DNA of 64,000 bases. Origin: Desulfuromonas sp. (GTDB lineage Bacteria > Desulfobacterota > Desulfuromonadia > Desulfuromonadales > Geopsychrobacteraceae). The translations under genes were made by a program, and so were the position numbers. Below the pieces are notes generated by a model that saw only the letters and a program-made list of their open reading frames with translations, was not told the origin of the DNA and did not search any database. Of this stretch, positions 1-64,000 are shown piece after piece. The first letter of the stretch is position 1. Each line of letters begins with the position of its first letter. The stretch is from assembly GCA_002869695.1 (NCBI GenBank), contig PKUD01000204.1:1-64000 (forward strand), read 5' to 3'.

Positions 1-8
1 TGTTCATA

Positions 9-133
9 TTGGTTCACGAAAAACCAAACCTGCTGCGAAGCGGGGGCGGAAAGCCACGGGTCTTTCCACGCAAACAACAAGATCGCCGAGCTACCGAAGG
101 ACTGATTCTTTCGGGATGCCCGGCTTTTTTATT
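9..133 (+). promoter_or_regulatory. GEMM-I cyclic dinucleotide riboswitch with overlapping terminator
   Basis: By eye the sequence follows the GEMM-I aptamer: AAACC, a first stem capped by a GCGA tetraloop (GNRA), the GGAAAGCC segment matching GCAAAGCC of the Vibrio Vc2 aptamer (conserved A47), a second stem, and the closing GCTACCGAAGG matching GTTACCGATGG. Bases 85-98 of the aptamer can also pair with 110-124 to form a hairpin followed by T6 (125-130), an intrinsic terminator. The two structures exclude each other, so ligand binding should free transcription of the DsrE-like gene at 202 (an ON switch). My alignment puts A at the position of Vc2 G20, a change reported for cyclic AMP-GMP-sensing Geobacter members. 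Class is fairly sure; ligand choice is inference. Confidence 0.8.
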
Positions 134-201
134 GGAGACTCAGAAAGACCCCACGCCTTTTCCAAACCTATGGGGACTAGCCCCGCAAAAGGAGAATTGC
201 C

Positions 202-720
202 ATGATCGCTAACCATAAAAAAACAACTCGCTGTTTCACCTTTCTGTTCTTGGTCGTTGCCTTCGTCACCCAGATGTCTGCCTCGGCCTTTGCTGAGGGC
301 TATGGCAAGGCTCTGAAGGGAGTGAACAACTATGACGCGGTATTTGAGGTGACCCAGGGGAATCCCGAGATTGCCAACATTGTCTTCTGGGCGGTCAGGA
401 ACGCCTACCAGGTTTCCGAGGTCAAGGGTCTGGCTAAGGCACCAAACGTTGCCGTTGTCTTTCATGGCCCTGCAGTGAAGCTGCTCTCTACCGATAAGAC
501 CCCTTTCAACGGAGCCCAGTGGGCTGAGGTGGAGAAGTTCCAGCAGACGCTCAGAGAGATGAAGGCCGATGGGGTGACCTTGGAAATATGCCTCTATGCC
601 GCCAAAGTGATGGGCGTGGACAAGGCCGCGATTCTCCCAGAGATTGACCAGGTGGGGAACGGTTTCGTCTCAGTGATTGGCTACCAGATGCAAGGATATG
701 CGGTTGTGCGCATTCCTTAG
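202..720 (+). CDS. Secreted DsrE-family protein
   Basis: Predicted 172-aa protein with a Sec signal peptide (basic start, hydrophobic residues about 12-25, cleavage near ASAFA/EG). The mature part resembles the DsrE/DsrF-like fold: alternating strand-helix pattern, a VAVVFHGPAVKLL strand-turn-helix near 80-92, and the family's terminal VIGYQMQGYAVVRIP segment. Family members handle sulfur or serve as small periplasmic proteins of unknown role. One cysteine is retained (in the LEICLYAAK stretch, about residue 133), where many family members carry a functional Cys. AAGGAG lies 7 nt before the ATG. It is the first gene behind the riboswitch, so its expression should follow a cyclic dinucleotide. 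Function beyond the family is unknown. Confidence 0.75.
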   Translation: MIANHKKTTRCFTFLFLVVAFVTQMSASAFAEGYGKALKGVNNYDAVFEVTQGNPEIANIVFWAVRNAYQVSEVKGLAKAPNVAVVFHGPAVKLLSTDKTPFNGAQWAEVEKFQQTLREMKADGVTLEICLYAAKVMGVDKAAILPEIDQVGNGFVSVIGYQMQGYAVVRIP

Positions 721-907
721 AGTGAATATCAATAATCCTCTGTTTTGTGTGTTTTCACGTCTTCGATAATAGCACCCCTGGAAAAATGTCGGTTACTATC
801 GGAGCCAGGAGACGCGGGACGAGGAACCGCACAGAGCCATAAACCGTTGAGACTGATGGGAGAGAGTTGATCTGAGGTTCGCTCAGGAGGAGATAGGGGC
901 ACTCGTT

Positions 908-1360
908 ATGTTTGAATTCCTGTCGCTCATGCGAGACTCTTCACGTTTCAGCCGATGGCTGATCTCAGCTTTATTTATCGTCCTGTGCTGCTTAAGCCTC
1001 TCAGAATTTTCTCTCGCAGAAGACCGCTCTCACCTGCTTGATGGTAAAACATTTATTGGCAAGAACGGTGAAAAAGGGCAGAAACTGGCCGAATACGAGG
1101 ATGAAAAAATCATTTTTCAGGACGGCATGTTTACCTCTGTGTCATGTGAACCTTACAATTTCGGCAGTAGCCCATACACAGCGAAGTTCGTCGGAGAAAA
1201 AATTCAATTCGACGCGGTGACCGAGAGCCCAACCCACGGGAAAATCACCTGGCGGGGTATCATTACAAATGATCAGGCTGAGGTAAGCTTTGTCTGGACT
1301 AAACAGCGGTGGTACTGGGGTATCCGGAGAGAATATTGGTTTCGAGGTACCCTCCAATAG
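908..1360 (+). CDS. Secreted hypothetical protein
   Basis: Predicted 150-aa protein, not recognised. Residues about 15-37 form a signal peptide with a likely cut after SLAED or SLA. The remainder (about 113 aa) is rich in short beta-strand-like stretches, with one Cys and a Trp/Tyr-rich C-terminus (KQRWYWGIRREYWF), suggesting a small beta-sandwich or lipocalin-like exported domain; that fold guess is weak. A Shine-Dalgarno-like CAGGAGGAG stands 12-20 nt before the ATG. The following membrane-protein gene begins 56 nt downstream on the same strand, so they may be co-transcribed. The 187 nt before it hold nothing I can name. Confidence 0.6.
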   Translation: MFEFLSLMRDSSRFSRWLISALFIVLCCLSLSEFSLAEDRSHLLDGKTFIGKNGEKGQKLAEYEDEKIIFQDGMFTSVSCEPYNFGSSPYTAKFVGEKIQFDAVTESPTHGKITWRGIITNDQAEVSFVWTKQRWYWGIRREYWFRGTLQ

Positions 1361-1416
1361 GAGCAGACCTTACGAGAAATGATCCAGATTTGCACCTCCG
1401 CACCTGGAGGGACGGA

Positions 1417-2082
1417 ATGGTTGATCAGAGTCAGGGCAGGGACATTCCTTCAAAGAAAAAGCGCTATTTCAGAATGGTCATCGTGCTGTCTGTCATCATT
1501 CTGCTCAACGTGGCCGGGACCTGGCTGGGGCACCTGGTCAACTTTCAGTTGTTTCCCCGCCACGATGCCATGCTTCATTCTTTTCTGATGGTGTCCATTG
1601 TCCTTTATATTTTACTGATGGCGACTCCATTCATGCCCGGAATCGAGGTCGGGCTTGCCGTCATGTTGCTGCTTGGCAGCAAAAGTGCTCTGTTGATCTA
1701 CCTTTGCACACTGGTCGCCTTGTCTGTCAGTTATTTGGTTGGAAAATTTTTCCCCTTGCCCCACGTCCAAAAACTTCTTAAATGGCTCTATATGGAGAGG
1801 GCAAGTGAACTGGTGAGCCAACTTGAGCCTCTTGATCAAACCGCGCGCCTCAGCTTGCTTTATGAAAAAGCACCGACAAAAATTGCGCCATTTCTGCTGA
1901 ATCACCGTTATGCAACGATTGCCGTTGTACTCAACCTGCCCGGGAATGCATTGATCGGTGGCGGTGGCGGCATCGGTTTAGTTGTCGGAATGAGTCAGCT
2001 CATCCCGTTTTACAAGTTCTTTCTTGTGGTTTCTGTTGCTGTTGCACCGGTCCCTCTTTGCCTTTATCTACAAGGGTTATGA
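1417..2082 (+). CDS. Integral membrane protein, TVP38/TMEM64-like architecture
   Basis: Predicted 221 aa. The start at 1417 has GGAGG six bases upstream; an in-frame upstream extension to 1309 would overlap the preceding gene and lacks such a site. About five hydrophobic segments are visible. The pattern PFMPGIEVGLAVMLLLG followed by a polar amphipathic region and then a glycine-rich segment (LPGNALIGGGGGIG, near residue 175-190) resembles the two re-entrant halves of the TVP38/TMEM64/DedA (VTT) membrane family, which move lipids or small molecules. The similarity is by pattern only. It converges with pstS, with about 110 nt between them. Confidence 0.55.
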   Translation: MVDQSQGRDIPSKKKRYFRMVIVLSVIILLNVAGTWLGHLVNFQLFPRHDAMLHSFLMVSIVLYILLMATPFMPGIEVGLAVMLLLGSKSALLIYLCTLVALSVSYLVGKFFPLPHVQKLLKWLYMERASELVSQLEPLDQTARLSLLYEKAPTKIAPFLLNHRYATIAVVLNLPGNALIGGGGGIGLVVGMSQLIPFYKFFLVVSVAVAPVPLCLYLQGL

Positions 2083-2194
2083 CCCCACCCGATGAACCAA
2101 AATTGAGGACATGGGTGGGGCTACACAAGTGAGCAGCTTTTCAGATGAGCCCGGAAGCCATTCATCAATGTTATTAGACGCAAAGCCATAACCA

Positions 2195-3205
2195 TTAGAA
2201 CGGTGCCAGTCCATTCGCTTCCCAGTATCTGCGAATATCGTCTTTCAGTGTCTGCGGCAGAGGAACATAGACCAGCTTGACCGCCATCTCGTCGCCATTA
2301 TCGAACGCCCAGTCATAAAACTTGATTGCGTCACGGTTTGAGTCGACCTTGTCTTTGGCGAGCAGGATAAAAGAGGCACCGGCAATCGGCCATGATTCTT
2401 TTCCCGGAGCATTGACCAGCCACAGATAGTAACCCCTCTCCTGCACCCATTTTGCGCCGCTAGCAGCCGCCTTGAAGCTGGCGAACGAAGCACTGATATA
2501 CTGGCCATCGCGGTTTTGCAGCGTTACGTCAGCCAGCTTGTTCCGCTTGGCGTAGGCAAATTCCACGTAGCCGATGGAGTTTTTCACCCGCTTGACGTAG
2601 TTGGTCACGCCTTCGTTGCCTTTACCGCCGATCCCTACCGGCCAGTTCACAGATTTCCCAACTCCCACTGCATCTTTCCAGCCGGTGCTGACCTGGGCGA
2701 GATAGCTGGTGAAAATTGCCGTGGTCCCCGATCCGTCGGAGCGATGAATAACGGTAATGTCATCCTCCGGAAGCGTCTGTCCCGGGTTCAAGTCGGCAAT
2801 CTCAGGGTCACTCCATTTAGTGATATTGCCGAGAAAAATACGAGCCAGAACATCCCCGGTCAATTTTAACTGGGCACTTTCTACGCCCTGGATGTTAATG
2901 ATCGGCACCACGCCACCGATGATCGCCGGGAATTGTAGCAGCCCTTTTTCGCTGAGTTCCTCAGGTTTGACCGGCGCATCGGAAGCACCGAAATCAACCG
3001 TCCGGTTACTGATCTGACGAACACCGCCGCCCGAACCGATCGACTGATAATTGATTTTTGTTCCGGTGTCCTTCTGATACTGGAATGCCCAGGCGGAATA
3101 GACCGGGAAAGGAAATGACGCGCCTGCACCATTCACCGTTGATGCGGCGAAAGATATGGTCGGACACAGCAACAGAAACAACAGAACGAACAATAGCTTT
3201 TTCAT
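2195..3205 (-). CDS. pstS: Phosphate ABC transporter periplasmic binding protein PstS
   Basis: Predicted 336 aa, usual PstS length. A signal peptide spans residues 1-20 (KKLLFVLLFLLL...ISFAA). Family hallmarks follow: GAGASFPFPVYSAW, the phosphate-contacting SIGSGGG loop, VDFGASDAP, the WSDPEI segment, and HRSDGSGTT near residue 155. It captures inorganic phosphate in the periplasm for the PstCAB importer. GGAGG precedes the ATG by 7-8 nt. No pstC, pstA, pstB or phoU lies next to it here, so it is either an orphan or serves a transporter encoded elsewhere. Confidence 0.93.
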   Translation of the reverse strand: MKKLLFVLLFLLLCPTISFAASTVNGAGASFPFPVYSAWAFQYQKDTGTKINYQSIGSGGGVRQISNRTVDFGASDAPVKPEELSEKGLLQFPAIIGGVVPIINIQGVESAQLKLTGDVLARIFLGNITKWSDPEIADLNPGQTLPEDDITVIHRSDGSGTTAIFTSYLAQVSTGWKDAVGVGKSVNWPVGIGGKGNEGVTNYVKRVKNSIGYVEFAYAKRNKLADVTLQNRDGQYISASFASFKAAASGAKWVQERGYYLWLVNAPGKESWPIAGASFILLAKDKVDSNRDAIKFYDWAFDNGDEMAVKLVYVPLPQTLKDDIRRYWEANGLAPF

Positions 3206-3370
3206 TTTTTTTCCTCCATAGCGAAATGATTTAGCCGGAGGATAAACTTTGGATGTTCCACAGTTATGAAGGAACTGTTAAAGAGATGTAAAATCGACCT
3301 TTGCCAGAATTAAGAACAAGGCGGCGTTTGCTGAAGACCCCTATGGGACCCTGTTATTTTGCAACCCCAA

Positions 3371-3410
3371 AACGACGAAGAGGCCACACAGATGGGGCCT
3401 CTTCGTCGTT
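3371..3410 (-). terminator. Terminator of cysS
   Basis: A perfect 15-bp inverted repeat (3371-3385 with 3396-3410, 10-nt loop) lies 22 nt after the cysS stop; on the minus strand it is followed by a short TTTT. Confidence 0.75.
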
Positions 3411-3431
3411 CAGAAACTCTTCGCCGAACCG

Positions 3432-4877
3432 CTACTTCAACTTCCAGGTGGTCCCTTCCCGTGAATCGAGCAGCATGATGCCACGCACCTCCAGCTCATC
3501 GCGAATCTCGTCGCTCCGGGCGAAGTCCTTGTCCTTACGCGCCTGCAGGCGTTCAGTGATCTGACTTTCGATCTCTTCGACGGTAATCCCGAGACTGCTC
3601 AACCCGGCCAGCTTGAACGTCTCCAGCCAGCTGTGCGGATCGGAGCCGAACAGGCCGATGACCTCGCCGAGCTTGAGCACTGTCCGGTGCAGGTCGCGCA
3701 CATTTGCGACCAGGTCAGCCTTTTTGCGGAACTTCTTCTCACCGATCAGGCGGTTCATGGTACGCGCCCCCTCGAACAGGTGGCCGATGGCCAGGGCAGT
3801 GTTGAAGTCGTCGTCCATCGCTTCACGGAACTTGGCTTCCAGCTGCGCTCCTAGCTCGGATGCGACGTCATTTTCCGGACAGCCTTCCACCGCCTCGGCG
3901 GCAGCCTGCAGAGCTTCGTAGAAACGGCTCAGTCCGGAGGCTGCGTCTTCGAGGTTGCCGTCAGAGAAATCGATGGGCGAACGGTAGTGGGCGGTGAGGA
4001 TGAAGAAACGCACCACTTCGGGATCAAACGTGTTGACGATGTCGCGGATAGTAAAGAAGTTGCCCAGCGATTTGCTCATCTTCTCCTGGTTGACGTTGAC
4101 GAAGCCATTGTGCACCCAGTATTTGGCGAACGGCTTTTCGTTGGCGGCTTCCGACTGGGCGATTTCGTTCTCGTGATGAGGGAAGATCAGGTCGCGGCCG
4201 CCACCGTGAATGTCAAAGCTGTCACCGAGCAGCGAGGAACTCATCGCCGAACACTCGATGTGCCATCCAGGCCGGCCCGGACCCCAGGGAGACTCCCAGC
4301 TCGGTTCCCCCGGCTTGGCCGCTTTCCAGAGGGCGAAGTCCATCGGGTTCTCCTTCTGCTCACCGGGAGCAATGCGCGCACCCGCCTGCATCTCTTCCAT
4401 GTTGCGTTTGGAGAGCTTCAGATAATCGTTGAATTTGTCGACCCGGTAGTAGACGTCACCGCCTGAGGCGTAGGCCATCCCCTTGTCGATCAGAATGTTG
4501 CAGATAACGATGATCTCGTCGATATATTCGGTGGCACGCGGTTCGTAGGTCGGCTTGGCAAGCCCCAGAGTTTCCATATCCTCATCGAAGGCGCGGATGA
4601 ACTCCTCGGCCAGCTCCTTGCTGTCGATTCCCCGTTCATTGGCGCGGTTGATGATTTTATCATCGACGTCGGTATAGTTCCGCACGTAAGTTACATCATA
4701 ACCGGCAAAATGCAGATAGCGGAAGATGATGTCGAAGACGATGTTGGCCCGGGCGTGACCGATGTGGCAGTAATCATAGACCGTCACCCCGCAGACATAC
4801 ATGCCGACCTTGCCGGGGACCAGTGGCTGGAACTCTTCCTTCTTGCCGCTGAGGGTATTGTAGATGCGCAGACTCAT
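3432..4877 (-). CDS. cysS: Cysteine--tRNA ligase
   Basis: Predicted 481 aa, normal for class I CysRS. Charges tRNA-Cys with cysteine in the cytoplasm. The HIGH signature is at residues 38-41, KMSKS at 266-270, and zinc-site residues C29, C209 and the HHE motif near 234-236 are present. The C-terminal DALR-type anticodon-binding part is complete. The start follows glnS by 12 nt, so both are read from one message that probably begins at carD. A strong hairpin terminator lies directly downstream. Confidence 0.97.
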
Positions 4878-4889
4878 ATATTCACTCCA

Positions 4890-6560
<1,671 letters not shown>

Positions 6561-6592
6561 TCTCTACCTGCGTAAAAGGGTCCTCACCGGAC

Positions 6593-7069
6593 CTATATTT
6601 TCTCCATCAAAACCACCGCATGGGCGGCAATCCCTTCGCCCCGCCCGGCAAAACCGAGCTGTTCCGTGGTGGTCGCCTTAATATTGACCCGGCCGGCGGG
6701 GACCTGGCAGTCGGCGGCAATATTGCTTGCCATGGCGTCGATATGGCGCACAAGTTTCGGTCGCTGGCAAATAATCGTGGCATCCAGATTGCCGATCTGA
6801 TACGCGCTCTGCCGGGCCTGGCTGATCACGTTGCGCAGCAGTTTGCGGCTATCGATGCCGGCATAGGCGGGATCGCTGTCCGGAAAATGCCGGCCGATAT
6901 CCCCCATGCCGAGCGCGCCGAGAATGGCATCGCTGATCGCATGGAGCAAAACGTCGGCATCAGAGTGCCCCAGAAGGCCAAGATGATAATCGATTTCTAC
7001 TCCGCCGAGAATAAGTTTGCGTCCCTCAACCAGACGGTGGACATCGTAACCATGGCCGATACGCATCAT
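6593..7069 (-). CDS. ispF: 2-C-methyl-D-erythritol 2,4-cyclodiphosphate synthase
   Basis: Predicted 158 aa, full length. Catalyses cyclisation of CDP-methylerythritol phosphate in the MEP isoprenoid pathway. The metal-binding D9-x-H11 of GHGYDVH and H43 of the LLHAISDA helix are present, as is the [14 protein letters not shown] segment that lines the CDP site. Its start overlaps the ispD stop by 4 nt, indicating translational coupling with the enzyme two steps earlier in the pathway. Confidence 0.97.
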
Positions 7070-7776
7070 TGTTCCGTCTCCCGTTCTTTGAGCAGGGCCT
7101 CGGCAATCAACAGGTCTTCAGGGGTGGTTACCTTGAGGTTGCGGTAGTTGCCCTCCACCATCAGAACCGGCTCGCCGAGCCGGGTGACCAGCGAAGCGTC
7201 ATCGGTGCCGCGAAACCTCGCCCGATCCGCCTCTTCATAAGCCCGTAAGATCAGGTCAAAACGAAACGCCTGAGGGGTCTGGGCCTGCCAGAGGCGCTGT
7301 CGGTCCGGAGAGCCACTGATCCACCCCTGATCAACGAACTTGATGGTGTCCTTGACCGGGACACCGACCACGCAACCACCATGTTCCCAGGCAGCAGCAA
7401 CAATGCCGGGAAGCGATGTCGCATCAAACAGCGGACGCACCCCATCGTGAATCAGGACCACCGTCTTCCAGGTTGCGCCATCTTTCTGTAGCGCACGCAA
7501 CCCGTTCAGGACCGAGTCCTGCCGCTCGGGCCCACCGGCAACAAGTCGGCGCACCTTGCTGAAATGGAAACGGTCTATGACCTGTGTCTGGCAATAGGAG
7601 ATATCATCTTCTGGGAGAATCGGGTAAATGCTGTCGATGGAGGGATGTCTGTCGAACAGTGCTAGGGTGTGAGCCAGAATCGGGCGGCCCGCCAGATCGA
7701 GATACTGCTTATGGATCGAAGCGCCCATTCGGCGCCCGATCCCGGCCGCAGGGACCAGAACCGTAGCGTTCATCAT
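7066..7776 (-). CDS. ispD: 2-C-methyl-D-erythritol 4-phosphate cytidylyltransferase
   Basis: Predicted 236 aa from the ATG at 7776. Transfers CMP to methylerythritol phosphate in the MEP pathway. The nucleotide-binding N-terminus reads [13 protein letters not shown] followed by HKQYL, and later [10 protein letters not shown] and the [11 protein letters not shown] and [10 protein letters not shown] segments mark the family. A longer reading from a TTG at 7827 would add 17 atypical residues across a hairpin and is not favoured. No good Shine-Dalgarno is visible before 7776, so the start is the least certain part. Confidence 0.93.
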
Positions 7777-7786
7777 AATGCCGGGA

Positions 7787-7811
7787 AAAAGAAGAAGGGG
7801 CCTGCAGCCCC
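7787..7811 (-). terminator. Weak hairpin with pyrimidine tract between carD and ispD
   Basis: On the minus strand GGGGC-TGCAG-GCCCC (7811-7797) is followed by TTCTTCTTTTT. A 5-bp stem is short, so it may cause only partial termination after carD and set ispD expression lower. Confidence 0.4.
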
Positions 7812-7873
7812 TGAGTTCCTGTCGCAAAAAGAAAACCAGGCATGATCACCCGGTTTAAAGATATCGCAGTCCA

Positions 7874-8353
7874 TCAATGGAAAATGTCTTCAACCCGGGC
7901 CGCCACCATATCTTCCTTGGCTCCCTCGGCCAGAGCCACTTCCGTCACCAGCAGTCGACGGGCCTGGTCAAGCACTTTCTTCTCCCCGTAGGAGAGTTCT
8001 TTTTCCGTCCGGATCTGGTAGAGTTCGCGCAAGACATCTGCGACCTCCAGCAGGTCACCGGTCTTCAATTTGTCGTTGTATTCCCGCTGCCGGCGGCTCC
8101 ATGAAGCAATTTTTCCATTTTCGGAGGGCGTTCCCAGAACGTCAAAAACGGAAGAGATCCGCTCCTGAGCGATCAACTGGCGCATACCGACCTGAGACGC
8201 ATTGGTGACCGGCACCATGATGGTCATGTCGCTGTCGACGATTCGCAGTACATAAAAATTCTGGGTATGTCCGGAGAACTCCCGGGATTCGATCTTCTCG
8301 ATCACCCCGACACCCTGTGTCGGATAAACCGCCATATCACCTTTTTTAAACAA
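7874..8353 (-). CDS. CarD-family RNA polymerase-binding transcription regulator
   Basis: Predicted 159 aa. The N-terminal part (FKKGDMAVYPTQGVGVIEKIESREFSG...) is the CarD/CdnL/TRCF Tudor-like domain that binds the RNA polymerase beta subunit; the C-terminal half is helical with the RQREYNDKLKTGDL region typical of CdnL, which stabilises open complexes at rRNA and other promoters. The start is a TTG with AAAGGAGT about 7 nt upstream; no nearby ATG has a better site. It heads the ispD-ispF-glnS-cysS group. Position next to ispD is common in bacteria. Confidence 0.93.
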   Translation of the reverse strand: MFKKGDMAVYPTQGVGVIEKIESREFSGHTQNFYVLRIVDSDMTIMVPVTNASQVGMRQLIAQERISSVFDVLGTPSENGKIASWSRRQREYNDKLKTGDLLEVADVLRELYQIRTEKELSYGEKKVLDQARRLLVTEVALAEGAKEDMVAARVEDIFH

Positions 8354-8530
8354 AATTTCACTCCTTTATGCTGAGCTTTTTAGAGTATCACAAACGCCCC
8401 TCCGCGTCAACGAGTTGGTCCGGTTTTGCCCTCACCGGCTGCGCAAAAAATGCTTTTTAATAGCGAGGTTATCTTTCCTATGCTAAGGTTTGCCGCAGAC
8501 AACAACCTGCCAGCCATCGATATTCTGACC

Positions 8531-9415
8531 ATGAAAACGTTTCTTTCGACTGTCTTCTTCCTGCTCGCCCTGGCTCTGCCCTGGTCCGCTCATGCGCAGC
8601 AGGACAGTCCGCTTTCTTTTGCCGACAGCCTTGCGGCCGAGGGCGATCACTACCGGGCGATTACTGAATACAAGCGCTTCCTGCATAATTATCCACAGTC
8701 CCCGGACAGCAACCGTGCCCGTCTCTCGATCGCTCGCAGCCTCATCGCCGGCAAACGCTGGCTGCAGGCAGACCTGGTCCTGCAGGCGCTGATCGAAACC
8801 AGCCCCGACAGTCGGGAGGCGGAGGCCGCACGGCGCGACTATGCGGACATTGCCTTTGAGCGTAACGACTACAGTCTGGCTCGCGAGCGCTACCTGTCCC
8901 TGGCAAAATCCACCGAAGATCGCGCCACTTTAGACCATGCCCATTACCGGATTGGCTGGACCCTACTGGAAGAACACCAGGTTGAGCAGGCCGGCCTAAG
9001 CTTTGCCAGGCTGTCTCCGGAACGCGCCGAACAACTTGCTGCGGCGCTAGAGGACTATCAGCAACTGCCAAAGAAATCCCCCTTTCTGGCAGGTTTTCTG
9101 TCTGCGATCCTGCCCGGGGCCGGGCAGGCCTACACCGAACGATACAAACAGGCGGCCCTGGCATTTTGCCTTAATGCAGCGTTCATCTACGGGGCGATTG
9201 AAGCCTTTGAGAACGACAACTACGCGGTCGGCGGCATTCTGCTGTTCTTTGAGAGTGGCTGGTATACTGGCAATATCTATAATGCCGTCAACAATGCCCA
9301 CAAATTCAACCAGCGACAGCAGGCCAAGTACAAGGGTGAGATGCGCCAACACTTCGGTCTGCAGCTCGGCTGGCAGGGAGACCGGCCGTTCCTTCTGGCC
9401 CGGCTCCGCTTCTGA
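8531..9415 (+). CDS. Secreted TPR protein with C-terminal membrane segment
   Basis: Predicted 294 aa from the ATG at 8531, which opens a clear signal peptide (KTFLSTVFFLLALALPWSAHA). An upstream extension to 8426 is possible but would bury that signal. After it come at least three TPR-like units (AEGDHYRAITEYKRFLHNYP..., about residues 30-150), then a region LAGFLSAILPGAGQAYTERYKQAALAFCLN, which resembles the P-G-x-GQ-Y motif of small membrane-domain proteins, with one or two hydrophobic helices. Probably an inner-membrane-anchored periplasmic protein. Function unknown. The panE remnant follows after 25 nt. Confidence 0.7.
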   Translation: MKTFLSTVFFLLALALPWSAHAQQDSPLSFADSLAAEGDHYRAITEYKRFLHNYPQSPDSNRARLSIARSLIAGKRWLQADLVLQALIETSPDSREAEAARRDYADIAFERNDYSLARERYLSLAKSTEDRATLDHAHYRIGWTLLEEHQVEQAGLSFARLSPERAEQLAAALEDYQQLPKKSPFLAGFLSAILPGAGQAYTERYKQAALAFCLNAAFIYGAIEAFENDNYAVGGILLFFESGWYTGNIYNAVNNAHKFNQRQQAKYKGEMRQHFGLQLGWQGDRPFLLARLRF

Positions 9416-9440
9416 GTCGAAACGAGACAAGGAGCAATAG

Positions 9441-9662
9441 ATGCTGCACATAGGAGTCTTTGGCGCTGGCGCCCTCGGCCATTACTACGGAGCGATGCTT
9501 CAGCGTGCGGGACATAAGGTCTCCTTTCCGCTGCGTAGAGACTTCCATTCCATTCACGACGAATTTCACCTGCCGCGGGCAACAGATCAGGGCCTCGCCT
9601 TGCCACGCACGGAAAAGCTCTACTCCCTGCTTGACCTGGGGGAGGAGGAGCAGACCAGCTGA
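9441..9662 (+). pseudogene. Truncated 2-dehydropantoate 2-reductase remnant (panE-like)
   Basis: Encodes 73 aa beginning HIGVFGAGALGHYYGAML, the N-terminal NADP-binding glycine loop of ketopantoate reductase (PanE/ApbA), followed by HKVSFPLRRDFHSI and DEFHLP, which look like two family segments joined with about 12 residues lost between them. Full-length PanE is about 300 aa; here similarity ends near residue 47 and the rest (LYSLLDLGEEEQTS) is unrelated. A good ribosome site (AAGGAG) remains. The stop overlaps the next ATG (TGATG). I infer a decayed gene; a short retained peptide cannot be excluded. Confidence 0.75.
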
Positions 9663-10732
9663 TGGGTCGCCAGGTCCGGACCCATAGAGATCCTCCTGCC
9701 AAGCCGTCCCTGACTCAGCGACGCGTCGCACTGACTGCCACCTTCCTGCTGCTTTTCCACCTCACCGGGGACCTGCCGGTCCATGCCGGACAAATCAGTG
9801 CCGCAACTGACAGCACCGTTGAAAAACCTTCTGACCCGGAACTTAAGCTTCCGGGAGTCACCGGCGCCAACGTGACCCATTCCTTTTTATCGACCAGAGT
9901 CGAAAATCTTGCCCGCAAGATTGACAGTTTTTTCGGCGAGGACAGTATTTATGAAGAATCCAGCGGGACCTACCTGCAGACTCGCGGCAGTGTTATCTAC
10001 CTGCGGGGCGGGAAATTCGACTTTGATGGCAAGTTCAGAGCAAAAATCGACCTGCCACAGTTGACCGAAAAGTTTAACCTGGTGATCGAAAGCAGCGATA
10101 AAAAAGATACCGGTGAGGAGTTCAGTCGGATCACAACAGGGACAAAACCAGTTGACGAAATTGCAGATGCCGAGGTTGCGGCCACCCTGCAATTTATCAT
10201 CAAAGAGAAGCGGAAATGGAACTTGAGCATCCGCCCCGGGCTGAAATTTTCCGACCCGATCGAGTCCTTTGTCAAGCTGCGCTTCCGACGAACCCAGCCG
10301 CTCGGCAAGACCTGGCTCTCACGCGGGACGGTTGAAGTCGGATTTTTCAGTCGGCAGGGCTGGGAAAATGAATGGGAACTTGATCTTGAACGAGGTTTCG
10401 GCGAGGACTACTTCTTCCGTTCAACCTCCTCAGTTCTCTGGCGCGAGGAGTTTCCGGGCAATCAGTTTCTTGGGCAAAGGCTTCTGCTGACCCATATACT
10501 GGATCGGCGGCAATCGCTGGCTTTTGAGGTAGGGACCAGTGCCGAAACCCGTCCTAACCTGAGGGATCTGTCCTATTTCAGTAGTCTGCGCTATCGTCGC
10601 GACATCCACCGCGGCTGGTTGTTTCTGGAGCTTAAACCGCAGCTGCTCTTTGCCAGGGAGAATTCCTATCGCGCAGATCCGGCGCTGGTGCTGACCCTGG
10701 AAGCCCTGTTCGGCGCCAGGTATCTTGATTAA
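9662..10732 (+). CDS. Outer-membrane beta-barrel hypothetical protein
   Basis: Predicted 356 aa. A long basic N-region precedes a hydrophobic signal core (about 25-36, ending VHAG). After residue about 90 the chain is a run of alternating amphipathic strands (for example KFRAKIDLPQ, KWNLSIRPGLKF, SFVKLRFRRTQ, GTVEVGFFSRQ, LAFEVGTSAETR) ending in a hydrophobic/aromatic strand, the look of an outer-membrane barrel. No family is recognised with certainty. The start ATG overlaps the stop of the panE remnant, so it may be translated by coupling to it. Confidence 0.65.
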   Translation: MGRQVRTHRDPPAKPSLTQRRVALTATFLLLFHLTGDLPVHAGQISAATDSTVEKPSDPELKLPGVTGANVTHSFLSTRVENLARKIDSFFGEDSIYEESSGTYLQTRGSVIYLRGGKFDFDGKFRAKIDLPQLTEKFNLVIESSDKKDTGEEFSRITTGTKPVDEIADAEVAATLQFIIKEKRKWNLSIRPGLKFSDPIESFVKLRFRRTQPLGKTWLSRGTVEVGFFSRQGWENEWELDLERGFGEDYFFRSTSSVLWREEFPGNQFLGQRLLLTHILDRRQSLAFEVGTSAETRPNLRDLSYFSSLRYRRDIHRGWLFLELKPQLLFARENSYRADPALVLTLEALFGARYLD

Positions 10733-10770
10733 TGGGGGAGGTCCACCCTCCCTGCCTCAGCGCAAAACGG

Positions 10771-11358
10771 TTACAGGCTGATCACCGGACCACTCTGCTG
10801 AAAGTGCTGCCAAAGCTGTTCCACGTTGTCCCGGGAGAGAAACTCGCCATCGGCAGAGTGCACCTGCCAGGCACCATGGGCAAGCTCCATCTCCAGCTGT
10901 CCCGGAGCCCATCCGGCATAGCCGAGAAAAACCCGGAACCGCACGGCCTTTCCCTGTGACAGCAACCGATCCAACTCAGCGAGGCTGGTCAGATAAACAC
11001 CTGAGAGAATTTCCCGGGCTTCGCCGGGAGGCTCTTGACCAAAGACCAGAACCGAGGTATTGAAGGGCTCAACCGGCCCGCCAAAATAGATATGCCGCAT
11101 CCCGGCAGCACGCTCATCCGGAAACTCATGCAGCGTCAAATCGCTGCGATTGTTCATGACCAGACCGACAGACCCGGACTGATTATGCTGAATCAGCAGA
11201 ATCACACTTTCGGCAAAGCGCGGGTCTCTCATCGCGTCGCCGGCCACCAGCAATCTGCCGCGCTGGGGATTAAAGCCGGTATGCCCGGCGAGCAATGGCT
11301 CCGCTGCCAGCAGCAGCAACAGGGCCATGAGTCCGAGGTGAAATAACCATCTCTTCAT
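10771..11358 (-). CDS. YqgE/AlgH-family protein with signal peptide
   Basis: Predicted 195 aa from the ATG at 11358; a longer in-frame reading to 11598 is rejected because it crosses a terminator and lacks family similarity. The body shows the UPF0301 pattern: GRLLVAGDAMRDPRFAESVILLIQHN, GSVGLVMNNRS, YFGGPVEP and RVFLGYAGWAPGQLEMEL. Most AlgH proteins are cytosolic; this one begins KRWLFHLGLMALLLLLAAEPLLAG, a clear signal peptide, so it should be exported. Function of the family is not firmly known. Confidence 0.85.
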   Translation of the reverse strand: MKRWLFHLGLMALLLLLAAEPLLAGHTGFNPQRGRLLVAGDAMRDPRFAESVILLIQHNQSGSVGLVMNNRSDLTLHEFPDERAAGMRHIYFGGPVEPFNTSVLVFGQEPPGEAREILSGVYLTSLAELDRLLSQGKAVRFRVFLGYAGWAPGQLEMELAHGAWQVHSADGEFLSRDNVEQLWQHFQQSGPVISL

Positions 11359-11383
11359 CGGCGTTCCGCTTTCGGGAAAAACA

Positions 11384-11409
11384 AACGGGGCTGCAAATGC
11401 AGCCCCGTT
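11384..11409 (-). terminator. Terminator of the zinc-ribbon mini-protein gene
   Basis: Perfect 11-bp stem AACGGGGCTGC / GCAGCCCCGTT with a 4-nt loop, followed on the minus strand by TTGTTTTT. It separates the mini-protein gene at 11433 from the AlgH-like gene. Confidence 0.85.
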
Positions 11410-11432
11410 CGTTGTCCTATCAGCTTTGGTTC

Positions 11433-11615
11433 TCAATCCAACGATCTCGGCGCGCAGACATTTTCCGCCTTGTGTACCTTTGCTCCGCAGTTGGTGCAGA
11501 CAAAGTGTGGGTCCTGATACAACTTTTCTATTTCCGCATGCATCTCCTTGACCTTCAACGCACACACATGAAGGTGGTGCCCTTCCGCCTGAAGACAATC
11601 ATCGCGATCACTCAT
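11433..11615 (-). CDS. Small zinc-ribbon-like protein
   Basis: Predicted 60 aa from the ATG at 11615, which has GGGAG 6 nt upstream; an ATG two codons earlier sits too close to that site. The C-terminal half carries FVCTNCGAKVHKAENVC, a CxxCG knuckle plus further Cys/His that could bind zinc. Histidine-rich HHLHVC precedes a helical stretch KVKEMHAEIEKLY. Size, a good ribosome site and its own terminator argue for a real gene. Function unknown. Confidence 0.7.
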   Translation of the reverse strand: MSDRDDCLQAEGHHLHVCALKVKEMHAEIEKLYQDPHFVCTNCGAKVHKAENVCAPRSLD

Positions 11616-11716
11616 AAGCATCTCCCTGGTTTGAGGTGGATACTTAAAGCGTAAAAAGAATGCCGTTCAAAGTCAAGACAGCGAAAGAATACATTCTTTG
11701 TTTTCAGGGGGGGGTA

Positions 11717-12463
11717 CTACAGGTCCAGAACGAAGCCATCATCTGCCAGCGGGAACTCCAGCGCGTCCTGCCGCTGCAGAACAGCATCACCGGCATGAGT
11801 CAGAACAATCTGCCGACAATCGAGCTGCCCCCGCTTTTCCAGCAGGGTCATGTAGTCGAGGTGGGAGGCGGTCGGCTGGTCATACTGAAAACACTCACAA
11901 ATCAGCAGATCCGCCCCCGCGGCCAGCAGCGGCAGATTCTCGTTCCACTCGGTATCTCCGGTATACGCGATCCGCTTGCCGCATCCATCCACCTGCACGC
12001 CGAGCGCACGGTCGCTGCCACCATGCTGCATTCTCCAGGCCCGGATTTTCAGATCCCCATGACAAAGCGTTTGCCCCGGTTGCAGCTCCTGATAGGTCAC
12101 AGGAAAAGCGACGCCATCTTCGAGAGTCCCGGGATAGAGGGCAGCAAGGGCCGCGGCAACCTGCTTTTGCAACCCCTGTGGCCCGATGATCGCCAACGGG
12201 CTGGTCCGTTTTGACAGGTACTGACCATCAAGCAGCAGAAAGGGGATGCCGCCGAAGTGATCGCCGTGCAGATGACTGATGATCACCGTATCGATCTGTT
12301 CCGGAGCGATGCCGGAGCGGCGCAGCCCGACCAGGCTGGAGCAGCCGCAGTCGAGCAGATAGCTTGCCCCGGGGCCGGCGACGTGGATGCAGGTCTGCAA
12401 ACGCCCGCCGCTGCCGAAAGCATCGCCGGTCCCGACAAAGCTCACCCTCACCGGACCCGCCAT
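11717..12463 (-). CDS. MBL-fold metallo-hydrolase (RNase Z-like)
   Basis: Predicted 248 aa. Contains the metallo-beta-lactamase signature SHLHGDH (H64, H66, D68, H69), a third-motif histidine in RMQHGG, the bridging Asp in YTGDTEWN, and a final LTHAGD histidine, so two metals can bind. The opening VSFVGTGDAFGSGGR and the HGDHFGGIPFLL region resemble the tRNase Z/arylsulfatase branch. Substrate unknown; true RNase Z proteins are longer and bear an exosite arm, which I do not see. It follows the DsbA-like gene by 12 nt on the same strand. Confidence 0.88.
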   Translation of the reverse strand: MAGPVRVSFVGTGDAFGSGGRLQTCIHVAGPGASYLLDCGCSSLVGLRRSGIAPEQIDTVIISHLHGDHFGGIPFLLLDGQYLSKRTSPLAIIGPQGLQKQVAAALAALYPGTLEDGVAFPVTYQELQPGQTLCHGDLKIRAWRMQHGGSDRALGVQVDGCGKRIAYTGDTEWNENLPLLAAGADLLICECFQYDQPTASHLDYMTLLEKRGQLDCRQIVLTHAGDAVLQRQDALEFPLADDGFVLDL

Positions 12464-12475
12464 AATCTCCTCCGC

Positions 12476-13315
12476 TTACTTGAGGGCCTTCAGTTCCTCT
12501 TCAATCATCCGGCTCATCTCGTCGAAACTCCGCTGTTGGACACGACGTCCGTTGATAAAGAGGGTCGGAGTTCCACGCACGCCGATGCTGCGTCCCTGGC
12601 TGATGTCGGCCTGGACCTGACGCATCAGGGCCGGGTCCTTGCGGTCCTTTTCGAACTGGTTCACATCCAGCCCGGCCTGTTTCGCCAGCTCACTGATTTT
12701 CTGCGGGTTGAGGCGATTGAAATGTTCAAACAGCAAATCATGGTAAGGCCAGAACTTGCCCTGGCGATCGGCCGCCAGACCGGCGATGGCTGCAGCTTCT
12801 GCGTTCCGGTGCATCTTCAGCGGAAAGTTCTTAAAAACCAGTTTCGACTGTTGTGGATAGGCCTGCTGGACCTGCTTCAGTAACGGGACCGCTTTAGCAC
12901 AGTATGGGCACTCAAAATCGTCGAAAACCACGATGGACACCGGGGCATCTGCCGGCCCGAGACTCGGTGAATTGCTGATATCGATCTCTTCGCTCATCTC
13001 CAGTGAAACCAGAGTCAATTCCTGACGGCCCGGTTTCTCCAGGATCAGCAGGTCCGGGCCCTGGGGTGTAATTCCGGTGACATCGGCTCCCACCGGGAAG
13101 TCCCCGATAAGTTGGCCGGACACCGAATAGATCTGGACGGAACCTCCTTGACTGAGTACGTAAATCCGCTTTCCATCAGCGGTTGCGGCCACATCGCGCG
13201 GCGCTGCAGTCAACGAGAGGGTCTTCAATGTTTTAACATCAACAGTCGCCGCAGAAAGCGGCGAAGCAAGGGCCAGCATGAGCAGGGTCAAGAGTATTTT
13301 CTGCAACTTAAACAT
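12476..13315 (-). CDS. Periplasmic DsbA-family thiol oxidoreductase with N-terminal propeller-like segment
   Basis: Predicted 279 aa. Signal peptide 1-22. Residues about 25-112 look like beta-propeller blades (RDVAATADGKRIYVLSQGGSVQIYS). Residues 118-279 form a DsbA/BdbD-type thioredoxin domain: GPADAPVSIVVFDDFECPYC with redox C136-P-Y-C139, and the cis-proline loop RGTPTLFING at P250. It should form or isomerise disulfides in exported proteins. The two-part architecture recurs in some deltaproteobacteria as far as I recall, but the partner or target is unknown. Confidence 0.88.
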   Translation of the reverse strand: MFKLQKILLTLLMLALASPLSAATVDVKTLKTLSLTAAPRDVAATADGKRIYVLSQGGSVQIYSVSGQLIGDFPVGADVTGITPQGPDLLILEKPGRQELTLVSLEMSEEIDISNSPSLGPADAPVSIVVFDDFECPYCAKAVPLLKQVQQAYPQQSKLVFKNFPLKMHRNAEAAAIAGLAADRQGKFWPYHDLLFEHFNRLNPQKISELAKQAGLDVNQFEKDRKDPALMRQVQADISQGRSIGVRGTPTLFINGRRVQQRSFDEMSRMIEEELKALK

Positions 13316-13354
13316 ATCAGGGAGTTCCTTTCTGCTATGAGTTAAATAGTCTGT

Positions 13355-14434
13355 TCAGGCGCGCATTCGCTGAATCAGGGCCAGGTCGGCAAGGACCAGG
13401 GCCGCCATCGATTCAACAATGGGTACCGCGCGGGGCACGACTGCAGGGTCATGCCGCCCCTTGGCTTCCAGGGTGACTTCCCGTCCCTGGTAGTCAACTG
13501 TCAGCTGCTCCCGGCCGATGGTCGCGGGAGGTTTGAACGCGACCCGGAAATAAACCGGCTCACCATTGGAGATCCCGCCCTGAACACCGCCGCTGCGATT
13601 GCTGAGGGTTCCCAGTCGGTCACCCTTCATGACAAACGGATCGTTGTGCTGAGATCCGCGCATCCGCGAACCGGAAAATCCCGAACCGATCTCAAAACCT
13701 TTCGAAGCAGGGATCGAGAGCATGGCCTGAGCCAACCGCGCCTCCAGCCGGTCAAAGGCTGGCTCCCCGAGTCCGGCGGGCAGGTTTCTGCAGACGCAGG
13801 TGAGAATACCGCCAACAGAGTCCTTGTCCTGTCGCGCCGCCAGAATTTCTTCTGCCATTCCCTTGGCGGCATTCAGATCGGGACAACGCACCGGGTTGAG
13901 ATCAACCTGGTCGCGCGTCACCTGTTCGATATCGACATCCGGCGCATCGACGGCGCCCACCGTGCTGACCCAGGCGACGATCTCAATGCCATATTCTTCG
14001 CGTAAAAATTTGTCTGCGATCGCTCCGGCGGCCACCCGACCGATGGTTTCCCGGGCACTTGAGCGCCCACCACCACTCGACGCATGGATGCCATACTTGG
14101 CCCGGTAGGTATAGTCCGCATGAGAGGGTCGCGGAATATCACTCATCGAACCATAGTCACCGGGACGCTGATCCTTGTTGTGAACCAGCAAACCGATCGG
14201 GCTACCGAGCGTTAACCCATTTTCAACACCGGAAAGAATTTGCACCTGGTCCGCTTCATCCCGGTCGGTCGCCAACTTGCTCTGCCCGGGACGTCGCCGA
14301 TCCAACTGTTTTTGAATATCCGCCTCAGCCAGAGCCATTCGTGGCGGCACGCCGTCAACAATTGCTCCGACACCGGCACAATGTGATTCACCAAAGGTCG
14401 AGACCCGATAAAGGGTCCCAAAACTGCTGGACAT
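13355..14434 (-). CDS. aroC: Chorismate synthase
   Basis: Predicted 359 aa, normal length. Converts EPSP to chorismate using reduced FMN as the last common step to aromatic amino acids. Signatures: [18 protein letters not shown] near residues 14-31, [17 protein letters not shown] near 120-136, and the C-terminal [24 protein letters not shown] motif. No other aro gene is adjacent; the next gene downstream on the strand is the DsbA-like one, 39 nt away. Confidence 0.97.
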
Positions 14435-14548
14435 AGCTTCCTCGCGCGTCTGAAAACCGTTATCAATTAACCCGCCGCATCATAGCAGAATCTTCCCCGC
14501 TACGCTAACTGCATTCTCGGGGGGCCTCTGCGGAAACAAAAATAACGT

Positions 14549-14582
14549 TTTACTTGAAGTAAAAAAATTTACCTAAGGTAAA
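14549..14582. promoter_or_regulatory. Twin palindromic operators
   Basis: Two 15-bp palindromes of the same form lie 19 bp apart centre to centre: TTTACTTGAAGTAAA (14549-14563) and TTTACCTAAGGTAAA (14568-14582, extendable to AATTTACCTAAGGTAAATT). They share TTTACYTNARGTAAA. They end 7 bp before the -35 box of the promoter at 14590, suited to activation or repression by a dimeric regulator. The ACCTNAGGT core is reminiscent of DtxR/MntR-family sites; that is a guess. Confidence 0.75.
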
Positions 14583-14589
14583 TTTTAAC

Positions 14590-14619
14590 TTGACCCGGCA
14601 GCGGTGGCAAAGGTATAGA
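14590..14619 (+). promoter_or_regulatory. Sigma-70 promoter of the small-RNA candidate
   Basis: TTGACC (14590-14595), 18-bp spacer, TATAGA (14614-14619). Transcription should start near 14626. Confidence 0.75.
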
Positions 14620-14625
14620 AGAACA

Positions 14626-14722
14626 CGGAGTTGCCTCCTTTATTGTTACAAACCGGTAATAAAACAGCATCTCCACTATGTCTCTCCAATTGCGTCCTGT
14701 TGCCCACAGGGCGCCTTTTTTT
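14626..14722 (+). ncRNA. Candidate small RNA or attenuated leader of about 97 nt
   Basis: The segment lies between a strong promoter with twin operators and an intrinsic terminator. The terminator has an 8-bp stem (14692-14699 with 14707-14714, one G-U) followed by T7. No open reading frame with a ribosome site fits inside. A CCTCC stretch at 14634-14638 could pair with Shine-Dalgarno sequences, and 14640-14662 can form an AU-rich hairpin. It could be a free small RNA, or a leader whose read-through feeds the broken carbonic anhydrase gene at 14864. I do not recognise a known RNA family. The remaining 141 nt to the next gene hold only a doubtful 20-codon frame. Confidence 0.55.
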
Positions 14723-14863
14723 CATCTTCGACCGCTTTACGGGGAGCGTTGCCGTATTTCAGGAATAATCAGATGAGTTTCTCACAGACGCAATCGAATA
14801 CCCCCGGATTCGTCATCACCTGCTTTTTCTGTTAGAATAGCGTTCGAAAATGGGAGGAATCGG

Positions 14864-15541
14864 ATGAACGATATCAACAAATTTATCGACGGTGTTGCCA
14901 GGTTTCAGCGCATTCACTACGGTTAAAATCCGGACCTGGCCAACGAACTGAAAAGTGGCCAGAACCCTAAAACCCTGCTGATCGGTTGCAGCGATTCGCG
15001 GGTTGACCCGGCGCTGCTGACCGACTGTGCACCGGGGGATCTGTTCATGGTCCGCAATGTCGCCAATCTGGTCCCACCATACAAGCTGGACGCCGGCTAC
15101 CACGGAGTCAGTTCCGCCCTGGAGTACGCGGTCTGCTTCCTCGAAGTGGAAAATATTATTATCATGGGGCATTCCGGTTGCGGCGGCATCGGTGGACTGA
15201 TGGAAATGGCCAAAGGCAAGGAAGTGGGGGAATTTATCGGAAAATGGGTCAATATCGCCGCTCCGGCGCGAGATAAAGTCCTCCGCGACTATGCCGATGA
15301 GTCACCTGAAAAGCAGGCCCGTGCCTGCGAAAAAGAAGCTATCCTCATTTCACTGAAGAACCTGCTGACCTTTCCCTGGGTCAGGGAACGCGTCGCTAAC
15401 GGGCTGCTGCACCTGCACGGCTGGTATTACAACATCGCAACCGGTCAACTGAAGTATTACAATGAGGACTCTGCGGCATTCGAAGTTCTAGTGGAGCGCT
15501 ATTCCACCACTCTGCTCAATGCGAGAGAGGGGGCATCCTAG
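14864..15541 (+). pseudogene. Beta-class carbonic anhydrase interrupted by an in-frame TAA
   Basis: Reading from the ATG at 14864 (GGGAGG 7 nt upstream) gives 20 codons ending HYG, then TAA at 14924-14926, then the same frame continues to 15541 with an otherwise intact beta-carbonic anhydrase: GCSDSRVDP with the zinc Cys and Asp-Arg pair, NVANLVPPY, GVSSALEYAV and MGHSGCGGI (zinc His and Cys). Homologues normally have Glu or similar at the TAA site (FGEN-type context), one base away. The first in-frame ATG after the stop (15047) lies beyond the CSDSR motif, so a restart there would lack a zinc ligand. One substitution, or a sequencing error, explains it. Confidence 0.85.
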
Positions 15542-15566
15542 GTCGGCATCTGCAGCCATCCCGGGC

Positions 15567-16721
15567 TCAATTCCGCAGCTGTATCAGTTTTCCGCTGTCC
15601 GTGAGAACATAAAGCCAGCCATCCGGACCCTGCTCCACATCACGGATCCTCTCTCTCAGCTCGCCCAGCAGAGGCTCCCGGGCCACCTCTCTGGTTCCGC
15701 TCAGTTCCACCCGCCAGAGCGCTTTGCCGGCCAACGAACCGAACAAGACGTTTCCCTGCCATTGCGGAAAGCCCTTTCCCGTATAGAAGATCATTCCGGC
15801 AGGCGCAACTGAAGTGGGAACCCAATAGCTAATCGGCTCGACAAACTGCGGCGCATGAGTACCGCCGCCAATCCGGCAGGCGTCACCGATCGGGTCGCCG
15901 TAATTACAGCCGTAGCTCACCAGCGGCCAGCCAAAGTTTCCGCCGGGGATGATCTGGTTGAGTTCATCGCCGCCCTGAGGCCCATGCTCGACAAGCCACA
16001 GCTCGTCTGTTCCGGGGCGCACCGCCGCACCCTGCGGATTGCGATGTCCATAGCTCCAGATCTCAGGTCGCGCACCATCGATCACCGGATTATCGACCGG
16101 AAGACTGCCGTCACGGTTGATGCGAATCACCTTCCCCAGCGTCGTCGCAAGATCCTGTGCCGGAATTCCTTTCTGCCGGTCGCCAAGAGTCACGAAGAGC
16201 GTCTTGTCACTGCGGAAAACCAACCGTGAACCAAAATGCCCGCTACCGCTGACCTTGGGCTGCTGACGATAGATCACTTTCACGCCCTGCAGGGAACTGC
16301 CGACCAGGCGACCACGGGCAACGGCCGTGCCTGCGAGACCCTCGCTCCCCAGTTCCGCATAGCTCCAGTAGACCCATGGTTCGGTGACAAAATCCGGGTC
16401 CAGGACAATATCGAGTAAGCCACCCTGCCCGGATGAGCGAACCGGCGGAACTCCACTCACCTGCTGTTCGATAGCCCTGCCGTCTGTACTCAGGATGACC
16501 ATGCGGCCAGCCTTTTCGGTCACCAACATGCGGCCATCGGGGAGAAAAGCAAGACCCCAGGGTTGGGACAGTTCGTCATTCAGGATGACCGCCTTCGGCC
16601 CTTCGAGCAGAGTCGGCGCTTTATTGTCGCTCCCCCCGTTGCCACTGCAGGCAGCCACGGCGCCCACCAGTAAAGCCAGTACGCAGAGCAACACGTTCCG
16701 GATTCTGTTACATCTCTTCAT
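15567..16721 (-). CDS. PQQ-dependent sugar dehydrogenase lipoprotein
   Basis: Predicted 384 aa from the ATG at 16721 (GAGG upstream); an in-frame extension to 16784 is less likely because it would hide the lipoprotein signal. Signal ends LLVGAVAAC, a lipobox, so it is lipid-anchored. The body is a six-bladed propeller of the soluble glucose dehydrogenase/YliI type: QPWGLAFLPDGRMLVTEKAGRM, GGLLDIVLDPDF, HFGSRLVF, YGHRNPQG, LVEHGPQGGDELN and PAGMIFYTGKGFPQW. It likely oxidises sugars or aldoses with PQQ and passes electrons to the envelope chain. It converges with the carbonic anhydrase locus. Confidence 0.88.
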   Translation of the reverse strand: MKRCNRIRNVLLCVLALLVGAVAACSGNGGSDNKAPTLLEGPKAVILNDELSQPWGLAFLPDGRMLVTEKAGRMVILSTDGRAIEQQVSGVPPVRSSGQGGLLDIVLDPDFVTEPWVYWSYAELGSEGLAGTAVARGRLVGSSLQGVKVIYRQQPKVSGSGHFGSRLVFRSDKTLFVTLGDRQKGIPAQDLATTLGKVIRINRDGSLPVDNPVIDGARPEIWSYGHRNPQGAAVRPGTDELWLVEHGPQGGDELNQIIPGGNFGWPLVSYGCNYGDPIGDACRIGGGTHAPQFVEPISYWVPTSVAPAGMIFYTGKGFPQWQGNVLFGSLAGKALWRVELSGTREVAREPLLGELRERIRDVEQGPDGWLYVLTDSGKLIQLRN

Positions 16722-17016
16722 CTGCACCTCACTCGTCCAACCCTGAACCTTTCCTTTTTGGCTCAAAATTTTCCCAACAGTCACAACATCACTTATAGCA
16801 GGGATTAACCGGTTGACAATATTTGCACTGCGGTTTGAACCGGTGTTTCCCCTGAGCGAGCATTTTCTTAACCCATAGAACTAAAAAATATCGACGAAAT
16901 AAAAGGAGGGACGGTTGTCTTCTGTTTTGCGCTATGCTAATCAGCGACACCGCTTGCACTGTTTGGCCTGCCAACATCAATAAACGCGCCGACCAGTTTA
17001 ACCACAAGGAGTGACC

Positions 17017-17523
17017 ATGACGCCGGAACAAATGACAGCCAGAGCCCTGGAACTGGGAGCAGATGAGGCACCCATCTTTCGTCTTGAGCAGATTATCTTC
17101 GATCCTCGCACCCTGCTAAAGTGCATGTACGGCTGCGAGGACTGGGGAAAGGGACACACCTGCCCATCAGCTCCAGGCTCTTTGACACCATGGGAGTATG
17201 AGAGAATTTTACAACGCTACTCATGGGGCTGTATCATCCATTCGACCAGCAAAAAAGTCTCTCAGGAGATTTCCTTTACGCTGGAGCGGGAAGCTTTTTT
17301 GGCCGGACATTATTTCGCTTTTTCCATGAGCGATTGTGCGATTTGTCCTGAATGTGCAGGCTTCAAGGGCAAGCCCTGCGTTGCGCCGGAGCAAGCCAGG
17401 CCAGCATTCCACAGTGTCGGCATCGATGTCTTTGCAACCGTCAAACAGTTCGGTCTCCCTCTGGACACCCTCAAATCTGAGCAGGACGTACAGAATTGGT
17501 ATTCGGCAATTTTCGTCGAATGA
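17017..17523 (+). CDS. DUF2284 cysteine-rich metal-binding protein
   Basis: Predicted 168 aa from the ATG at 17017, which has AAGGAG 5 nt upstream; a GTG two codons earlier is too close. Cysteines are arranged as CMYGCEDWGKGHTCPS in the N-terminal part and CAICPECAGFKGKPC in the C-terminal part, the DUF2284 pattern thought to bind metal or an Fe-S cluster. Soluble, no signal peptide. Role unknown; members often accompany corrinoid or anaerobic enzymes but nothing of that kind is adjacent. Confidence 0.88.
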   Translation: MTPEQMTARALELGADEAPIFRLEQIIFDPRTLLKCMYGCEDWGKGHTCPSAPGSLTPWEYERILQRYSWGCIIHSTSKKVSQEISFTLEREAFLAGHYFAFSMSDCAICPECAGFKGKPCVAPEQARPAFHSVGIDVFATVKQFGLPLDTLKSEQDVQNWYSAIFVE

Positions 17524-17688
17524 GATGCTGACCTTATTTTCGCTCTTTCGTCATCGCTGGCCGGAGAGAACAGTCCCGTAAAGGATTGCCACTAACCCTG
17601 AAGGCCAATATGTTCTTGCTCCTCTGCCTATCCCGAAAATCGCTCTTTTTATCTCTACCGTGGGAAAGCATTGCGACAAACAGGCAGG

Positions 17689-18240
17689 CTAGGCGTCTTT
17701 ATCCGGGACAGGAGCTTCAGAGAAGACCTGGATTCCGCACCAGATATAATGAAAAAATGCGATGATCGTAATCACCCCTGAAACCACATAAAGCCAGGCC
17801 AGCAGGCCGTGACTGATCGTCCACAAGGCCGAGGAGAGGGCCGCACAGACTGCAACGAGCTGCAAGAGGGTTGACAGCTTGCCCCAGAAACTGGGAATAG
17901 CAACTGAGAGGTTGCCTGAGAAATGGAGAATCCCGGCCCCGAGTACGATATAGAGGTCTTTGGCAACAACGGTCACCGCAAGCCATGGAGGCAGCAGACC
18001 CTGCAGGCTGAGAGAGATGAAGGCAACGGTAGTGAGGAGCTTATCCCCAAGCGGGTCGAGAAAGGTACCGAGTACTGACTTCTGGCCCAATCGGCGGGCC
18101 AGGTAACCATCGAAAAAATCAGAGAGGCCGGCAATGACAAAAAGGACCAGGGCAAAAGCAAACTGACGATAAATAACGGCAATCAGAAAGGGAGCGACCA
18201 TAAAGATCCGCAACAGACTGAGTACGTTAGGGATATTCAC
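17689..18240 (-). CDS. CDP-alcohol phosphatidyltransferase (PgsA-like)
   Basis: Predicted 183 aa with about five or six membrane helices. Residues about 40-67 carry the complete CDP-alcohol motif D-x2-DG-x2-AR-x8-G-x3-D-x3-D (SDFFDGYLARRLGQ...LDPLGDK). The opening NIPNVLSLLRIFMVAPFL is typical of phosphatidylglycerophosphate synthases. It makes a phospholipid head-group bond at the inner membrane; whether the alcohol is glycerol-3-phosphate cannot be fixed from sequence alone. Confidence 0.9.
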   Translation of the reverse strand: MNIPNVLSLLRIFMVAPFLIAVIYRQFAFALVLFVIAGLSDFFDGYLARRLGQKSVLGTFLDPLGDKLLTTVAFISLSLQGLLPPWLAVTVVAKDLYIVLGAGILHFSGNLSVAIPSFWGKLSTLLQLVAVCAALSSALWTISHGLLAWLYVVSGVITIIAFFHYIWCGIQVFSEAPVPDKDA

Positions 18241-18321
18241 CCGGGTCCTCCTGCAGCTGGCAGAGTGAGCTTCCTATACCGCGGTTTTTTCAAGTATGCC
18301 CTGTTCTCCCCCCAAAACAAG

Positions 18322-18352
18322 AATGGCCTATCCGATTTCTGGGTAGGCCATT
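18322..18352 (-). terminator. Terminator of the SDR gene
   Basis: 12-bp stem with one G-U (AATGGCCTATCC / GGGTAGGCCATT), loop GATTTCT, followed on the minus strand by CTTGTTTT. Closely similar in sequence to the hairpin at 40456-40493. Confidence 0.75.
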
Positions 18353-18383
18353 GTCATGGGTGAACGTTTGTGGCGAGTTCGGT

Positions 18384-19046
18384 TCACCAGGGCAACTCTT
18401 CCCCATTGCTGTGCCAAAAAGAGCCGGAGTTTGCGAGGTTGAGATCATCAATCCGTTTGACCAGTCCGGCAACGGCTTCTTGCGGAGAGATCAAGCCGCC
18501 GAAATTGACCATCCGGGTTTTTACATACCCTGGATGCAGTTGCGCCACGGCAATGCCACGCTCTTTCAAATCGATAGCCATGGATCGGCCCAAGGCATTA
18601 AACGCGGCCTTGGAGGCCCGATAACCATAACGCCCTCCTGAGTCGTTATCGGCTATGGAACCCATACGACTGGTGATATTGGCAATTTTGCTCCCCGCCT
18701 GGAAGTTGGACAACAAGGCTTCGCTGATCCTCAAGGGCGCAAATGCGTTGACCTCCATCTGAAGTCGGAGAGAGTCAAAATCGATGGAACCGAGAGTCTC
18801 GTCCAGCAAAATACCGGCGTTGTTGATCAGCAGGTCGATCGTTTGCCCTTCCAGAGCGGCAACCAGCCGATCAATACTCTCTTTGCTGGTGACATCAATG
18901 CCGTCAATGACTATTGTTGCGATCCCATCAAGGTCCGGCGAGGTTTCGCGGCAGACGCCAGTGACCCGCCAGCCTTCAGCCTGATAATGTCGCGCCAATT
19001 CAAGTCCTATCCCACGATTGGCTCCGGTTACAACAACATGCTTCAT
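18384..19046 (-). CDS. Short-chain dehydrogenase/reductase (C-factor-like)
   Basis: Predicted 220 aa. Rossmann motif TGANRGIG at 7-14, NNAG at 75-78, catalytic S126, Y142 and K146 of the YxxxK pair. The overall form (TGANRGIGLELARHY, ISEALLSNF, SKAALN-like segment, LHPGYVKTRM) matches the CsgA/C-factor branch of SDR enzymes, cytosolic NAD(P)-dependent oxidoreductases of mostly unknown substrate. AAGGAG lies 6 nt before the ATG. Stands alone between its terminator and an unrelated membrane-protein gene. Confidence 0.9.
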   Translation of the reverse strand: MKHVVVTGANRGIGLELARHYQAEGWRVTGVCRETSPDLDGIATIVIDGIDVTSKESIDRLVAALEGQTIDLLINNAGILLDETLGSIDFDSLRLQMEVNAFAPLRISEALLSNFQAGSKIANITSRMGSIADNDSGGRYGYRASKAAFNALGRSMAIDLKERGIAVAQLHPGYVKTRMVNFGGLISPQEAVAGLVKRIDDLNLANSGSFWHSNGEELPW

Positions 19047-19213
19047 GAGGGACTCCTTGAGTGAAGGTCAATTTCAGCCTCTGAAGATGGCCCTGATCTG
19101 AAAAGTATAGCCTACCTTGTAATTTATTTCCGCAAAGTGCCGATGACCCGCCGGCCACGGCAACAACCAAACCTATGGCTTTCAGTTGTTCGCTCTTGTT
19201 GCAGTTCGGGAAG

Positions 19214-19801
19214 TCACCGGACCCGGTAACGGGATGTCTTTACCGCAAGCTTGTAGCCATAGATGACAAAACAGAGAGAAACGATCTGCTGAATAGTCAG
19301 CAAGGGTTTGTCCTGCAACAGCATCAAGGACGCCATACTGACATTCATCAGCATGAAAAACAGCCACCCCTTAGGATTCTTTTGTGCCAGCAGGTAACTT
19401 CCCAGCAAGAAGCCGATCATGACCCCTATTTCCAGCATTTGGGACAACGAGGTGATACCACCGTAATCATGCAGACTATAACTGACGCCAGAAATCAAAG
19501 CTGCGTAAGTGAAAAATGCGGCGAGCGAAGCGAAGAGTTTACAGGGTTCAGCACTATTTTTATAGACATTGAACAAACCGAAGAGCATTGCCGGAACGCC
19601 ACCGGCCTCGATCGACGCGGCTATCCAGTCATGCCGGCTGACAAGAATGATGACCCATGCCGGAACTCCGAGTATGTAAATTGACCAACCGAACATTCTC
19701 AGCCTGCGTTTGGCACTCTCGCTTCTCCCTTCGGCAATGGCAAAGAAGATCTTGTTCAGCAGGTAGAATCCCCCGCCCCATGCCTGTAAAACAAAATCCA
19801 T
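19214..19801 (-). CDS. Integral membrane protein, PnuC-like topology
   Basis: Predicted 195 aa with about six hydrophobic helices and few charges. The end, KNPKGWLFFMLMNVSMASLMLLQDKPLLTIQQIVSLCFVIYGY, recalls the last helices of PnuC nicotinamide-riboside transporters (W-x-N then a helix reading LQ), but the PnuC WxxW substrate motif is not clear, so I leave the function open. It stands alone, with 167 nt upstream of the SDR start and about 270 nt to the next gene. Confidence 0.55.
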   Translation of the reverse strand: MDFVLQAWGGGFYLLNKIFFAIAEGRSESAKRRLRMFGWSIYILGVPAWVIILVSRHDWIAASIEAGGVPAMLFGLFNVYKNSAEPCKLFASLAAFFTYAALISGVSYSLHDYGGITSLSQMLEIGVMIGFLLGSYLLAQKNPKGWLFFMLMNVSMASLMLLQDKPLLTIQQIVSLCFVIYGYKLAVKTSRYRVR

Positions 19802-20012
19802 AAAACCGACCGCTCCTTATGATGGATCAGATGACACGTGACGATAACGGGAGGGAAGGGTGCACAACCGCTTCAGCTGGCCCGTTTATCAACAGGGACA
19901 ATTGGCGGACAGAATCAAACTGGACGAGTGATTTTTGCCTGGACACCGAATGTCGCAAAATTGCAATGCCTGAACTCCAGGCAGGGACATGGCCAAGAGA
20001 GCCCCCGAAGCT

Positions 20013-20052
20013 TAAAAGCCCCTGAACACAGACAAGTGACCAGGGGCTTTTA
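20013..20052 (-). terminator. Terminator of the LpoA-like gene
   Basis: Perfect 12-bp stem (20013-20024 with 20041-20052) built on TAAAAGCCCCTG, 16-nt loop, minus-strand run GGGGCTTTTA. It lies 22 nt after the stop of the gene at 20074. The rest of the 272-nt gap back to 19802 holds nothing I can name. Confidence 0.8.
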
Positions 20053-20073
20053 CAACACAGGACTCGCAATAGT

Positions 20074-22008
20074 TCAATCCAGTTGGACAATCCTGCCCCG
20101 CTCGACCTTCAGGAGAAATAGAATCTTGTCCGCTTCGCCGACAAAGTCGAAACTGGTCGCGCCGGTCACACCCGGATAGTTCTGCAAGTTCGCCAGGGCA
20201 TTTCTGAACGCTTCGCGGTTGAGGATATCGGGCCGTGCAGCAAGATCGAGCAGGATATTGGCAACATCAAAGGCCTGCGCTTCCAGAATTGAAGGTTCCT
20301 CCCCGTACTTTTCCAGGTAAAGATCGACAAATTCACGGACAAAAGGATAATCACTGGCCGGAAAAAACCCGTCGACAAAGACTGCATTTTTAACAAAGTT
20401 ACCGGCCAGCCGGATCAGTTCCGGCGAATTCCAGCCGTTGATCCCCAGCAACGGTAAATCTTCGATCCCGTAAAAGGCCAGCTGTGGTGCGATCAGGCCG
20501 ATGCGGTCGGCATAGTCGGGAATAAACAGGGCATCGAAAGTGACCGCGGGATAATCCGGCAGTTCGGGGTCAAACAGGTCCTCAAGAACCTCCTCTTCGG
20601 TCAACGGCTGCAACTGAACCTCGTCCCGCTCATCTGGGTCCTGCCCCATGAGCAGCTTGACCTGCTGCCTGAAGTCGGTTGCATCCTCGGCGTAGCTCTG
20701 CTCATCGGTCACCAGCCCGCCAAATCTGAGGACTTCATCGGTGAACAGTTCGGCCATCTCCCGGCCGAGCCGGTTCTCAGGATAGAGGATGCCGAACGAG
20801 GTCATCCCCCGCTCCTCGATGGCGTATCGGGCCAGAGCACGAACCTGATGGCGACTGGTCAGGGAGTTGCGGAAAACATAATCGCCGATCCATGGTAAAT
20901 TGGTCCGCTGGGAGAGTGAAAGAAGCGGCGTTTTATTCTGCTGTGCCTGGTCCGCTGCAACAATCGCAGCGGCTCCGGCCAGTGGCCCGGCGATTGCCAT
21001 CACCCGCTCTTCATTGGCCAACTCTGCGGTCATCCGTCGCGCTGCATCGGGTTCTCCAAGACTGTCCCGGTAAAGAAAACGGAGCGGGGTCTGGGTCGCA
21101 TTGTGCAGCTCGAGAGCCAGATCCATGCTGCGCTTGACCAGCTCGCCAAAAGCGCTGTAGCGCCCGCTCAACGGGAGCAGGACACCGATTGCATCCTGCT
21201 GCAACCAACTGCTTTCGCTGAACCGGTCCATCAACCGGGCGGCATCGTCCCGGAATGGAAACTCGACCGAGGAGGCAAGAATGATCTGCAGATGTCGACG
21301 CGCCTGCTCGTCGTCCTGCCGGGTAAGGCTGATGCGTGCCAGTTGCAGGCGCGCATCCAGACCGATCGGCCGATCGTGCAGCATGAAGGCAGCCTCTTCC
21401 AGGTCACTCTCGCTGAGATACTGCTGTAAGATCAGGTGAACCTCATCCAGAACAAGGTTCGGCTCATCGGTATAGGGGACGGCTAGGTCGAAAAAGATCA
21501 GTGAGGAGAGATACTGCTCCTGCCGCAAAAGGGCCAGAGCAAGACCGTAATAAAGCCGCCAGGCGTCCTCCTGACCGCTGAGGGACGGTTCGTCAAGCAG
21601 CGCCACCAATTGCTGCCGACCGGCTTCCAGTTCGCCGGTGAAGACAAGGCTGTAGCCGATCAGCAAGCGCGCTTGCGGGCTCTGCTGAGCCGGTGGAATG
21701 CGCTCCAGATAGAGCAGGGCATCGGTATACTGCTGCTTATCAACAAAAATCCGGCCGAGATAGGTGTAAGCCTGAGGGATCTGAGGCGAACTGTGGTAGC
21801 GCAGCACGAAGTTTCGCAGCAGCGACAGGGCCTGGTCGTAATCCCCCGCCTGAAAGCTCTTTTCGCCACGACTGAACGCTTCTTCCGCGCCACCGTATTG
21901 ACGAATTTCTCCATAGAGACCCACAGCGGTTCCCGCCTGCGACAGAGCGGGGACCGCGGGGATCGATACCAGAACCAGAGCGACCATCAGACTGCAAATC
22001 CGTTTCAT
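20074..22008 (-). CDS. LpoA/YraM-like penicillin-binding protein activator with TPR region
   Basis: Predicted 644 aa. Signal peptide 1-25 without lipobox (PALSQAG), so soluble periplasmic rather than a lipoprotein as in E. coli LpoA. Residues about 40-270 contain repeated TPR-like helices (SFQAGDYDQALSLLRNFVLRYHSSPQIPQAYTYLGRIFVDKQQY). From about 275 on it becomes a type I periplasmic-binding fold: IGVLLPLSGRYSAFGELVKRSMDLALE, AIAGPLAGAAAIVAADQAQQNKTPLLSLSQR, and SFGILYPENRLGREMAELF. Such proteins stimulate bifunctional murein synthases. A class A PBP gene lies in the same window (60429) but not adjacent. Confidence 0.85.
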   Translation of the reverse strand: MKRICSLMVALVLVSIPAVPALSQAGTAVGLYGEIRQYGGAEEAFSRGEKSFQAGDYDQALSLLRNFVLRYHSSPQIPQAYTYLGRIFVDKQQYTDALLYLERIPPAQQSPQARLLIGYSLVFTGELEAGRQQLVALLDEPSLSGQEDAWRLYYGLALALLRQEQYLSSLIFFDLAVPYTDEPNLVLDEVHLILQQYLSESDLEEAAFMLHDRPIGLDARLQLARISLTRQDDEQARRHLQIILASSVEFPFRDDAARLMDRFSESSWLQQDAIGVLLPLSGRYSAFGELVKRSMDLALELHNATQTPLRFLYRDSLGEPDAARRMTAELANEERVMAIAGPLAGAAAIVAADQAQQNKTPLLSLSQRTNLPWIGDYVFRNSLTSRHQVRALARYAIEERGMTSFGILYPENRLGREMAELFTDEVLRFGGLVTDEQSYAEDATDFRQQVKLLMGQDPDERDEVQLQPLTEEEVLEDLFDPELPDYPAVTFDALFIPDYADRIGLIAPQLAFYGIEDLPLLGINGWNSPELIRLAGNFVKNAVFVDGFFPASDYPFVREFVDLYLEKYGEEPSILEAQAFDVANILLDLAARPDILNREAFRNALANLQNYPGVTGATSFDFVGEADKILFLLKVERGRIVQLD

Positions 22009-22043
22009 TCCACCATCCCGCCTCTGAAGTGACTGAAAAGGGT

Positions 22044-23159
22044 CTACCCGAAAAGTTCCTTCACTTTATCAAAAAAACCTTTGCCGAGGGGATGAATATC
22101 TTCACCACCCTCCCGGGCAAACTCTTCCAGAAGCTCTTTTTGCCGTGCATTGAGCCGGGTCGGGACCTCCACCCGCAGAATGACCAGCTGGTCGCCACGT
22201 CCGTAGCCCTGCAGCGAGGCAATGCCTTTGCCGGAAAGACGCAGAACTTTCCCGGTCTGGGTGCCGGCCGGAACCTTCAGCTTGACCTTGCCGTCCAGGG
22301 TCGGCACCTCAAGTTCACAACCGAGGGTCGCCTGGACAAAGGAGATGGGAACTTCACAGATGACTTCCTGCCCTTCACGTTGAAAGATAGGATGATCTTC
22401 AACGCTGATGACAACATACAGGTCTCCGGGAGGGCCGCCGTGACTGCCAGCTTCACCTTCATTGCTCAGCTTGAGCCGGCTGCCGGTCTCAACCCCGGCA
22501 GGAATTTTCAGGGAGATCGAACGTTGCTGCTTAACCCGCCCGGTTCCACGACAATCGGGGCAGGGGTCCTGAATAATCTTTCCTTCGCCGCTGCAATCAG
22601 GGCACGGCCGGGTCATGGTAAAGAACCCCTGCTGATAGCGGACCTGCCCGGCACCACGGCAGGTGGCACAGGTCTGCGGCTGGGTCCCTGCCCGGGCACC
22701 GGAACCGGAGCAGCTTTCACAGGGCTGGTGGCGGGGCAGTTTCAGTTTCTTCTCGGCCCCGAAGGCCGCATCTTCAAAGGAGATCGTCAAGTTGTAGCGC
22801 AGGTCATCGCCGCGATGGCCACGGCTGCTGCGACGACCGCCGCCGCCGAAGATGTCGCCGAAGATGTCGCCGAAGATGTCCTCAAACGGAGACCCGCCGA
22901 AATCGAACCCGCCCCCGGAGAAGCCACCGGTACCGTTCATTCCGGCATGGCCGAACTGGTCGTAGGTCGCCCGTTTCTGGGGGTCGGACAGAACCGCATA
23001 GGCTTCGGTCAGCTCCTTGAACTTCTCCTCCGCCTTCTTATCTCCGGGATTTTTATCCGGATGGTGCTGGACAGCCAACCGACGATACGCCTTTTTGATT
23101 TCCGTCTCACTGGCGTTGCGGTTAACCTCAAGAACCTCGTAGTAGTCACGTTTAGACAA
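22044..23159 (-). CDS. dnaJ: Chaperone protein DnaJ
   Basis: Predicted 371 aa from a TTG at 23159, giving the canonical start (M)SKRDYYEVL; a GTG at 23192 would add 11 atypical residues. J-domain residues 1-65 with HPD in QHHPDKNPG, a Gly/Phe-rich linker, four CxxCxGxG zinc repeats ([32 protein letters not shown]) and the two C-terminal substrate domains. It stimulates DnaK ATPase and delivers clients. It ends the hrcA-grpE-dnaK-dnaJ operon. Confidence 0.97.
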
Positions 23160-23186
23160 TCTGACCGCCCCTGCTAAAACGGCAAT

Positions 23187-23204
23187 CGGCACCGATCGGT
23201 GCCG
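23187..23204. promoter_or_regulatory. 18-bp perfect palindrome between dnaK and dnaJ
   Basis: Bases 23187-23204 are a perfect palindrome built on GGCACCGATCGGTGCC. In the mRNA it can form a 7-bp GC-rich hairpin with a GATC loop about 28 nt before the dnaJ start. No T-run follows. It may slow read-through, mark an RNA-processing site, or bind a protein; all of that is inference. Confidence 0.5.
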
Positions 23205-23231
23205 ACTCCCTAAATTTATATAATCAACAGA

Positions 23232-25130
23232 TTACTTCTTCTCTTCTTCGACGTCCTCGAACTCCGCATCGACGACATCATCGCCAGCGTCTTCGCCGGT
23301 CTTTTCACCAGCCTGGCCCTCAGCCTGGGCTTGAGCATACATCACCTCGGCCAGCTTGTGAGATGCCTGCGCTAGAGCCTCGCTCTTCTTCTGAATCTCT
23401 TGTGAATCCTCCCCTTCCAGGGCTTTTTTCAATTCATCAAGGGCCTCTTCGATCTGTTTCTTGGTCGCACTGTCGATCTTTTCACCATGTTCCTTGAGCG
23501 ATTTCTCGGTGGTATAGATCAGACCATCCGCCTGGTTCCGCGCTTCGATCAGCTCGCGCTTCTTCTGATCTTCAGAGGCATGGGTCTCTGCTTCCTTGAC
23601 CATCCGCTCGATCTCTTCGTCGGACAGGCCGCTGGACGCGGTAATCTGGATCGACTGTTCCTTGCCGGTCCCCAGGTCCTTGGCCGAAACATGCAGAATC
23701 CCGTTGGCATCGATATCGAAGGTGACCTCGATCTGAGGCACGCCCCGCGGCGCGGTGGGAATCCCGACCAACTCAAAATTACCGATGGTCTTATTGTCGG
23801 CCGCCATCTCCCGTTCACCCTGCAGGACATGAACTGATACGGCAGGCTGGTTATCAGCCGCGGTGGAGAACACCTGGCTCTTTTTGCAGGGAACCGTGGT
23901 GTTCTTTTCGATCAGCTTGGTCATCACCCCGCCGAGGGTCTCGATCCCCAACGAGAGAGGGGTTACGTCAAGCAGCAAGACGTCCTTGACATCACCGGCC
24001 AGAACCCCGCCCTGGATGGCGGCACCGATAGCGACCACTTCATCAGGATTGACCCCTTTGCTGGGCGCCTTACCGAAGATCTCCTGCACTTTCTCCTGCA
24101 CCACCGGCATCCGGGTCATGCCACCGACCAGCAGAACTTCATTGATCTCCCCTGCGGTAATGCCAGCATCCTTGATCGCGGTCTTGCAGGGAGTCACCAA
24201 GCGGGCAATCAGGTCAGCACAGATGCTCTCCAGCTTGGAGCGGGACAGCTTTATGTTGAGGTGCTTGGGGCCGGTTTGATCTGCGGTGATGAATGGCAGA
24301 TTGATATCGGTTTCCATCGATGAAGAGAGTTCGATCTTGGCTTTTTCTGCCCCCTCTTTGAGACGCTGCAAAGCCATTTTATCATTCCGCAGATCGATGC
24401 CCTGCTCCTTGAGAAATTCATCGGCGACATAGTCGATGATCCGCTGATCAAAATCCTCGCCACCGAGAAAAGTGTCGCCGTTGGTCGACTTGACCTCGAA
24501 CACCCCGTCGCCAAGTTCCAGGATCGAGATATCAAAAGTACCGCCACCCAGATCAAAGACGGCGATGGTCATTTCGTGCTTTTTGTCCAGTCCGTAAGCC
24601 AGAGCGGCCGCCGTCGGCTCGTTGATGATCCGCTGCACGTTGAGCCCTGAAATTTTGCCGGCATCCTTGGTCGCCTGGCGTTGCGAGTCGTTGAAGTAGG
24701 CCGGCACGGTGATGACTGCATCAGTGACCGGTTCACCAAGGTAGTCCTCGGCGGTCTGCTTCATCTTCTGCAGAATCATCGCGGAAATCTCCGGGGCACT
24801 GTACTGCTTGCCGCGCGCTTCCACCCAGGCATCGCCGTTGTCTGCCTCGATGATCTTGAACGGGCTGATTTCGATATCCTTCTGCACCGCCTCAGATTTG
24901 TACTTGCGACCGATCAGGCGCTTGATCGCGAACAGGGTGTTTTCCGGATTGGTCACCGCCTGCCGCTTCGCCTGCTGTCCAGTCACCCGCTCACCATTTT
25001 CGGTGAAAGCAATCATTGACGGCGTCGTCCGTGCCCCTTCAGAGTTGGCAATAACGACCGGTTCCCCGCCCTCCATAACAGAGACACAGGAGTTCGTGGT
25101 ACCCAAGTCAATTCCGATGATTTTTCCCAT
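23232..25130 (-). CDS. dnaK: Chaperone protein DnaK (Hsp70)
   Basis: Predicted 632 aa, full length. ATPase domain with [18 protein letters not shown] at the N-terminus, [14 protein letters not shown] near 192 and [10 protein letters not shown] near 337; substrate domain follows with [14 protein letters not shown]; lid ends in an acidic tail ([15 protein letters not shown]). Folds and protects cytosolic proteins with GrpE and DnaJ encoded on either side. No in-frame abnormality. Confidence 0.98.
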
Positions 25131-25187
25131 AGTCTATTATCCTCCTTGTTTATCCTTTTATCAGGTGTCGATCCGTCTCGATGTGAA

Positions 25188-25847
25188 TTATTCCGTGTCC
25201 AGCTTCTCTTCGCCGGCGCTCTCAGGGTCCGCCGCGGCAGGTGCCTTGGCAACCATCACCAGCGCAGGCCGTAACAGCCGCTCGTTCAACAAATATCCCT
25301 TCTGCATCTCCTGAGAAACCGTATTCGCGGGGAAATCTTCGGTTTCCTGCTGTCCCATGGCCTGGTGCAGTGCAGGGTCGAAGACCTGTCCGACCGACTC
25401 GATAGGGGCAACGTTGAATTTTTCCAAGACTTTGCCGAACTGGTCGAGGGTCATCTGCACCCCTGCCAGCAGCCCGTCATTGGTCTTGTCCTGAACCGCG
25501 TGCTCCAGAGCTCGCTCCAGATTATCAACCACCGGCAGAATTTCCCGCAAAATCGTCTCGTTACCAAACTTTGCCAGGTCTTCCTTTTCCCGCTGGCTGC
25601 GCTTGCGCAGGTTCTCCATATCGGCCATGGCCCGGAGATAGAGTTCATGGTGATTGCGCGCTTCTTCCCGACTGAGGTCCAGCTCCTGTTGTAACTGCTC
25701 TATTACAGTATGATCAGATTCGGCTTCGGGCTCCCCCTCCGCCTCCAACTCGGCGGAGGTTTCGAGCAGGGCGTCAGCTCCTGAAACCTCACTGCTGAGG
25801 TTCTCTGGGGATTTTTTCTTCTGGGTCTCCTGTTTCTTTTTTGCCAC
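25188..25847 (-). CDS. grpE: Nucleotide exchange factor GrpE
   Basis: Predicted 219 aa. Acidic, low-complexity N-terminus (EAEGEPEAESD), long coiled-coil helix about 50-100, then the dimer head with the family block ILPVVDNLERALEH and the conserved VGQVFDPALHQAMGQQETEDFPANTV beta domain. Releases ADP from DnaK. Lies 13 nt after hrcA and 57 nt before dnaK, inside the CIRCE-controlled operon. Confidence 0.96.
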   Translation of the reverse strand: MAKKKQETQKKKSPENLSSEVSGADALLETSAELEAEGEPEAESDHTVIEQLQQELDLSREEARNHHELYLRAMADMENLRKRSQREKEDLAKFGNETILREILPVVDNLERALEHAVQDKTNDGLLAGVQMTLDQFGKVLEKFNVAPIESVGQVFDPALHQAMGQQETEDFPANTVSQEMQKGYLLNERLLRPALVMVAKAPAAADPESAGEEKLDTE

Positions 25848-25860
25848 TGTTTAAAACTCC

Positions 25861-26901
25861 TTATTCTGCTTCCCGCTTGAGGATACGACTCACCAGCTGG
25901 GCAGTAAAATCAACGATCGGTATGACATGTGAATAATCCATCCGCACAGGTCCGATCACCCCGAGAGTCCCCACCGCACCTTTTTTTCCGGAGAAGGGGG
26001 AACTGATCAGGCTGCAGCCTTCAATTGCATCGTGCTCGGTCTGGCTGCCAATAAAAATCTGCACCCCGTCCGCCGCCTGGGCCTGGTCAAGCAACTTGAC
26101 CAGATGCTCCTTGCTTTCCAGGGTATGAAAGATTTTTTTCATTTTCCCCGGGGTGGAAAATTCAGGCTGTTCCAGCATCCTGGAGGTCCCAGAAATAAAC
26201 ACCTTCTCTTCAATCTCGTCCATCAGTGCCGCCTTGGAGAGAGACATTGCCTGTTCCTGCAGCTGGTCAAAACGTGCTTTTTCAAGTTGCAACTCATCCG
26301 CCAGGCGGGTGCGAATTTCCTGAATCGACATCCCGGGCAAGGTATGGTTGAGATAGTTGGTCATCCGCTCGAGTTCCTGCGCGCTCCAATCAACCTCAGC
26401 CTCAATCACCTTGTTCTGGACCAGCCCGGTCTCGGAAACAAAAATCACCAGCAGCCGGCCATGCGACAACTTGACGAATTCGATATGGCGAAAAACCGTT
26501 GAAGAGAACTTGGGTGCCATCACCAGTCCGGTATAACTGGAGATACCGGAGAGGACCCTGCCCACTTCCTGCATGACATCTTCCATCTGCAGACCCTGGA
26601 ACTGGTAGCTCTTACTCAAGCGCTGCTTTTCCAGTGCACTCAGGTCACGCACTTCCAGGAGGGTATCGATGTAATAATGAAAACCCTTGCTGGTCGGGAT
26701 TCGCCCCGCTGACGTATGTGGCGAGCAGAGAAAACCCATGTCCTCCAGATCGGCCATGACGTTGCGCACCGTGGCCGGAGACAGATCCATCGCATGGCGG
26801 CGGGTAATGGACCGACTGCCAACTGGCTCTGCGGAGGCGATATAGTCTTCGACAATCGCTTCGAGAATATCCTGACCGCGCTGGTTAAGTTCCTCTGCCA
26901 C
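25861..26901 (-). CDS. hrcA: Heat-inducible transcription repressor HrcA
   Basis: Predicted 346 aa, usual length. N-terminal winged helix (QDILEAIVEDYIASAEPVGSRSI, LSPATVRNVMADLEDMGFL, SPHTSAGRIPTSKGFHYYID) then a GAF-like and dimerisation domain ending GPVRMDYSHVIPIVDFTAQ. It represses its own operon through the CIRCE element 45 bp upstream and is itself folded by chaperones, giving heat-shock control. Confidence 0.97.
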   Translation of the reverse strand: MAEELNQRGQDILEAIVEDYIASAEPVGSRSITRRHAMDLSPATVRNVMADLEDMGFLCSPHTSAGRIPTSKGFHYYIDTLLEVRDLSALEKQRLSKSYQFQGLQMEDVMQEVGRVLSGISSYTGLVMAPKFSSTVFRHIEFVKLSHGRLLVIFVSETGLVQNKVIEAEVDWSAQELERMTNYLNHTLPGMSIQEIRTRLADELQLEKARFDQLQEQAMSLSKAALMDEIEEKVFISGTSRMLEQPEFSTPGKMKKIFHTLESKEHLVKLLDQAQAADGVQIFIGSQTEHDAIEGCSLISSPFSGKKGAVGTLGVIGPVRMDYSHVIPIVDFTAQLVSRILKREAE

Positions 26902-26945
26902 TCTTCATTCTCCAAAAAAATCGGCCGCGTTGACCCGGCCCGCTG

Positions 26946-26972
26946 TTAGCACTCCATGTCGGCGAGTGCTAA
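26946..26972. promoter_or_regulatory. CIRCE element (HrcA operator)
   Basis: Perfect TTAGCACTC (26946-26954), 9-bp spacer, GAGTGCTAA (26964-26972). It sits just downstream of the -10 box of the hrcA promoter, so bound HrcA blocks transcription. Confidence 0.97.
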
Positions 26973-26979
26973 CAATCAC

Positions 26980-27008
26980 ACAGTAGCAATGGGCAACGCC
27001 TTTGTCAA
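26980..27008 (-). promoter_or_regulatory. Sigma-70 promoter of the hrcA operon
   Basis: Minus strand: TTGACA (27008-27003), 17-bp spacer, TACTGT (26985-26980), directly ahead of CIRCE. Confidence 0.8.
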
Positions 27009-27087
27009 GAGGGGTAAGAGTTGAAAATAGAGGGCGGAATAGGTTCAGAATGTCACCAGCAGAAAATCGCTAGACTGGTCCGGCGGG

Positions 27088-28221
27088 TCAGAAAAAGGCG
27101 CTGATCAGATGATCATAAATCAGCCAGCTGGACGGCTTGAAAAACCAGCGGTTGTCGGCACGACATAGATGATTGTCCAGCCGCTGAAAGGCCTCCGGAA
27201 AGAGTTCCTCGGGAAGGCCTCCAAAGGTCTCTGCGAAGAGTCGACAATCGACGCCATCACTGGTCCGCAGAGCCAGATAAAGGGTCTCGACCATGGCGCC
27301 CTGACGGTCAAACGTCTCCAGCCGCTGTGCCGGGTCCCGATGGTCAATCAGGCAGCGTCGATAGCGATTCAGGTCGGCAGGGACCGCCCAGCGTTCCCCC
27401 CAGCCGGTCGCAACAAAGCTGTGCCCCCCGCAGCCGACCGACAAGCAGGCTTCCCTGCGCCAATAGACTTGGTTATGTCTGCAGCGAAAACCGGGTAATG
27501 CAAAATTTGAAACCTCATAGTGCTCAAACCCTGCCTCAACAAGCCGATCATGGATCAGCCCATACTGCTCTGCATATTCCTCGTCACTCGCTTCGACCAG
27601 CTCCCGGCGCGTTCGAAGTTCGGCAAAACGGGTGCCACTCTCATAGCTCAGCCCATAGAGGGAGATATGCTGTGGCCGCAAGGCCAGCAGGTCATCCAGT
27701 TCGCCCTGCAGCTGCTCACAGGTCAGCTCCGGACGGGCGAACATCAGATCCAGATTCATGTTGGCAAAACCGACATCCTGCGCTAGCGCCACACTGTCGC
27801 GCACATCGGCAACGGTATGGCCCCGACCGAGCAGTTGCAACTGATGATCGCAGAGCGATTGCACCCCCAGTGAAAGACGATTGATTCCTGCCGAGCGATA
27901 GCCGCGCAAACGTCCCTCATCAACCGTACCCGGATTCGCCTCCAGAGAAATTTCACAGTTTGTGTCGATGCGAAAAAGCCTGTCGCTCTGCTGCAACAAC
28001 CGGTCGACCTGCTCAACAGTCAACAACGAGGGAGTCCCCCCGCCAAAAAAAATTGTCTGCAGCGAGCCGGTAAGGGGGCGCACCTCAGCCAGAACCTGCA
28101 TGTCAAGAATCAGCAGATCGACATATTCGTTTAGTTGCTCAGCGCTGCCAACCTGCGAATAGAAATCGCAATAGGGACATTTGCTGCGGCAGAAAGGAAG
28201 ATGTAGATACAGAGAACTCAC
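27088..28221 (-). CDS. hemW: Radical SAM heme chaperone HemW
   Basis: Predicted 377 aa. Radical-SAM cluster motif C11-x3-C15-x2-C18 followed by DF (LPFCRSKCPYCDF), GGGTPSLL near 61-68, EANPGTVD and RLSLGVQS, and the HemW-type GCGGHSF. HemW transfers heme into respiratory proteins; it differs from true HemN, which carries extra N-terminal residues. It lies 41 nt after the last Mrp-type gene and may be read with it. Confidence 0.9.
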   Translation of the reverse strand: MSSLYLHLPFCRSKCPYCDFYSQVGSAEQLNEYVDLLILDMQVLAEVRPLTGSLQTIFFGGGTPSLLTVEQVDRLLQQSDRLFRIDTNCEISLEANPGTVDEGRLRGYRSAGINRLSLGVQSLCDHQLQLLGRGHTVADVRDSVALAQDVGFANMNLDLMFARPELTCEQLQGELDDLLALRPQHISLYGLSYESGTRFAELRTRRELVEASDEEYAEQYGLIHDRLVEAGFEHYEVSNFALPGFRCRHNQVYWRREACLSVGCGGHSFVATGWGERWAVPADLNRYRRCLIDHRDPAQRLETFDRQGAMVETLYLALRTSDGVDCRLFAETFGGLPEELFPEAFQRLDNHLCRADNRWFFKPSSWLIYDHLISAFF

Positions 28222-28262
28222 CGGGTGAAGAGCTCCCCCCGGTATCCCAAGCGGATACCGAT

Positions 28263-30032
28263 CTAGAGAAAAAAGAGGAGGGACATGACCGCCAGAAAAA
28301 CAACGGCCAGAAAAACGCTGGCTCCGATCGGGTAGGCCAGATGTTTAGTCCGGTGTTCAATTTCAGTCTGCCGTTTGGCCAGCGGCTGCTCGTCGCCGGT
28401 TGCCTCCGCGAGAAGCCGGGCTCCGTGCTGCTGTATACTGCGCGCCGGGTCACTGAAGAACCGGGTGAGAGCGGCCGGGAGCTGCTGAACGAAAACCCGG
28501 TCGCCGAAATCGTTGAGCCCGTTAAAAAATCTGTCGCACGCCGTGACAAACAGGCGGCCGCCCTTGCGGTAGACCCAGTCGGTATCGATGGAAATTGTCT
28601 CGGTCCGTTTAAGCAGCGGCAGCAGTAAGAAGAATGCCAGGGCCGAGAACATCAGCAGCTGGAACTGGTTGAGGGTATGTTCAAAGGTATAGGCGTGGAA
28701 ATCAACGGCCCCGAACGGGAGAATGTCGTAGAGCGGCTGCGGATAGACCCCGAGAAAGATGCAGACAAAGGCAAGGAACGCCATTGCCACCAACATGTGC
28801 CTGGGCGGTTCCCCCGGTCGCAGGCCGTTATCCTTGGCGAAGAAGACAAAATAGGGGAACTTGATTCCCGCATGCAGGAACACCCCGGCGGAAGCAATTT
28901 CGAGGATCAACCAGACCCAGAAGAACCCCTCATGGACCCCAGCCTCGATAATCATCGGCTTGGTCGTGTAGCCGGAGAGGAAAGGGAAACTGGAGATCGC
29001 CAGGGCGCCAATGGTGCCGAAAATCATGGTCAGCGGCATCGTCTTGTAAAGTCCGCCGAGATCGGTACATTTACTCTTGCCGACCATGTAGAGGACTGCA
29101 CCGGCGCTCATCCAGAGCAGTGCTTTATAGATGATATGGGCAAACGCGTGCGCAACGGCACCATTTAAAGCCATAGCGGTACCGATGCCGATGCCGCAGA
29201 TCATGAAACCGACCTGGTTCATGATCGAATAGGCGAGAATGCGGCGCATGTCATTCTCGAGAATCGCCCAGATAATCCCGTAGATGGCCATGGTGCAGCC
29301 GACCACCATCAGAATTTCCCAGCCGGCAAACCCGCGGATCAGGGTGTAGACGGCGGTTTTGGTCGTGTAGGCGGTCATGATCACTCCGCCGGTGACGGTC
29401 GCCTCCGGATAGGCGTCAGACAGCCATGCGTTCATCGGCGGCGCCGCCGCATTGACCAGGAACCCGATCAGGATCAAGTAGGTCGGCATGCCGTGCAGAC
29501 TGAATCCTTCAAAGGCCACCGAGCCGGTAGCGTTGACCTGCAACAGGATCCCGGCCAGCAGACAAAGTCCGCCGAAGATATGCACCATCACGTAACGGAA
29601 CGCGGCACCGTAAGCACGCTCGGTCCTGCGCGCCAAGACCAGGAAGGTCGAGGTAATCGCCATGACCTCCCAGAACAGGTAGAGGGAGATCAGGTCGCCA
29701 GCGAACACCGCCCCGAGCGCGGCGCCGATATAGGCCAGTGCCGCAGTATGTTCATAACGGCCCTTGAGGTGCAGGGCAAACAGGAAACAGGCGAAGGCAT
29801 TGATGGTAAAAACATAGCCGAACGCCTTGCTCAGCCTATCGACCCGCAACAGGTTGAGGTCGAAGCCGAACATCTGATAGGCCCCGAACGTGCCAGAGTC
29901 GAGTTGGGTGATGACCAGAAACGCGGCCGCCGGAACCACCAGGATCAGAATCCGCCGCCCAATCAACGGCAACAGCCAGAGCAGCGCCGCCCCGACGAAA
30001 AACAGTAGCGAGGGGTGCAGGCTAGCGATCAT
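28263..30032 (-). CDS. Mrp/complex I-like antiporter subunit with altered channel lysine (third D-type subunit)
   Basis: Predicted 589 aa, about 14 helices of the NuoL/M/N-MrpA/D family. The TM5 glutamate is present (LFWEVMAIT, E122). At the TM7 site where relatives have K in K-x4-P-x-H-x-W-L, this protein reads VNAAAPPMNAWL, so Asn194 replaces Lys and Asn replaces His. A DAYPEAT segment follows and a lysine is present in the next helix (TKTAVYTL). After about residue 470 comes a long amphipathic stretch and a final helix, resembling the lateral arm of NuoL. Overlaps the preceding small gene by 11 nt. Confidence 0.88.
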   Translation of the reverse strand: MIASLHPSLLFFVGAALLWLLPLIGRRILILVVPAAAFLVITQLDSGTFGAYQMFGFDLNLLRVDRLSKAFGYVFTINAFACFLFALHLKGRYEHTAALAYIGAALGAVFAGDLISLYLFWEVMAITSTFLVLARRTERAYGAAFRYVMVHIFGGLCLLAGILLQVNATGSVAFEGFSLHGMPTYLILIGFLVNAAAPPMNAWLSDAYPEATVTGGVIMTAYTTKTAVYTLIRGFAGWEILMVVGCTMAIYGIIWAILENDMRRILAYSIMNQVGFMICGIGIGTAMALNGAVAHAFAHIIYKALLWMSAGAVLYMVGKSKCTDLGGLYKTMPLTMIFGTIGALAISSFPFLSGYTTKPMIIEAGVHEGFFWVWLILEIASAGVFLHAGIKFPYFVFFAKDNGLRPGEPPRHMLVAMAFLAFVCIFLGVYPQPLYDILPFGAVDFHAYTFEHTLNQFQLLMFSALAFFLLLPLLKRTETISIDTDWVYRKGGRLFVTACDRFFNGLNDFGDRVFVQQLPAALTRFFSDPARSIQQHGARLLAEATGDEQPLAKRQTEIEHRTKHLAYPIGASVFLAVVFLAVMSLLFFL

Positions 30033-30294
30033 AGTAATCCTCGGGTTTCTTCAGGGCGAAGCCAAGCAGCTTGGACACCAGGATGATTACGACGCAGGCA
30101 ACAAACCCGAAAAAAGCATAAAATCCGGGCCAAGCTTCGACGGAAGAGAACAGAGTATGTTTGTGCATGAACAGATCGGGCAGCACCAGCAACACCAGCA
30201 CAATATAGAAACCGATCTTCAAACGCCTGATATTCTGCGGATGATCGAACCAGTTCCAGACTTCTGGTTTCTTATTGTTTTTTTCAGTGTCCAT
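30022..30294 (-). CDS. Small two-helix membrane protein of the Mrp operon
   Basis: Predicted 90 aa from the ATG at 30294. A charged cytosolic start (DTEKNNKKPEVWNWFDHPQN) precedes two helices (IGFYIVLVLLVLPDLFM and FYAFFGFVACVVIILVSKLLGFAL) and a KKPEDYYDR tail. Not one of the classical MrpA-G subunits. It sits between two antiporter-like subunits with a 13-nt gap on one side and an 11-nt overlap on the other, so it is probably an accessory subunit of the complex. Confidence 0.75.
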   Translation of the reverse strand: MDTEKNNKKPEVWNWFDHPQNIRRLKIGFYIVLVLLVLPDLFMHKHTLFSSVEAWPGFYAFFGFVACVVIILVSKLLGFALKKPEDYYDR

Positions 30295-30307
30295 AACGCA
30301 CCTCGCC

Positions 30308-31780
30308 CTAGGGGAACAGGGCCAACTGGGCCAATTTGAGGAATATATCCGGATAAAAGAACAATGCCAGCGAAGCACAGGCGGTCATCGATAGCGGCAC
30401 CAGACAGAAAAGCGGTGCTTCCTTGACTCCTTCATCAAATACCGGGTCAGCTGCCTTGGCAAAAAATCCCCGATAGACAATGGGCAGAAAGTAGGCTGCG
30501 TTAAGCAACGAACTGACCAGCAAGACCAGCAAGAGGATCAGCTGATCACTGCTCACCGCACCGATCACAAGATTCCACTTACTGATAAAGCCGCCCAGCG
30601 GGGGCATGCCGATAATACTGAGCGAACCGAACATGAACGCCAGGTAGGTAATCGGCATCCGCCGCCCGAGGCCATCCATCTGGCTGATATATTTTTTTCC
30701 CGCCGCAACAAAGATCGCCCCGGCACAGAAGAATAGAGTGATTTTACCGAACGCATGCATGGCAATATGCAGCAGACCACCGGTCATCCCGGCAGCGGAC
30801 AGCATTCCTGCCCCGAGAATCATGTAGGAGAGTTGGCCAATGGTCGAATAAGCCAGGCGTCGCTTCAGATTATCCTGAGTCAGGGCCACCAATGACGCAA
30901 CCAGAATGGTCGTTGATGCCAGCGTACAAATGACCCAGCCGAGGTTAACGGCCAGCAATTGCTCAGGGCCAAAGATATGAAAGATGACCCGCAGGATTGA
31001 AAACACTCCGACCTTGACAACGGCCACACCATGCAGGAACGAACTGACCGGCGTCGGTGCAACCATTGCTGCCGGCAGCCAGCCGTGAAATGGCATCAGT
31101 CCGGACTTGGCAAAGCCGAACAGGAACAGGACCAGAACCAGAGCCAATAGCTGAGGAGATGCGCCGCTCCCGGCGAGGACCCCACCGATCTTGAAATCAA
31201 GAGTTCCGGTCAGTGAATAAACGATCAGCATCGCCGGCAGGGCAAAACCGATTGAAGTGCCGAGGATGTAGGTCAGGTATTTGCGTCCCGACTTGCGTGA
31301 TTCAGCATTCTGCTCATGCGTAACCAGAGGGTAGGTCGAAAGCGACAGCATTTCATAGAAAAGATAAAGGGTCAGCAGGTTGGCTGAAAAAGCGACGCCG
31401 AGTGTCGCTGAAATTGCCACGGCAAAGGAAGCGAAATAGCGGGTCTGCGCGTGCTCCTTGAGGCTCCGCATGTAACCGATGGAATAGAGCGAAGTGAAAA
31501 ACCAGAGAATCGAGGCAACCAGGGCGAAGAACATACCCATCGCATCTACCCGCAGGGCCAGCGGCACCCCGGGAATGACTTCAGCAATGGTGAACTCGAA
31601 GCCGCCACCATTCAGAACAGCAGGCAGCATGGACGCAACGATCACCACCTTGCCGAATGCGGCCATCAGGGTCCAGCTTTCGCGCAGGTTCGGTGTCCGC
31701 CCCGATAGCATGATCGGAATTGATCCGATCAGGGAGATCAGGACCGCAGCCAGGGGCCAGATGGAAGTTTGGTAGCTCAT
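30308..31780 (-). CDS. Mrp/complex I-like antiporter subunit D (second)
   Basis: Predicted 490 aa, polytopic member of the proton-conducting NuoM/MrpD family. TM5 Glu in LFYEMLSLSTYP (E143) and TM7 Lys in AKSGLMPFHGWLP (K225) are both present, followed by PTPVSSFLHGVAVVKVG with the TM8 lysine, so the antiporter-type half-channel is complete. Works in the inner membrane exchanging Na+ or K+ for protons as part of the multisubunit complex. Follows the previous D subunit by 21 nt. Confidence 0.9.
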   Translation of the reverse strand: MSYQTSIWPLAAVLISLIGSIPIMLSGRTPNLRESWTLMAAFGKVVIVASMLPAVLNGGGFEFTIAEVIPGVPLALRVDAMGMFFALVASILWFFTSLYSIGYMRSLKEHAQTRYFASFAVAISATLGVAFSANLLTLYLFYEMLSLSTYPLVTHEQNAESRKSGRKYLTYILGTSIGFALPAMLIVYSLTGTLDFKIGGVLAGSGASPQLLALVLVLFLFGFAKSGLMPFHGWLPAAMVAPTPVSSFLHGVAVVKVGVFSILRVIFHIFGPEQLLAVNLGWVICTLASTTILVASLVALTQDNLKRRLAYSTIGQLSYMILGAGMLSAAGMTGGLLHIAMHAFGKITLFFCAGAIFVAAGKKYISQMDGLGRRMPITYLAFMFGSLSIIGMPPLGGFISKWNLVIGAVSSDQLILLLVLLVSSLLNAAYFLPIVYRGFFAKAADPVFDEGVKEAPLFCLVPLSMTACASLALFFYPDIFLKLAQLALFP

Positions 31781-31801
31781 AGTGGAGATTGCCCTGTCAG
31801 G

Positions 31802-33286
31802 TTAAAATCCGCCTGGCAATGCCAGCTTGATAATCATTTCGACCAGTGGCCCGGACCCCAGGCCGATAACGATCAATGCGACAGCGCTGATCACCAGTGG
31901 CGCCTGCATGATCAAAGGTGCTTCGTGCCGTTTTTCGTGCCCGTGATGCTCGCCGTCTTTGAAGAAATAACCGATTTCGATAATGCGGAAGAACAGCACC
32001 GCATTGACCAGTGAACTGAACAACAGGGCAACCACATAGCCCCACTGATCCGCCTCAATGCCGCCCAACAGCAGGTACCACTTGCTAAAGAAACCGGCCG
32101 TCGGTGGGACGCCGATCATGGCGAAGGCACCGACGGTAAAAGCCGCCATGGTGATCGGCATTTTGCGGAAAATGCCCTGTAGTTTGTCTAACTCGAGGCT
32201 GCCGATCCGGTAAAGGATGGCTGCAACGGCCAGAAACAGGCAAAGGGTCATCAGGGCATCATTGACGATGTGCAAGATTGCGCCGGTCATGCCGATACTG
32301 TTGGCCAGCCATGCCCCTCCGACCATGTACCCGACCTCGGCAACAATAATGTAGGTCAGCATCCGGCGCAGATCCTTCTGCGCCAGGGCCAATCCCGACG
32401 CACAAATAATGGCGATCGCCGCCACCCAGACAATCCCCGACTGCACCAGCGGGTTCTGCAGAAACAGGTAGTCGAAGGAGAAGATCGAGAACATCACCCG
32501 CACCATCAGATAAATGGTGACCTTGGTCATCAGCGGAGCAGCAATCAGACCAGCTCCGGTTGGCGCCAGCGAGTAGGCATTCGGCAACCAGCCATGCAGT
32601 GGGAAAAAAGCCATCTTGACCCACAGGCCGACGAGAATAAAGCCCAACGCGGTGGGCACCGCCGCACCCCCATCGATGGTCGGCAAGATGCGGGCCATAT
32701 CGGCCATATTCAACGTCCCGGTCATCAGGTAGAGATACCCGACTCCGAGCAGATAGAAGCAGGCACCGATCGAACCCATGATGATGTAGTTGAAGCTGGC
32801 CAGAGGAGCCCGCCCTTTCCCCATGGCGATCAAACCGTAGGTGGTAATCGAGGTAATCTCCAGCAGAACGTAAAGGTTAAACGCATCAGCGGTGAGAACC
32901 AGCCCCATCAGGCCTGAGATCATGATCAGGCAGAGGGTAAAAAAGAGATGTTCCTTCCCCGGCAGTTCCTGCTCGACCGACTTGAGCGCCGAGACCGAAG
33001 CAACAAGCGCCACGAACGAAATCAACACCAGCATCAGTGCCGAAAGATGATCGACAACCAACTCGATACCGAAGGGAGGAACCCAGTTACCAACCGTGTA
33101 GCTGTAGCCGCCGGAACTGATCACCCTTCCCATTAAAAACAGCGACGCAACGCTGGAAAAAGTCAGCGAACCGAGCACCATGGGGGCCACATAAGCCCTG
33201 GAAATCCGCCCGAGCAGATTCAAAAAAAAGGCCGTCAGCAGTGGAGCAGCCATCACATACATATGCAGATTCGAGGGACTACTCAT
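31802..33286 (-). CDS. mrpD: Mrp antiporter subunit D
   Basis: Predicted 494 aa, the closest of the three large subunits to classical MrpD: LYVLLEITSITTYGLIA with E143 in TM5 and VKMAFFPLHGWLPNAYSLAPTGAG with K224 in TM7. About 14 helices. Its start overlaps the MrpC stop by 4 nt (ATGA), matching the usual mrpC-mrpD order. Confidence 0.93.
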   Translation of the reverse strand: MSSPSNLHMYVMAAPLLTAFFLNLLGRISRAYVAPMVLGSLTFSSVASLFLMGRVISSGGYSYTVGNWVPPFGIELVVDHLSALMLVLISFVALVASVSALKSVEQELPGKEHLFFTLCLIMISGLMGLVLTADAFNLYVLLEITSITTYGLIAMGKGRAPLASFNYIIMGSIGACFYLLGVGYLYLMTGTLNMADMARILPTIDGGAAVPTALGFILVGLWVKMAFFPLHGWLPNAYSLAPTGAGLIAAPLMTKVTIYLMVRVMFSIFSFDYLFLQNPLVQSGIVWVAAIAIICASGLALAQKDLRRMLTYIIVAEVGYMVGGAWLANSIGMTGAILHIVNDALMTLCLFLAVAAILYRIGSLELDKLQGIFRKMPITMAAFTVGAFAMIGVPPTAGFFSKWYLLLGGIEADQWGYVVALLFSSLVNAVLFFRIIEIGYFFKDGEHHGHEKRHEAPLIMQAPLVISAVALIVIGLGSGPLVEMIIKLALPGGF

Positions 33287-33672
33287 TTGCCGAGTTTCTC
33301 CAGTATTTCATCTTCCTCAAGGGTTCCGTACTCACGGTAAATGCGCAGCAGGATTGCCAGTGCCACACCAGTGACACTGACCGAGACAACAATCGCCGTC
33401 AGCATCAGGACGTGCGGCAGAGGATTGACCACACCGGCCACGTCGACACCCTTTTCGAGGACTTCATATTTGTTGAGAATCGGTATTTTTGCGCCATGCT
33501 TGACCCCGGACGAGACGAACATGAGGATAATCGCGGTCTGGAAAATATTCATTCCGATCAGTTTTTTGACCAGATTCCGTTTGCCGATCATGGCGTAGAA
33601 GCCGATCATCATCAGAATGACATAGGCCCAGTAGTTAACTTTTGCGACGATCAACACCAGAAGATCTTCCAT
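33283..33672 (-). CDS. mrpC: Mrp antiporter subunit C (NuoK-like)
   Basis: Predicted 129 aa. Three-helix NuoK-like fold: YWAYVILMMIGFYAMIGKRNLVKKLIGMNIFQTAIILMFV, then PHVLMLTAIVVSVSVTGVALAILLRIY. The conserved PHALVLTAIVV-type segment is clear (here PHVLMLTAIVV). It lies 2 nt after mrpB and overlaps mrpD by 4 nt. Confidence 0.93.
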   Translation of the reverse strand: MEDLLVLIVAKVNYWAYVILMMIGFYAMIGKRNLVKKLIGMNIFQTAIILMFVSSGVKHGAKIPILNKYEVLEKGVDVAGVVNPLPHVLMLTAIVVSVSVTGVALAILLRIYREYGTLEEDEILEKLGK

Positions 33673-33674
33673 CT

Positions 33675-34154
33675 TTACAGCCCCTCATCCATTTTGCCTG
33701 CTGAGCCGAGATCCCAGAACAGTGAAACCATGATACTCATAACGGCCAGACCGACGCCGACTTCCACCAGAAAAATACCAAAAGAGCGCCACTCAACCGG
33801 ACCCAGCGGAATCAGCACATCAAGGGCACTGTAGTCGAGAAACAGCCCGCCGCAGATCGCGCAAAGAGCCCCCACTCCGACAAAAATAATGGCACCGGTG
33901 TTGCCGAGGATGGCATTGGCCCGTTCCGACATCAGCCTCAACGAGGATTTCTGATCGAACGCCAGCGCCAACATGACAAAAGAGGAGCCGAGGATGACCC
34001 CGCCCTGAAATCCGCCTCCGGGGCTGTAGTGACCATGGACAATGACGTAGAGGCCAAACAGCTGCACAAATGGAACCATCAGCCGCACTGATGTCTGGAT
34101 GATCAGGCTTTCACCGAGCCGCTGTTTCTCCGTCCGCTCGCGTAGCAGTTTCAT
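33675..34154 (-). CDS. mrpB: Mrp antiporter subunit B (MnhB)
   Basis: Predicted 159 aa. MnhB pattern with four helices: SLIIQTSVRLMVPFVQLFGLYVIVHGHYSPGGGFQGGVILGSSFVMLALAFD; the GHxxPGGGFQGG motif is diagnostic. C-terminal EVGVGLAVMSIMVSLFWDL. Overlaps the MbhE-like gene by 4 nt. Confidence 0.94.
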   Translation of the reverse strand: MKLLRERTEKQRLGESLIIQTSVRLMVPFVQLFGLYVIVHGHYSPGGGFQGGVILGSSFVMLALAFDQKSSLRLMSERANAILGNTGAIIFVGVGALCAICGGLFLDYSALDVLIPLGPVEWRSFGIFLVEVGVGLAVMSIMVSLFWDLGSAGKMDEGL

Positions 34155-34444
34155 GTCTTGTTCTCCGGACGATCATTCTTGCTTCTGCGCAACACGCTGA
34201 CCACAACCATCCCGGCGCAATAGATAACCACCGTCTCGAACATGGTGTCATAGCCCCGATAATCACCAAGGATCGCGGTCACAAGATTAGGAACATGGGT
34301 CTCCCTAACCGCATTTTCGATGTAGTACGGAGACAGGTAGACGGCAGCAGGATCCTGAGGATCACCCCAGGCGGGAAAATCCATGGTTCCGTAAAGCAGG
34401 ATGGATCCGGTGATCAGGGTTGCAAGTAACGCCAGCGCTTTCAA
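34151..34444 (-). CDS. MbhE-like domain protein (separate MrpA C-terminal domain)
   Basis: Predicted 97 aa with helices at both ends and the family block SPYYIENAVRETHVPNLVTAILGDYRGYDTMFETVVIYCAG. In Bacillus-type systems this domain is fused at the end of MrpA; here, as in archaeal Mbh hydrogenases, it is a separate gene. Overlaps its neighbours by 4 nt on both sides. Confidence 0.88.
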   Translation of the reverse strand: MKALALLATLITGSILLYGTMDFPAWGDPQDPAAVYLSPYYIENAVRETHVPNLVTAILGDYRGYDTMFETVVIYCAGMVVVSVLRRSKNDRPENKT

Positions 34445-34686
34445 TCCTTGCTCCTTCTCGAGGTGTGCAGAATTGCCGCGATAAACAGGACCGTACTGAC
34501 CCCGGCCCCGACCGTGGCTTCGGTAAAGGCCACATCGACCGCGCCCATTTCAGCCCAGAGCAGGCACATCAAGAAACTGTACACACCGAAGATAATGGTG
34601 GCACTGAGCAGATCCTTCACGCTGATCGCAGCAATGGCGCAGATCACCACCAACAGCAGGATCAGAAGGTCCAGAGTCCAAATCAT
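34441..34686 (-). CDS. MbhD-like (DUF4040) domain protein (separate MrpA domain)
   Basis: Predicted 81 aa, three helices. IAAISVKDLLSATIIFGVYSFLMCLLWAEMGAVDVAFTEATVGAGVSTVLFIAAI is the MbhD/DUF4040 pattern, with the conserved acidic D-V-A-F-T-E-A. Equivalent to the middle part of MrpA in fused systems. ATGA overlaps link it with mrpG upstream and the MbhE-like gene downstream. Confidence 0.9.
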   Translation of the reverse strand: MIWTLDLLILLLVVICAIAAISVKDLLSATIIFGVYSFLMCLLWAEMGAVDVAFTEATVGAGVSTVLFIAAILHTSRRSKD

Positions 34687-35006
34687 CGTCTCTTATTCCC
34701 CTTCTCCCAGGGTTCAAAACCGAGAATCAAAGCCGTTTTGGTCAGGGCGTGAGTTGCCGTGGGACTGGCAACATAGATAAACACAGCGATCAACATAATC
34801 TTGAGGCTGACCAGCAGATTGTCCAGGCTAAGGTCCTGCAGGTTGTAAAGAGCCACACCGGCAATAACCAGCACGGCCGCCAGTGAGTCCGACTTGCCGG
34901 CAGCGTGAAGGCGGGAATAAAAGTCGGGGAATCGCAGGATACCCAGCACCCCGATGGCGAAAAAAAACAGCCCCCCGAGGATAAAAATGCTCACGACTAT
35001 GGTCAC
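34683..35006 (-). CDS. mrpG: Mrp antiporter subunit G
   Basis: Predicted 107 aa. Three helices with the MnhG block LGILRFPDFYSRLHAAGKSDSLAAVLVIAGVALY and SPTATHALTKTA. 4-nt overlaps with mrpF and the MbhD-like gene. Confidence 0.94.
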   Translation of the reverse strand: MTIVVSIFILGGLFFFAIGVLGILRFPDFYSRLHAAGKSDSLAAVLVIAGVALYNLQDLSLDNLLVSLKIMLIAVFIYVASPTATHALTKTALILGFEPWEKGNKRR

Positions 35007-35344
35007 GACGAACCTCCCTTGGATGCGTCTGCGCTAGCATCCTCATGCCGCGTGATCACATCGTCCAACATCTTGTCGACCCCGCCCCGCCTCAGGAAAT
35101 ATTTGGTTGCTCCGAGGGTCGCGATAAAATTCAGCAGTGCGTATGCGATTGCGATGTCAACAAACATCCCCAGATCCTCGTAGAGAATGCCGATCAACAA
35201 CAGCAGAACCGTTGTCTTGGTGCCGACAACGTTGCCGCCAAGGATCCGATCACCCACCGTTGGGCCGCCGACCACCCGGATCAGGCTGATCAGAATCAAC
35301 AGGATCAGAAAGATTGATGAGCCAAGGAAGAAATGTTCAACCAT
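35003..35344 (-). CDS. mrpF: Mrp antiporter subunit F
   Basis: Predicted 113 aa. Three helices with the MrpF signature RVVGGPTVGDRILGGNVVGTKTTVLLLLIG and DIAIAYALLNFIATLGATKYF. It begins immediately after the mrpE stop. C-terminal cytosolic tail is longer and polar (HEDASADASKGGSS). Confidence 0.93.
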   Translation of the reverse strand: MVEHFFLGSSIFLILLILISLIRVVGGPTVGDRILGGNVVGTKTTVLLLLIGILYEDLGMFVDIAIAYALLNFIATLGATKYFLRRGGVDKMLDDVITRHEDASADASKGGSS

Positions 35345-35824
35345 TTATTCGAACTCCAGTGCCTTGGCAACCCGACGCTCCATTTCCCCCGGCAATGCCT
35401 CTGCCGCTTCTTTGGTCAGGGCATAGACAGCAAACTGGTTGTCGTGGATATTAACGGTAATGGTCCCAGGGGTCAGAGTAATCGATTGAGCCAGAGCAAC
35501 TTTGGAGATCGGTCTTTTCAGGCTTGAATCGAATCGGAAAAGATGCGGGTCAATCTTGTCCAGCATGCGTGGGTGCAGAGCGATGTAGGCAACCTGCAGA
35601 TTGGCGATGACGATTTGCCAGAACAGATATGGAAGATAAAGCAGCATTCCGGCCAGTTCTCGTAGCCAGGGCTGTCCCTTATCCAGAAACAGCAGGTCAG
35701 AGCTGATATAAGCAACCAACATGCAACAAAGGACGCCTAAAGAGAAGTGAAACGCGTCGAACATTCCGGACATGATCACCCAGAAGATCAACATAATGGT
35801 AAAAGTGGCAATTTTTGCTTTCAT
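35345..35824 (-). CDS. mrpE: Mrp antiporter subunit E
   Basis: Predicted 159 aa from the ATG at 35824; an upstream extension to 35917 has no family similarity and runs into a terminator hairpin. Two N-terminal helices, then the MrpE core LLYLPYLFWQIVIANLQVAYIALHP and SITLTPGTITVNIHDNQFAVYAL. First gene of the eleven-gene antiporter operon (order E, F, G, MbhD, MbhE, B, C, D, D2, small protein, D3). No strong Shine-Dalgarno is visible, so the start is moderately certain. Confidence 0.9.
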   Translation of the reverse strand: MKAKIATFTIMLIFWVIMSGMFDAFHFSLGVLCCMLVAYISSDLLFLDKGQPWLRELAGMLLYLPYLFWQIVIANLQVAYIALHPRMLDKIDPHLFRFDSSLKRPISKVALAQSITLTPGTITVNIHDNQFAVYALTKEAAEALPGEMERRVAKALEFE

Positions 35825-35907
35825 CAGCAACAACCCCAGCTTATAAAAATGCTGTATATCTGTATATGTATGGCGTTCGATACAGTAGAGTAACAAATAA
35901 GAACAAA

Positions 35908-35930
35908 AAAGCCACACAGAAGTCGGCTTT
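35908..35930 (-). terminator. Intrinsic terminator in the leader ahead of mrpE
   Basis: Minus strand: AAAGCC, 11-nt loop, GGCTTT followed by further T (A-run 35905-35910 on the plus strand). Lies about 80 nt before mrpE in the same direction. It ends a candidate transcript starting near 36058. Confidence 0.55.
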
Positions 35931-36094
35931 ACTACGACCTCAAAAATGCGTAATCTCTATGCAGCTTGCTGCGACAAGGTCGAAAAGAATGCAGAGACCT
36001 TAGTGCCATTCAGATGTCATCCGCTCAAGGGTGGTTTGGCATCCCGGGCTCGCAGAGCATCACATATCTAGCATGAGCAACACGCGAAGGTCAA
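35931..36094 (-). promoter_or_regulatory. Promoter and leader or small RNA ahead of the Mrp operon
   Basis: The 386-nt space between mrpE and the nitrilase gene contains, on the minus strand, TTGACC (36094-36089), 18 bp, TAGATA (36070-36065). A start near 36058 gives about 154 nt up to the T-run of the terminator at 35908-35930. Inside, inverted segments TCTCTGCA and TGCATAGAGA could fold a long hairpin enclosing GCAGCAAGCTGC. It may be an attenuator sensing ions for the antiporter genes or an independent small RNA. No known riboswitch consensus is recognised. Confidence 0.4.
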
Positions 36095-36210
36095 CATACT
36101 CCACTGTTCTATTTTTTTACGATATCAACCTATAAAGCTGTTAATTCCCTGCAAATGACCCAATAAGGGGGATTTTAAAATAAAACAATATTTTGTTTCT
36201 TGGAGAAAAT

Positions 36211-36996
36211 ATGAAAAAATTGTGCGGATCTGCAGTTCAGTTCAATATCTCCCTTGGCGACATTAATGCCAATCTCGATAAAGCAACCGGAGCATTGCAA
36301 CGTGTCGCAGATCGCGGTGCACAGCTGGCAGTATTGCCGGAAATGTGGAGCTGTGGCTACGATTATCGAAACCTGACCGATCTTGCCAAACAAACACCGC
36401 GCGTACTGGAGACAATACAAGAAAAGTGCCGAACCCTCGACCTGGTGAGCGTCGGCAGCCTCCCGGAGCTAGAGCACGGCACAATCTACAATACCGCCTA
36501 CCTGATCGACAGAGGCGAGCTGTTGGGGAAATATCGCAAACTGCATCTTTTCTCAACCATGAGCGAAGATCGCTTTCTCGGGGCAGGAAACGCCTCACTG
36601 GTGGCTGACACGTCTGTCGGACGGCTCGGCATTGCCATCTGTTATGACCTGCGTTTCCCTGAGCTCTTCCGCAAACTGGCGCTGGCCGGCGCCGAAATAA
36701 TCTGCATCCCCGCGGAATGGCCCAAGCCCCGCCAGGAACACTGGCGCACCCTGCTGCGCGCCAGGGCAATCGAAAACCAGCTTTTTATTGTCGCCGCCAA
36801 CTGCTGCCGGATTCAGGGCAAGCTTGATTTTTTCGGCATGAGCCAGCTGATCTCACCCCTGGGCAACATCCTCGCCGAGGCCGACGAGGAAGATACTGAA
36901 CTGGTGGCGACATTTGATTTTGCCGAGATGGAGACATATCGTCAGCAGATCAACATCCTCGCTGACCGCCGCGATGATATCTACGGCACCCCCTGA
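36211..36996 (+). CDS. Carbon-nitrogen hydrolase (omega-amidase/NIT2-like)
   Basis: Predicted 261 aa from the ATG at 36211 with GGAG 5-6 nt upstream (a TTG six codons earlier is rejected). Nitrilase-superfamily triad E44 (VLPEMWSCGY), K110 (YRKLHLF) and C144 (AICYDLRFPELFR). The FPELFRKLALAGAEIICIPAEWPKPRQEHW region fits the YafV/NIT2 omega-amidase branch, which hydrolyses alpha-ketoglutaramate or similar amides in the cytoplasm. Single gene. Confidence 0.9.
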   Translation: MKKLCGSAVQFNISLGDINANLDKATGALQRVADRGAQLAVLPEMWSCGYDYRNLTDLAKQTPRVLETIQEKCRTLDLVSVGSLPELEHGTIYNTAYLIDRGELLGKYRKLHLFSTMSEDRFLGAGNASLVADTSVGRLGIAICYDLRFPELFRKLALAGAEIICIPAEWPKPRQEHWRTLLRARAIENQLFIVAANCCRIQGKLDFFGMSQLISPLGNILAEADEEDTELVATFDFAEMETYRQQINILADRRDDIYGTP

Positions 36997-37013
36997 TCCA
37001 CACAGAGCCCAAG

Positions 37014-37370
37014 CTATTGCTCCATCGGCTGGGCATCCTTACGAAATTGCGGCGGCACCGCCTCCAGGCTGTCGGCAAATTGCAGCGCGCCGGAGTCGTC
37101 GACATAGAGGTAGCGGGGCGCAGCACCCGGGGAGGGCTTGTCGGTGCGCCCCATCTCTTTCGAGCGGTCGATCATCTTGTCGATTGAAGGCGTCTCTGAC
37201 CCTCCATCGACCAGACCCAGCAGTCGACCACGAAAATCGATATAAAACTCCTGGAACTGGGTGAGGACCGGAACCTGCATCGGCACCCTGATCAGGGCCT
37301 GGTCCAACAACGACAGAACTATAAGTGAAACCAGCAGCCAGACCAGCCAGCGGACTAATTTGATCATCAA
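37014..37370 (-). CDS. Membrane-anchored DUF4124-like protein
   Basis: Predicted 118 aa. One N-terminal helix (LVRWLVWLLVSLIVLSLLDQAL) anchors it; the C-terminal end has YLYVDDSGALQFADSLEAVPPQFR, which matches the DUF4124 pattern of a short periplasmic beta domain (Y-x-Y-x-D-x-x-G, F-x-D, V-P-x-x-x-R). GGAG precedes the ATG by 7 nt. Function unknown. It converges with the amidase gene 17 nt away. Confidence 0.7.
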   Translation of the reverse strand: MMIKLVRWLVWLLVSLIVLSLLDQALIRVPMQVPVLTQFQEFYIDFRGRLLGLVDGGSETPSIDKMIDRSKEMGRTDKPSPGAAPRYLYVDDSGALQFADSLEAVPPQFRKDAQPMEQ

Positions 37371-37490
37371 ATCTCTCCTTAATCATAAACCGGAAAAAAC
37401 AAAGAAGCGTCTCGATCCGGTTTCATTTTCACCTATGATATGTTAAGAGTTAACGGTTAACAAGAACGTTCCTTTAAGGAGTCATAACGG

Positions 37491-38429
37491 ATGAAACAGA
37501 CCGACTACGATGTCGTGATTATCGGCGGCGGACCAGCGGGCATGACGGCTGGCCTCTATGCGTCACGTGCTGAACTGAAAACCCTGCTGGTGGAAAAAAT
37601 GATCATGGGCGGGCAGGTGATGACCACCACCAGAGTGGAAAACTGGCCCGGCTACCCAGGTGGAATTGATGGCCCCGAACTGATGGTAAAATTTCAGGAA
37701 CATTGCGTGGAGTTCGGCCTTGAAACCACCACCGGCGACGTCGAAAAGATTGAAGACCTGGGAGATACCAAGCGGGTCGTGGTTGACGGCAAGGAAATTC
37801 TCTGTTCGGTCGTGATCATTGCCACCGGCGTGGTGCCAAAAAAGCTGGAACTGCCCGGCGAAAGGGAACTGGTCGGCCGTGGCGTCTCCTATTGCGCGAC
37901 CTGCGACGGAGCTTTTTTCCGCAATGTTCCGATTGCCGTCATCGGCGGCGGAGACACCGCTGCTGAAGAGGCACTGTTCCTCAAGCGCTTCGGCAGCAAG
38001 GTGATCATGGTGCATCGCCGTGATCAGATGCGCGCAACCAAAATCCTCCAGACCCGCATCCTTGCCGACGAAAAGATCGAGATGGCCTGGGACAGCGTCG
38101 TCGACAGCCTGGTCTCGGACAACACTGGATTGACCGGCATGGTGCTGCGCAACCTCAAAACCAATGAACTGCGCGAGGTCGAGGTGGCAGGGATGTTCGT
38201 TGCTGTCGGGGTTGACCCCACCACAGAATTCGTCAAAGACTTGCTGGAGCTTGATGAAACCGGCTATATCAAGTCCGGCGAGGACACCTGTACCAACATT
38301 CCGGGGATTTATGCCGCCGGCGACTGTCGGACCACCATCCTGAAACAGATTTCCACCGCGGTCGGCGACGGTGCGGTGGCCGCCCTCAAGGCGGAACAGC
38401 ATATCGATTCGCTACGTCAGAAATCATAA
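37491..38429 (+). CDS. trxB: Thioredoxin-disulfide reductase
   Basis: Predicted 312 aa, usual length. FAD-binding GGGPAGMTAG at 12-21, redox C135-A-T-C138 in SYCATCDGAFF, NADPH-binding GGGDTAAEEA, and the C-terminal GIYAAGDC. Reduces thioredoxin with NADPH in the cytoplasm. AAGGAG lies before the ATG. No thioredoxin gene is adjacent. Confidence 0.96.
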   Translation: MKQTDYDVVIIGGGPAGMTAGLYASRAELKTLLVEKMIMGGQVMTTTRVENWPGYPGGIDGPELMVKFQEHCVEFGLETTTGDVEKIEDLGDTKRVVVDGKEILCSVVIIATGVVPKKLELPGERELVGRGVSYCATCDGAFFRNVPIAVIGGGDTAAEEALFLKRFGSKVIMVHRRDQMRATKILQTRILADEKIEMAWDSVVDSLVSDNTGLTGMVLRNLKTNELREVEVAGMFVAVGVDPTTEFVKDLLELDETGYIKSGEDTCTNIPGIYAAGDCRTTILKQISTAVGDGAVAALKAEQHIDSLRQKS

Positions 38430-38624
38430 CCACTTCTGGGGCCTGCTACCGGTTTTGAGTCTGTCCATGGCAGACGGTTGAGGGCGATCAAAAAAGGTTG
38501 AACTATAGCGTGCGCAGCGGCGAGAAATAAGGTCCGGCAAAACGTCATCGGCCACCGCACAGCAAGCATCGCATAACAGATGAACAGGTTTTGATCGGCC
38601 ATTGCATCATGGAGGGGGGATTCC

Positions 38625-40151
38625 ATGCTCGCTAAAGTCACGTCCGGTGCCCTGATAGGCATCGAAGCCTATCCGGTTGAAGTCGAGGTCGATATCGCCC
38701 AGGGACTGCCCCAGTTCTCCACTGTCGGCCTGCCGGAGGGGGCGGTCAAAGAGAGTAAAGACCGGGTCAAATCGGCGATAAAAAATTCCGGTTACGACTT
38801 CCCCCCGCGCCGTATCACCATCAATCTTGCCCCAGCCGACATCAAAAAAGACGGAGCGGCCTTCGACCTGCCGATAGCCATCGGCCTGCTCTGTGCTTCA
38901 GGTCTGATTGAAAGCAGATCCCTGGACAACTATGTGCTGCTGGGGGAACTGAGCCTAGACGGTCGCATCAAGCCGGTCCGCGGTGTACTACCGATTGCAG
39001 CTTCTGCCGGCAGTTGGGACAAGCAGCGATTGATCCTTCCTGCTGAAAATGCCGAAGAAGGAGCTGTAGCCAACGGCCCGGACATTTATCCGGTCAAGGA
39101 TCTAGGTGAAGTGGTCGCCCTACTCAACGGTGAAATCAACAAAAGCCCTTACACCTCCTGTCCGCCTCTGCAGGCAGGGCCAGCGCAGATGCCCGGTGAT
39201 GACTTCAGCGAAGCCCGTGGCCAGGAGAACGTCAAGCGGGCCCTGGAAGTTGCCGCCAGCGGAGCCCATAATCTTCTGATGAATGGGCCTCCGGGCAGCG
39301 GTAAGACAATGTTGGCGCGGCGCCTGCCGACCATCCTGCCCGAACTCTCCTTTGAAGAGGCCCTGGAAACCACCAAAATTCACTCCGTCTTCGGCCTGCT
39401 CTCGCGGCAGAACGCGCTGGTCAATATCCGACCGTTTCGCAACCCGCACCATACGATATCCGATGCCGGCCTGATTGGCGGTGGCAGCTATCCGCGCCCC
39501 GGAGAAGTCTCCCTGGCACATAACGGTGTCCTGTTTCTCGATGAACTGCCGGAATTCAAGAAAAATGTGCTGGAGATGCTGCGTCAACCGCTCGAAGACG
39601 GTCAGGTCAATATCAGCCGGGCAGCCCTCAGTCTGACCTATCCCGCTGACTTCATGATGGTGGCCGCGATGAATCCATGCCCTTGCGGATTCCTCGGCGA
39701 CCCCCTGCACCACTGCAACTGCACCCCGCCGATGATTCAACGCTACCGTAGCCGCCTCTCCGGGCCGCTGCTCGACCGCATCGATCTGCATGTCGAGGTG
39801 CCCCGCGTTCCGCACAAGGATCTGACCGATCCCGAACCGGCCGAATCGAGTGCGCAGATCCGTGCACGGGTTAACCGGGCACGCACCATTCAACGTCAGC
39901 GGCTGGCATCTCACGGTTTGTATGCCAACGCGCAGATGCAGGCTCGGCATATCCAGAAATTCTGTAAGTTGAACGCTGCTGGCGAGAAATTGTTGGAACA
40001 GGTCACCGACCGGCTGGGCCTGTCCGCGCGCAGCTACACCCGGATCCTCAAACTCGCCCGCACCATCGCCGATCTGGCCGACAGTAAAACCATCGAAACC
40101 TTGCACCTGGCGGAAGCGATTCAGTACCGGAGCCTGGATCGAAAGGTATGA
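38625..40151 (+). CDS. comM: YifB/ComM-family Mg-chelatase-like AAA ATPase
   Basis: Predicted 508 aa. N-terminal Lon-protease-like domain (about 1-170: [43 protein letters not shown]), Walker A GPPGSGKT at 221-228, Walker [10 protein letters not shown], the ComM segment [13 protein letters not shown] with cysteines, and a C-terminal helical domain. ComM is a branch-migration helicase that helps integrate DNA taken up by transformation; the family is also widespread in bacteria not known to be competent. Confidence 0.93.
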
Positions 40152-40221
40152 GTCAAGCGGTTCAGGCGACTGTCTTCGACATTCGAAGGTGAAATAAGAT
40201 TCAAAGAGTCATTTTTTTCTA

Positions 40222-40252
40222 TTGACATATCTGACTATTTTAGTCATATATA
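40222..40252 (+). promoter_or_regulatory. Promoter with operator-like palindrome in the spacer
   Basis: TTGACA (40222-40227) with a -10 of CATATA (40245-40250, 17-bp spacer) or TATATA (40247-40252). The palindrome TGACTATTTTAGTCA (40232-40246) fills the spacer, a position where a repressor or MerR-like activator could act. Confidence 0.6.
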
Positions 40253-40256
40253 GATC

Positions 40257-40369
40257 ATCAACGTTTTGTTGTGGCAGGCGAAACGTTGAAACGATTGACA
40301 AAGATTCCCAAGTAATACCTCCCAAACATATTGCCCCGTGGTCCCCTCCTAGGTCACGGGGCTTTTTTT
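40257..40369 (+). ncRNA. Candidate small RNA with C-rich loops, about 113 nt
   Basis: Between the promoter at 40222 and an intrinsic terminator. A 5' hairpin pairs CAACGTTT (40259-40266) with AAACGTTG (40281-40288). A linker carries CCTCCC (40318-40323). The terminator stem GCCCCGTG / CACGGGGC (40333-40340 with 40355-40362) holds a loop with CCCCTCC and is followed by T7. Two exposed CCTCC-type stretches could pair with Shine-Dalgarno sequences. No reading frame with a ribosome site fits. It lies in a 385-nt gap after comM; promoter, fold and terminator together make a discrete RNA likely. Confidence 0.6.
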
Positions 40370-40455
40370 GCCCTAATTATGATCTGCACTCGTGTCCAAT
40401 TAACCCTAAGATTGATTCAACAGTCCATTATTAAACAACTTATAAGAATTAATAA

Positions 40456-40493
40456 AACAATGGCCAACCCGATATTTCTGGTTGGCCATTGTT
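40456..40493 (-). terminator. Terminator of the broken methyltransferase gene
   Basis: Perfect 14-bp stem (40456-40469 with 40480-40493), 10-nt loop; minus strand continues TTTATTAATT. Its sequence closely resembles the hairpin at 18322-18352. Confidence 0.75.
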
Positions 40494-40536
40494 ATGTCTG
40501 ATATGTGGTGTCATATAGGAAAAATTTCTATACCTA

Positions 40537-41199
40537 TCAATTCCCTTCAGGCTCTGATAGCAATTGTATGTTCATAAGGTCTTCTATAACGATAGGAGTT
40601 CTGCCCGCTTTCTCGCCGACTACAGTTAAAATTTTCTCGGCGCCCTGAATGTCGTATTCCATCTCATAATAGTCAAAAAGTGATTTTTGCAGCTCTGCAA
40701 TGTCGTCAAAGCGCCACTCTGCAGTAAAATTTTGAGACCGGTCTATGCGCAAGCCGCTTTCATTAATGGCTTGTTGCGCATCGAGTTTTGCCTGATTTTC
40801 GTTTATCAGAAAAGAGAATAGTTTTTCAATCTCTCCTTCAACAACTGGTTCTACCACCAGAATCGAACCACCTTTCTTTAATACTCTTTTTGCTTCATTA
40901 AGTGCTTTTACACTGTTCTGGTGATGTAAAGACAGAGTAAAGATAATCACATCGAATACATTGTTGAAGAAATTAAGGTCCTCTCCAGAGCCGACACAAA
41001 ACTTGACACCAAGACCTCTACCCTCTGCTTCATCAATCCTTAATTGATCGGGGTCGATTGCAACGAAGTCCTCAATTTGGGGGGCTAAAAGTGATGAAAT
41101 ACGTCCGTTTCAACAGCCAACTTCAAGGACCTTTTTTCCCTTCAGATCAACGATTTGAAATATTTCCTCTGCGATTCTCTGATCGCTATCAGTCTTCAT
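40537..41199 (-). pseudogene. Class I SAM methyltransferase interrupted by an in-frame TGA
   Basis: From the ATG at 41199 (AAGGA upstream) 29 codons read MKTDSDQRIAEE...KVLEVGC, then TGA at 41112-41110, then NGRISSLLAPQIEDFVAIDPDQ and on to 40537 in the same frame. The stop falls inside the SAM-binding loop (normally EVGCGNGR), so GGA to TGA is a one-base change. The rest is intact: SGEDLNFFNNVFDVIIFTLSLHH and VLKKGGSILVVEP. Base use is more AT-rich than its neighbours, suggesting transfer from elsewhere. Selenocysteine at this codon is possible in principle but Gly is normal here and I see no convincing SECIS hairpin. A fragment from 40950 alone would lack the cofactor site. Confidence 0.8.
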
Positions 41200-41613
41200 A
41201 TGTTCGATCCTTTTACAACGGATGTAAGCCAAGCGAAGACGGTCGCGACCGACAGCAATCGTGGGCGAAGGTCATATCTTACAGCGTATCAGAAGGTGTG
41301 TCTGGTTGAAATCATGATTATTTTTGGTTTTACTGGACATCTCATATCAAGTGCTCCAAAGGGTATTTGAGGGTTAAACTGCAGAGTGCACTCCTTATCC
41401 CCGGTTGATTTCTTTCATTCTTTCCCGCTGGGAGCTCATGAGGATTCCTCAGTGATCCCAAGCACCTCTGCCGCGACACCCCAAAGATGGCGCAACCCGA
41501 CCGCAGCCTGGATCGGAAAACCTGAATCTTTGCAGGTGAGCCCTGACCGGGGTGGTATCCATGCTAGAATGAAGAATCTGGCAATCATGCCGCAGACAAC
41601 CGTCCGGGAGCCT
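41200..41613. other. Gene-free stretch between the methyltransferase and MFS genes
   Basis: These 414 nt hold both divergent upstream regions. The first half is AT-rich like the methyltransferase gene, the second half is GC-richer. In-frame codons continue upstream of the MFS start to 41386 but show no transporter-like sequence. I see no clear promoter, repeat or RNA. Confidence 0.4.
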
Positions 41614-43002
41614 ATGTCTCAGCCAGCGGTTTCGCCCTTTTCTGTTTCCAACGTCCGGCTGTTCATTGCCTTTCGGGTTCTGTTTAACGCCCGCTTTTAC
41701 TATCCGATCTTTTCCATCCTGTTTCTCGACTTCGGCCTGACCCTCTCGCAGTTCGCGATCCTGAACGCTGTCTGGGCAGCGACCATTGTCCTCTGTGAAG
41801 TGCCGTCCGGAGCACTCGCCGATACTATCGGCCGGCGCAACCTGCTGGTCTTTGCCGGGTTACTGATGGTGATAGAGATTGCCCTCTGGGCTTTTGTCCC
41901 ACGTAGCAATCTGACCTTGCTGTTCTGGGTTTTTGTGCTTAACCGGATTTTGAGTTGTATGGCGGAGGCTGCGGCAAGTGGTGCAGATGAGGCCCTCGCC
42001 TATGACAGCTTGAAGCGGGAAGGGGATATCAACGACTGGGGACGGGTGCTTGAGCGGCAGATCCAGTTTCAGTCGGCCGGCTTTGTCATCGCCATGACTC
42101 TGGGCGGCGTCCTCTACGACCCGAACATGCTGCAGAAAATAACCGACGCAATTGGCATGGGCCTTCAAGTCACCCGTGAAACAACGCTGCGCATCCCGAT
42201 TTATCTGACCCTAGTCACCGCGGGGTTGACCCTTTTGACGACCTTGCTGATGCGGGAAGATCGTCACCTCCTTCACTCCGGCTCCTTCGAGCAGGCAAAC
42301 AATGCACTTCGTCTCACACTGGAGGCCGGCCGCTGGATCTTTCGCACACCGTTTGTGCTCTGCGTGATTCTGGCCGGGCTACTCTTCGACAGTATTATCC
42401 GCATGCTGCTGACCATGGCCAGCCAGTACTATCGGCTGATTGATGTGCCCGAAGCCTGGTTCGGGGTGCTTTATTCGGGAGTGGCACTGCTCGGCTTCGT
42501 CATACCGAGCGTGGCCAGACGGCTGAGTGATCACCGCAGTCCATCATTCAACCTTGTCATGGTCTCCTTGCTGGCTATCCTGGGAATGAGCGGTATGTCC
42601 TTCTTCTGGCCGATCTGGGGAATTCTCCCTGCCCTGCTGCTGTTCGGTAACATGTACTTCCTTGGCTTTTTCGTCAGCCACTATCTCAACCGTGCCACGG
42701 ACTCTGAACAGCGCGCCACTGTGCTCAGCTTCAAGGGGTTGTTCTTCAACCTTGGGTATGGCCTGATCGGGCTGCTCTATTCCTTACTGCTGTCGGTCTT
42801 ACGCGAACGGACCTTGCAGCAGCAGCCCCAGCTCGCCGATGAAACATTAAAAAATCAGGTTTTTGTTGATTCCATGCTCTGGTTTCCAGGCAGCTTTAGC
42901 CTGTTGCTGCTGGTCCTGCTCTTTTTTTCTCTATGGCTGTTGCGCGACAGCAAGGAACATCGCCAGGTCGCAGACCCCGATAAACCAAATGATCAGAAAT
43001 AA
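41614..43002 (+). CDS. MFS transporter
   Basis: Predicted 462 aa from the ATG at 41614, where transporter-like sequence starts; ATGs at 41569 and 41587 are alternatives and GGGAG stands 3 nt before the chosen one, so the start is uncertain. Twelve helices with a central polar loop. The MFS loop 2-3 motif is GALADTIGRRNLLVFAG. The N-terminal FRVLFNARFYYPIFSILFLDFGLTLSQFAIL pattern is that of drug/H+ or unknown-solute exporters. No regulatory or enzyme partner adjacent tells the substrate. Confidence 0.85.
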   Translation: MSQPAVSPFSVSNVRLFIAFRVLFNARFYYPIFSILFLDFGLTLSQFAILNAVWAATIVLCEVPSGALADTIGRRNLLVFAGLLMVIEIALWAFVPRSNLTLLFWVFVLNRILSCMAEAAASGADEALAYDSLKREGDINDWGRVLERQIQFQSAGFVIAMTLGGVLYDPNMLQKITDAIGMGLQVTRETTLRIPIYLTLVTAGLTLLTTLLMREDRHLLHSGSFEQANNALRLTLEAGRWIFRTPFVLCVILAGLLFDSIIRMLLTMASQYYRLIDVPEAWFGVLYSGVALLGFVIPSVARRLSDHRSPSFNLVMVSLLAILGMSGMSFFWPIWGILPALLLFGNMYFLGFFVSHYLNRATDSEQRATVLSFKGLFFNLGYGLIGLLYSLLLSVLRERTLQQQPQLADETLKNQVFVDSMLWFPGSFSLLLLVLLFFSLWLLRDSKEHRQVADPDKPNDQK

Positions 43003-43156
43003 ATTGACCTGCTCTTTGTTTAAGAATTATTTCTAAGCCTTTCCCGCGCCGCAAGAATAATTCCCGCAGCGCCTGTCGGCAAAACAGTCCCATTGACGGC
43101 CGGCCCGGATCGCTATAAGATAAATATTCATATATCTAAATTTTTCAGGGGACCAT

Positions 43157-44863
43157 ATGTCGCTCCCATTTCTCACCGACCGCAGCCTGTTTGACCAGCT
43201 ACCCCAGGCCGGCCTGATCCTCGACCTGGACGGAATTGTCCTGGCCGCAAACGCACGTGCCTGCTCGTTATTGAACAGGGATGAAGCGCAGCTGATCGGT
43301 GTTCCCTGCAGCGAAGTCACCGGGTTTTCAATCTGTGACGAATCCTGCCCGCTTGCCGAAGTGGTCACCTCCTGGAGCGGCTCCCGCACCCTTCAGGCCG
43401 AAGGATCCATCAACGAACTCCCCCTGCTGGTCGAGCTGACCCCACTGCATGACGGCAGCGGGCAATGCGTTGCCGTGCTTGAAAGTTTCCGCGAGGCGCC
43501 TTTGATTAAGGACCTGTCGACCCAGCTGCAGAGCAAGCAGGAGATGCTGATTGCGGAGATGGAACGGTCCAGGGCTCTGGTGAATTCTATTGCCGACGGC
43601 ATCTACACGATCAACCCGGAAATGCGCATTACCAGTTTCTCCCGAAGCCTGGAAAAAATGACCGGCTATCGGGAGGAAGACGTCCTCGGCCGTTATTGCC
43701 GCGAAATCTTCCAGACCAGCGTGTGTGAAACCGACTGCCCCCTGCGCTGGACTCTCAATCATCAAAAACCGGTTCAGAACTGCACGGCGACCTTGCAGAG
43801 CAAGAAAGGGGAAGCGATCCCAGCGTTCATCTCTTCCGACCTGCTGCGCGATGCTGAGGGCAATATCAACGGCTGTGTTGGAATCATTCGTGATCGCAGC
43901 GAGATCGAAAAGCTCAAAGCACAGCTCGGAAATGTCCATACGTTTGGCGAGTTTGTCGGCAAAAGCAAAAAAATGCTGGAAATATTCGAGCAGGTCAGCA
44001 CCGTCTCCGCAACCGACTCCACCGTACTGATCCAGGGAGAAAGCGGAACGGGCAAGGAACTCATCGCCCGGGCTATCCATTACCGTTCAGAGCGAAAGAA
44101 AGGACCTTTTGTCAGGGTCAACTGCGCCTCACTCACCGAAAGTCTGTTGGAAAGCGAACTGTTCGGTCATGACAAGGGCGCCTTTACCGGAGCGATCAAG
44201 GACCGCCCGGGCCGCTTTGAACTGGCAGATGGCGGCACCCTTTTTCTTGATGAGATTGGCGACACTTCGGTCGCCCTCCAGGCAAAACTGCTCCGGGTTC
44301 TACAGGAGAAAGAATTTGAGCGGGTGGGCGGAATCCAGACAATTAAAACCGATGTGCGGGTGATTGCAGCGACCAACAAGAACCTGTTTCAGGAAGTCCA
44401 GAACAACTGCTTCCGCGAAGACCTTTACTATCGGCTCTGTGTCGTGCCGATTCACCTGCCTCCCTTGCGCCAGCGGAAAGAGGACATCCCGCTGCTCACG
44501 GAAACCTTCATCCAGAAATTCAACGCTCATGGAGAACGGATCCAGGAAATTTCAAGCCGCGCCATGTCTCTGTTGATGGCTCACGATTGGCCCGGCAATG
44601 TTCGCGAACTGGAAAATGCCATCGAACATGCCTATGTCACCAGCACCACTGGCCGGATTGAAAGGCGCTTTCTGCCAGCAGCTCTCAGAGATCTTCTGCC
44701 CGCAACCGATGAAAGCAGCTCGCACGAAGAACAGGGCGAAGAGAACGAAATAATCCGCGCGCTGAAACAGCACCGGTGGAACAAAAGAGAGACTGCGACC
44801 GCCCTTGGCATCAGCAGAACAACGCTGTGGCGGCGAATGAAATTACTGGGCCTGACAGAATAA
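43157..44863 (+). CDS. Sigma-54-dependent transcriptional activator with two cysteine-bearing PAS domains
   Basis: Predicted 568 aa. Two PAS-like sensor domains: about 10-115 with C60-DES-C64-PL and about 138-250 with C190-ETD-C194-PL, both C-x3-C-P-L. The AAA+ domain has Walker A GESGTGKE at 294-301, GAFTGA at 341-346 (sigma-54 contact) and Walker [11 protein letters not shown]. The C-terminal Fis-type helix-turn-helix is [19 protein letters not shown]. No receiver domain, so it likely senses a redox or small-molecule signal itself. It probably controls the cytochrome operon at 45330, which follows on the same strand. Confidence 0.93.
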
Positions 44864-44930
44864 AATCACCCAAAATCCCTTCTACAACTCCGATAAAATA
44901 CGAATCCACCTGATGACAGGGTCGCAAAGG

Positions 44931-44984
44931 TCGGTCCAGACGAAACATAATGTTCCACGAAACATTATGTTTCGTCTGGACCGA
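44931..44984. repeat. Perfect 24-bp inverted repeat
   Basis: Arms 44931-44954 and 44961-44984 are exact reverse complements, separated by CCACGA. The inner arm contains the sub-palindrome GAAACATTATGTTTC. No T-run follows on either strand. It lies 67 nt after the activator stop and about 145 bp before a possible sigma-54 promoter, a distance suited to an enhancer (activator-binding) site. Alternatively it is a transcription-stopping hairpin or a mobile-element relic. Sequence is certain; role is inference. Confidence 0.9.
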
Positions 44985-45128
44985 AAAGATAATTTTATCC
45001 AAAATCACCCGCCCTGTAGGGCACTTAGACTATTGACAGAACAACTTGTGTAACAATTCGTTTCATGACAAGATATACAACTAAAATGGTCGGCAAGTCT
45101 TTTCAGCCAGTTAGCCATCAGCACAAAC

Positions 45129-45143
45129 TGGCACACATTTTGA
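45129..45143 (+). promoter_or_regulatory. Possible sigma-54 promoter of the cytochrome operon
   Basis: TGGCAC, 5 bp, TTGA: the -24 element is perfect and the spacing is right, but the -12 element ends GA instead of GC. A TTGACA at 45144 could instead serve a sigma-70 promoter. The 466-nt gap before 45330 contains this site, the 24-bp inverted repeat, the palindrome ACATATTCATATGT (45147-45160) and a CTCGCG hairpin about 20 nt before the ATG. Confidence 0.4.
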
Positions 45144-45329
45144 TTGACATATTCATATGTTCAAATATATTTATACCTCAATCACGTGGATAGAATTTCT
45201 TAATTTGCTTGCACTAACACTCAAAAAGTGCTATTAACCCACTGACCGGATCAAGATTTACTCTATTAATCTTGATGTCGCTCAAGACAACACAGTCTCG
45301 CGACTCCGCGAGCGAGCAAGGAGAAAATC

Positions 45330-45647
45330 ATGAAACTGTACAAACTGTTAGCCATTGCCCTGATCCTGGCCTTTGTCGCAACGTCTGCCCTGGCGATCGA
45401 AGGCGGCAACTCCCGCAAAGGGAAGTACCTGTTCAAGAAGAGCTGTAAAGCCTGCCACAGTGAAGGCGCCGAGGGCGGCAACGTAACCCCGCTGTCCAAG
45501 ACTATGTCCCAATGGGACCGGATGTTCAAAAAAGCCAAGCATGACCCGAAAGCATGGGAAGGGCTCTCTGAAAAAGACCTGCTGGACATCAACCAGTTCC
45601 TGTATGACCACGCTTCTGATTCCGATCAGCCGGAAACCTGCGGTTAA
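45330..45647 (+). CDS. Periplasmic monoheme c-type cytochrome
   Basis: Predicted 105 aa. Signal peptide 1-22 (ALA/IEGG). One heme site, C39-KA-C42-H43, in GKYLFKKSCKACHSEG, and M59 in VTPLSKTMSQW as a possible sixth ligand, so a small class I-type electron carrier. ACAAGGAG-like ribosome site (CAAGGAG) precedes the ATG. First gene of an operon with a porin and an octaheme cytochrome; it could shuttle electrons to that enzyme. Confidence 0.92.
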   Translation: MKLYKLLAIALILAFVATSALAIEGGNSRKGKYLFKKSCKACHSEGAEGGNVTPLSKTMSQWDRMFKKAKHDPKAWEGLSEKDLLDINQFLYDHASDSDQPETCG

Positions 45648-45682
45648 TCTAAAGCGTTTACCCTTTTCTAGGAGGCAAGTTA

Positions 45683-47455
45683 ATGCGTAATCTTTTTATT
45701 CTTCTGCTGGTCGGGATGCTTCTTCTGCCAGCGACTGCCATGGCAGCTCCGACCCTTGAGGACCTGCAGCTGAAAATCGAGGATCTGTCCAACGAACTCG
45801 ATGAAATGTATGACATCGTCGAGAAGAACGAGACCCATACCGCCAAAGACCGGATCGAATGGTACGGTGATATGCGCACCAAGGTAGACTCCGTTCACTA
45901 CCAGGACATCACCTGGAACCCGGGGGTTTCGGTTGACCTGTTCCAGTTCCGCGACGATGTTTTCGCTGGAAATATCCTCGCTCTTGATCCGAGCACTGGA
46001 CAGCCGGTCGCAGGGACACCACTGGCCAACTTTGCGGCCACCTATCCCCAGCATCTGATGGCTTTCATGCAGGGAGTTCAAAACAACACTCTTCCGGCTG
46101 TTGGCGCCTTCTCGATGCTCGGTCTCGATCTCGGGGAAAGTGCTGGCAAGGGCGACCTCAACAACGACATTCTCTACACCACCCGCCTGCGTCTCGGCAT
46201 GAAGGCAGAAGTGTGGAAGAACGTCAACTTCTCCGGCCGCCTCTCCATGTACAAGAACTGGGGCGACTCCACCGGTATCAAAGTGTTCGATTCCTGGGAC
46301 GCTTTTACCATGGACGGCACCAACGGTGGCAACACCAGCGGCGACTGGCTGCGGGTTGAGCGCGCCTACTTCGACTGGAAAGACATTGGCGGTTCCGACT
46401 TCTACCTGTCGATCGGCCGGCGCCCCTCGACCTACGGCCCGCCCAGTCAATTCCGCGAGAACGAGATGCGCGGCGGCACCCCTTCAGGGCATCTGGTGCA
46501 TTTCAACTTTGACGGCATCACCGCCGGGTACAAACTGAGCAAACTGACCGGCATCGAAGGCCAGACGGTTCGCTTCTGCTACGGACAGGGTTTCGAATCC
46601 CAGTATGGCAACGGCGAACTTTACAACACCAACGACTTCGCCACCAAGGACACGCACCTCGGCGGAATCAACTTCGATATCCTCAACGACGGCACCAACT
46701 TCCTGCAGCTGACCGCCTTCGGTGCCATGGACGTGGTTGACGGCTTCAAGGGTGAATTTGCTTTCCCGTCTCAACTGATGCCCCTGTTCGCCCCGACCAT
46801 CAACCAGGACGCGCAGAACTTCCCGAACATGAACTTCCAGGTCCGTTATCAGCCCAGCACCGTTATCGGCGACATCCTCCTCGGCGGCCTCGGTTACGTC
46901 CGCCAGGAAGAGAACGGCGTCAATTACTTCGCCTCGCTCGCTTATACCCAGCTGCGCCCGAACGGCGATGCCGGTCTGTTCGGCGGCATGGGCAGCGACA
47001 ACCTGTACGTTGCGACTGCCATTGATACAGATGGCGACGGAACTGAAGATCAAATCATGCCGATGCCGACCAACAAAGTCGCTGACGATTCCAACCAGGA
47101 CGGTTACGGCGTCTATGTCGGCATCCAGATTCCTTCCCCGGGTGGCAAGGTCGGTCTCGAGTACAACTACGGTTCCGAGTACTGGGCACCGTTTACCCAG
47201 GCGCAGGATGACGTGATCGGCAGCAAGCTGGCCACCCGCGGTCATGTTGGCGAAGCGTACTATATCTTCGACATCAACCCGAACATGTTCATTAAAGTCG
47301 GCGGCCTGTACTATGACTACGAGTACACCGGCAGCGGCTCCCCTGTTGGAACTCCTCAGAAGGTTGATGACGTACTGGATGGTACAGCTGTTTCACTGCT
47401 TCCCGTTGCAGATACAGCATGGGATGGTTATGCGTCTTTGACCGTCAAGTTCTAG
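45683..47455 (+). CDS. DUF3373-family outer-membrane porin
   Basis: Predicted 590 aa. Signal peptide 1-21, then a short coiled coil (LEDLQLKIEDLSNELDEMYDIVEKNE, about 25-50) like the peptidoglycan- or trimer-forming stalk of some porins, then a beta-barrel of many amphipathic strands ending in DGYASLTVKF with a terminal Phe, the BamA-recognised end. The block FYLSIGRRPSTYGPPSQFREN is a family marker. No CxxCH motif, so not a cytochrome itself. AGGAGG lies before the ATG, 35 nt after the cytochrome gene. Likely passes a substrate or houses part of an electron route; unproven. Confidence 0.85.
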   Translation: MRNLFILLLVGMLLLPATAMAAPTLEDLQLKIEDLSNELDEMYDIVEKNETHTAKDRIEWYGDMRTKVDSVHYQDITWNPGVSVDLFQFRDDVFAGNILALDPSTGQPVAGTPLANFAATYPQHLMAFMQGVQNNTLPAVGAFSMLGLDLGESAGKGDLNNDILYTTRLRLGMKAEVWKNVNFSGRLSMYKNWGDSTGIKVFDSWDAFTMDGTNGGNTSGDWLRVERAYFDWKDIGGSDFYLSIGRRPSTYGPPSQFRENEMRGGTPSGHLVHFNFDGITAGYKLSKLTGIEGQTVRFCYGQGFESQYGNGELYNTNDFATKDTHLGGINFDILNDGTNFLQLTAFGAMDVVDGFKGEFAFPSQLMPLFAPTINQDAQNFPNMNFQVRYQPSTVIGDILLGGLGYVRQEENGVNYFASLAYTQLRPNGDAGLFGGMGSDNLYVATAIDTDGDGTEDQIMPMPTNKVADDSNQDGYGVYVGIQIPSPGGKVGLEYNYGSEYWAPFTQAQDDVIGSKLATRGHVGEAYYIFDINPNMFIKVGGLYYDYEYTGSGSPVGTPQKVDDVLDGTAVSLLPVADTAWDGYASLTVKF

Positions 47456-47466
47456 GTTAGACCCCC

Positions 47467-47498
47467 AAGGAAAGAGGAGACATCTCCTCTTTCCTTTT
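47467..47498 (+). terminator. Hairpin terminator after the porin gene
   Basis: 12- to 14-bp stem (47467-47480 with 47483-47496) ending in TTTT. It overlaps a possible promoter for the next gene (TTGACC at 47497-47502, TATATG at 47520), implying the octaheme gene has its own start as well as read-through. Confidence 0.7.
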
Positions 47499-47635
47499 GA
47501 CCAAAAACATCTAAATATATATATGTCTGACTGTTTAGTGAAAGACGTTCCTCATCTGTTAAACTGTCACGCTGAAACAGGCCGCGACTGAATACAGGGT
47601 CGCCGCAAACTTTAGATTTATACGTGGAGAAAAAA

Positions 47636-49006
47636 ATGCACTTGAAACGGAATCTTACAATCCTGCTGGTAATGGTCCTGCTGGCCCTGCCGACTCTCGT
47701 CCTCGCAAGTACGCACAAAGACCGCATCGAAGGTCCGATCAACAGCGGCACCGAAGCGACCCAGAAATGCCTTGAGTGCCATGAAGATGCTGCGACCGAT
47801 TTCATGAAGACCAGTCACTGGAACTGGAGTCTCGAGCAGGAGATAGACGGCAAGATCTATCAACGCGGCAAGCGGAACGCCCTGAATAACTACTGCACCA
47901 GCGTTGCTTCCAATGAAGACTCCTGCGCACGCTGCCATGCCGGATACGGCATGAGCGACGCCAACACCTACGACTTCAGCAACAAGTCGAACGTTGACTG
48001 TCTGGTATGCCATGACACTACCGGCACCTACGCCAAGGCAACCAGCGGTGGCGGCATCCCGAAGGAGAAAGTCAACCTGCTGCAAGTTGCCCAGAACGTC
48101 GGACTGCCGATGCGGGAAAACTGCGGTGCCTGCCACTTCTTCGGCGGCGGCGGGGATGCGGTCAAGCACGGCGATCTTGATGGCTCCATGTTCTACCCGG
48201 AAAAGTCGACCGATATCCACATGGCCGCCGATGGCAACGACTTCGTCTGCCAGACCTGCCACGTCACCAAAAACCATGAAATTCCAGGGAATTCCATGGG
48301 AGTTTCGCCGGTCGGCATAAGCGAACTCGACTGCTCCGAATGTCACGACGCGCCGCATACAGAGTCACGGCTCAATGCCCATGTTGACAAAGTCGCCTGC
48401 CAGACCTGCCACATCCCGACCTACTCCAAAGAACGCGCCACCAAAATCTGGTGGGACTGGTCGACCGCCGGTGATCAGTCTCGCGAGGAAGTCACCGATG
48501 AGTACGGCAAGCATACCTATGTCACCAAAAAGGGTGACATGAAGTATGGCATGAATCTGTCCCCGGAATATGCCTGGTATACCGACGGCAAAAACCAGGC
48601 ATATATCCGCGGTGAAAAATTCGACCCGAGCAAGCCGCTGATCATGGCTGCCCCGATAGCGACTAGAGCGGATAGCGGAGCCAAAGTTTACCCCTTCAAG
48701 GTCATGCGCGGCAAGCAGATCTACGACAGCAAGAACAACATCCTGATTACCGCTCACCTGGTCGGTGAGGACGGCTTCTGGAAAACGTTCGACTGGAACA
48801 AGGCCGCGGAAATCGGCATGAAGGCCTCCGGCCTGCCCTACAGCGGCGAATACGGCTTCGCCGAAACCGTCATGTACTGGCGCCTGAACCACCAGGTATC
48901 ACCAAAAGAAGAAGCTCTCCAGTGTCTCGATTGCCACGGCGACAGCGGTCGCCTTGACTGGCAGGCTCTCGGCTACAAGGGCGACCCGATGGGTGGTGCC
49001 ATGTAA
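47636..49006 (+). CDS. Octaheme c-type cytochrome, tetrathionate reductase (OTR) family
   Basis: Predicted 456 aa from the ATG at 47636 (GGAG 6 nt upstream; a GTG four codons earlier overlaps that site). Signal peptide 1-24. Eight CxxCH motifs at about residues 45, 97, 122, 163, 205, 233, 255 and 430, the OTR number; the long gap before the last heme is notable. Shewanella OTR reduces tetrathionate, nitrite and hydroxylamine in the periplasm; this enzyme may reduce a similar S or N oxyanion. The 180 nt before it hold a terminator and a possible promoter. Confidence 0.92.
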   Translation: MHLKRNLTILLVMVLLALPTLVLASTHKDRIEGPINSGTEATQKCLECHEDAATDFMKTSHWNWSLEQEIDGKIYQRGKRNALNNYCTSVASNEDSCARCHAGYGMSDANTYDFSNKSNVDCLVCHDTTGTYAKATSGGGIPKEKVNLLQVAQNVGLPMRENCGACHFFGGGGDAVKHGDLDGSMFYPEKSTDIHMAADGNDFVCQTCHVTKNHEIPGNSMGVSPVGISELDCSECHDAPHTESRLNAHVDKVACQTCHIPTYSKERATKIWWDWSTAGDQSREEVTDEYGKHTYVTKKGDMKYGMNLSPEYAWYTDGKNQAYIRGEKFDPSKPLIMAAPIATRADSGAKVYPFKVMRGKQIYDSKNNILITAHLVGEDGFWKTFDWNKAAEIGMKASGLPYSGEYGFAETVMYWRLNHQVSPKEEALQCLDCHGDSGRLDWQALGYKGDPMGGAM

Positions 49007-49032
49007 GCATATGCTTTCATAGGTAAAAAGAG

Positions 49033-49063
49033 AGGCTCCCGTTTTTTCGGGGGCCTTTTTTTT
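49033..49063 (+). terminator. Terminator of the cytochrome operon
   Basis: 9-bp stem with one G-U (AGGCTCCCG / CGGGGGCCT), T-rich loop, then T8. Confidence 0.9.
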
Positions 49064-49237
49064 CGGCAAGAAATCAGTCAGACCGCTTGACTTAGTTTTG
49101 ACCTTTGCCTGTTTCTATGCTTTTATGAAAAGAGATGTTTGCGCTCGGTAGAAGCTCCGGACTGGAGAGTGGCCGGTGGCCCCCCCACCCCTCCGACAAC
49201 AGTCCGTTTCTTCCATTTCCAGATCGACATACTGCCT

Positions 49238-50971
49238 ATGCAGGATAATTTTTTTCACATTATCAGCGCCCTTGCTGTCATTCTGATCGGTGCGTTACTC
49301 GGCGGCCGGTTTGCCAGCTTATGTCGGATTCCGCGGGTCACCGGCTACCTGCTGGCCGGTCTGCTGGTCGGTCCTTCCTTTGCTGACCTGTTCGGCTTCC
49401 CTCACCTGGTCACCCATTATGCCCTGGGCGAATTGCGGCTGATTTCCGATGTGGCTCTCGCGCTGATCCTGATGAATATCGGCGGGCAGCTGCGGACCGA
49501 AAACCTGCGCCGCTGGAAACACCGGATCGCTGTCTTTTCGCTCGGCGAAATACTGGTCACCACCCTCTGTGTCGGCTTTTCCGTCTTTGCCGTCAACCTG
49601 CTGTTATTACAGACCACGGTCGGTTCGTTGAGCCTGCTGCAGACTTCAACCTACTTCGGTATCTTCGCCGGGATTATCGGTGTCGCCACCGCACCTGCCG
49701 CAACTCTGATGGTCATTCGTGAATATGAAGCGGAAGGACCGGTGACCTCCTCGGTTCTTACCCTGGTCGGGATGAACAACCTGGCCTCGGTCCTCTGCTT
49801 CGGCATCGCAGTTCACCTGCTGGTGACCCCCGACGCACAGTTCAGCGGACTGCTGCATAGCACGCTCACACCCATTCTGGTCGGTGGCTGTATCGGCTTT
49901 GCGATGTCGGTCTGGGCTCAGCGGATGGAACTGGTCAGCGAGCATAAAATTCTGCTGCTCGGTGGCGTGACCGCCGTCGCTGCCATCTGTCGTGCCTTCG
50001 GCATAGAGCCGCTGCTGGCCTGCATGGCTCTCGGCATGGTCCTGGCCAACAGTTCGCCGCGTTGGACCCGACTTGTCACGTCGCTGAGCCAGATCGACTA
50101 TCCGTTGTATGTTGTCTTCTTTGTCCTGGCCGGTGCCAACCTGCACATCGAAACCCTGGGCCATATCGGACTGCTCGGTGTTGCCTACGTCATCTCGCGC
50201 ACCGCAGGCAAGCTGCTCGGCGCCCGACTCGGCGCCCGACTCGGCAGATTCGGCCGTCGCGAACAGAGGTGGGTCGGCATGACCCTGCTGGCTCAGGCGG
50301 GAATGGCGATCGGGCTGGCCTCGACTCTGGCCCATAAGTGGCCGGAGGGTGGCCCCTTGATCCAGACGATAGTTCTCGGTTCAGTGGTTGTCTTCGAGCT
50401 GTTCGGTCCGCTGACCGTTCGTCACGGCCTGGTCAAGGCGGGCGAAGTACCGATCCTCTCGCTGTTGCGCAAACGGGCGCCACAGGGAGCGATGGAGGGG
50501 CTGCACAGTGTCGCCCACCATTTCCGCTCGTCACTCGGATTGCCGGCCGGTCACAATGTGGACAATCCGGGAGATATCCTGGTCCGCCATATCATGCGCC
50601 GCAACGTGGAAACCATCCATCACGCCACTCCCTTCCAAGAGCTATTACACATCATCGCCCATAGCCGCTATGATCGGTTCCCGGTGGTAAACGACGAACA
50701 TGACTTCGTCGGCATCATCAACTACACGGAAATCCGCAACCTGCTGTTCGACCCGTCATTATCGAATCTGCTGGTCGCCAGCGACCTGGTCTCCTCAAGC
50801 CACCACGCCATTCCGCCCGACACACCGCTTCGCGAAGCACTGAAAACTTTGCAGAAAAAGAGGAATATCAGCTACTTTCCGGTTATTGACCCGGACGAGC
50901 CCAAAAAACTGCTTGGCATCCTCAGCCAGAATGATGTGCTCTCCGCCTTCCGCCGACTTGATCTGGAGTAA
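49238..50971 (+). CDS. CPA2-family cation:proton antiporter with CBS domains
   Basis: Predicted 577 aa from the ATG at 49238; an in-frame extension to 49139 lacks membrane-protein character. About 12 helices in the N-terminal 400 residues with the KefB/NhaS3-like pattern RIPRVTGYLLAGLLVGP and GMVLANSSPRW. Residues about 435-575 form a CBS-domain pair (DILVRHIMRRNVETIHHATPFQELLHI ... RYDRFPVVNDEHDFVGIINYTEIRN; PPDTPLREALKTLQKKRNISYFPVID) that may bind adenosine nucleotides. Moves K+ or Na+ against protons across the inner membrane. No Shine-Dalgarno is obvious. Confidence 0.9.
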   Translation: MQDNFFHIISALAVILIGALLGGRFASLCRIPRVTGYLLAGLLVGPSFADLFGFPHLVTHYALGELRLISDVALALILMNIGGQLRTENLRRWKHRIAVFSLGEILVTTLCVGFSVFAVNLLLLQTTVGSLSLLQTSTYFGIFAGIIGVATAPAATLMVIREYEAEGPVTSSVLTLVGMNNLASVLCFGIAVHLLVTPDAQFSGLLHSTLTPILVGGCIGFAMSVWAQRMELVSEHKILLLGGVTAVAAICRAFGIEPLLACMALGMVLANSSPRWTRLVTSLSQIDYPLYVVFFVLAGANLHIETLGHIGLLGVAYVISRTAGKLLGARLGARLGRFGRREQRWVGMTLLAQAGMAIGLASTLAHKWPEGGPLIQTIVLGSVVVFELFGPLTVRHGLVKAGEVPILSLLRKRAPQGAMEGLHSVAHHFRSSLGLPAGHNVDNPGDILVRHIMRRNVETIHHATPFQELLHIIAHSRYDRFPVVNDEHDFVGIINYTEIRNLLFDPSLSNLLVASDLVSSSHHAIPPDTPLREALKTLQKKRNISYFPVIDPDEPKKLLGILSQNDVLSAFRRLDLE

Positions 50972-50984
50972 CTCCCTAACAGCA

Positions 50985-51006
50985 AAAGCCCTCGCTTGAG
51001 GGCTTT
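50985..51006 (+). terminator. Terminator of the antiporter gene
   Basis: Perfect 9-bp stem AAAGCCCTC / GAGGGCTTT with loop GCTT, 14 nt after the stop; T-tract is short. Confidence 0.75.
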
Positions 51007-51070
51007 ATCATCACATCGCCGAAACGCCTCGGCAGTCTCTGTTGTGGAGGGGCCAGGGCAGACTGAGTCT

Positions 51071-51319
51071 TTATTGCTTTGCTTTCGTTAAATGTGAATC
51101 AAGGGTACAGATCGGACAATCTTCGTCCGTTTTGATGTAATAGGTCATGCACTCCTCATAGCGTGCTGCTTCATCGGCCTCACCGGCAAGCTCCCGCGCA
51201 TGTTCCCGACAATGGTGATCATACTTATCGAACAGGGATTGCATCCGAGCCTGTTCAGCGCCCGTAGCACATGCGCCCAGGAGAAATATCAGCATCAGAC
51301 CCCACGCCAACCCTTTCAT
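51071..51319 (-). CDS. Small cysteine-containing lipoprotein
   Basis: Predicted 82 aa. Lipoprotein signal ending LIFLLGAC with lipobox Cys17. The mature part is charged and helical (ARMQSLFDKYDHHCREHARELAGEADEAARYEECMTYYIKTDEDCPIC) with several Cys/His residues that could bind metal or form disulfides. Not recognised. Stands alone between two terminators. Confidence 0.65.
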   Translation of the reverse strand: MKGLAWGLMLIFLLGACATGAEQARMQSLFDKYDHHCREHARELAGEADEAARYEECMTYYIKTDEDCPICTLDSHLTKAKQ

Positions 51320-51445
51320 GGCGCTACCCCCTTTCCCTCTGGCCTTGGCCCCTTACACTAGAATTTTATCACTGCACAGTCCCCAGACAAGGCAAGAGCA
51401 GAAAGATTTCAAGGGGGAAAAAGCAGAAAGACCGCTGCCGGAAAA

Positions 51446-51478
51446 AAACGGGGGTGCTTCAGTGAAGCACCCCCGTTT
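51446..51478 (-). terminator. Terminator of the tol-pal operon
   Basis: Perfect 15-bp stem (51446-51460 with 51464-51478), loop of 3, followed on the minus strand by a run of T (51442-51448). Lies 22 nt after the cpoB stop. Confidence 0.92.
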
Positions 51479-51499
51479 CGCTATGCTATGGCCGGCCTG

Positions 51500-52357
51500 T
51501 TATCCTTTGGAGAGGGCTTCGATCTGCTGCTTGGCGTTCTCTGCTTCGGGGGATTTCGGGAAGGTGTTAATCACCTTCTGGAACGTGGTGAGGGCATTAC
51601 GATTGTCGCCCAGGCTTTTAAAGGAGAAAGCCTGCTTGAACATCGCTGAAGCGGCTTTCGGGTGATTAGGGTAACGTTGAATCACATCCTGAAACTGCAG
51701 AATAGCCCGTTCATATTCTTTTTCGCCGTAGAGGGCTTCACCAATCCAGTAGACGGCATTGACCAGCAGGTCATGCTTCGGATACTGCTTGATAAACCCT
51801 TCGAGCTGCTGCCGCCCGGCGGCATATTGCTGCTGATTGCGAATTTTATCAAGACCCTGCTTGTATAACTGCTCAGCACTGTCCGCCGAGGAGGCGATCT
51901 TGGCCGTTGACGACGCAGAAGCAACCTGCTCAGCAGGCTGTTGCACCACAGCCGCTTTCTGCTGTTGCTCAAGCCGCTGTTCGAGCTTCATGGTCCGCTC
52001 CTCAAGAGCGCTCACCTGCATTCCCAGGTCTTCGCGAACCAGACCAAAATCATCACCACGCTGCTGATTCTCACGGGCCAGATCATCCAGTCGTCCATAG
52101 ATCGACTGAAACTCAACCCGTAGCGTATCTAGCCCGGACTGCAGTTCCGCCTGCTGGCGGCTGAGAGCTTCTATCTGTTGCCGCGAAGGGCCGCCCCCGT
52201 CCTGCAGAATTTCAGCATTCCCCTGTTCCACCTGAGCCAGTCGCCGCTTCATCTCCTCAAGATCCATTTCCATACGCAACTGGCTCTGGCTGGGGGGCAG
52301 ACAACCTGCCAACACCAGCAACAAAAGCGGTACTGTCAGCAACTGAATCGGCTTCAT
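51500..52357 (-). CDS. cpoB: Cell division coordinator CpoB (YbgF)
   Basis: Predicted 285 aa. Lipoprotein-type signal (LLLLVLAGC) where E. coli CpoB is soluble. Residues 24-110 are a coiled coil (LRMEMDLEEMKRRLAQVEQGNAEIL) for trimerisation; residues 160-280 carry TPR units (LYKQGLDKIRNQQQYAAGRQQLEGFIKQYPKHDLLVNAVYWIGEALYGEKEYERAI). It couples Tol-Pal constriction to PBP1-type murein synthesis. Last gene of tol-pal, separated from pal by a partial terminator. Confidence 0.9.
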   Translation of the reverse strand: MKPIQLLTVPLLLLVLAGCLPPSQSQLRMEMDLEEMKRRLAQVEQGNAEILQDGGGPSRQQIEALSRQQAELQSGLDTLRVEFQSIYGRLDDLARENQQRGDDFGLVREDLGMQVSALEERTMKLEQRLEQQQKAAVVQQPAEQVASASSTAKIASSADSAEQLYKQGLDKIRNQQQYAAGRQQLEGFIKQYPKHDLLVNAVYWIGEALYGEKEYERAILQFQDVIQRYPNHPKAASAMFKQAFSFKSLGDNRNALTTFQKVINTFPKSPEAENAKQQIEALSKG

Positions 52358-52378
52358 TATTCCTCCTTACCACGAAAA

Positions 52379-52410
52379 AAAAGGGCCGCACACCTCTGCA
52401 CGACCCTTTT
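52379..52410 (-). terminator. Hairpin between pal and cpoB
   Basis: 10-bp stem with one G-U (52379-52388 with 52401-52410), followed on the minus strand by T8. Probably lowers read-through from pal into cpoB. Confidence 0.75.
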
Positions 52411-52426
52411 CCGTTGGAATCATCAA

Positions 52427-52993
52427 TTAGCGCTGCAGGGTAAATTCCGCCCGACGGTTCTTGGACCAGGCCTCTTCAGTTCCACCCATGTCGAGAGGGA
52501 CTTCCTCACCGTAGGAAATGGTGCTGAGCTGGTCCATCGGCACTCCGAGGGAAATCAAGTAGTTCCGGGTGGCAAGGGCACGCTTTTCCCCCAACGCCAG
52601 GTTATACTCATCGGAACCGCGCTCATCACAGTGCCCTTCCACGACAACCTTGAGAGCAGGTGCAGCTTTCAACAGCTGAGCATTGGCATAGAGGGTATCC
52701 TGGGCGGCCTTGGTCAGAACATACTGATCGTATTCGAAATGAATCCGGGTCAGCTTGCGCACCAGGGTTTCTGCTTCCATCATCGCCGGCTCGGTCTCCG
52801 CAACAGCGACATCGGAAACGGCCTGTTCTTCAACGGATGAAATCTGCTGCTCTTGCATCTGGGTTTCTTCCACCGCCTGGGTACCACCGGCCGCCTGGGA
52901 ATCGTCCATAGCCGCTTTCTTGGCACACCCGGTCGCCAGCAGGGTAACCAGCGCGAACAGAATAAACATCCGTGTCAGGGTCATACTTTGCAT
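52427..52993 (-). CDS. pal: Peptidoglycan-associated lipoprotein Pal
   Basis: Predicted 188 aa from the ATG at 52993 (AGGAG upstream); an extension to 53026 is less likely. Signal ends LLATGC, lipobox. A low-complexity Gln/Glu-rich linker follows, then the OmpA-like domain with IHFEYDQYVLT, VEGHCDERGSDEYNLALGEKRA and LSTISYGEE, where Asp and Arg bind diaminopimelate of peptidoglycan. Anchors the outer membrane and works with TolB. Confidence 0.95.
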   Translation of the reverse strand: MQSMTLTRMFILFALVTLLATGCAKKAAMDDSQAAGGTQAVEETQMQEQQISSVEEQAVSDVAVAETEPAMMEAETLVRKLTRIHFEYDQYVLTKAAQDTLYANAQLLKAAPALKVVVEGHCDERGSDEYNLALGEKRALATRNYLISLGVPMDQLSTISYGEEVPLDMGGTEEAWSKNRRAEFTLQR

Positions 52994-53113
52994 AATGCTC
53001 CACTCCTTTCGCTTGCGCGATAGCAAAAAATCAGACGTTGTGTTTGATCTTTCTCGTTAAAAATATCGGACCATTATACAAAAAGCTCATATAAAAACAA
53101 CTGTTCTTCCCAC

Positions 53114-54412
53114 CTACCAGTGCCCGGACCAGGCCGGGTGGCTGTCATCACCACCCGGAGCTGAAATCCGCCGGGTACCGGTGCCGTCGGCACGCATCAG
53201 ATAGATCGATTTCTCGTTGTTATGGTCCAGAGAATAAACCAGGAAACGGCCATCCGGACTCCAGCGGGGATGTTCTTTGTTCCCGGGACCGAACGTCAGT
53301 CGTCGCTGGTCAGTTCCATCCGGCTTAATCGTGTAGATATCAAAACGCTTATCTTCCAGACGCGAGAAAGCAATCCGCTTTCCGTCCGGGCTCCAGGCCG
53401 GGGTTGCATTGTATTTACCGTCAAAGGTCAGCCTTCTGACCTCCAAACTGTCCAGTTTGACGATATAGACATGCGGATTGCCGCGCCGGTCAGAGACAAA
53501 GGCGATTTCATTGCCGGCCGGACTCCAGCTCGGATCGACATCAATCCCCCAGTGGTTGGTCAAACGCTTGTGAATTGTTCCGTCGGTGCCCAGCAGGTAC
53601 AACTCGGAGTTCTTGTCCTTGGAGAGGGTCACAGCGACCTCGCGGCCATCTGGGCTGTAACGGCCACCGATATTGAGCCCTTTCCGGTGCGACAGCCGGG
53701 ATTCGCGACCGGTATAGATCTCCTTGCGGAACAGGTCCGGATTGCCATTCTTATAGGAGGTAAACAGCAGTTCCTTCCCGACCGGTGAAAAGTCCGGATT
53801 GAGAACAATCTTTCGGTGGCTGGTCAGCCGGACCGGGGCATGGCCGTCGACCTCCATCAGGTACAGTTCCTTTTTCCCGGTCCGGTTGGAGATATAGGCA
53901 ATCCGACTCGAAAACGGCCCCTTGGTTCCCGTCAGGCTGAGCAACACCTGGTCGGCAAAGGTATGGGCGATCCGGCGGGCCTCGTCGAGTTTGCCGATAT
54001 AGCGCCTCCCGGTCAGCATTCGCCGCGCGACCACATCAAACAGACGGGCCTCGATAATCAGTCTGTCTCCCTCGACCCGGTAGCCCCCCTTGATGACCGC
54101 CTCGGCACCAAGCAGTTTCCATTGAGCGAAATCGACCTGCACGCTGCTCAACCCTAAGCTCTCTGCATCCGACAGGAATGCGCCACGATCCACCAGACTG
54201 AACAGCCCGGACAGGCTGAGATCCGCCTCCAGAACCGCGTCAATCTCCTGCGCAATTTCAGGTTTGATTGGCCCCATCGGCAGAAAAGAGGTCAGCGCCA
54301 ATGGAATTTCCTGCTCTCCCGGGGCACTGATTTCAATCTTCACAGCCCAGGCAGACGAAAGGCTTGTCAACAGGAGTGCTACGATAACCAGAAATAATCT
54401 TCCATTTTTCAT
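53114..54412 (-). CDS. tolB: Tol-Pal system beta-propeller protein TolB
   Basis: Predicted 432 aa. Signal peptide 1-23, an N-terminal alpha/beta domain (about 25-160) and a six-bladed propeller with repeated SPDGK-type blades (NPDFSPVGKELLFTS, YSPDGREVAVTLS, SWSPAGNEIAFVSDRRG, AWSPDGKRIAFSR, RWSPDGRFLVYS). Periplasmic link between TolA and Pal. Its start overlaps the tolA stop by 1 nt. Confidence 0.96.
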   Translation of the reverse strand: MKNGRLFLVIVALLLTSLSSAWAVKIEISAPGEQEIPLALTSFLPMGPIKPEIAQEIDAVLEADLSLSGLFSLVDRGAFLSDAESLGLSSVQVDFAQWKLLGAEAVIKGGYRVEGDRLIIEARLFDVVARRMLTGRRYIGKLDEARRIAHTFADQVLLSLTGTKGPFSSRIAYISNRTGKKELYLMEVDGHAPVRLTSHRKIVLNPDFSPVGKELLFTSYKNGNPDLFRKEIYTGRESRLSHRKGLNIGGRYSPDGREVAVTLSKDKNSELYLLGTDGTIHKRLTNHWGIDVDPSWSPAGNEIAFVSDRRGNPHVYIVKLDSLEVRRLTFDGKYNATPAWSPDGKRIAFSRLEDKRFDIYTIKPDGTDQRRLTFGPGNKEHPRWSPDGRFLVYSLDHNNEKSIYLMRADGTGTRRISAPGGDDSHPAWSGHW

Positions 54413-55251
54413 CAGTTCTGCATTTCCCTCAGATTAAAAGTCACTTCAAATTCGGTTTTTTCACCCAGTTCACGGCCCAAATCCTGGGATTTGAGAATCG
54501 CCCTCAGCAGCGAGTCATCAAATGCACGGTTGCCTGATTTTGCGATGACTTTTTTGTGTACCAGTTGCCCTTCGGCACTGTAGACCAGGACCCAGACCGC
54601 TTCCAAATTCAGGTTATTTCCCAGGTAGGGAGAATAACGCCACTGTTCGGTGATATACGCCTTGACGTACGATGCGAAGGCGATCCCTTCTTCGTCACCT
54701 TTGCCGGTTATTTCACCAACCGGGGCGTCCACCACCGGCGAGACAACTTTATCGCGCTCCCGAGCTAAGTCCTCTTTCAACTTGGCGATGCGGTCTTCCC
54801 GCTCCTTCTGCCTGCGCATCGCATCAATCTTCTGCGCCAAACTCTGTTCGTCGGCTTTGCTCACCGTCGGTTTGGGAGCCGGTTTCGGTTTTGGTTTCGC
54901 AACTGGTTTCGGTTTTGGTTTCACAACCGGCTTCGGTTTTGGTTTGGGAGCCGGTTTCGGTTTCGGCTTGACGACGGGTTTTGGTGATGCTTTCGGCTGG
55001 GTCTTTTTAACCGTCTCTTGCTTTTTCTGGCTGGCTTCAGGGCGTCCTGCCTGTGGGTTCTTAACCGGTTTATTCACCAGATTCACCCGGTATACAGGCG
55101 GCTTCTCCTTCGGCGGAGAAAAATAGAGCAAACCGGTATAGAACGCCGGCAGCAGAACGTGGATCGCTACCGAGAGCAGCAACATCCGCATGAAACCCGG
55201 TTCAAAGCGGGAATGCAACCGCTGCCAGTTCTGTTTCTTGGATAACTTCAT
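54412..55251 (-). CDS. tolA: TolA/TonB-like energy-transducing protein
   Basis: Predicted 279 aa. One N-terminal transmembrane helix (MLLLSVAIHVLLPAFYTGLLYF, about 22-44). Residues about 65-130 are Lys-Pro repeats of the PKPKPxxKPKPKP type, which in TonB span the periplasm; classical TolA uses Ala-rich helices instead. The C-terminal domain (GEITGKGDEEGIAFASYVKAYITEQWRYSP ... FDDSLLRAILKS) is TolA/TonB-like. Named TolA from its place between tolR and tolB. Confidence 0.88.
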   Translation of the reverse strand: MKLSKKQNWQRLHSRFEPGFMRMLLLSVAIHVLLPAFYTGLLYFSPPKEKPPVYRVNLVNKPVKNPQAGRPEASQKKQETVKKTQPKASPKPVVKPKPKPAPKPKPKPVVKPKPKPVAKPKPKPAPKPTVSKADEQSLAQKIDAMRRQKEREDRIAKLKEDLARERDKVVSPVVDAPVGEITGKGDEEGIAFASYVKAYITEQWRYSPYLGNNLNLEAVWVLVYSAEGQLVHKKVIAKSGNRAFDDSLLRAILKSQDLGRELGEKTEFEVTFNLREMQN

Positions 55252-55260
55252 CAGGCTGGG

Positions 55261-55683
55261 TTATTCCTCGGGAACGCGGGTCACCATCCCCAATTTTTCA
55301 ACTCCAGCCCTTTTGATTGCTGCCATGACTTCTACCACCCGTCCATAGGGAACTTTCTGGTCGGCCTCGAGAAAGACTTCCTGGTCCGTCTTTCCCTTCA
55401 GGGCCTGCTGTAAGACCGGCCCCAATTTTGCCACTTGCTGGATTTCCGTCTTGCCGATCGATATTTTTCCGCTCTTTTCCACCGTGACGACCATTGGCTC
55501 CTTTTTCACCGGCAGACTTGGAGCTTCAGCGACTTCGGGAAGATCGACCTCAACACCCTGATCCATCATTGGAGCAGTGACCATGAAGATGACCAGCAGA
55601 ACCAGCATGACATCAACGAACGGGGTCACATTGATCTGCGACAGGGTGCTGCGGCTGCCACCGCCTGGGCGTCCGACTTCCAT
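55261..55683 (-). CDS. tolR: Tol-Pal system protein TolR (ExbD-like)
   Basis: Predicted 140 aa. ExbD/TolR form: INVTPFVDVMLVLLVIFMVTAPMM helix with the proton-path Asp (D in FVDVMLVLLVIF), then a periplasmic domain ending MAAIKRAGVEKLGMVTR. Pairs with TolQ to harness proton flow. It starts one base before the tolQ stop codon ends, i.e. directly adjacent. Confidence 0.95.
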   Translation of the reverse strand: MEVGRPGGGSRSTLSQINVTPFVDVMLVLLVIFMVTAPMMDQGVEVDLPEVAEAPSLPVKKEPMVVTVEKSGKISIGKTEIQQVAKLGPVLQQALKGKTDQEVFLEADQKVPYGRVVEVMAAIKRAGVEKLGMVTRVPEE

Positions 55684-56358
55684 CTATTTCCCCCGCTCCA
55701 TGCGATCGACGATATTGAGGAATTCCTGGCTGAAGTTATCCATCTCGCCGATCAGAACGTTGACCTTGTTGAGGAAGTGGTTATAGCCCATAACCGCTGG
55801 AATCGCCGCTGCCAAGCCGATTGCGGTCGCGACCAGGGCTTCGGAAATGCCAGGGGCGACGACCGCCAGCGAGGCGCTGCCGGTCTGACCGATGCCGTGA
55901 AACGCATCCATGATCCCCCAGACGGTACCGAACAACCCGATGAACGGGGCCGTGGACCCGGTGGTGGCAAGAAAGGTCAGGTATTTTTCCAGCCGATGGG
56001 TTTCCTGGGTCGTGGCCCGGCGCAACGCGCGGGAGACATTCCCGAGTCCGCCCAGATCGGCCAACATCTCTCCCTCCTCTGATCCCGCCGCTGCCCGCTT
56101 TTTGAACTGAAGCAGCTCATGGTAACCCTCACGAAACAGGATCGCCAGAGGTGAATTGGTGAAATCACGGACTCCCTGGCCGATAATGTCAAAACGCTTC
56201 TTGGACCAGAAAAAATCGAGAAACCGGTCTGATTCCTTGATCGCCAGCTGGATGACCCGAACCTTGTAAAAAATGATCGCCCAGGAGACCAGTGAGAAAT
56301 AAACCAGCACCAGCAGAACCAGCTTGACCACCGGACCAGCTTGAAGGACTAAATCCAA
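55684..56358 (-). CDS. tolQ: Tol-Pal system protein TolQ (ExbB/MotA-like)
   Basis: Predicted 224 aa. Three helices; the conserved block YLTFLATTGSTAPFIGLFGTVWGIMDAFHGIG and APGISEALVATAIGLAAAIPAVMGYNHF mark the MotA/TolQ/ExbB family. With TolR it forms the proton channel that energises TolA in outer-membrane constriction. First gene of the operon; I see no strong promoter in the 140 nt upstream. Confidence 0.95.
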   Translation of the reverse strand: MDLVLQAGPVVKLVLLVLVYFSLVSWAIIFYKVRVIQLAIKESDRFLDFFWSKKRFDIIGQGVRDFTNSPLAILFREGYHELLQFKKRAAAGSEEGEMLADLGGLGNVSRALRRATTQETHRLEKYLTFLATTGSTAPFIGLFGTVWGIMDAFHGIGQTGSASLAVVAPGISEALVATAIGLAAAIPAVMGYNHFLNKVNVLIGEMDNFSQEFLNIVDRMERGK

Positions 56359-56498
56359 AACAATTCTCCTCTTATCGTCATATCGGCAAAGGTTTTATAT
56401 CTACGGGCCTGCAAGAGGCAAGACCAACAAAACACGTATTCCCCAAAGGGTGAATTATCCGGCAGCCCAGACGGCAAGTCAACCGTACAGTGCCATTT

Positions 56499-57164
56499 TC
56501 AGGGCTGTGCGGACAACCCTTCAGCAACCGCAAGACTGCGCAGATATGCTGCCGTCCGTGTTGCGGGAGAGCGCTGCAGAAAACGTCTCAGAGCAGCAAC
56601 ATCATCCAGGTCATCCCAGGGCGGCAACAGCTGATAGTCGATGCCTGCCGCCGTAGCACGCTGACGGGTGGTTTCCAGCAGCTCGGGAGAACTCCACGGC
56701 ATATCGACAAACAGCTGCGGATGATGGCAGGTCTCACCGATAAGTGCATAGCCTCCGTCATGCGCGGGCGCAAGAGCCAGGGAGTGGTGTTCAAGAGCGG
56801 CGAAGGCTTGGGCCACCAGCCCCAGCGGCAGGTCGGGACTGTCGCTGCCGATCAACACAGCTTGCTGATAGCTCTGCCGGAAAAAATGCTGCAGGGCATT
56901 GGCCATCCGGACACCCAGATTCTTACCATGCTGCTGGTATAAGGGAACGTCGCTGAAGGTATTGCGAAAGTAATCCTCGCCACCGGCATAGCAGATCACC
57001 AGATCGAACGGACCTTGGCGCATCTCGGCGACGGTTTCACCCAGCGCGATCTGATACAACTCAGCCGCCTGCTCAGCAGTGAGCGGAGGAGACAGTCGCG
57101 TTTTTACCTCCCCCTGAACGGGTTCCTTGGCAAAAACACCCAGAACTCTGCGAGGACTCGGCAA
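56499..57164 (-). CDS. DUF2064/TIGR04282-family glycosyltransferase-like protein
   Basis: Predicted 221 aa from a TTG at 57164 with AGGTGG 5 nt upstream; in-frame ATGs at 57227 and 57263 lie inside folE2 and seem less likely. The fold is nucleotidyl/glycosyltransferase-like: VLGVFAKEPVQGEVKTRLSPPLT at the start, VLIGSDSPDLP, LAPAHDGGYALIG and PWSSPELLETT. Some members are tied to arsenosugar synthesis, but no arsenic genes are adjacent, so the substrate is unknown. Confidence 0.85.
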   Translation of the reverse strand: MPSPRRVLGVFAKEPVQGEVKTRLSPPLTAEQAAELYQIALGETVAEMRQGPFDLVICYAGGEDYFRNTFSDVPLYQQHGKNLGVRMANALQHFFRQSYQQAVLIGSDSPDLPLGLVAQAFAALEHHSLALAPAHDGGYALIGETCHHPQLFVDMPWSSPELLETTRQRATAAGIDYQLLPPWDDLDDVAALRRFLQRSPATRTAAYLRSLAVAEGLSAQP

Positions 57165-57201
57165 GTTATCCACCTTTTCCACAGACTTATCCACAGGCCG
57201 C

Positions 57202-57978
57202 TCAGCGATTGAATTCGACCTGCGCATAGGCCGAATGATTATGGATTGACTCGAAGTTTTCACACTGCACCCGGAACCAGGTTATTCCCGGGACCGATTT
57301 CAGTTTTTCGGTAATCGCGCGAACCATATCCTCGACAAACATCGGGTTGTCATAAGCCTGCTCGGTCACCGCTTTTTCGTCCTCCCGCTTGAGCAGCGAA
57401 TAGACCGGCGCACTGGCACAACCCTCGACCCACTCAATCAGATCTTCCAGCCAGACATGGTCCATGTAGCGGATCTGGACATTGACCAGGCTGCGCTGAT
57501 TGTGGGCACCCCGTTCGCTGATCTCTTTTGAACAGGGACAGAGAGACGTGACCGGCACGCTCACTTCGAGGACAAAATCGAACTGCTGACCGAGACTGCC
57601 GATCATCCGGCACTGGTACTCCATCAGGCCGCGAGCCCCTGACGCGGGGGCACGTTTTTCGATAAAATACGGGAACTCCAGTTCCAGGTGAGCCCTGCCA
57701 GCCTCAAGACGCCGCTTCATTTCGGTGAGAATCGTTTCAAGGTTCTCAACGCTGATTTCACCATGATAGAGGTTGAGCACTTCAATGAAGCGGCTCATGT
57801 GGGTTCCCTTGAAGTGGTGGGGCAGGTCGACAAACATATTGACCCGAGCCACCGTATGCTGGTGTTCGAGGTGTTTATCCTGAACCACGATCGGATAGCG
57901 GATATCCTTGACGCCCACCTTGTCGATAGCGATGTTGCGGGTATCCCTGCTCTGCTGCATGTCAGGCATCTGGCCCAT
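57202..57978 (-). CDS. folE2: GTP cyclohydrolase FolE2
   Basis: Predicted 258 aa from the ATG at 57978 (AGGGGGT upstream); an in-frame TTG at 58002 is rejected. FolE2 (GCYH-IB) signatures: KVGVKDIRYPI, FKGTHMSRFIEVLN, VTSLCPCSKEIS with the metal/active Cys, and QVEFNR end. Makes dihydroneopterin triphosphate from GTP, the shared first step of folate and queuosine. It lies 27 nt after queC, supporting a role in preQ0 supply. FolE2 can use metals other than zinc, useful under zinc shortage. Confidence 0.95.
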   Translation of the reverse strand: MGQMPDMQQSRDTRNIAIDKVGVKDIRYPIVVQDKHLEHQHTVARVNMFVDLPHHFKGTHMSRFIEVLNLYHGEISVENLETILTEMKRRLEAGRAHLELEFPYFIEKRAPASGARGLMEYQCRMIGSLGQQFDFVLEVSVPVTSLCPCSKEISERGAHNQRSLVNVQIRYMDHVWLEDLIEWVEGCASAPVYSLLKREDEKAVTEQAYDNPMFVEDMVRAITEKLKSVPGITWFRVQCENFESIHNHSAYAQVEFNR

Positions 57979-58005
57979 GCTGTCACCCCCTGAAGAAGAC
58001 AAAGT

Positions 58006-58689
58006 CTAGGAACCGAGAGAGTAGTCGATCGGATCGGTGAGACCCGCCTCGGAAAACCCCTTGAGCCGGAGCAGGCAGGAATCGCAACGACCGCATGACC
58101 GCCCGTCCGAAGCCGGATCATAGCAGGAGTGGGTCAGGCGGTAATCGACCCCCAGCGCCAGTCCGCGCTGAATGATTGCGGCCTTGCTCAAATCAATCAG
58201 GGGCGCATGAATCCGGTACGGATTTTCCCCTTCGACCCCTGCCCTGGTCGCCAGATTCGCCATCCGCTGGAAGGCTTCGATAAAGGCAGGTCGACAGTCG
58301 GGGTAGCCTGAATAGTCGAGCGCGTTGACCCCGATGTAGATGTCGCTTGCACCCAACACTTCGGCCCAGCCAAGCGCAAAGGAAAGAAATATGGTGTTGC
58401 GCGCGGGGACATAGGTAATGGGGATCTCTGCTTCGCTCGAACCATTCTTGGGCACGTCAATATCTGCGGTCAGGGCACTGCCTCCCATCTTGCGCAGGTC
58501 GATATCGACCACCATATGCTCCTTGGTACCGATCAGCGGCGCATACTCCCGCGCCTTCTCCAGTTCGATTGAATGGCGCTGACCGTAGGCAAAGCTCAGG
58601 GCATAAGGGTCAAACCCCTCGTCACGGGCAATCGCCATGCAGGTCGTCGAATCAAGACCGCCACTATAGAGAACAACTGCTTTTTTCAT
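58006..58689 (-). CDS. queC: 7-cyano-7-deazaguanine synthase QueC
   Basis: Predicted 227 aa from the ATG at 58689 (AGGAAGGAA upstream); an in-frame extension to 58749 is rejected. PP-loop SGGLDSTTC at 9-17 binds ATP; the C-terminal zinc knuckle is [20 protein letters not shown]. Converts CDG to preQ0 in queuosine synthesis. Forms a two-gene unit with folE2; the queD and queE genes are not in the window. Confidence 0.95.
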
Positions 58690-58750
58690 CCATTTCCTTC
58701 CTCGATGGGCATTCCGTTGAACATAGTCGCATTGACGTCGACGGGTCAAC

Positions 58751-60199
58751 TCAGTGCACTTCGTAAAAATTGCCGGTTCCCAGCCGATGAACCTTAAGCA
58801 GATTAGTGGTCCCGGGAGCTGACACCGGACTGCCCATGGTAATCACCACCACATCGCCCCGCTGCAACAGGCCGGAGTTGAGGACCGCTTCCTCTACCGA
58901 GGTAATCTGGCCCTCGGTGCTCCCCTCGATATCAACCCGCAGCGACCTGATACCGGAGTAGAGAGCCAACCGCCGGCGAACCTGCTGGGACGGCGTGACC
59001 GCCAGAACCGCCAGAGACGGTCGGTATTTCGCCACCAGTGCTGCGGTGCTACCGGTCTGGGTAAAGGCCAGGATTGCCGCCGCATTGACATTCTCGGCAA
59101 CCCGGCAGGCGGCCTGGCCGATCGCTTCAGGCAGATTTCGATACCCGTCAACCTCGGGCATCAGGGCGTAAGTTCGTTCCCGCAGTTGCGGGTCGGTCTC
59201 GACATCACGGGCCACTCGGTCCATAACCTCTACGGCTTCACGGGGATAGGCACCGGACGCTGTTTCACCGGAAAGCATCACCGCATCAGTGCCATCAAGA
59301 ATGGCATTGGCAACATCGGACGTTTCCGCCCGGGTCGGGCGCGGATTCTGGATCATGCTCTCCAGCATCTGGGTCGCGGTAATCACCGGTTTTCCCGCCA
59401 GGTTGCACTTGCGGATAATTCTTTTCTGAATCAGTGGGACCCGTTCGGAAAGGATCTCCACCCCCAGATCACCACGGGCAACCATGATGCCGTCTGCCGC
59501 TTCGAGAATCCGGTCAAAATTGTCCACCCCTTCTGGTTTTTCAATTTTAGCGATGACCCGCAGTTCCGATTTTTTCTGATACAGAATATCTTTCAATCGG
59601 TTGACCTCGTCGGCATCCCTGACGAATGAGAGCGCCACCCAGTCAAGCTGCTGATCGATACAGAACTGCAGATCAGCCCGGTCCTTATCCGTCATAGCCG
59701 GCACGGAAACCTTGACTCCGGGCAGGTTGATCCCCTTGCTGTCGCGCAGCAGGCCGCCGACCAGAACCTTACAGCGGACCCTCTTTCCTGCGCTATGAAG
59801 CACTTCCAGTTCCAGTTGCCCATCGTCCAGCAGAATCCGGTCTCCGCTCTCCACATCATTGGGCAGGTTGGCGTAGCTGGTCGGTATCACCCCATCTGCC
59901 CCCTCGACCGGCTCGGTGGTAATGACCACCTCCTGTCCCGGAGTCAAAACCTGCCCGCCTGAACGCATCTTCCCGGTGCGGATTTTCGGCCCCTGCAGAT
60001 CACCGAGAATGGAAACGGCACGTGCCTGTTGCCGGGAGAGCTCACGGATCGTTTTGATCCACTGTTGTTTCTGCTGGTGCTCGCCGTGGGAAAAGTTCAA
60101 TCGGAACACATCAACCCCCGCTGACAGCAACCCTTCGAGCCCCTGCCGGTCGCCACAGGCCGGTCCGACCGTTGCGACTATTTTTGTGCGTCGGATCAT
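58751..60199 (-). CDS. pyk: Pyruvate kinase
   Basis: Predicted 482 aa, full length. Converts phosphoenolpyruvate and ADP to pyruvate and [16 protein letters not shown] at the start, [13 protein letters not shown], the catalytic [12 protein letters not shown] with its lysine, [11 protein letters not shown], and the C-terminal allosteric domain with [23 protein letters not shown]. No operon partner; queC begins 61 nt after it on the same strand. Confidence 0.97.
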
Positions 60200-60428
60200 A
60201 CTCTCTCCTTAATCTCTCTCTTGCCAACAAAAGAGGTGCTGCTATCCTACTCCCCGACCTGGGAAAGTTCAACACTACCAGACACGGGTTAGCCGATTTT
60301 CAGAAGAAATCGTCGGGTCACCGCAGTTCAGGATTATTGCTCCTGGCGCGAAGGCCATGTTATAAGGTGTGGTTAGTCATGCAGACATGAACAGTGACAC
60401 TTAACTGTCGGAGAAACCCTTTATCCCG

Positions 60429-62861
60429 ATGAAATATTCTCTGAAAAATGTGACCCTGCGCCAGGGCCTGACCTTTCTCCTCATCGCGCTGGTCGCTTCC
60501 GTCCTGCTGGGAACAGTCAGTCTCGTCGGAGCCTATTATTACGTCTCCAGCACTCTTCCGCGTGTTGAGACCCTCTCCGATTATCGCCCCCCGTTGATCA
60601 CCCGTATTTACAGCGACGATGGGACTATTATCGCCGAATACTCTCGGGAGCGGCGGGTGCTGGTCGATATTGAACAGATGCCGCGCCAGCTGCTGCAGGC
60701 ATTTGTCGCCGCCGAAGATGCGGGATTTTTCAAACACCAGGGGATCGATTTCCAGTCGATTGTGCGCGCCGCGTTTAAAAATGTCAAAGCAGGCGGAATT
60801 GCCCAGGGGGGCAGTACCATTACCCAGCAGGTTGCTAAAAAATTATTGTTGACGTCTGAGCGTACCTTCACCCGCAAGTTCAAGGAAGCCATCCTGGCAT
60901 GGCGGATGGAAAAACACCTCACCAAGGAGGAAATTCTCTATCTCTACCTGAACCAGATCTATCTCGGCCATCGCGCTTACGGCGTGGAAGCTGCCGCGGA
61001 AAACTATTTCGACAAAAATGTTGAAGAGCTGACCCTGGCCGAATGCGCTATTCTCGCCGGACTGCCCCAGGCTCCAAGCCGCTACTCTCCCTACCGTCAT
61101 TATGAACGGGCCGTTGAGCGACAACGCTATGTGCTTGGCCGCATGGTCAAGGAGGGCTATATCAGCCGGCAGGAAGCCGAACAGGCCGAGAAGGAAAAGG
61201 TGAGGATCAGGCCACGCCTGAACACCCACCTGGAAGAGACCGCTTATTTCAACGAACAGGTTCGTCGCTACCTTGAGGAACGCTTTGGAACAGATGTTCT
61301 CTATACCGGTGGCTTGCAGGTTCAAACCAGCCTGAATCTGAAAATGCAACAGGCTGCGCGCGAGGCCGTTCGGGAAAACCTGCGCAACCACGACAAACGG
61401 CAAGGCTATCGTGGCCCGGAACAGTTACTGGCACCACAGCAGTGGGCCGACTTTCTTGACGAGCTGCAACAGGATCTGGAGATTGAAGCGCCGCAGGTCG
61501 GCAGTATCCTGCCCGCCCTGGTCATCGATGGAAACAAAGAGGAGATCCGTTGCTTTGTCGGTGAGCTGGAGGGCAGTATTCCCATTGACACTGCCAAGTG
61601 GGCTCATCCGCTCCAGGTTGTCGCAACAGATGAGCAGGCAAGCGGAAATAAGCATCATGGGACGGCCACCCGCCTGCCGATCGGCTCCGTGATCAAGGTG
61701 AAAATTCACCAGATCGATGCGGATGAATCTTTGCAGTTACGCCTGGAACAGGATCCACTCGCCCAGGGCGTGCTGATCGCCATGAGTCCAAGCGACGGCC
61801 AGATCAAAGCGATGGTCGGCGGGTACGATTTTGCCAACAGTCAGTTCAACCGGGCCATACAGGCAATGCGCCTGCCCGGCTCAGCGATCAAACCGATAAT
61901 CTATGCTGCAGCTCTCGACAAGGGCTACAGCCCCGCCAGCATTATTCTCGATACCCCGCTGATCTATGAGGAGAAAGATGATGAGGGCAAGCAGAGTGCA
62001 TGGAAACCCAAAAACTATGAGGAAAAATTTTACGGGCCGACAACCTTCCGGCAGGCACTAGCCCATTCCCGCAACGTCGTCACCGTCAAGATCCTTGAAG
62101 ATATCGGGGTCGGCTACGTGGCCAACTATGCACGCAAGCTGGGCATCGAGACGCCACTGAACCGTGACCTGACCCTGGCGCTTGGATCGACAGCGGTGAC
62201 TCCGTTGGAGATGTTAACCGCTTACAGTGTCTTTGCCAGCGGCGGCATCCTCGCACCTCCGACCTACATCACCAGAATCCTAGACCGCGACGGACGCATC
62301 CTTGAATCGATCGATCCGGCGGACTTCCCGGACGGTATGGCGGACGACCAACGCCTGATCCGGCGTCCACCCCGGCGGGTAATCTCTCCCGAGACCGCGT
62401 ATCTGATAACCAATGTGATGGAAAGTGTCGTTCAGGAGGGGACCGGCTGGCGGGCCAGAGCCATCGGCCGGCCGTCGGCCGGTAAAACCGGAACCACCAA
62501 TGATTTGAAGGATGCCTGGTATATCGGCTACATTCCCCAGTTGGCTGCCGTCTCCTGGACCGGCTACGATCAGGAACGGCCATTGGGCAAAAGTGAGACC
62601 GGCTCCCGAGCTGCCGCCCCCGCCTGGGTCAGCTTTATGCAAGCAGCGGTTCAGCAGTACCCGGTTGAAAACTTTCCTGTCCCGGACAGTATTGAATTTT
62701 ATCCGATCGAAACCAAGAGTGGCCTGTTGCTGGAAGAAGATAATGAGCAGGCTTATTTTGAGGCTTTTGCCCCAGGAACCGCCCCGACCCGCTATGCCCA
62801 TGATGAACAACAGCCGAAGGCAAGAGACTTTTTCCGCCTCGACCTTGAAGAGACCCTATAA
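60429..62861 (+). CDS. mrcA: Class A penicillin-binding protein 1A
   Basis: Predicted 810 aa. One N-terminal anchor helix (about 14-38). Transglycosylase domain with catalytic E96 in AAEDAGFFKHQGID and GGSTITQQVAKKLLL, then the OB-like insert, then the transpeptidase domain with SAIK (about S485 in PGSAIKPIIYA), SRN-type motif SRNVVTVK and KTGT at about K686. Polymerises and cross-links peptidoglycan. An LpoA-like activator is encoded at 20074. The 229 nt before it hold no recognisable feature. Confidence 0.95.
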   Translation: MKYSLKNVTLRQGLTFLLIALVASVLLGTVSLVGAYYYVSSTLPRVETLSDYRPPLITRIYSDDGTIIAEYSRERRVLVDIEQMPRQLLQAFVAAEDAGFFKHQGIDFQSIVRAAFKNVKAGGIAQGGSTITQQVAKKLLLTSERTFTRKFKEAILAWRMEKHLTKEEILYLYLNQIYLGHRAYGVEAAAENYFDKNVEELTLAECAILAGLPQAPSRYSPYRHYERAVERQRYVLGRMVKEGYISRQEAEQAEKEKVRIRPRLNTHLEETAYFNEQVRRYLEERFGTDVLYTGGLQVQTSLNLKMQQAAREAVRENLRNHDKRQGYRGPEQLLAPQQWADFLDELQQDLEIEAPQVGSILPALVIDGNKEEIRCFVGELEGSIPIDTAKWAHPLQVVATDEQASGNKHHGTATRLPIGSVIKVKIHQIDADESLQLRLEQDPLAQGVLIAMSPSDGQIKAMVGGYDFANSQFNRAIQAMRLPGSAIKPIIYAAALDKGYSPASIILDTPLIYEEKDDEGKQSAWKPKNYEEKFYGPTTFRQALAHSRNVVTVKILEDIGVGYVANYARKLGIETPLNRDLTLALGSTAVTPLEMLTAYSVFASGGILAPPTYITRILDRDGRILESIDPADFPDGMADDQRLIRRPPRRVISPETAYLITNVMESVVQEGTGWRARAIGRPSAGKTGTTNDLKDAWYIGYIPQLAAVSWTGYDQERPLGKSETGSRAAAPAWVSFMQAAVQQYPVENFPVPDSIEFYPIETKSGLLLEEDNEQAYFEAFAPGTAPTRYAHDEQQPKARDFFRLDLEETL

Positions 62862-63179
62862 AAAGACCTCCGCTCCTTGACCAGATGACCTTCCCGGTGA
62901 TAGTTTAAAGACAATTCACGTGGTGCAATTATAGGTTCATGTTCTTGGCTTGCGGGAGTTGATCCGCTCCATTTTCTGGACCTCTTCAAATGAGTTTGTT
63001 GCCCGGAAGTGCCATCGGGGGCTACGGAAGCAACAGCAACCGACCCGGCTCTTTAATAATCCGGGTTTAGCCACACAGGAACACCACCTTTACCCCCCTG
63101 GTACCCAGCTGTCGTGGGAACCAAATGTACGGAGTGACAGTCTTTCTACCATCTGACAACCATGAAAGGAGGAACTCCC
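62862..63179 (+). promoter_or_regulatory. Structured leader before the 61-codon gene
   Basis: These 318 nt hold several possible hairpins: GTTGC...GCAAC enclosing CCCG/CGGG (about 62998-63034), ACCCGG/CCGGGT (about 63044-63067), and GGTACCCA/TGGGAACC (about 63100-63123). TTGACC at 62877-62882 with TAGTTT 18 bp later might start transcription. I match no known riboswitch. A good AAAGGAGG site at the end serves the gene at 63180. Confidence 0.35.
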
Positions 63180-63365
63180 ATGAAAAAATCATCGTTTGCC
63201 AACCGCACCCCGATCTTTCTGAGCCGCTCAGCAATCTGGCATCCAGCATCACAACTGAGTGTCAACATGGATGCGATCTCCGCGGACAATGTTAAAAACC
63301 TGCATGGATCACGCCCCCTCTCAACAAAGGTCCTGATTACCATAACCAACCGCCGAAGCAGGTGA
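63180..63365 (+). CDS. Small hypothetical protein, 61 aa
   Basis: Starts with ATG seven bases after AAAGGAGG, one of the best ribosome sites in the window, and is followed 22 nt later by a terminator, which supports a real gene despite its size. The basic sequence (KKSSFANRTPIFLSRSAIWHP..., ending TITNRRSR) has no signal peptide, helix or known motif that I recognise. It could also be a leader peptide of the structured region ahead of it. Confidence 0.45.
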   Translation: MKKSSFANRTPIFLSRSAIWHPASQLSVNMDAISADNVKNLHGSRPLSTKVLITITNRRSR

Positions 63366-63387
63366 AAGTTAAAAAATGAACCCAGAC

Positions 63388-63418
63388 AAAGCCCCTGATC
63401 ATCCCGATCAGGGGCTTT
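63388..63418 (+). terminator. Terminator after the 61-codon gene
   Basis: Perfect 13-bp stem (63388-63400 with 63406-63418), loop ATCCC, ending in TTTT. Confidence 0.85.
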
Positions 63419-63521
63419 TCAGTTGCAGCAGAACCAGGGCAAAGGCGGAACCAGTTGAGCACTACAGTCGCTTTGAAAAAACTTAGCCGAAAACAACTCA
63501 GATTTGGCCCAGGTCTGGCAG

Positions 63522-64000
63522 TCACTGTCTCATCAGGATGGTCGCGAAGAAATCGGTGAAGACCCCGTCTACCCCGAGTTTCTCCAGGCGCTGCAGTTCA
63601 GAGTGTTGGTTCACAGTAAAAGCCAGCACCCGCAATCCGCGTCGGTGGGCCTCGGCAACCATCTCATCGGTAATCAGTGTACGTTCAAAGTGGCACGACC
63701 AAAGCCGCAGTGACTCGGCAAGGCCCCACAGGTTCTCCGGCAGTTGATCGCAGATGATCGCCAGGCGCAGTTCCGACACTCCCCTCCTGAAATGGAACAG
63801 TTCCGCCGGAGAGAAGGAAGAGATCAGCAGATTCTCGGGCTTAATCTGCCCCCGTTCCAACCATTCCTTCAGTAACATTGCCGTTACGCTCCCGGTCCCT
63901 TTCCCCTTCAGTTCAATATTGAGGGTATCCTTCTCGCCAAGCAGGGCCAGCACTTCCGCCAGGAGCGGAATCGCTTCCCCCCGGCCAGCATCCAACCTGC
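63522..64000 (-). CDS. Glycerophosphodiester phosphodiesterase (partial, 5' end beyond window)
   Basis: The last 159 codons or so are visible; the frame stays open to the window edge, so the N-terminal third with the HRG motif is missing. GDPD-family segments present: LDAGRGEAIPLLAEVL, LNIELKG with the metal-binding Glu, SSFSPAELFHFRRG, and the terminal GVDGVFTDF. It releases glycerol-3-phosphate from phospholipid head-group diesters. Whether it has a signal peptide cannot be seen. Confidence 0.88.
   Translation of the reverse strand, partial: RLDAGRGEAIPLLAEVLALLGEKDTLNIELKGKGTGSVTAMLLKEWLERGQIKPENLLISSFSPAELFHFRRGVSELRLAIICDQLPENLWGLAESLRLWSCHFERTLITDEMVAEAHRRGLRVLAFTVNQHSELQRLEKLGVDGVFTDFFATILMRQ

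Follow-up and report, generated by a model that had tools for sequence, protein, structure and literature searches.

The 64,000-nucleotide stretch analyzed here (the window) opens with a GEMM-I cyclic-dinucleotide riboswitch in front of a gene for a secreted DsrE-family protein. We found that this leader is a conserved G20-type DsrE switch that has lost its G20, and not a member of a standing class of cyclic AMP-GMP DsrE switches. The conserved pairing of the DsrE gene with a GEMM-I switch is new, as is the natural disappearance of G20 from one such switch. The register of the lost base is now occupied by an adenine, and on balance we lean slightly toward an aptamer that prefers, or at least clearly accepts, cyclic AMP-GMP.

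A cmscan search of the whole window against all 4227 Rfam families returned a single match, the GEMM-I family RF01051 at 13–98 of the forward strand (54.1 bits against a cut-off of 35, E = 8.6e-8). Membership in this family is indicated by the score above the curated threshold, by the presence of the three-helix fold, and by the equivalents of A47 and C92, which are present as A50 and C94 (Table 1). The register of the aptamer was set from the Rfam model alignment and an alignment of 37 related aptamers. A covariance model built in this analysis (R1) and run over the ortholog loci gives the aptamer 75.4 bits. The variant family RF03167 (c-di-GMP-I-GGC) is the top-scoring Rfam family for the window, with 58.9 bits, just below its cut-off of 59. 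We rejected this identity because the RF03167 consensus has G at position 47 where the window has A50, and we ascribe the high score to general resemblance. In the same genome, several aptamers with a G21-C46 pair (L002, L007, and L009) score best with RF03168 (c-di-GMP-I-UAU) despite having G20 and A47, and Rfam variant names are therefore unusable as ligand-site calls in this order.

Table 1 Features of the DsrE leader and gene (window coordinates)
Feature	Position	Strand	Evidence
GEMM-I (c-di-GMP-I) aptamer	13–98	+	RF01051 54.1 bits; RF03167 58.9 bits; R1 75.4 bits
P1 5′ strand (C17-G96, G18-C95)	17–18	+	Alignments; aptamer-forced fold
J1/2, 5 nt AAAAA; A23 in the Vc2 G20 register	19–23	+	Alignments; ortholog L170 has AAAAAG
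C21 and C22 equivalents: C24-G49 (21-46 pair) and C25-G48 (22-45 pair), base of P2	24–25	+	Alignments
P2 hairpin, GCGA (GNRA) loop at 35–38	29–44	+	Rfam match; fold
A47 equivalent (intercalating adenine), A50	50	+	Alignment
P3 stem-loop	52–92	+	Rfam alignments; aptamer-forced fold
C92 equivalent, C94, pairs with ligand guanine	94	+	Alignment
P1 3′ strand, within terminator 5′ arm	95–96	+	Alignment; fold
Intrinsic terminator hairpin, 5′ arm 85–101 (overlaps aptamer P3/P1), 3′ arm 106–124	85–124	+	MFE −43.1 kcal/mol, z −3.27
Terminator U tract	125–130	+	Sequence
Shine-Dalgarno AAGGAG	189–194	+	Sequence
DsrE/DsrF-like protein, 172 aa, signal peptide (likely cleavage after AFA, residue 31)	202–720	+	PF02635; orthologs

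The downstream gene product matches PF02635 at 42.2 bits (threshold 22.7, E = 1.1e-10) and has C130 as its conserved cysteine. Together with the RF01051 match, this bears out the first-pass annotation of the region, made from the sequence alone, which had placed a GEMM-I aptamer ahead of a secreted DsrE-like gene. Matches of the DsrE profile in the PDB were to designed repeat proteins only, over about 38 columns, and were judged spurious. The window begins where contig C48 begins, in a genome of 219 contigs (G000), and the promoter is therefore out of view.

Since P3 and P1 have their 3′ strands in the 5′ arm of the intrinsic terminator, terminator and aptamer, which share bases 85–98, are mutually exclusive. 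In 10 orthologous leaders, 93% of the cells in the terminator hairpin are paired, and neither any of 500 shuffles nor any slid register reaches its covariation. In fold calculations that carry no ligand term, RNA ending at base 98 has a free fold of −19.7 kcal/mol and an aptamer-forced fold of −16.1 kcal/mol, a gap of 3.6, and for RNA extending to base 130 the values are −40.2 and −21.9 kcal/mol, with the terminator winning by 18. As modeled, these energies at the two lengths describe the usual cotranscriptional decision. A conserved terminator that re-uses aptamer bases predicts an ON switch. Both the re-use and the ON switch had been proposed in the first pass, and the mutual exclusivity, the covariation, and the fold energies uphold them. 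The layout of a transcriptional ON switch is thus well supported, and we infer ON behavior in vivo. In the absence of ligand, 85–101 would pair with 106–124 and transcription would halt at T125–130; ligand binding would stabilize P1 and P3, and the riboswitch would in this way control the secreted DsrE-family protein, the ligand relieving the termination of transcription. The cyclic AMP-GMP switch of pilM in G. metallireducens has the same mutually exclusive ON layout (PMC9262584).

We sought the DsrE gene in 60 relatives, in named public genomes, and across the family and the order, and ran R1 over the loci. A GEMM-I aptamer lies directly upstream of the gene in 11 Desulfuromonadales species. 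Nine of the 11 leaders carry G20, as AAAGCC, whereas those of the window and L206 do not. In L206 the A20 belongs to a diverged aptamer in which, on our reading, P1 (UGA/UCA) and the terminator were altered together. The two A20 cases are not grouped in the protein tree, whose support is weak. The R1 search detected no aptamer at the ortholog loci L022, L024/L202, L025, L026, L176, and L183/L272. The pattern among the orthologs indicates that the ancestral DsrE switch carried G20, the cyclic di-GMP-type base, and that the window lineage lost it. The literature searched yielded no earlier description of a GEMM-I switch controlling DsrE, and only in this sense does the first-pass suggestion of a new kind of output hold; across species, DsrE is mainly an output of a G20 switch. 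A locus in a Geobacter sp. MAG (L207) was considered as a case of DsrE under cyclic AMP-GMP control and rejected. Its A20 aptamer (987–1067) lies about 900 nt upstream of a DsrE-family gene (2001–2474) with a gene for a small secreted protein between, and a strong inverted repeat between these two genes makes co-transcription doubtful. DsrE homologs 58–62% identical to the window protein are also present, without a riboswitch, in Marinobacter species and in a MAG labelled Halomonas (L178–L182, L216), which suggests gene transfer without the leader.

Position 20 was placed by Vc2 numbering, which agrees with the way J1/2, C15-G40, and A14 are assigned in the solved cyclic AMP-GMP aptamer (PMC6274999). 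Both the model alignment and the 37-aptamer alignment put A23 in the Vc2 G20 column, and J1/2 (A19–A23) contains no G. The earlier observation of an A where Vc2 has G20 is therefore correct, as the covariance-model alignment to RF01051 places no G there. The window thus lacks the G20 of GEMM-Ia and has the A20 of GEMM-Ib, the latter through the register of A23 and by loss of G20 relative to L170. The 6-nt J1/2 that is a usual, although not a published defining, trait of GEMM-Ib is 5 nt in the window. L170 (Desulfuromusa sp. AUK122, 70% protein identity) is among the closest orthologs. Its sequence is CACGAAAAAGCCAAACC at the place of CACGAAAAACCAAACC in the window, and the G is the sole difference between the two junctions. 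Most simply, the A beside P2 would have arisen by deletion of G20, since one deletion suffices and a G-to-A change would require a second deletion. The fold, the P1-P2-P3 arrangement, the GNRA loop, A47, and C92 are shared with the canonical cyclic di-GMP riboswitches (Vc2, Cd1; RF01051), but the 21-46 pair is C-G in the window and G-C in the canonical aptamers, and the G20 retained by the orthologous DsrE switches is gone.

Position 20 could be scored in 129 aptamers from 21 genomes (L002 and L003 are identical and were entered once); 80 have G, 49 have A, and all have A47. The genome of the window itself contains 20 GEMM-I aptamers, 12 with G20 and 8 with A20. A further GEMM-I aptamer in this genome, G000:C165:1-56 (L250), is cut by the contig end, carries G20 (AAAAGCCAAATTCG), and lies outside the family search list. 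The 5-nt J1/2 is frequent with G20 (33 of 71 aptamers) and rare with A20 (2 of 46; Fisher p = 3e-7, only a guide because the sequences are related). The other 44 scored A20 aptamers have a 6-nt J1/2, and the aptamer of the window is one of the two with 5 nt. Hence, it resembles a G20-lineage aptamer minus its G, and not a typical GEMM-Ib. We rejected the C21-G46 pair as a marker of cyclic AMP-GMP switches, as it accompanies G20 in 20 aptamers and A20 in another 20. CxxCH motifs were tried as a separate indicator of whether A20 denotes cyclic AMP-GMP in this order; such a motif is encoded in the downstream gene of 6 of 49 A20 and 2 of 72 G20 aptamers (p = 0.06).

The genome encodes a single Hypr GGDEF (L061, FKTINDNYGHLSGS..GGDEF), a REC-GGDEF protein of 457 aa whose gene adjoins hisS on contig C11 (G000:C11; L061:1456-2829, minus strand). 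Its Hypr signature consists of the Ser at the specificity position in GHLSGS together with GGDEF, so that a cognate synthase, as expected for GEMM-Ib, is present in the same genome. GacA of G. sulfurreducens is a characterized Hypr GGDEF (PMC6456294). Gs1761-type A20 aptamers occur as tandem pairs at two loci (G000:C42:6604-6973 and G000:C81:65100-65304), where they precede large secreted proteins with CxxCH motifs (cytochrome-like) and MopE-like repeats, and are probably the core cyclic AMP-GMP regulon. From its gene content the cell probably makes cyclic AMP-GMP, and given both the Hypr GGDEF and the tandem aptamers, the alternative ligand is very probably available to the switch. The Hypr Ser signature recurs in all 20 relatives examined, in each case in the best match. 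In three of these (G038, G040, and G042) the GEMM-I search found no aptamer; cyclic AMP-GMP must therefore be used otherwise there, or not at all.

Previous studies describe position 20 as a selectivity factor and not a hard filter (PMC9262584). Cyclic AMP-GMP binding is documented for a G20A GEMM-I aptamer (PMC7288161, PMC11352751). However, a protonated adenine allows cyclic AMP-GMP riboswitches to bind cyclic di-GMP as well, changes in lower P2 also alter selectivity, and mutating the G20 equivalent of Cd1 caused no clear change in cyclic di-GMP binding (PMC9262584). The A in the window is therefore suggestive, but not proof, of a cyclic AMP-GMP preference. In the solved Geobacter cyclic AMP-GMP riboswitch, J1/2 is the 6-nt A9–A14, P2 starts with C15-G40, and A14 is the A20 equivalent (PMC6274999). 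The switch of the window shares with the Geobacter GEMM-Ib switches (Gs1761/pgcA, Gm0970, and pilM) the A20 register, A47, C92, the C21-G46 pair, a terminator-based ON layout, and a Hypr GGDEF in the genome. It differs from them in its 5-nt J1/2 (theirs is 6 nt), in C22 where the ATACT type has U22, in its DsrE target in place of a cytochrome or pilus gene, and in its descent from a G20 switch family.

The first-pass proposal that the riboswitch senses cyclic AMP-GMP thus stands in part. The shared features just listed, with A47 and C92 as in the crystallized Geobacter aptamer, speak for it; the G20 of most orthologs, the origin of the A by a one-base deletion, the atypical J1/2, and the published leniency at position 20, with cyclic AMP-GMP aptamers also binding cyclic di-GMP, weigh against it. 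Given the Hypr GGDEF and the eight A20 aptamers among 20 in the genome, a shift to, or a relaxed acceptance of, cyclic AMP-GMP is plausible. The deletion of G20 would put an A beside the C21-G46 pair and most likely shift selectivity, so that the aptamer would accept the cyclic AMP-GMP supplied by the cell's Hypr GGDEF and probably still bind some cyclic di-GMP. More tentatively, a conserved cyclic di-GMP slot may have been re-aimed at cyclic AMP-GMP in one lineage by a natural G20 deletion, bringing a secreted, sulfur-handling DsrE-family protein into the Hypr/cyclic AMP-GMP regulon.

We consider it unlikely that the window holds an unchanged cyclic di-GMP switch, in which a J1/2 shortened to the length typical of G20 aptamers preserves the cyclic di-GMP pocket and both ligand and output are those of the orthologs. 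The G20 of 9 of the 11 orthologous leaders, the association of the 5-nt J1/2 with G20, and the tolerance at position 20 (PMC9262584) agree with such a switch, but J1/2 offers no G to contact the second guanine, and in combining A20 with C21-G46 the aptamer agrees with the solved cyclic AMP-GMP structure. Alternatively, the loss of G20 damaged the aptamer, leaving a weak or dead switch and a gene whose transcripts mostly terminate or whose expression is basal. The deletion did strike a position that is otherwise well conserved among the orthologs, and A20 is rare with a 5-nt J1/2. Nevertheless, the other core positions, P2, P3, the GNRA loop, and the terminator are all intact, the length alone is tolerated in G20 aptamers, where 5 nt is common, and A20 recurs in L206 with P1 and terminator changed together, which makes damage distinctly improbable. 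It is more improbable still that the G went missing through an error in sequencing or assembly, with 19–25 truly reading AAAAAGCC in place of AAAAACC in an ordinary cyclic di-GMP switch, for although the change is a single-base indel beside a run of A and the aptamer starts 12 bases from the end of a contig in a fragmented assembly, contig C48 is 155 kb long, no other part of the genome repeats bases 1–400 in a way that could account for misassembly, and A20 is common in the order (49/129). A second copy of the leader, against which the missing base could be checked, was sought in the genome and not found.

If the aptamer of the window has a ligand different from that of its orthologs, as we lean toward, the leaders would form a natural orthologous riboswitch pair differing at the selectivity position. 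Such a pair would allow the single-base rewiring of a gene between second messengers to be measured, and a sulfur-relay-type protein would be added to the cyclic AMP-GMP regulon. If not, the window adds a further GEMM-I switch, whose DsrE target is conserved and, in the literature searched, unreported.

The DsrE switches belong to a 'CC' subgroup with G20 and C21C22/G45G46, which also includes L012, L100, L107, L110, L113, L115, L125, L164, L165, L195, and others. The targets in this subgroup are mostly soluble enzyme or stress genes: YdhR monooxygenase, cupin, DUF1326, nitrilase, Hsp20, gamma-glutamyltranspeptidase, metallo-beta-lactamase fold, isochorismatase, and Usp. Judged by eye, G21-C46 aptamers more often have adhesin-like and signaling genes downstream. 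The 'CC' subgroup is possibly a distinct regulon or sub-specificity.
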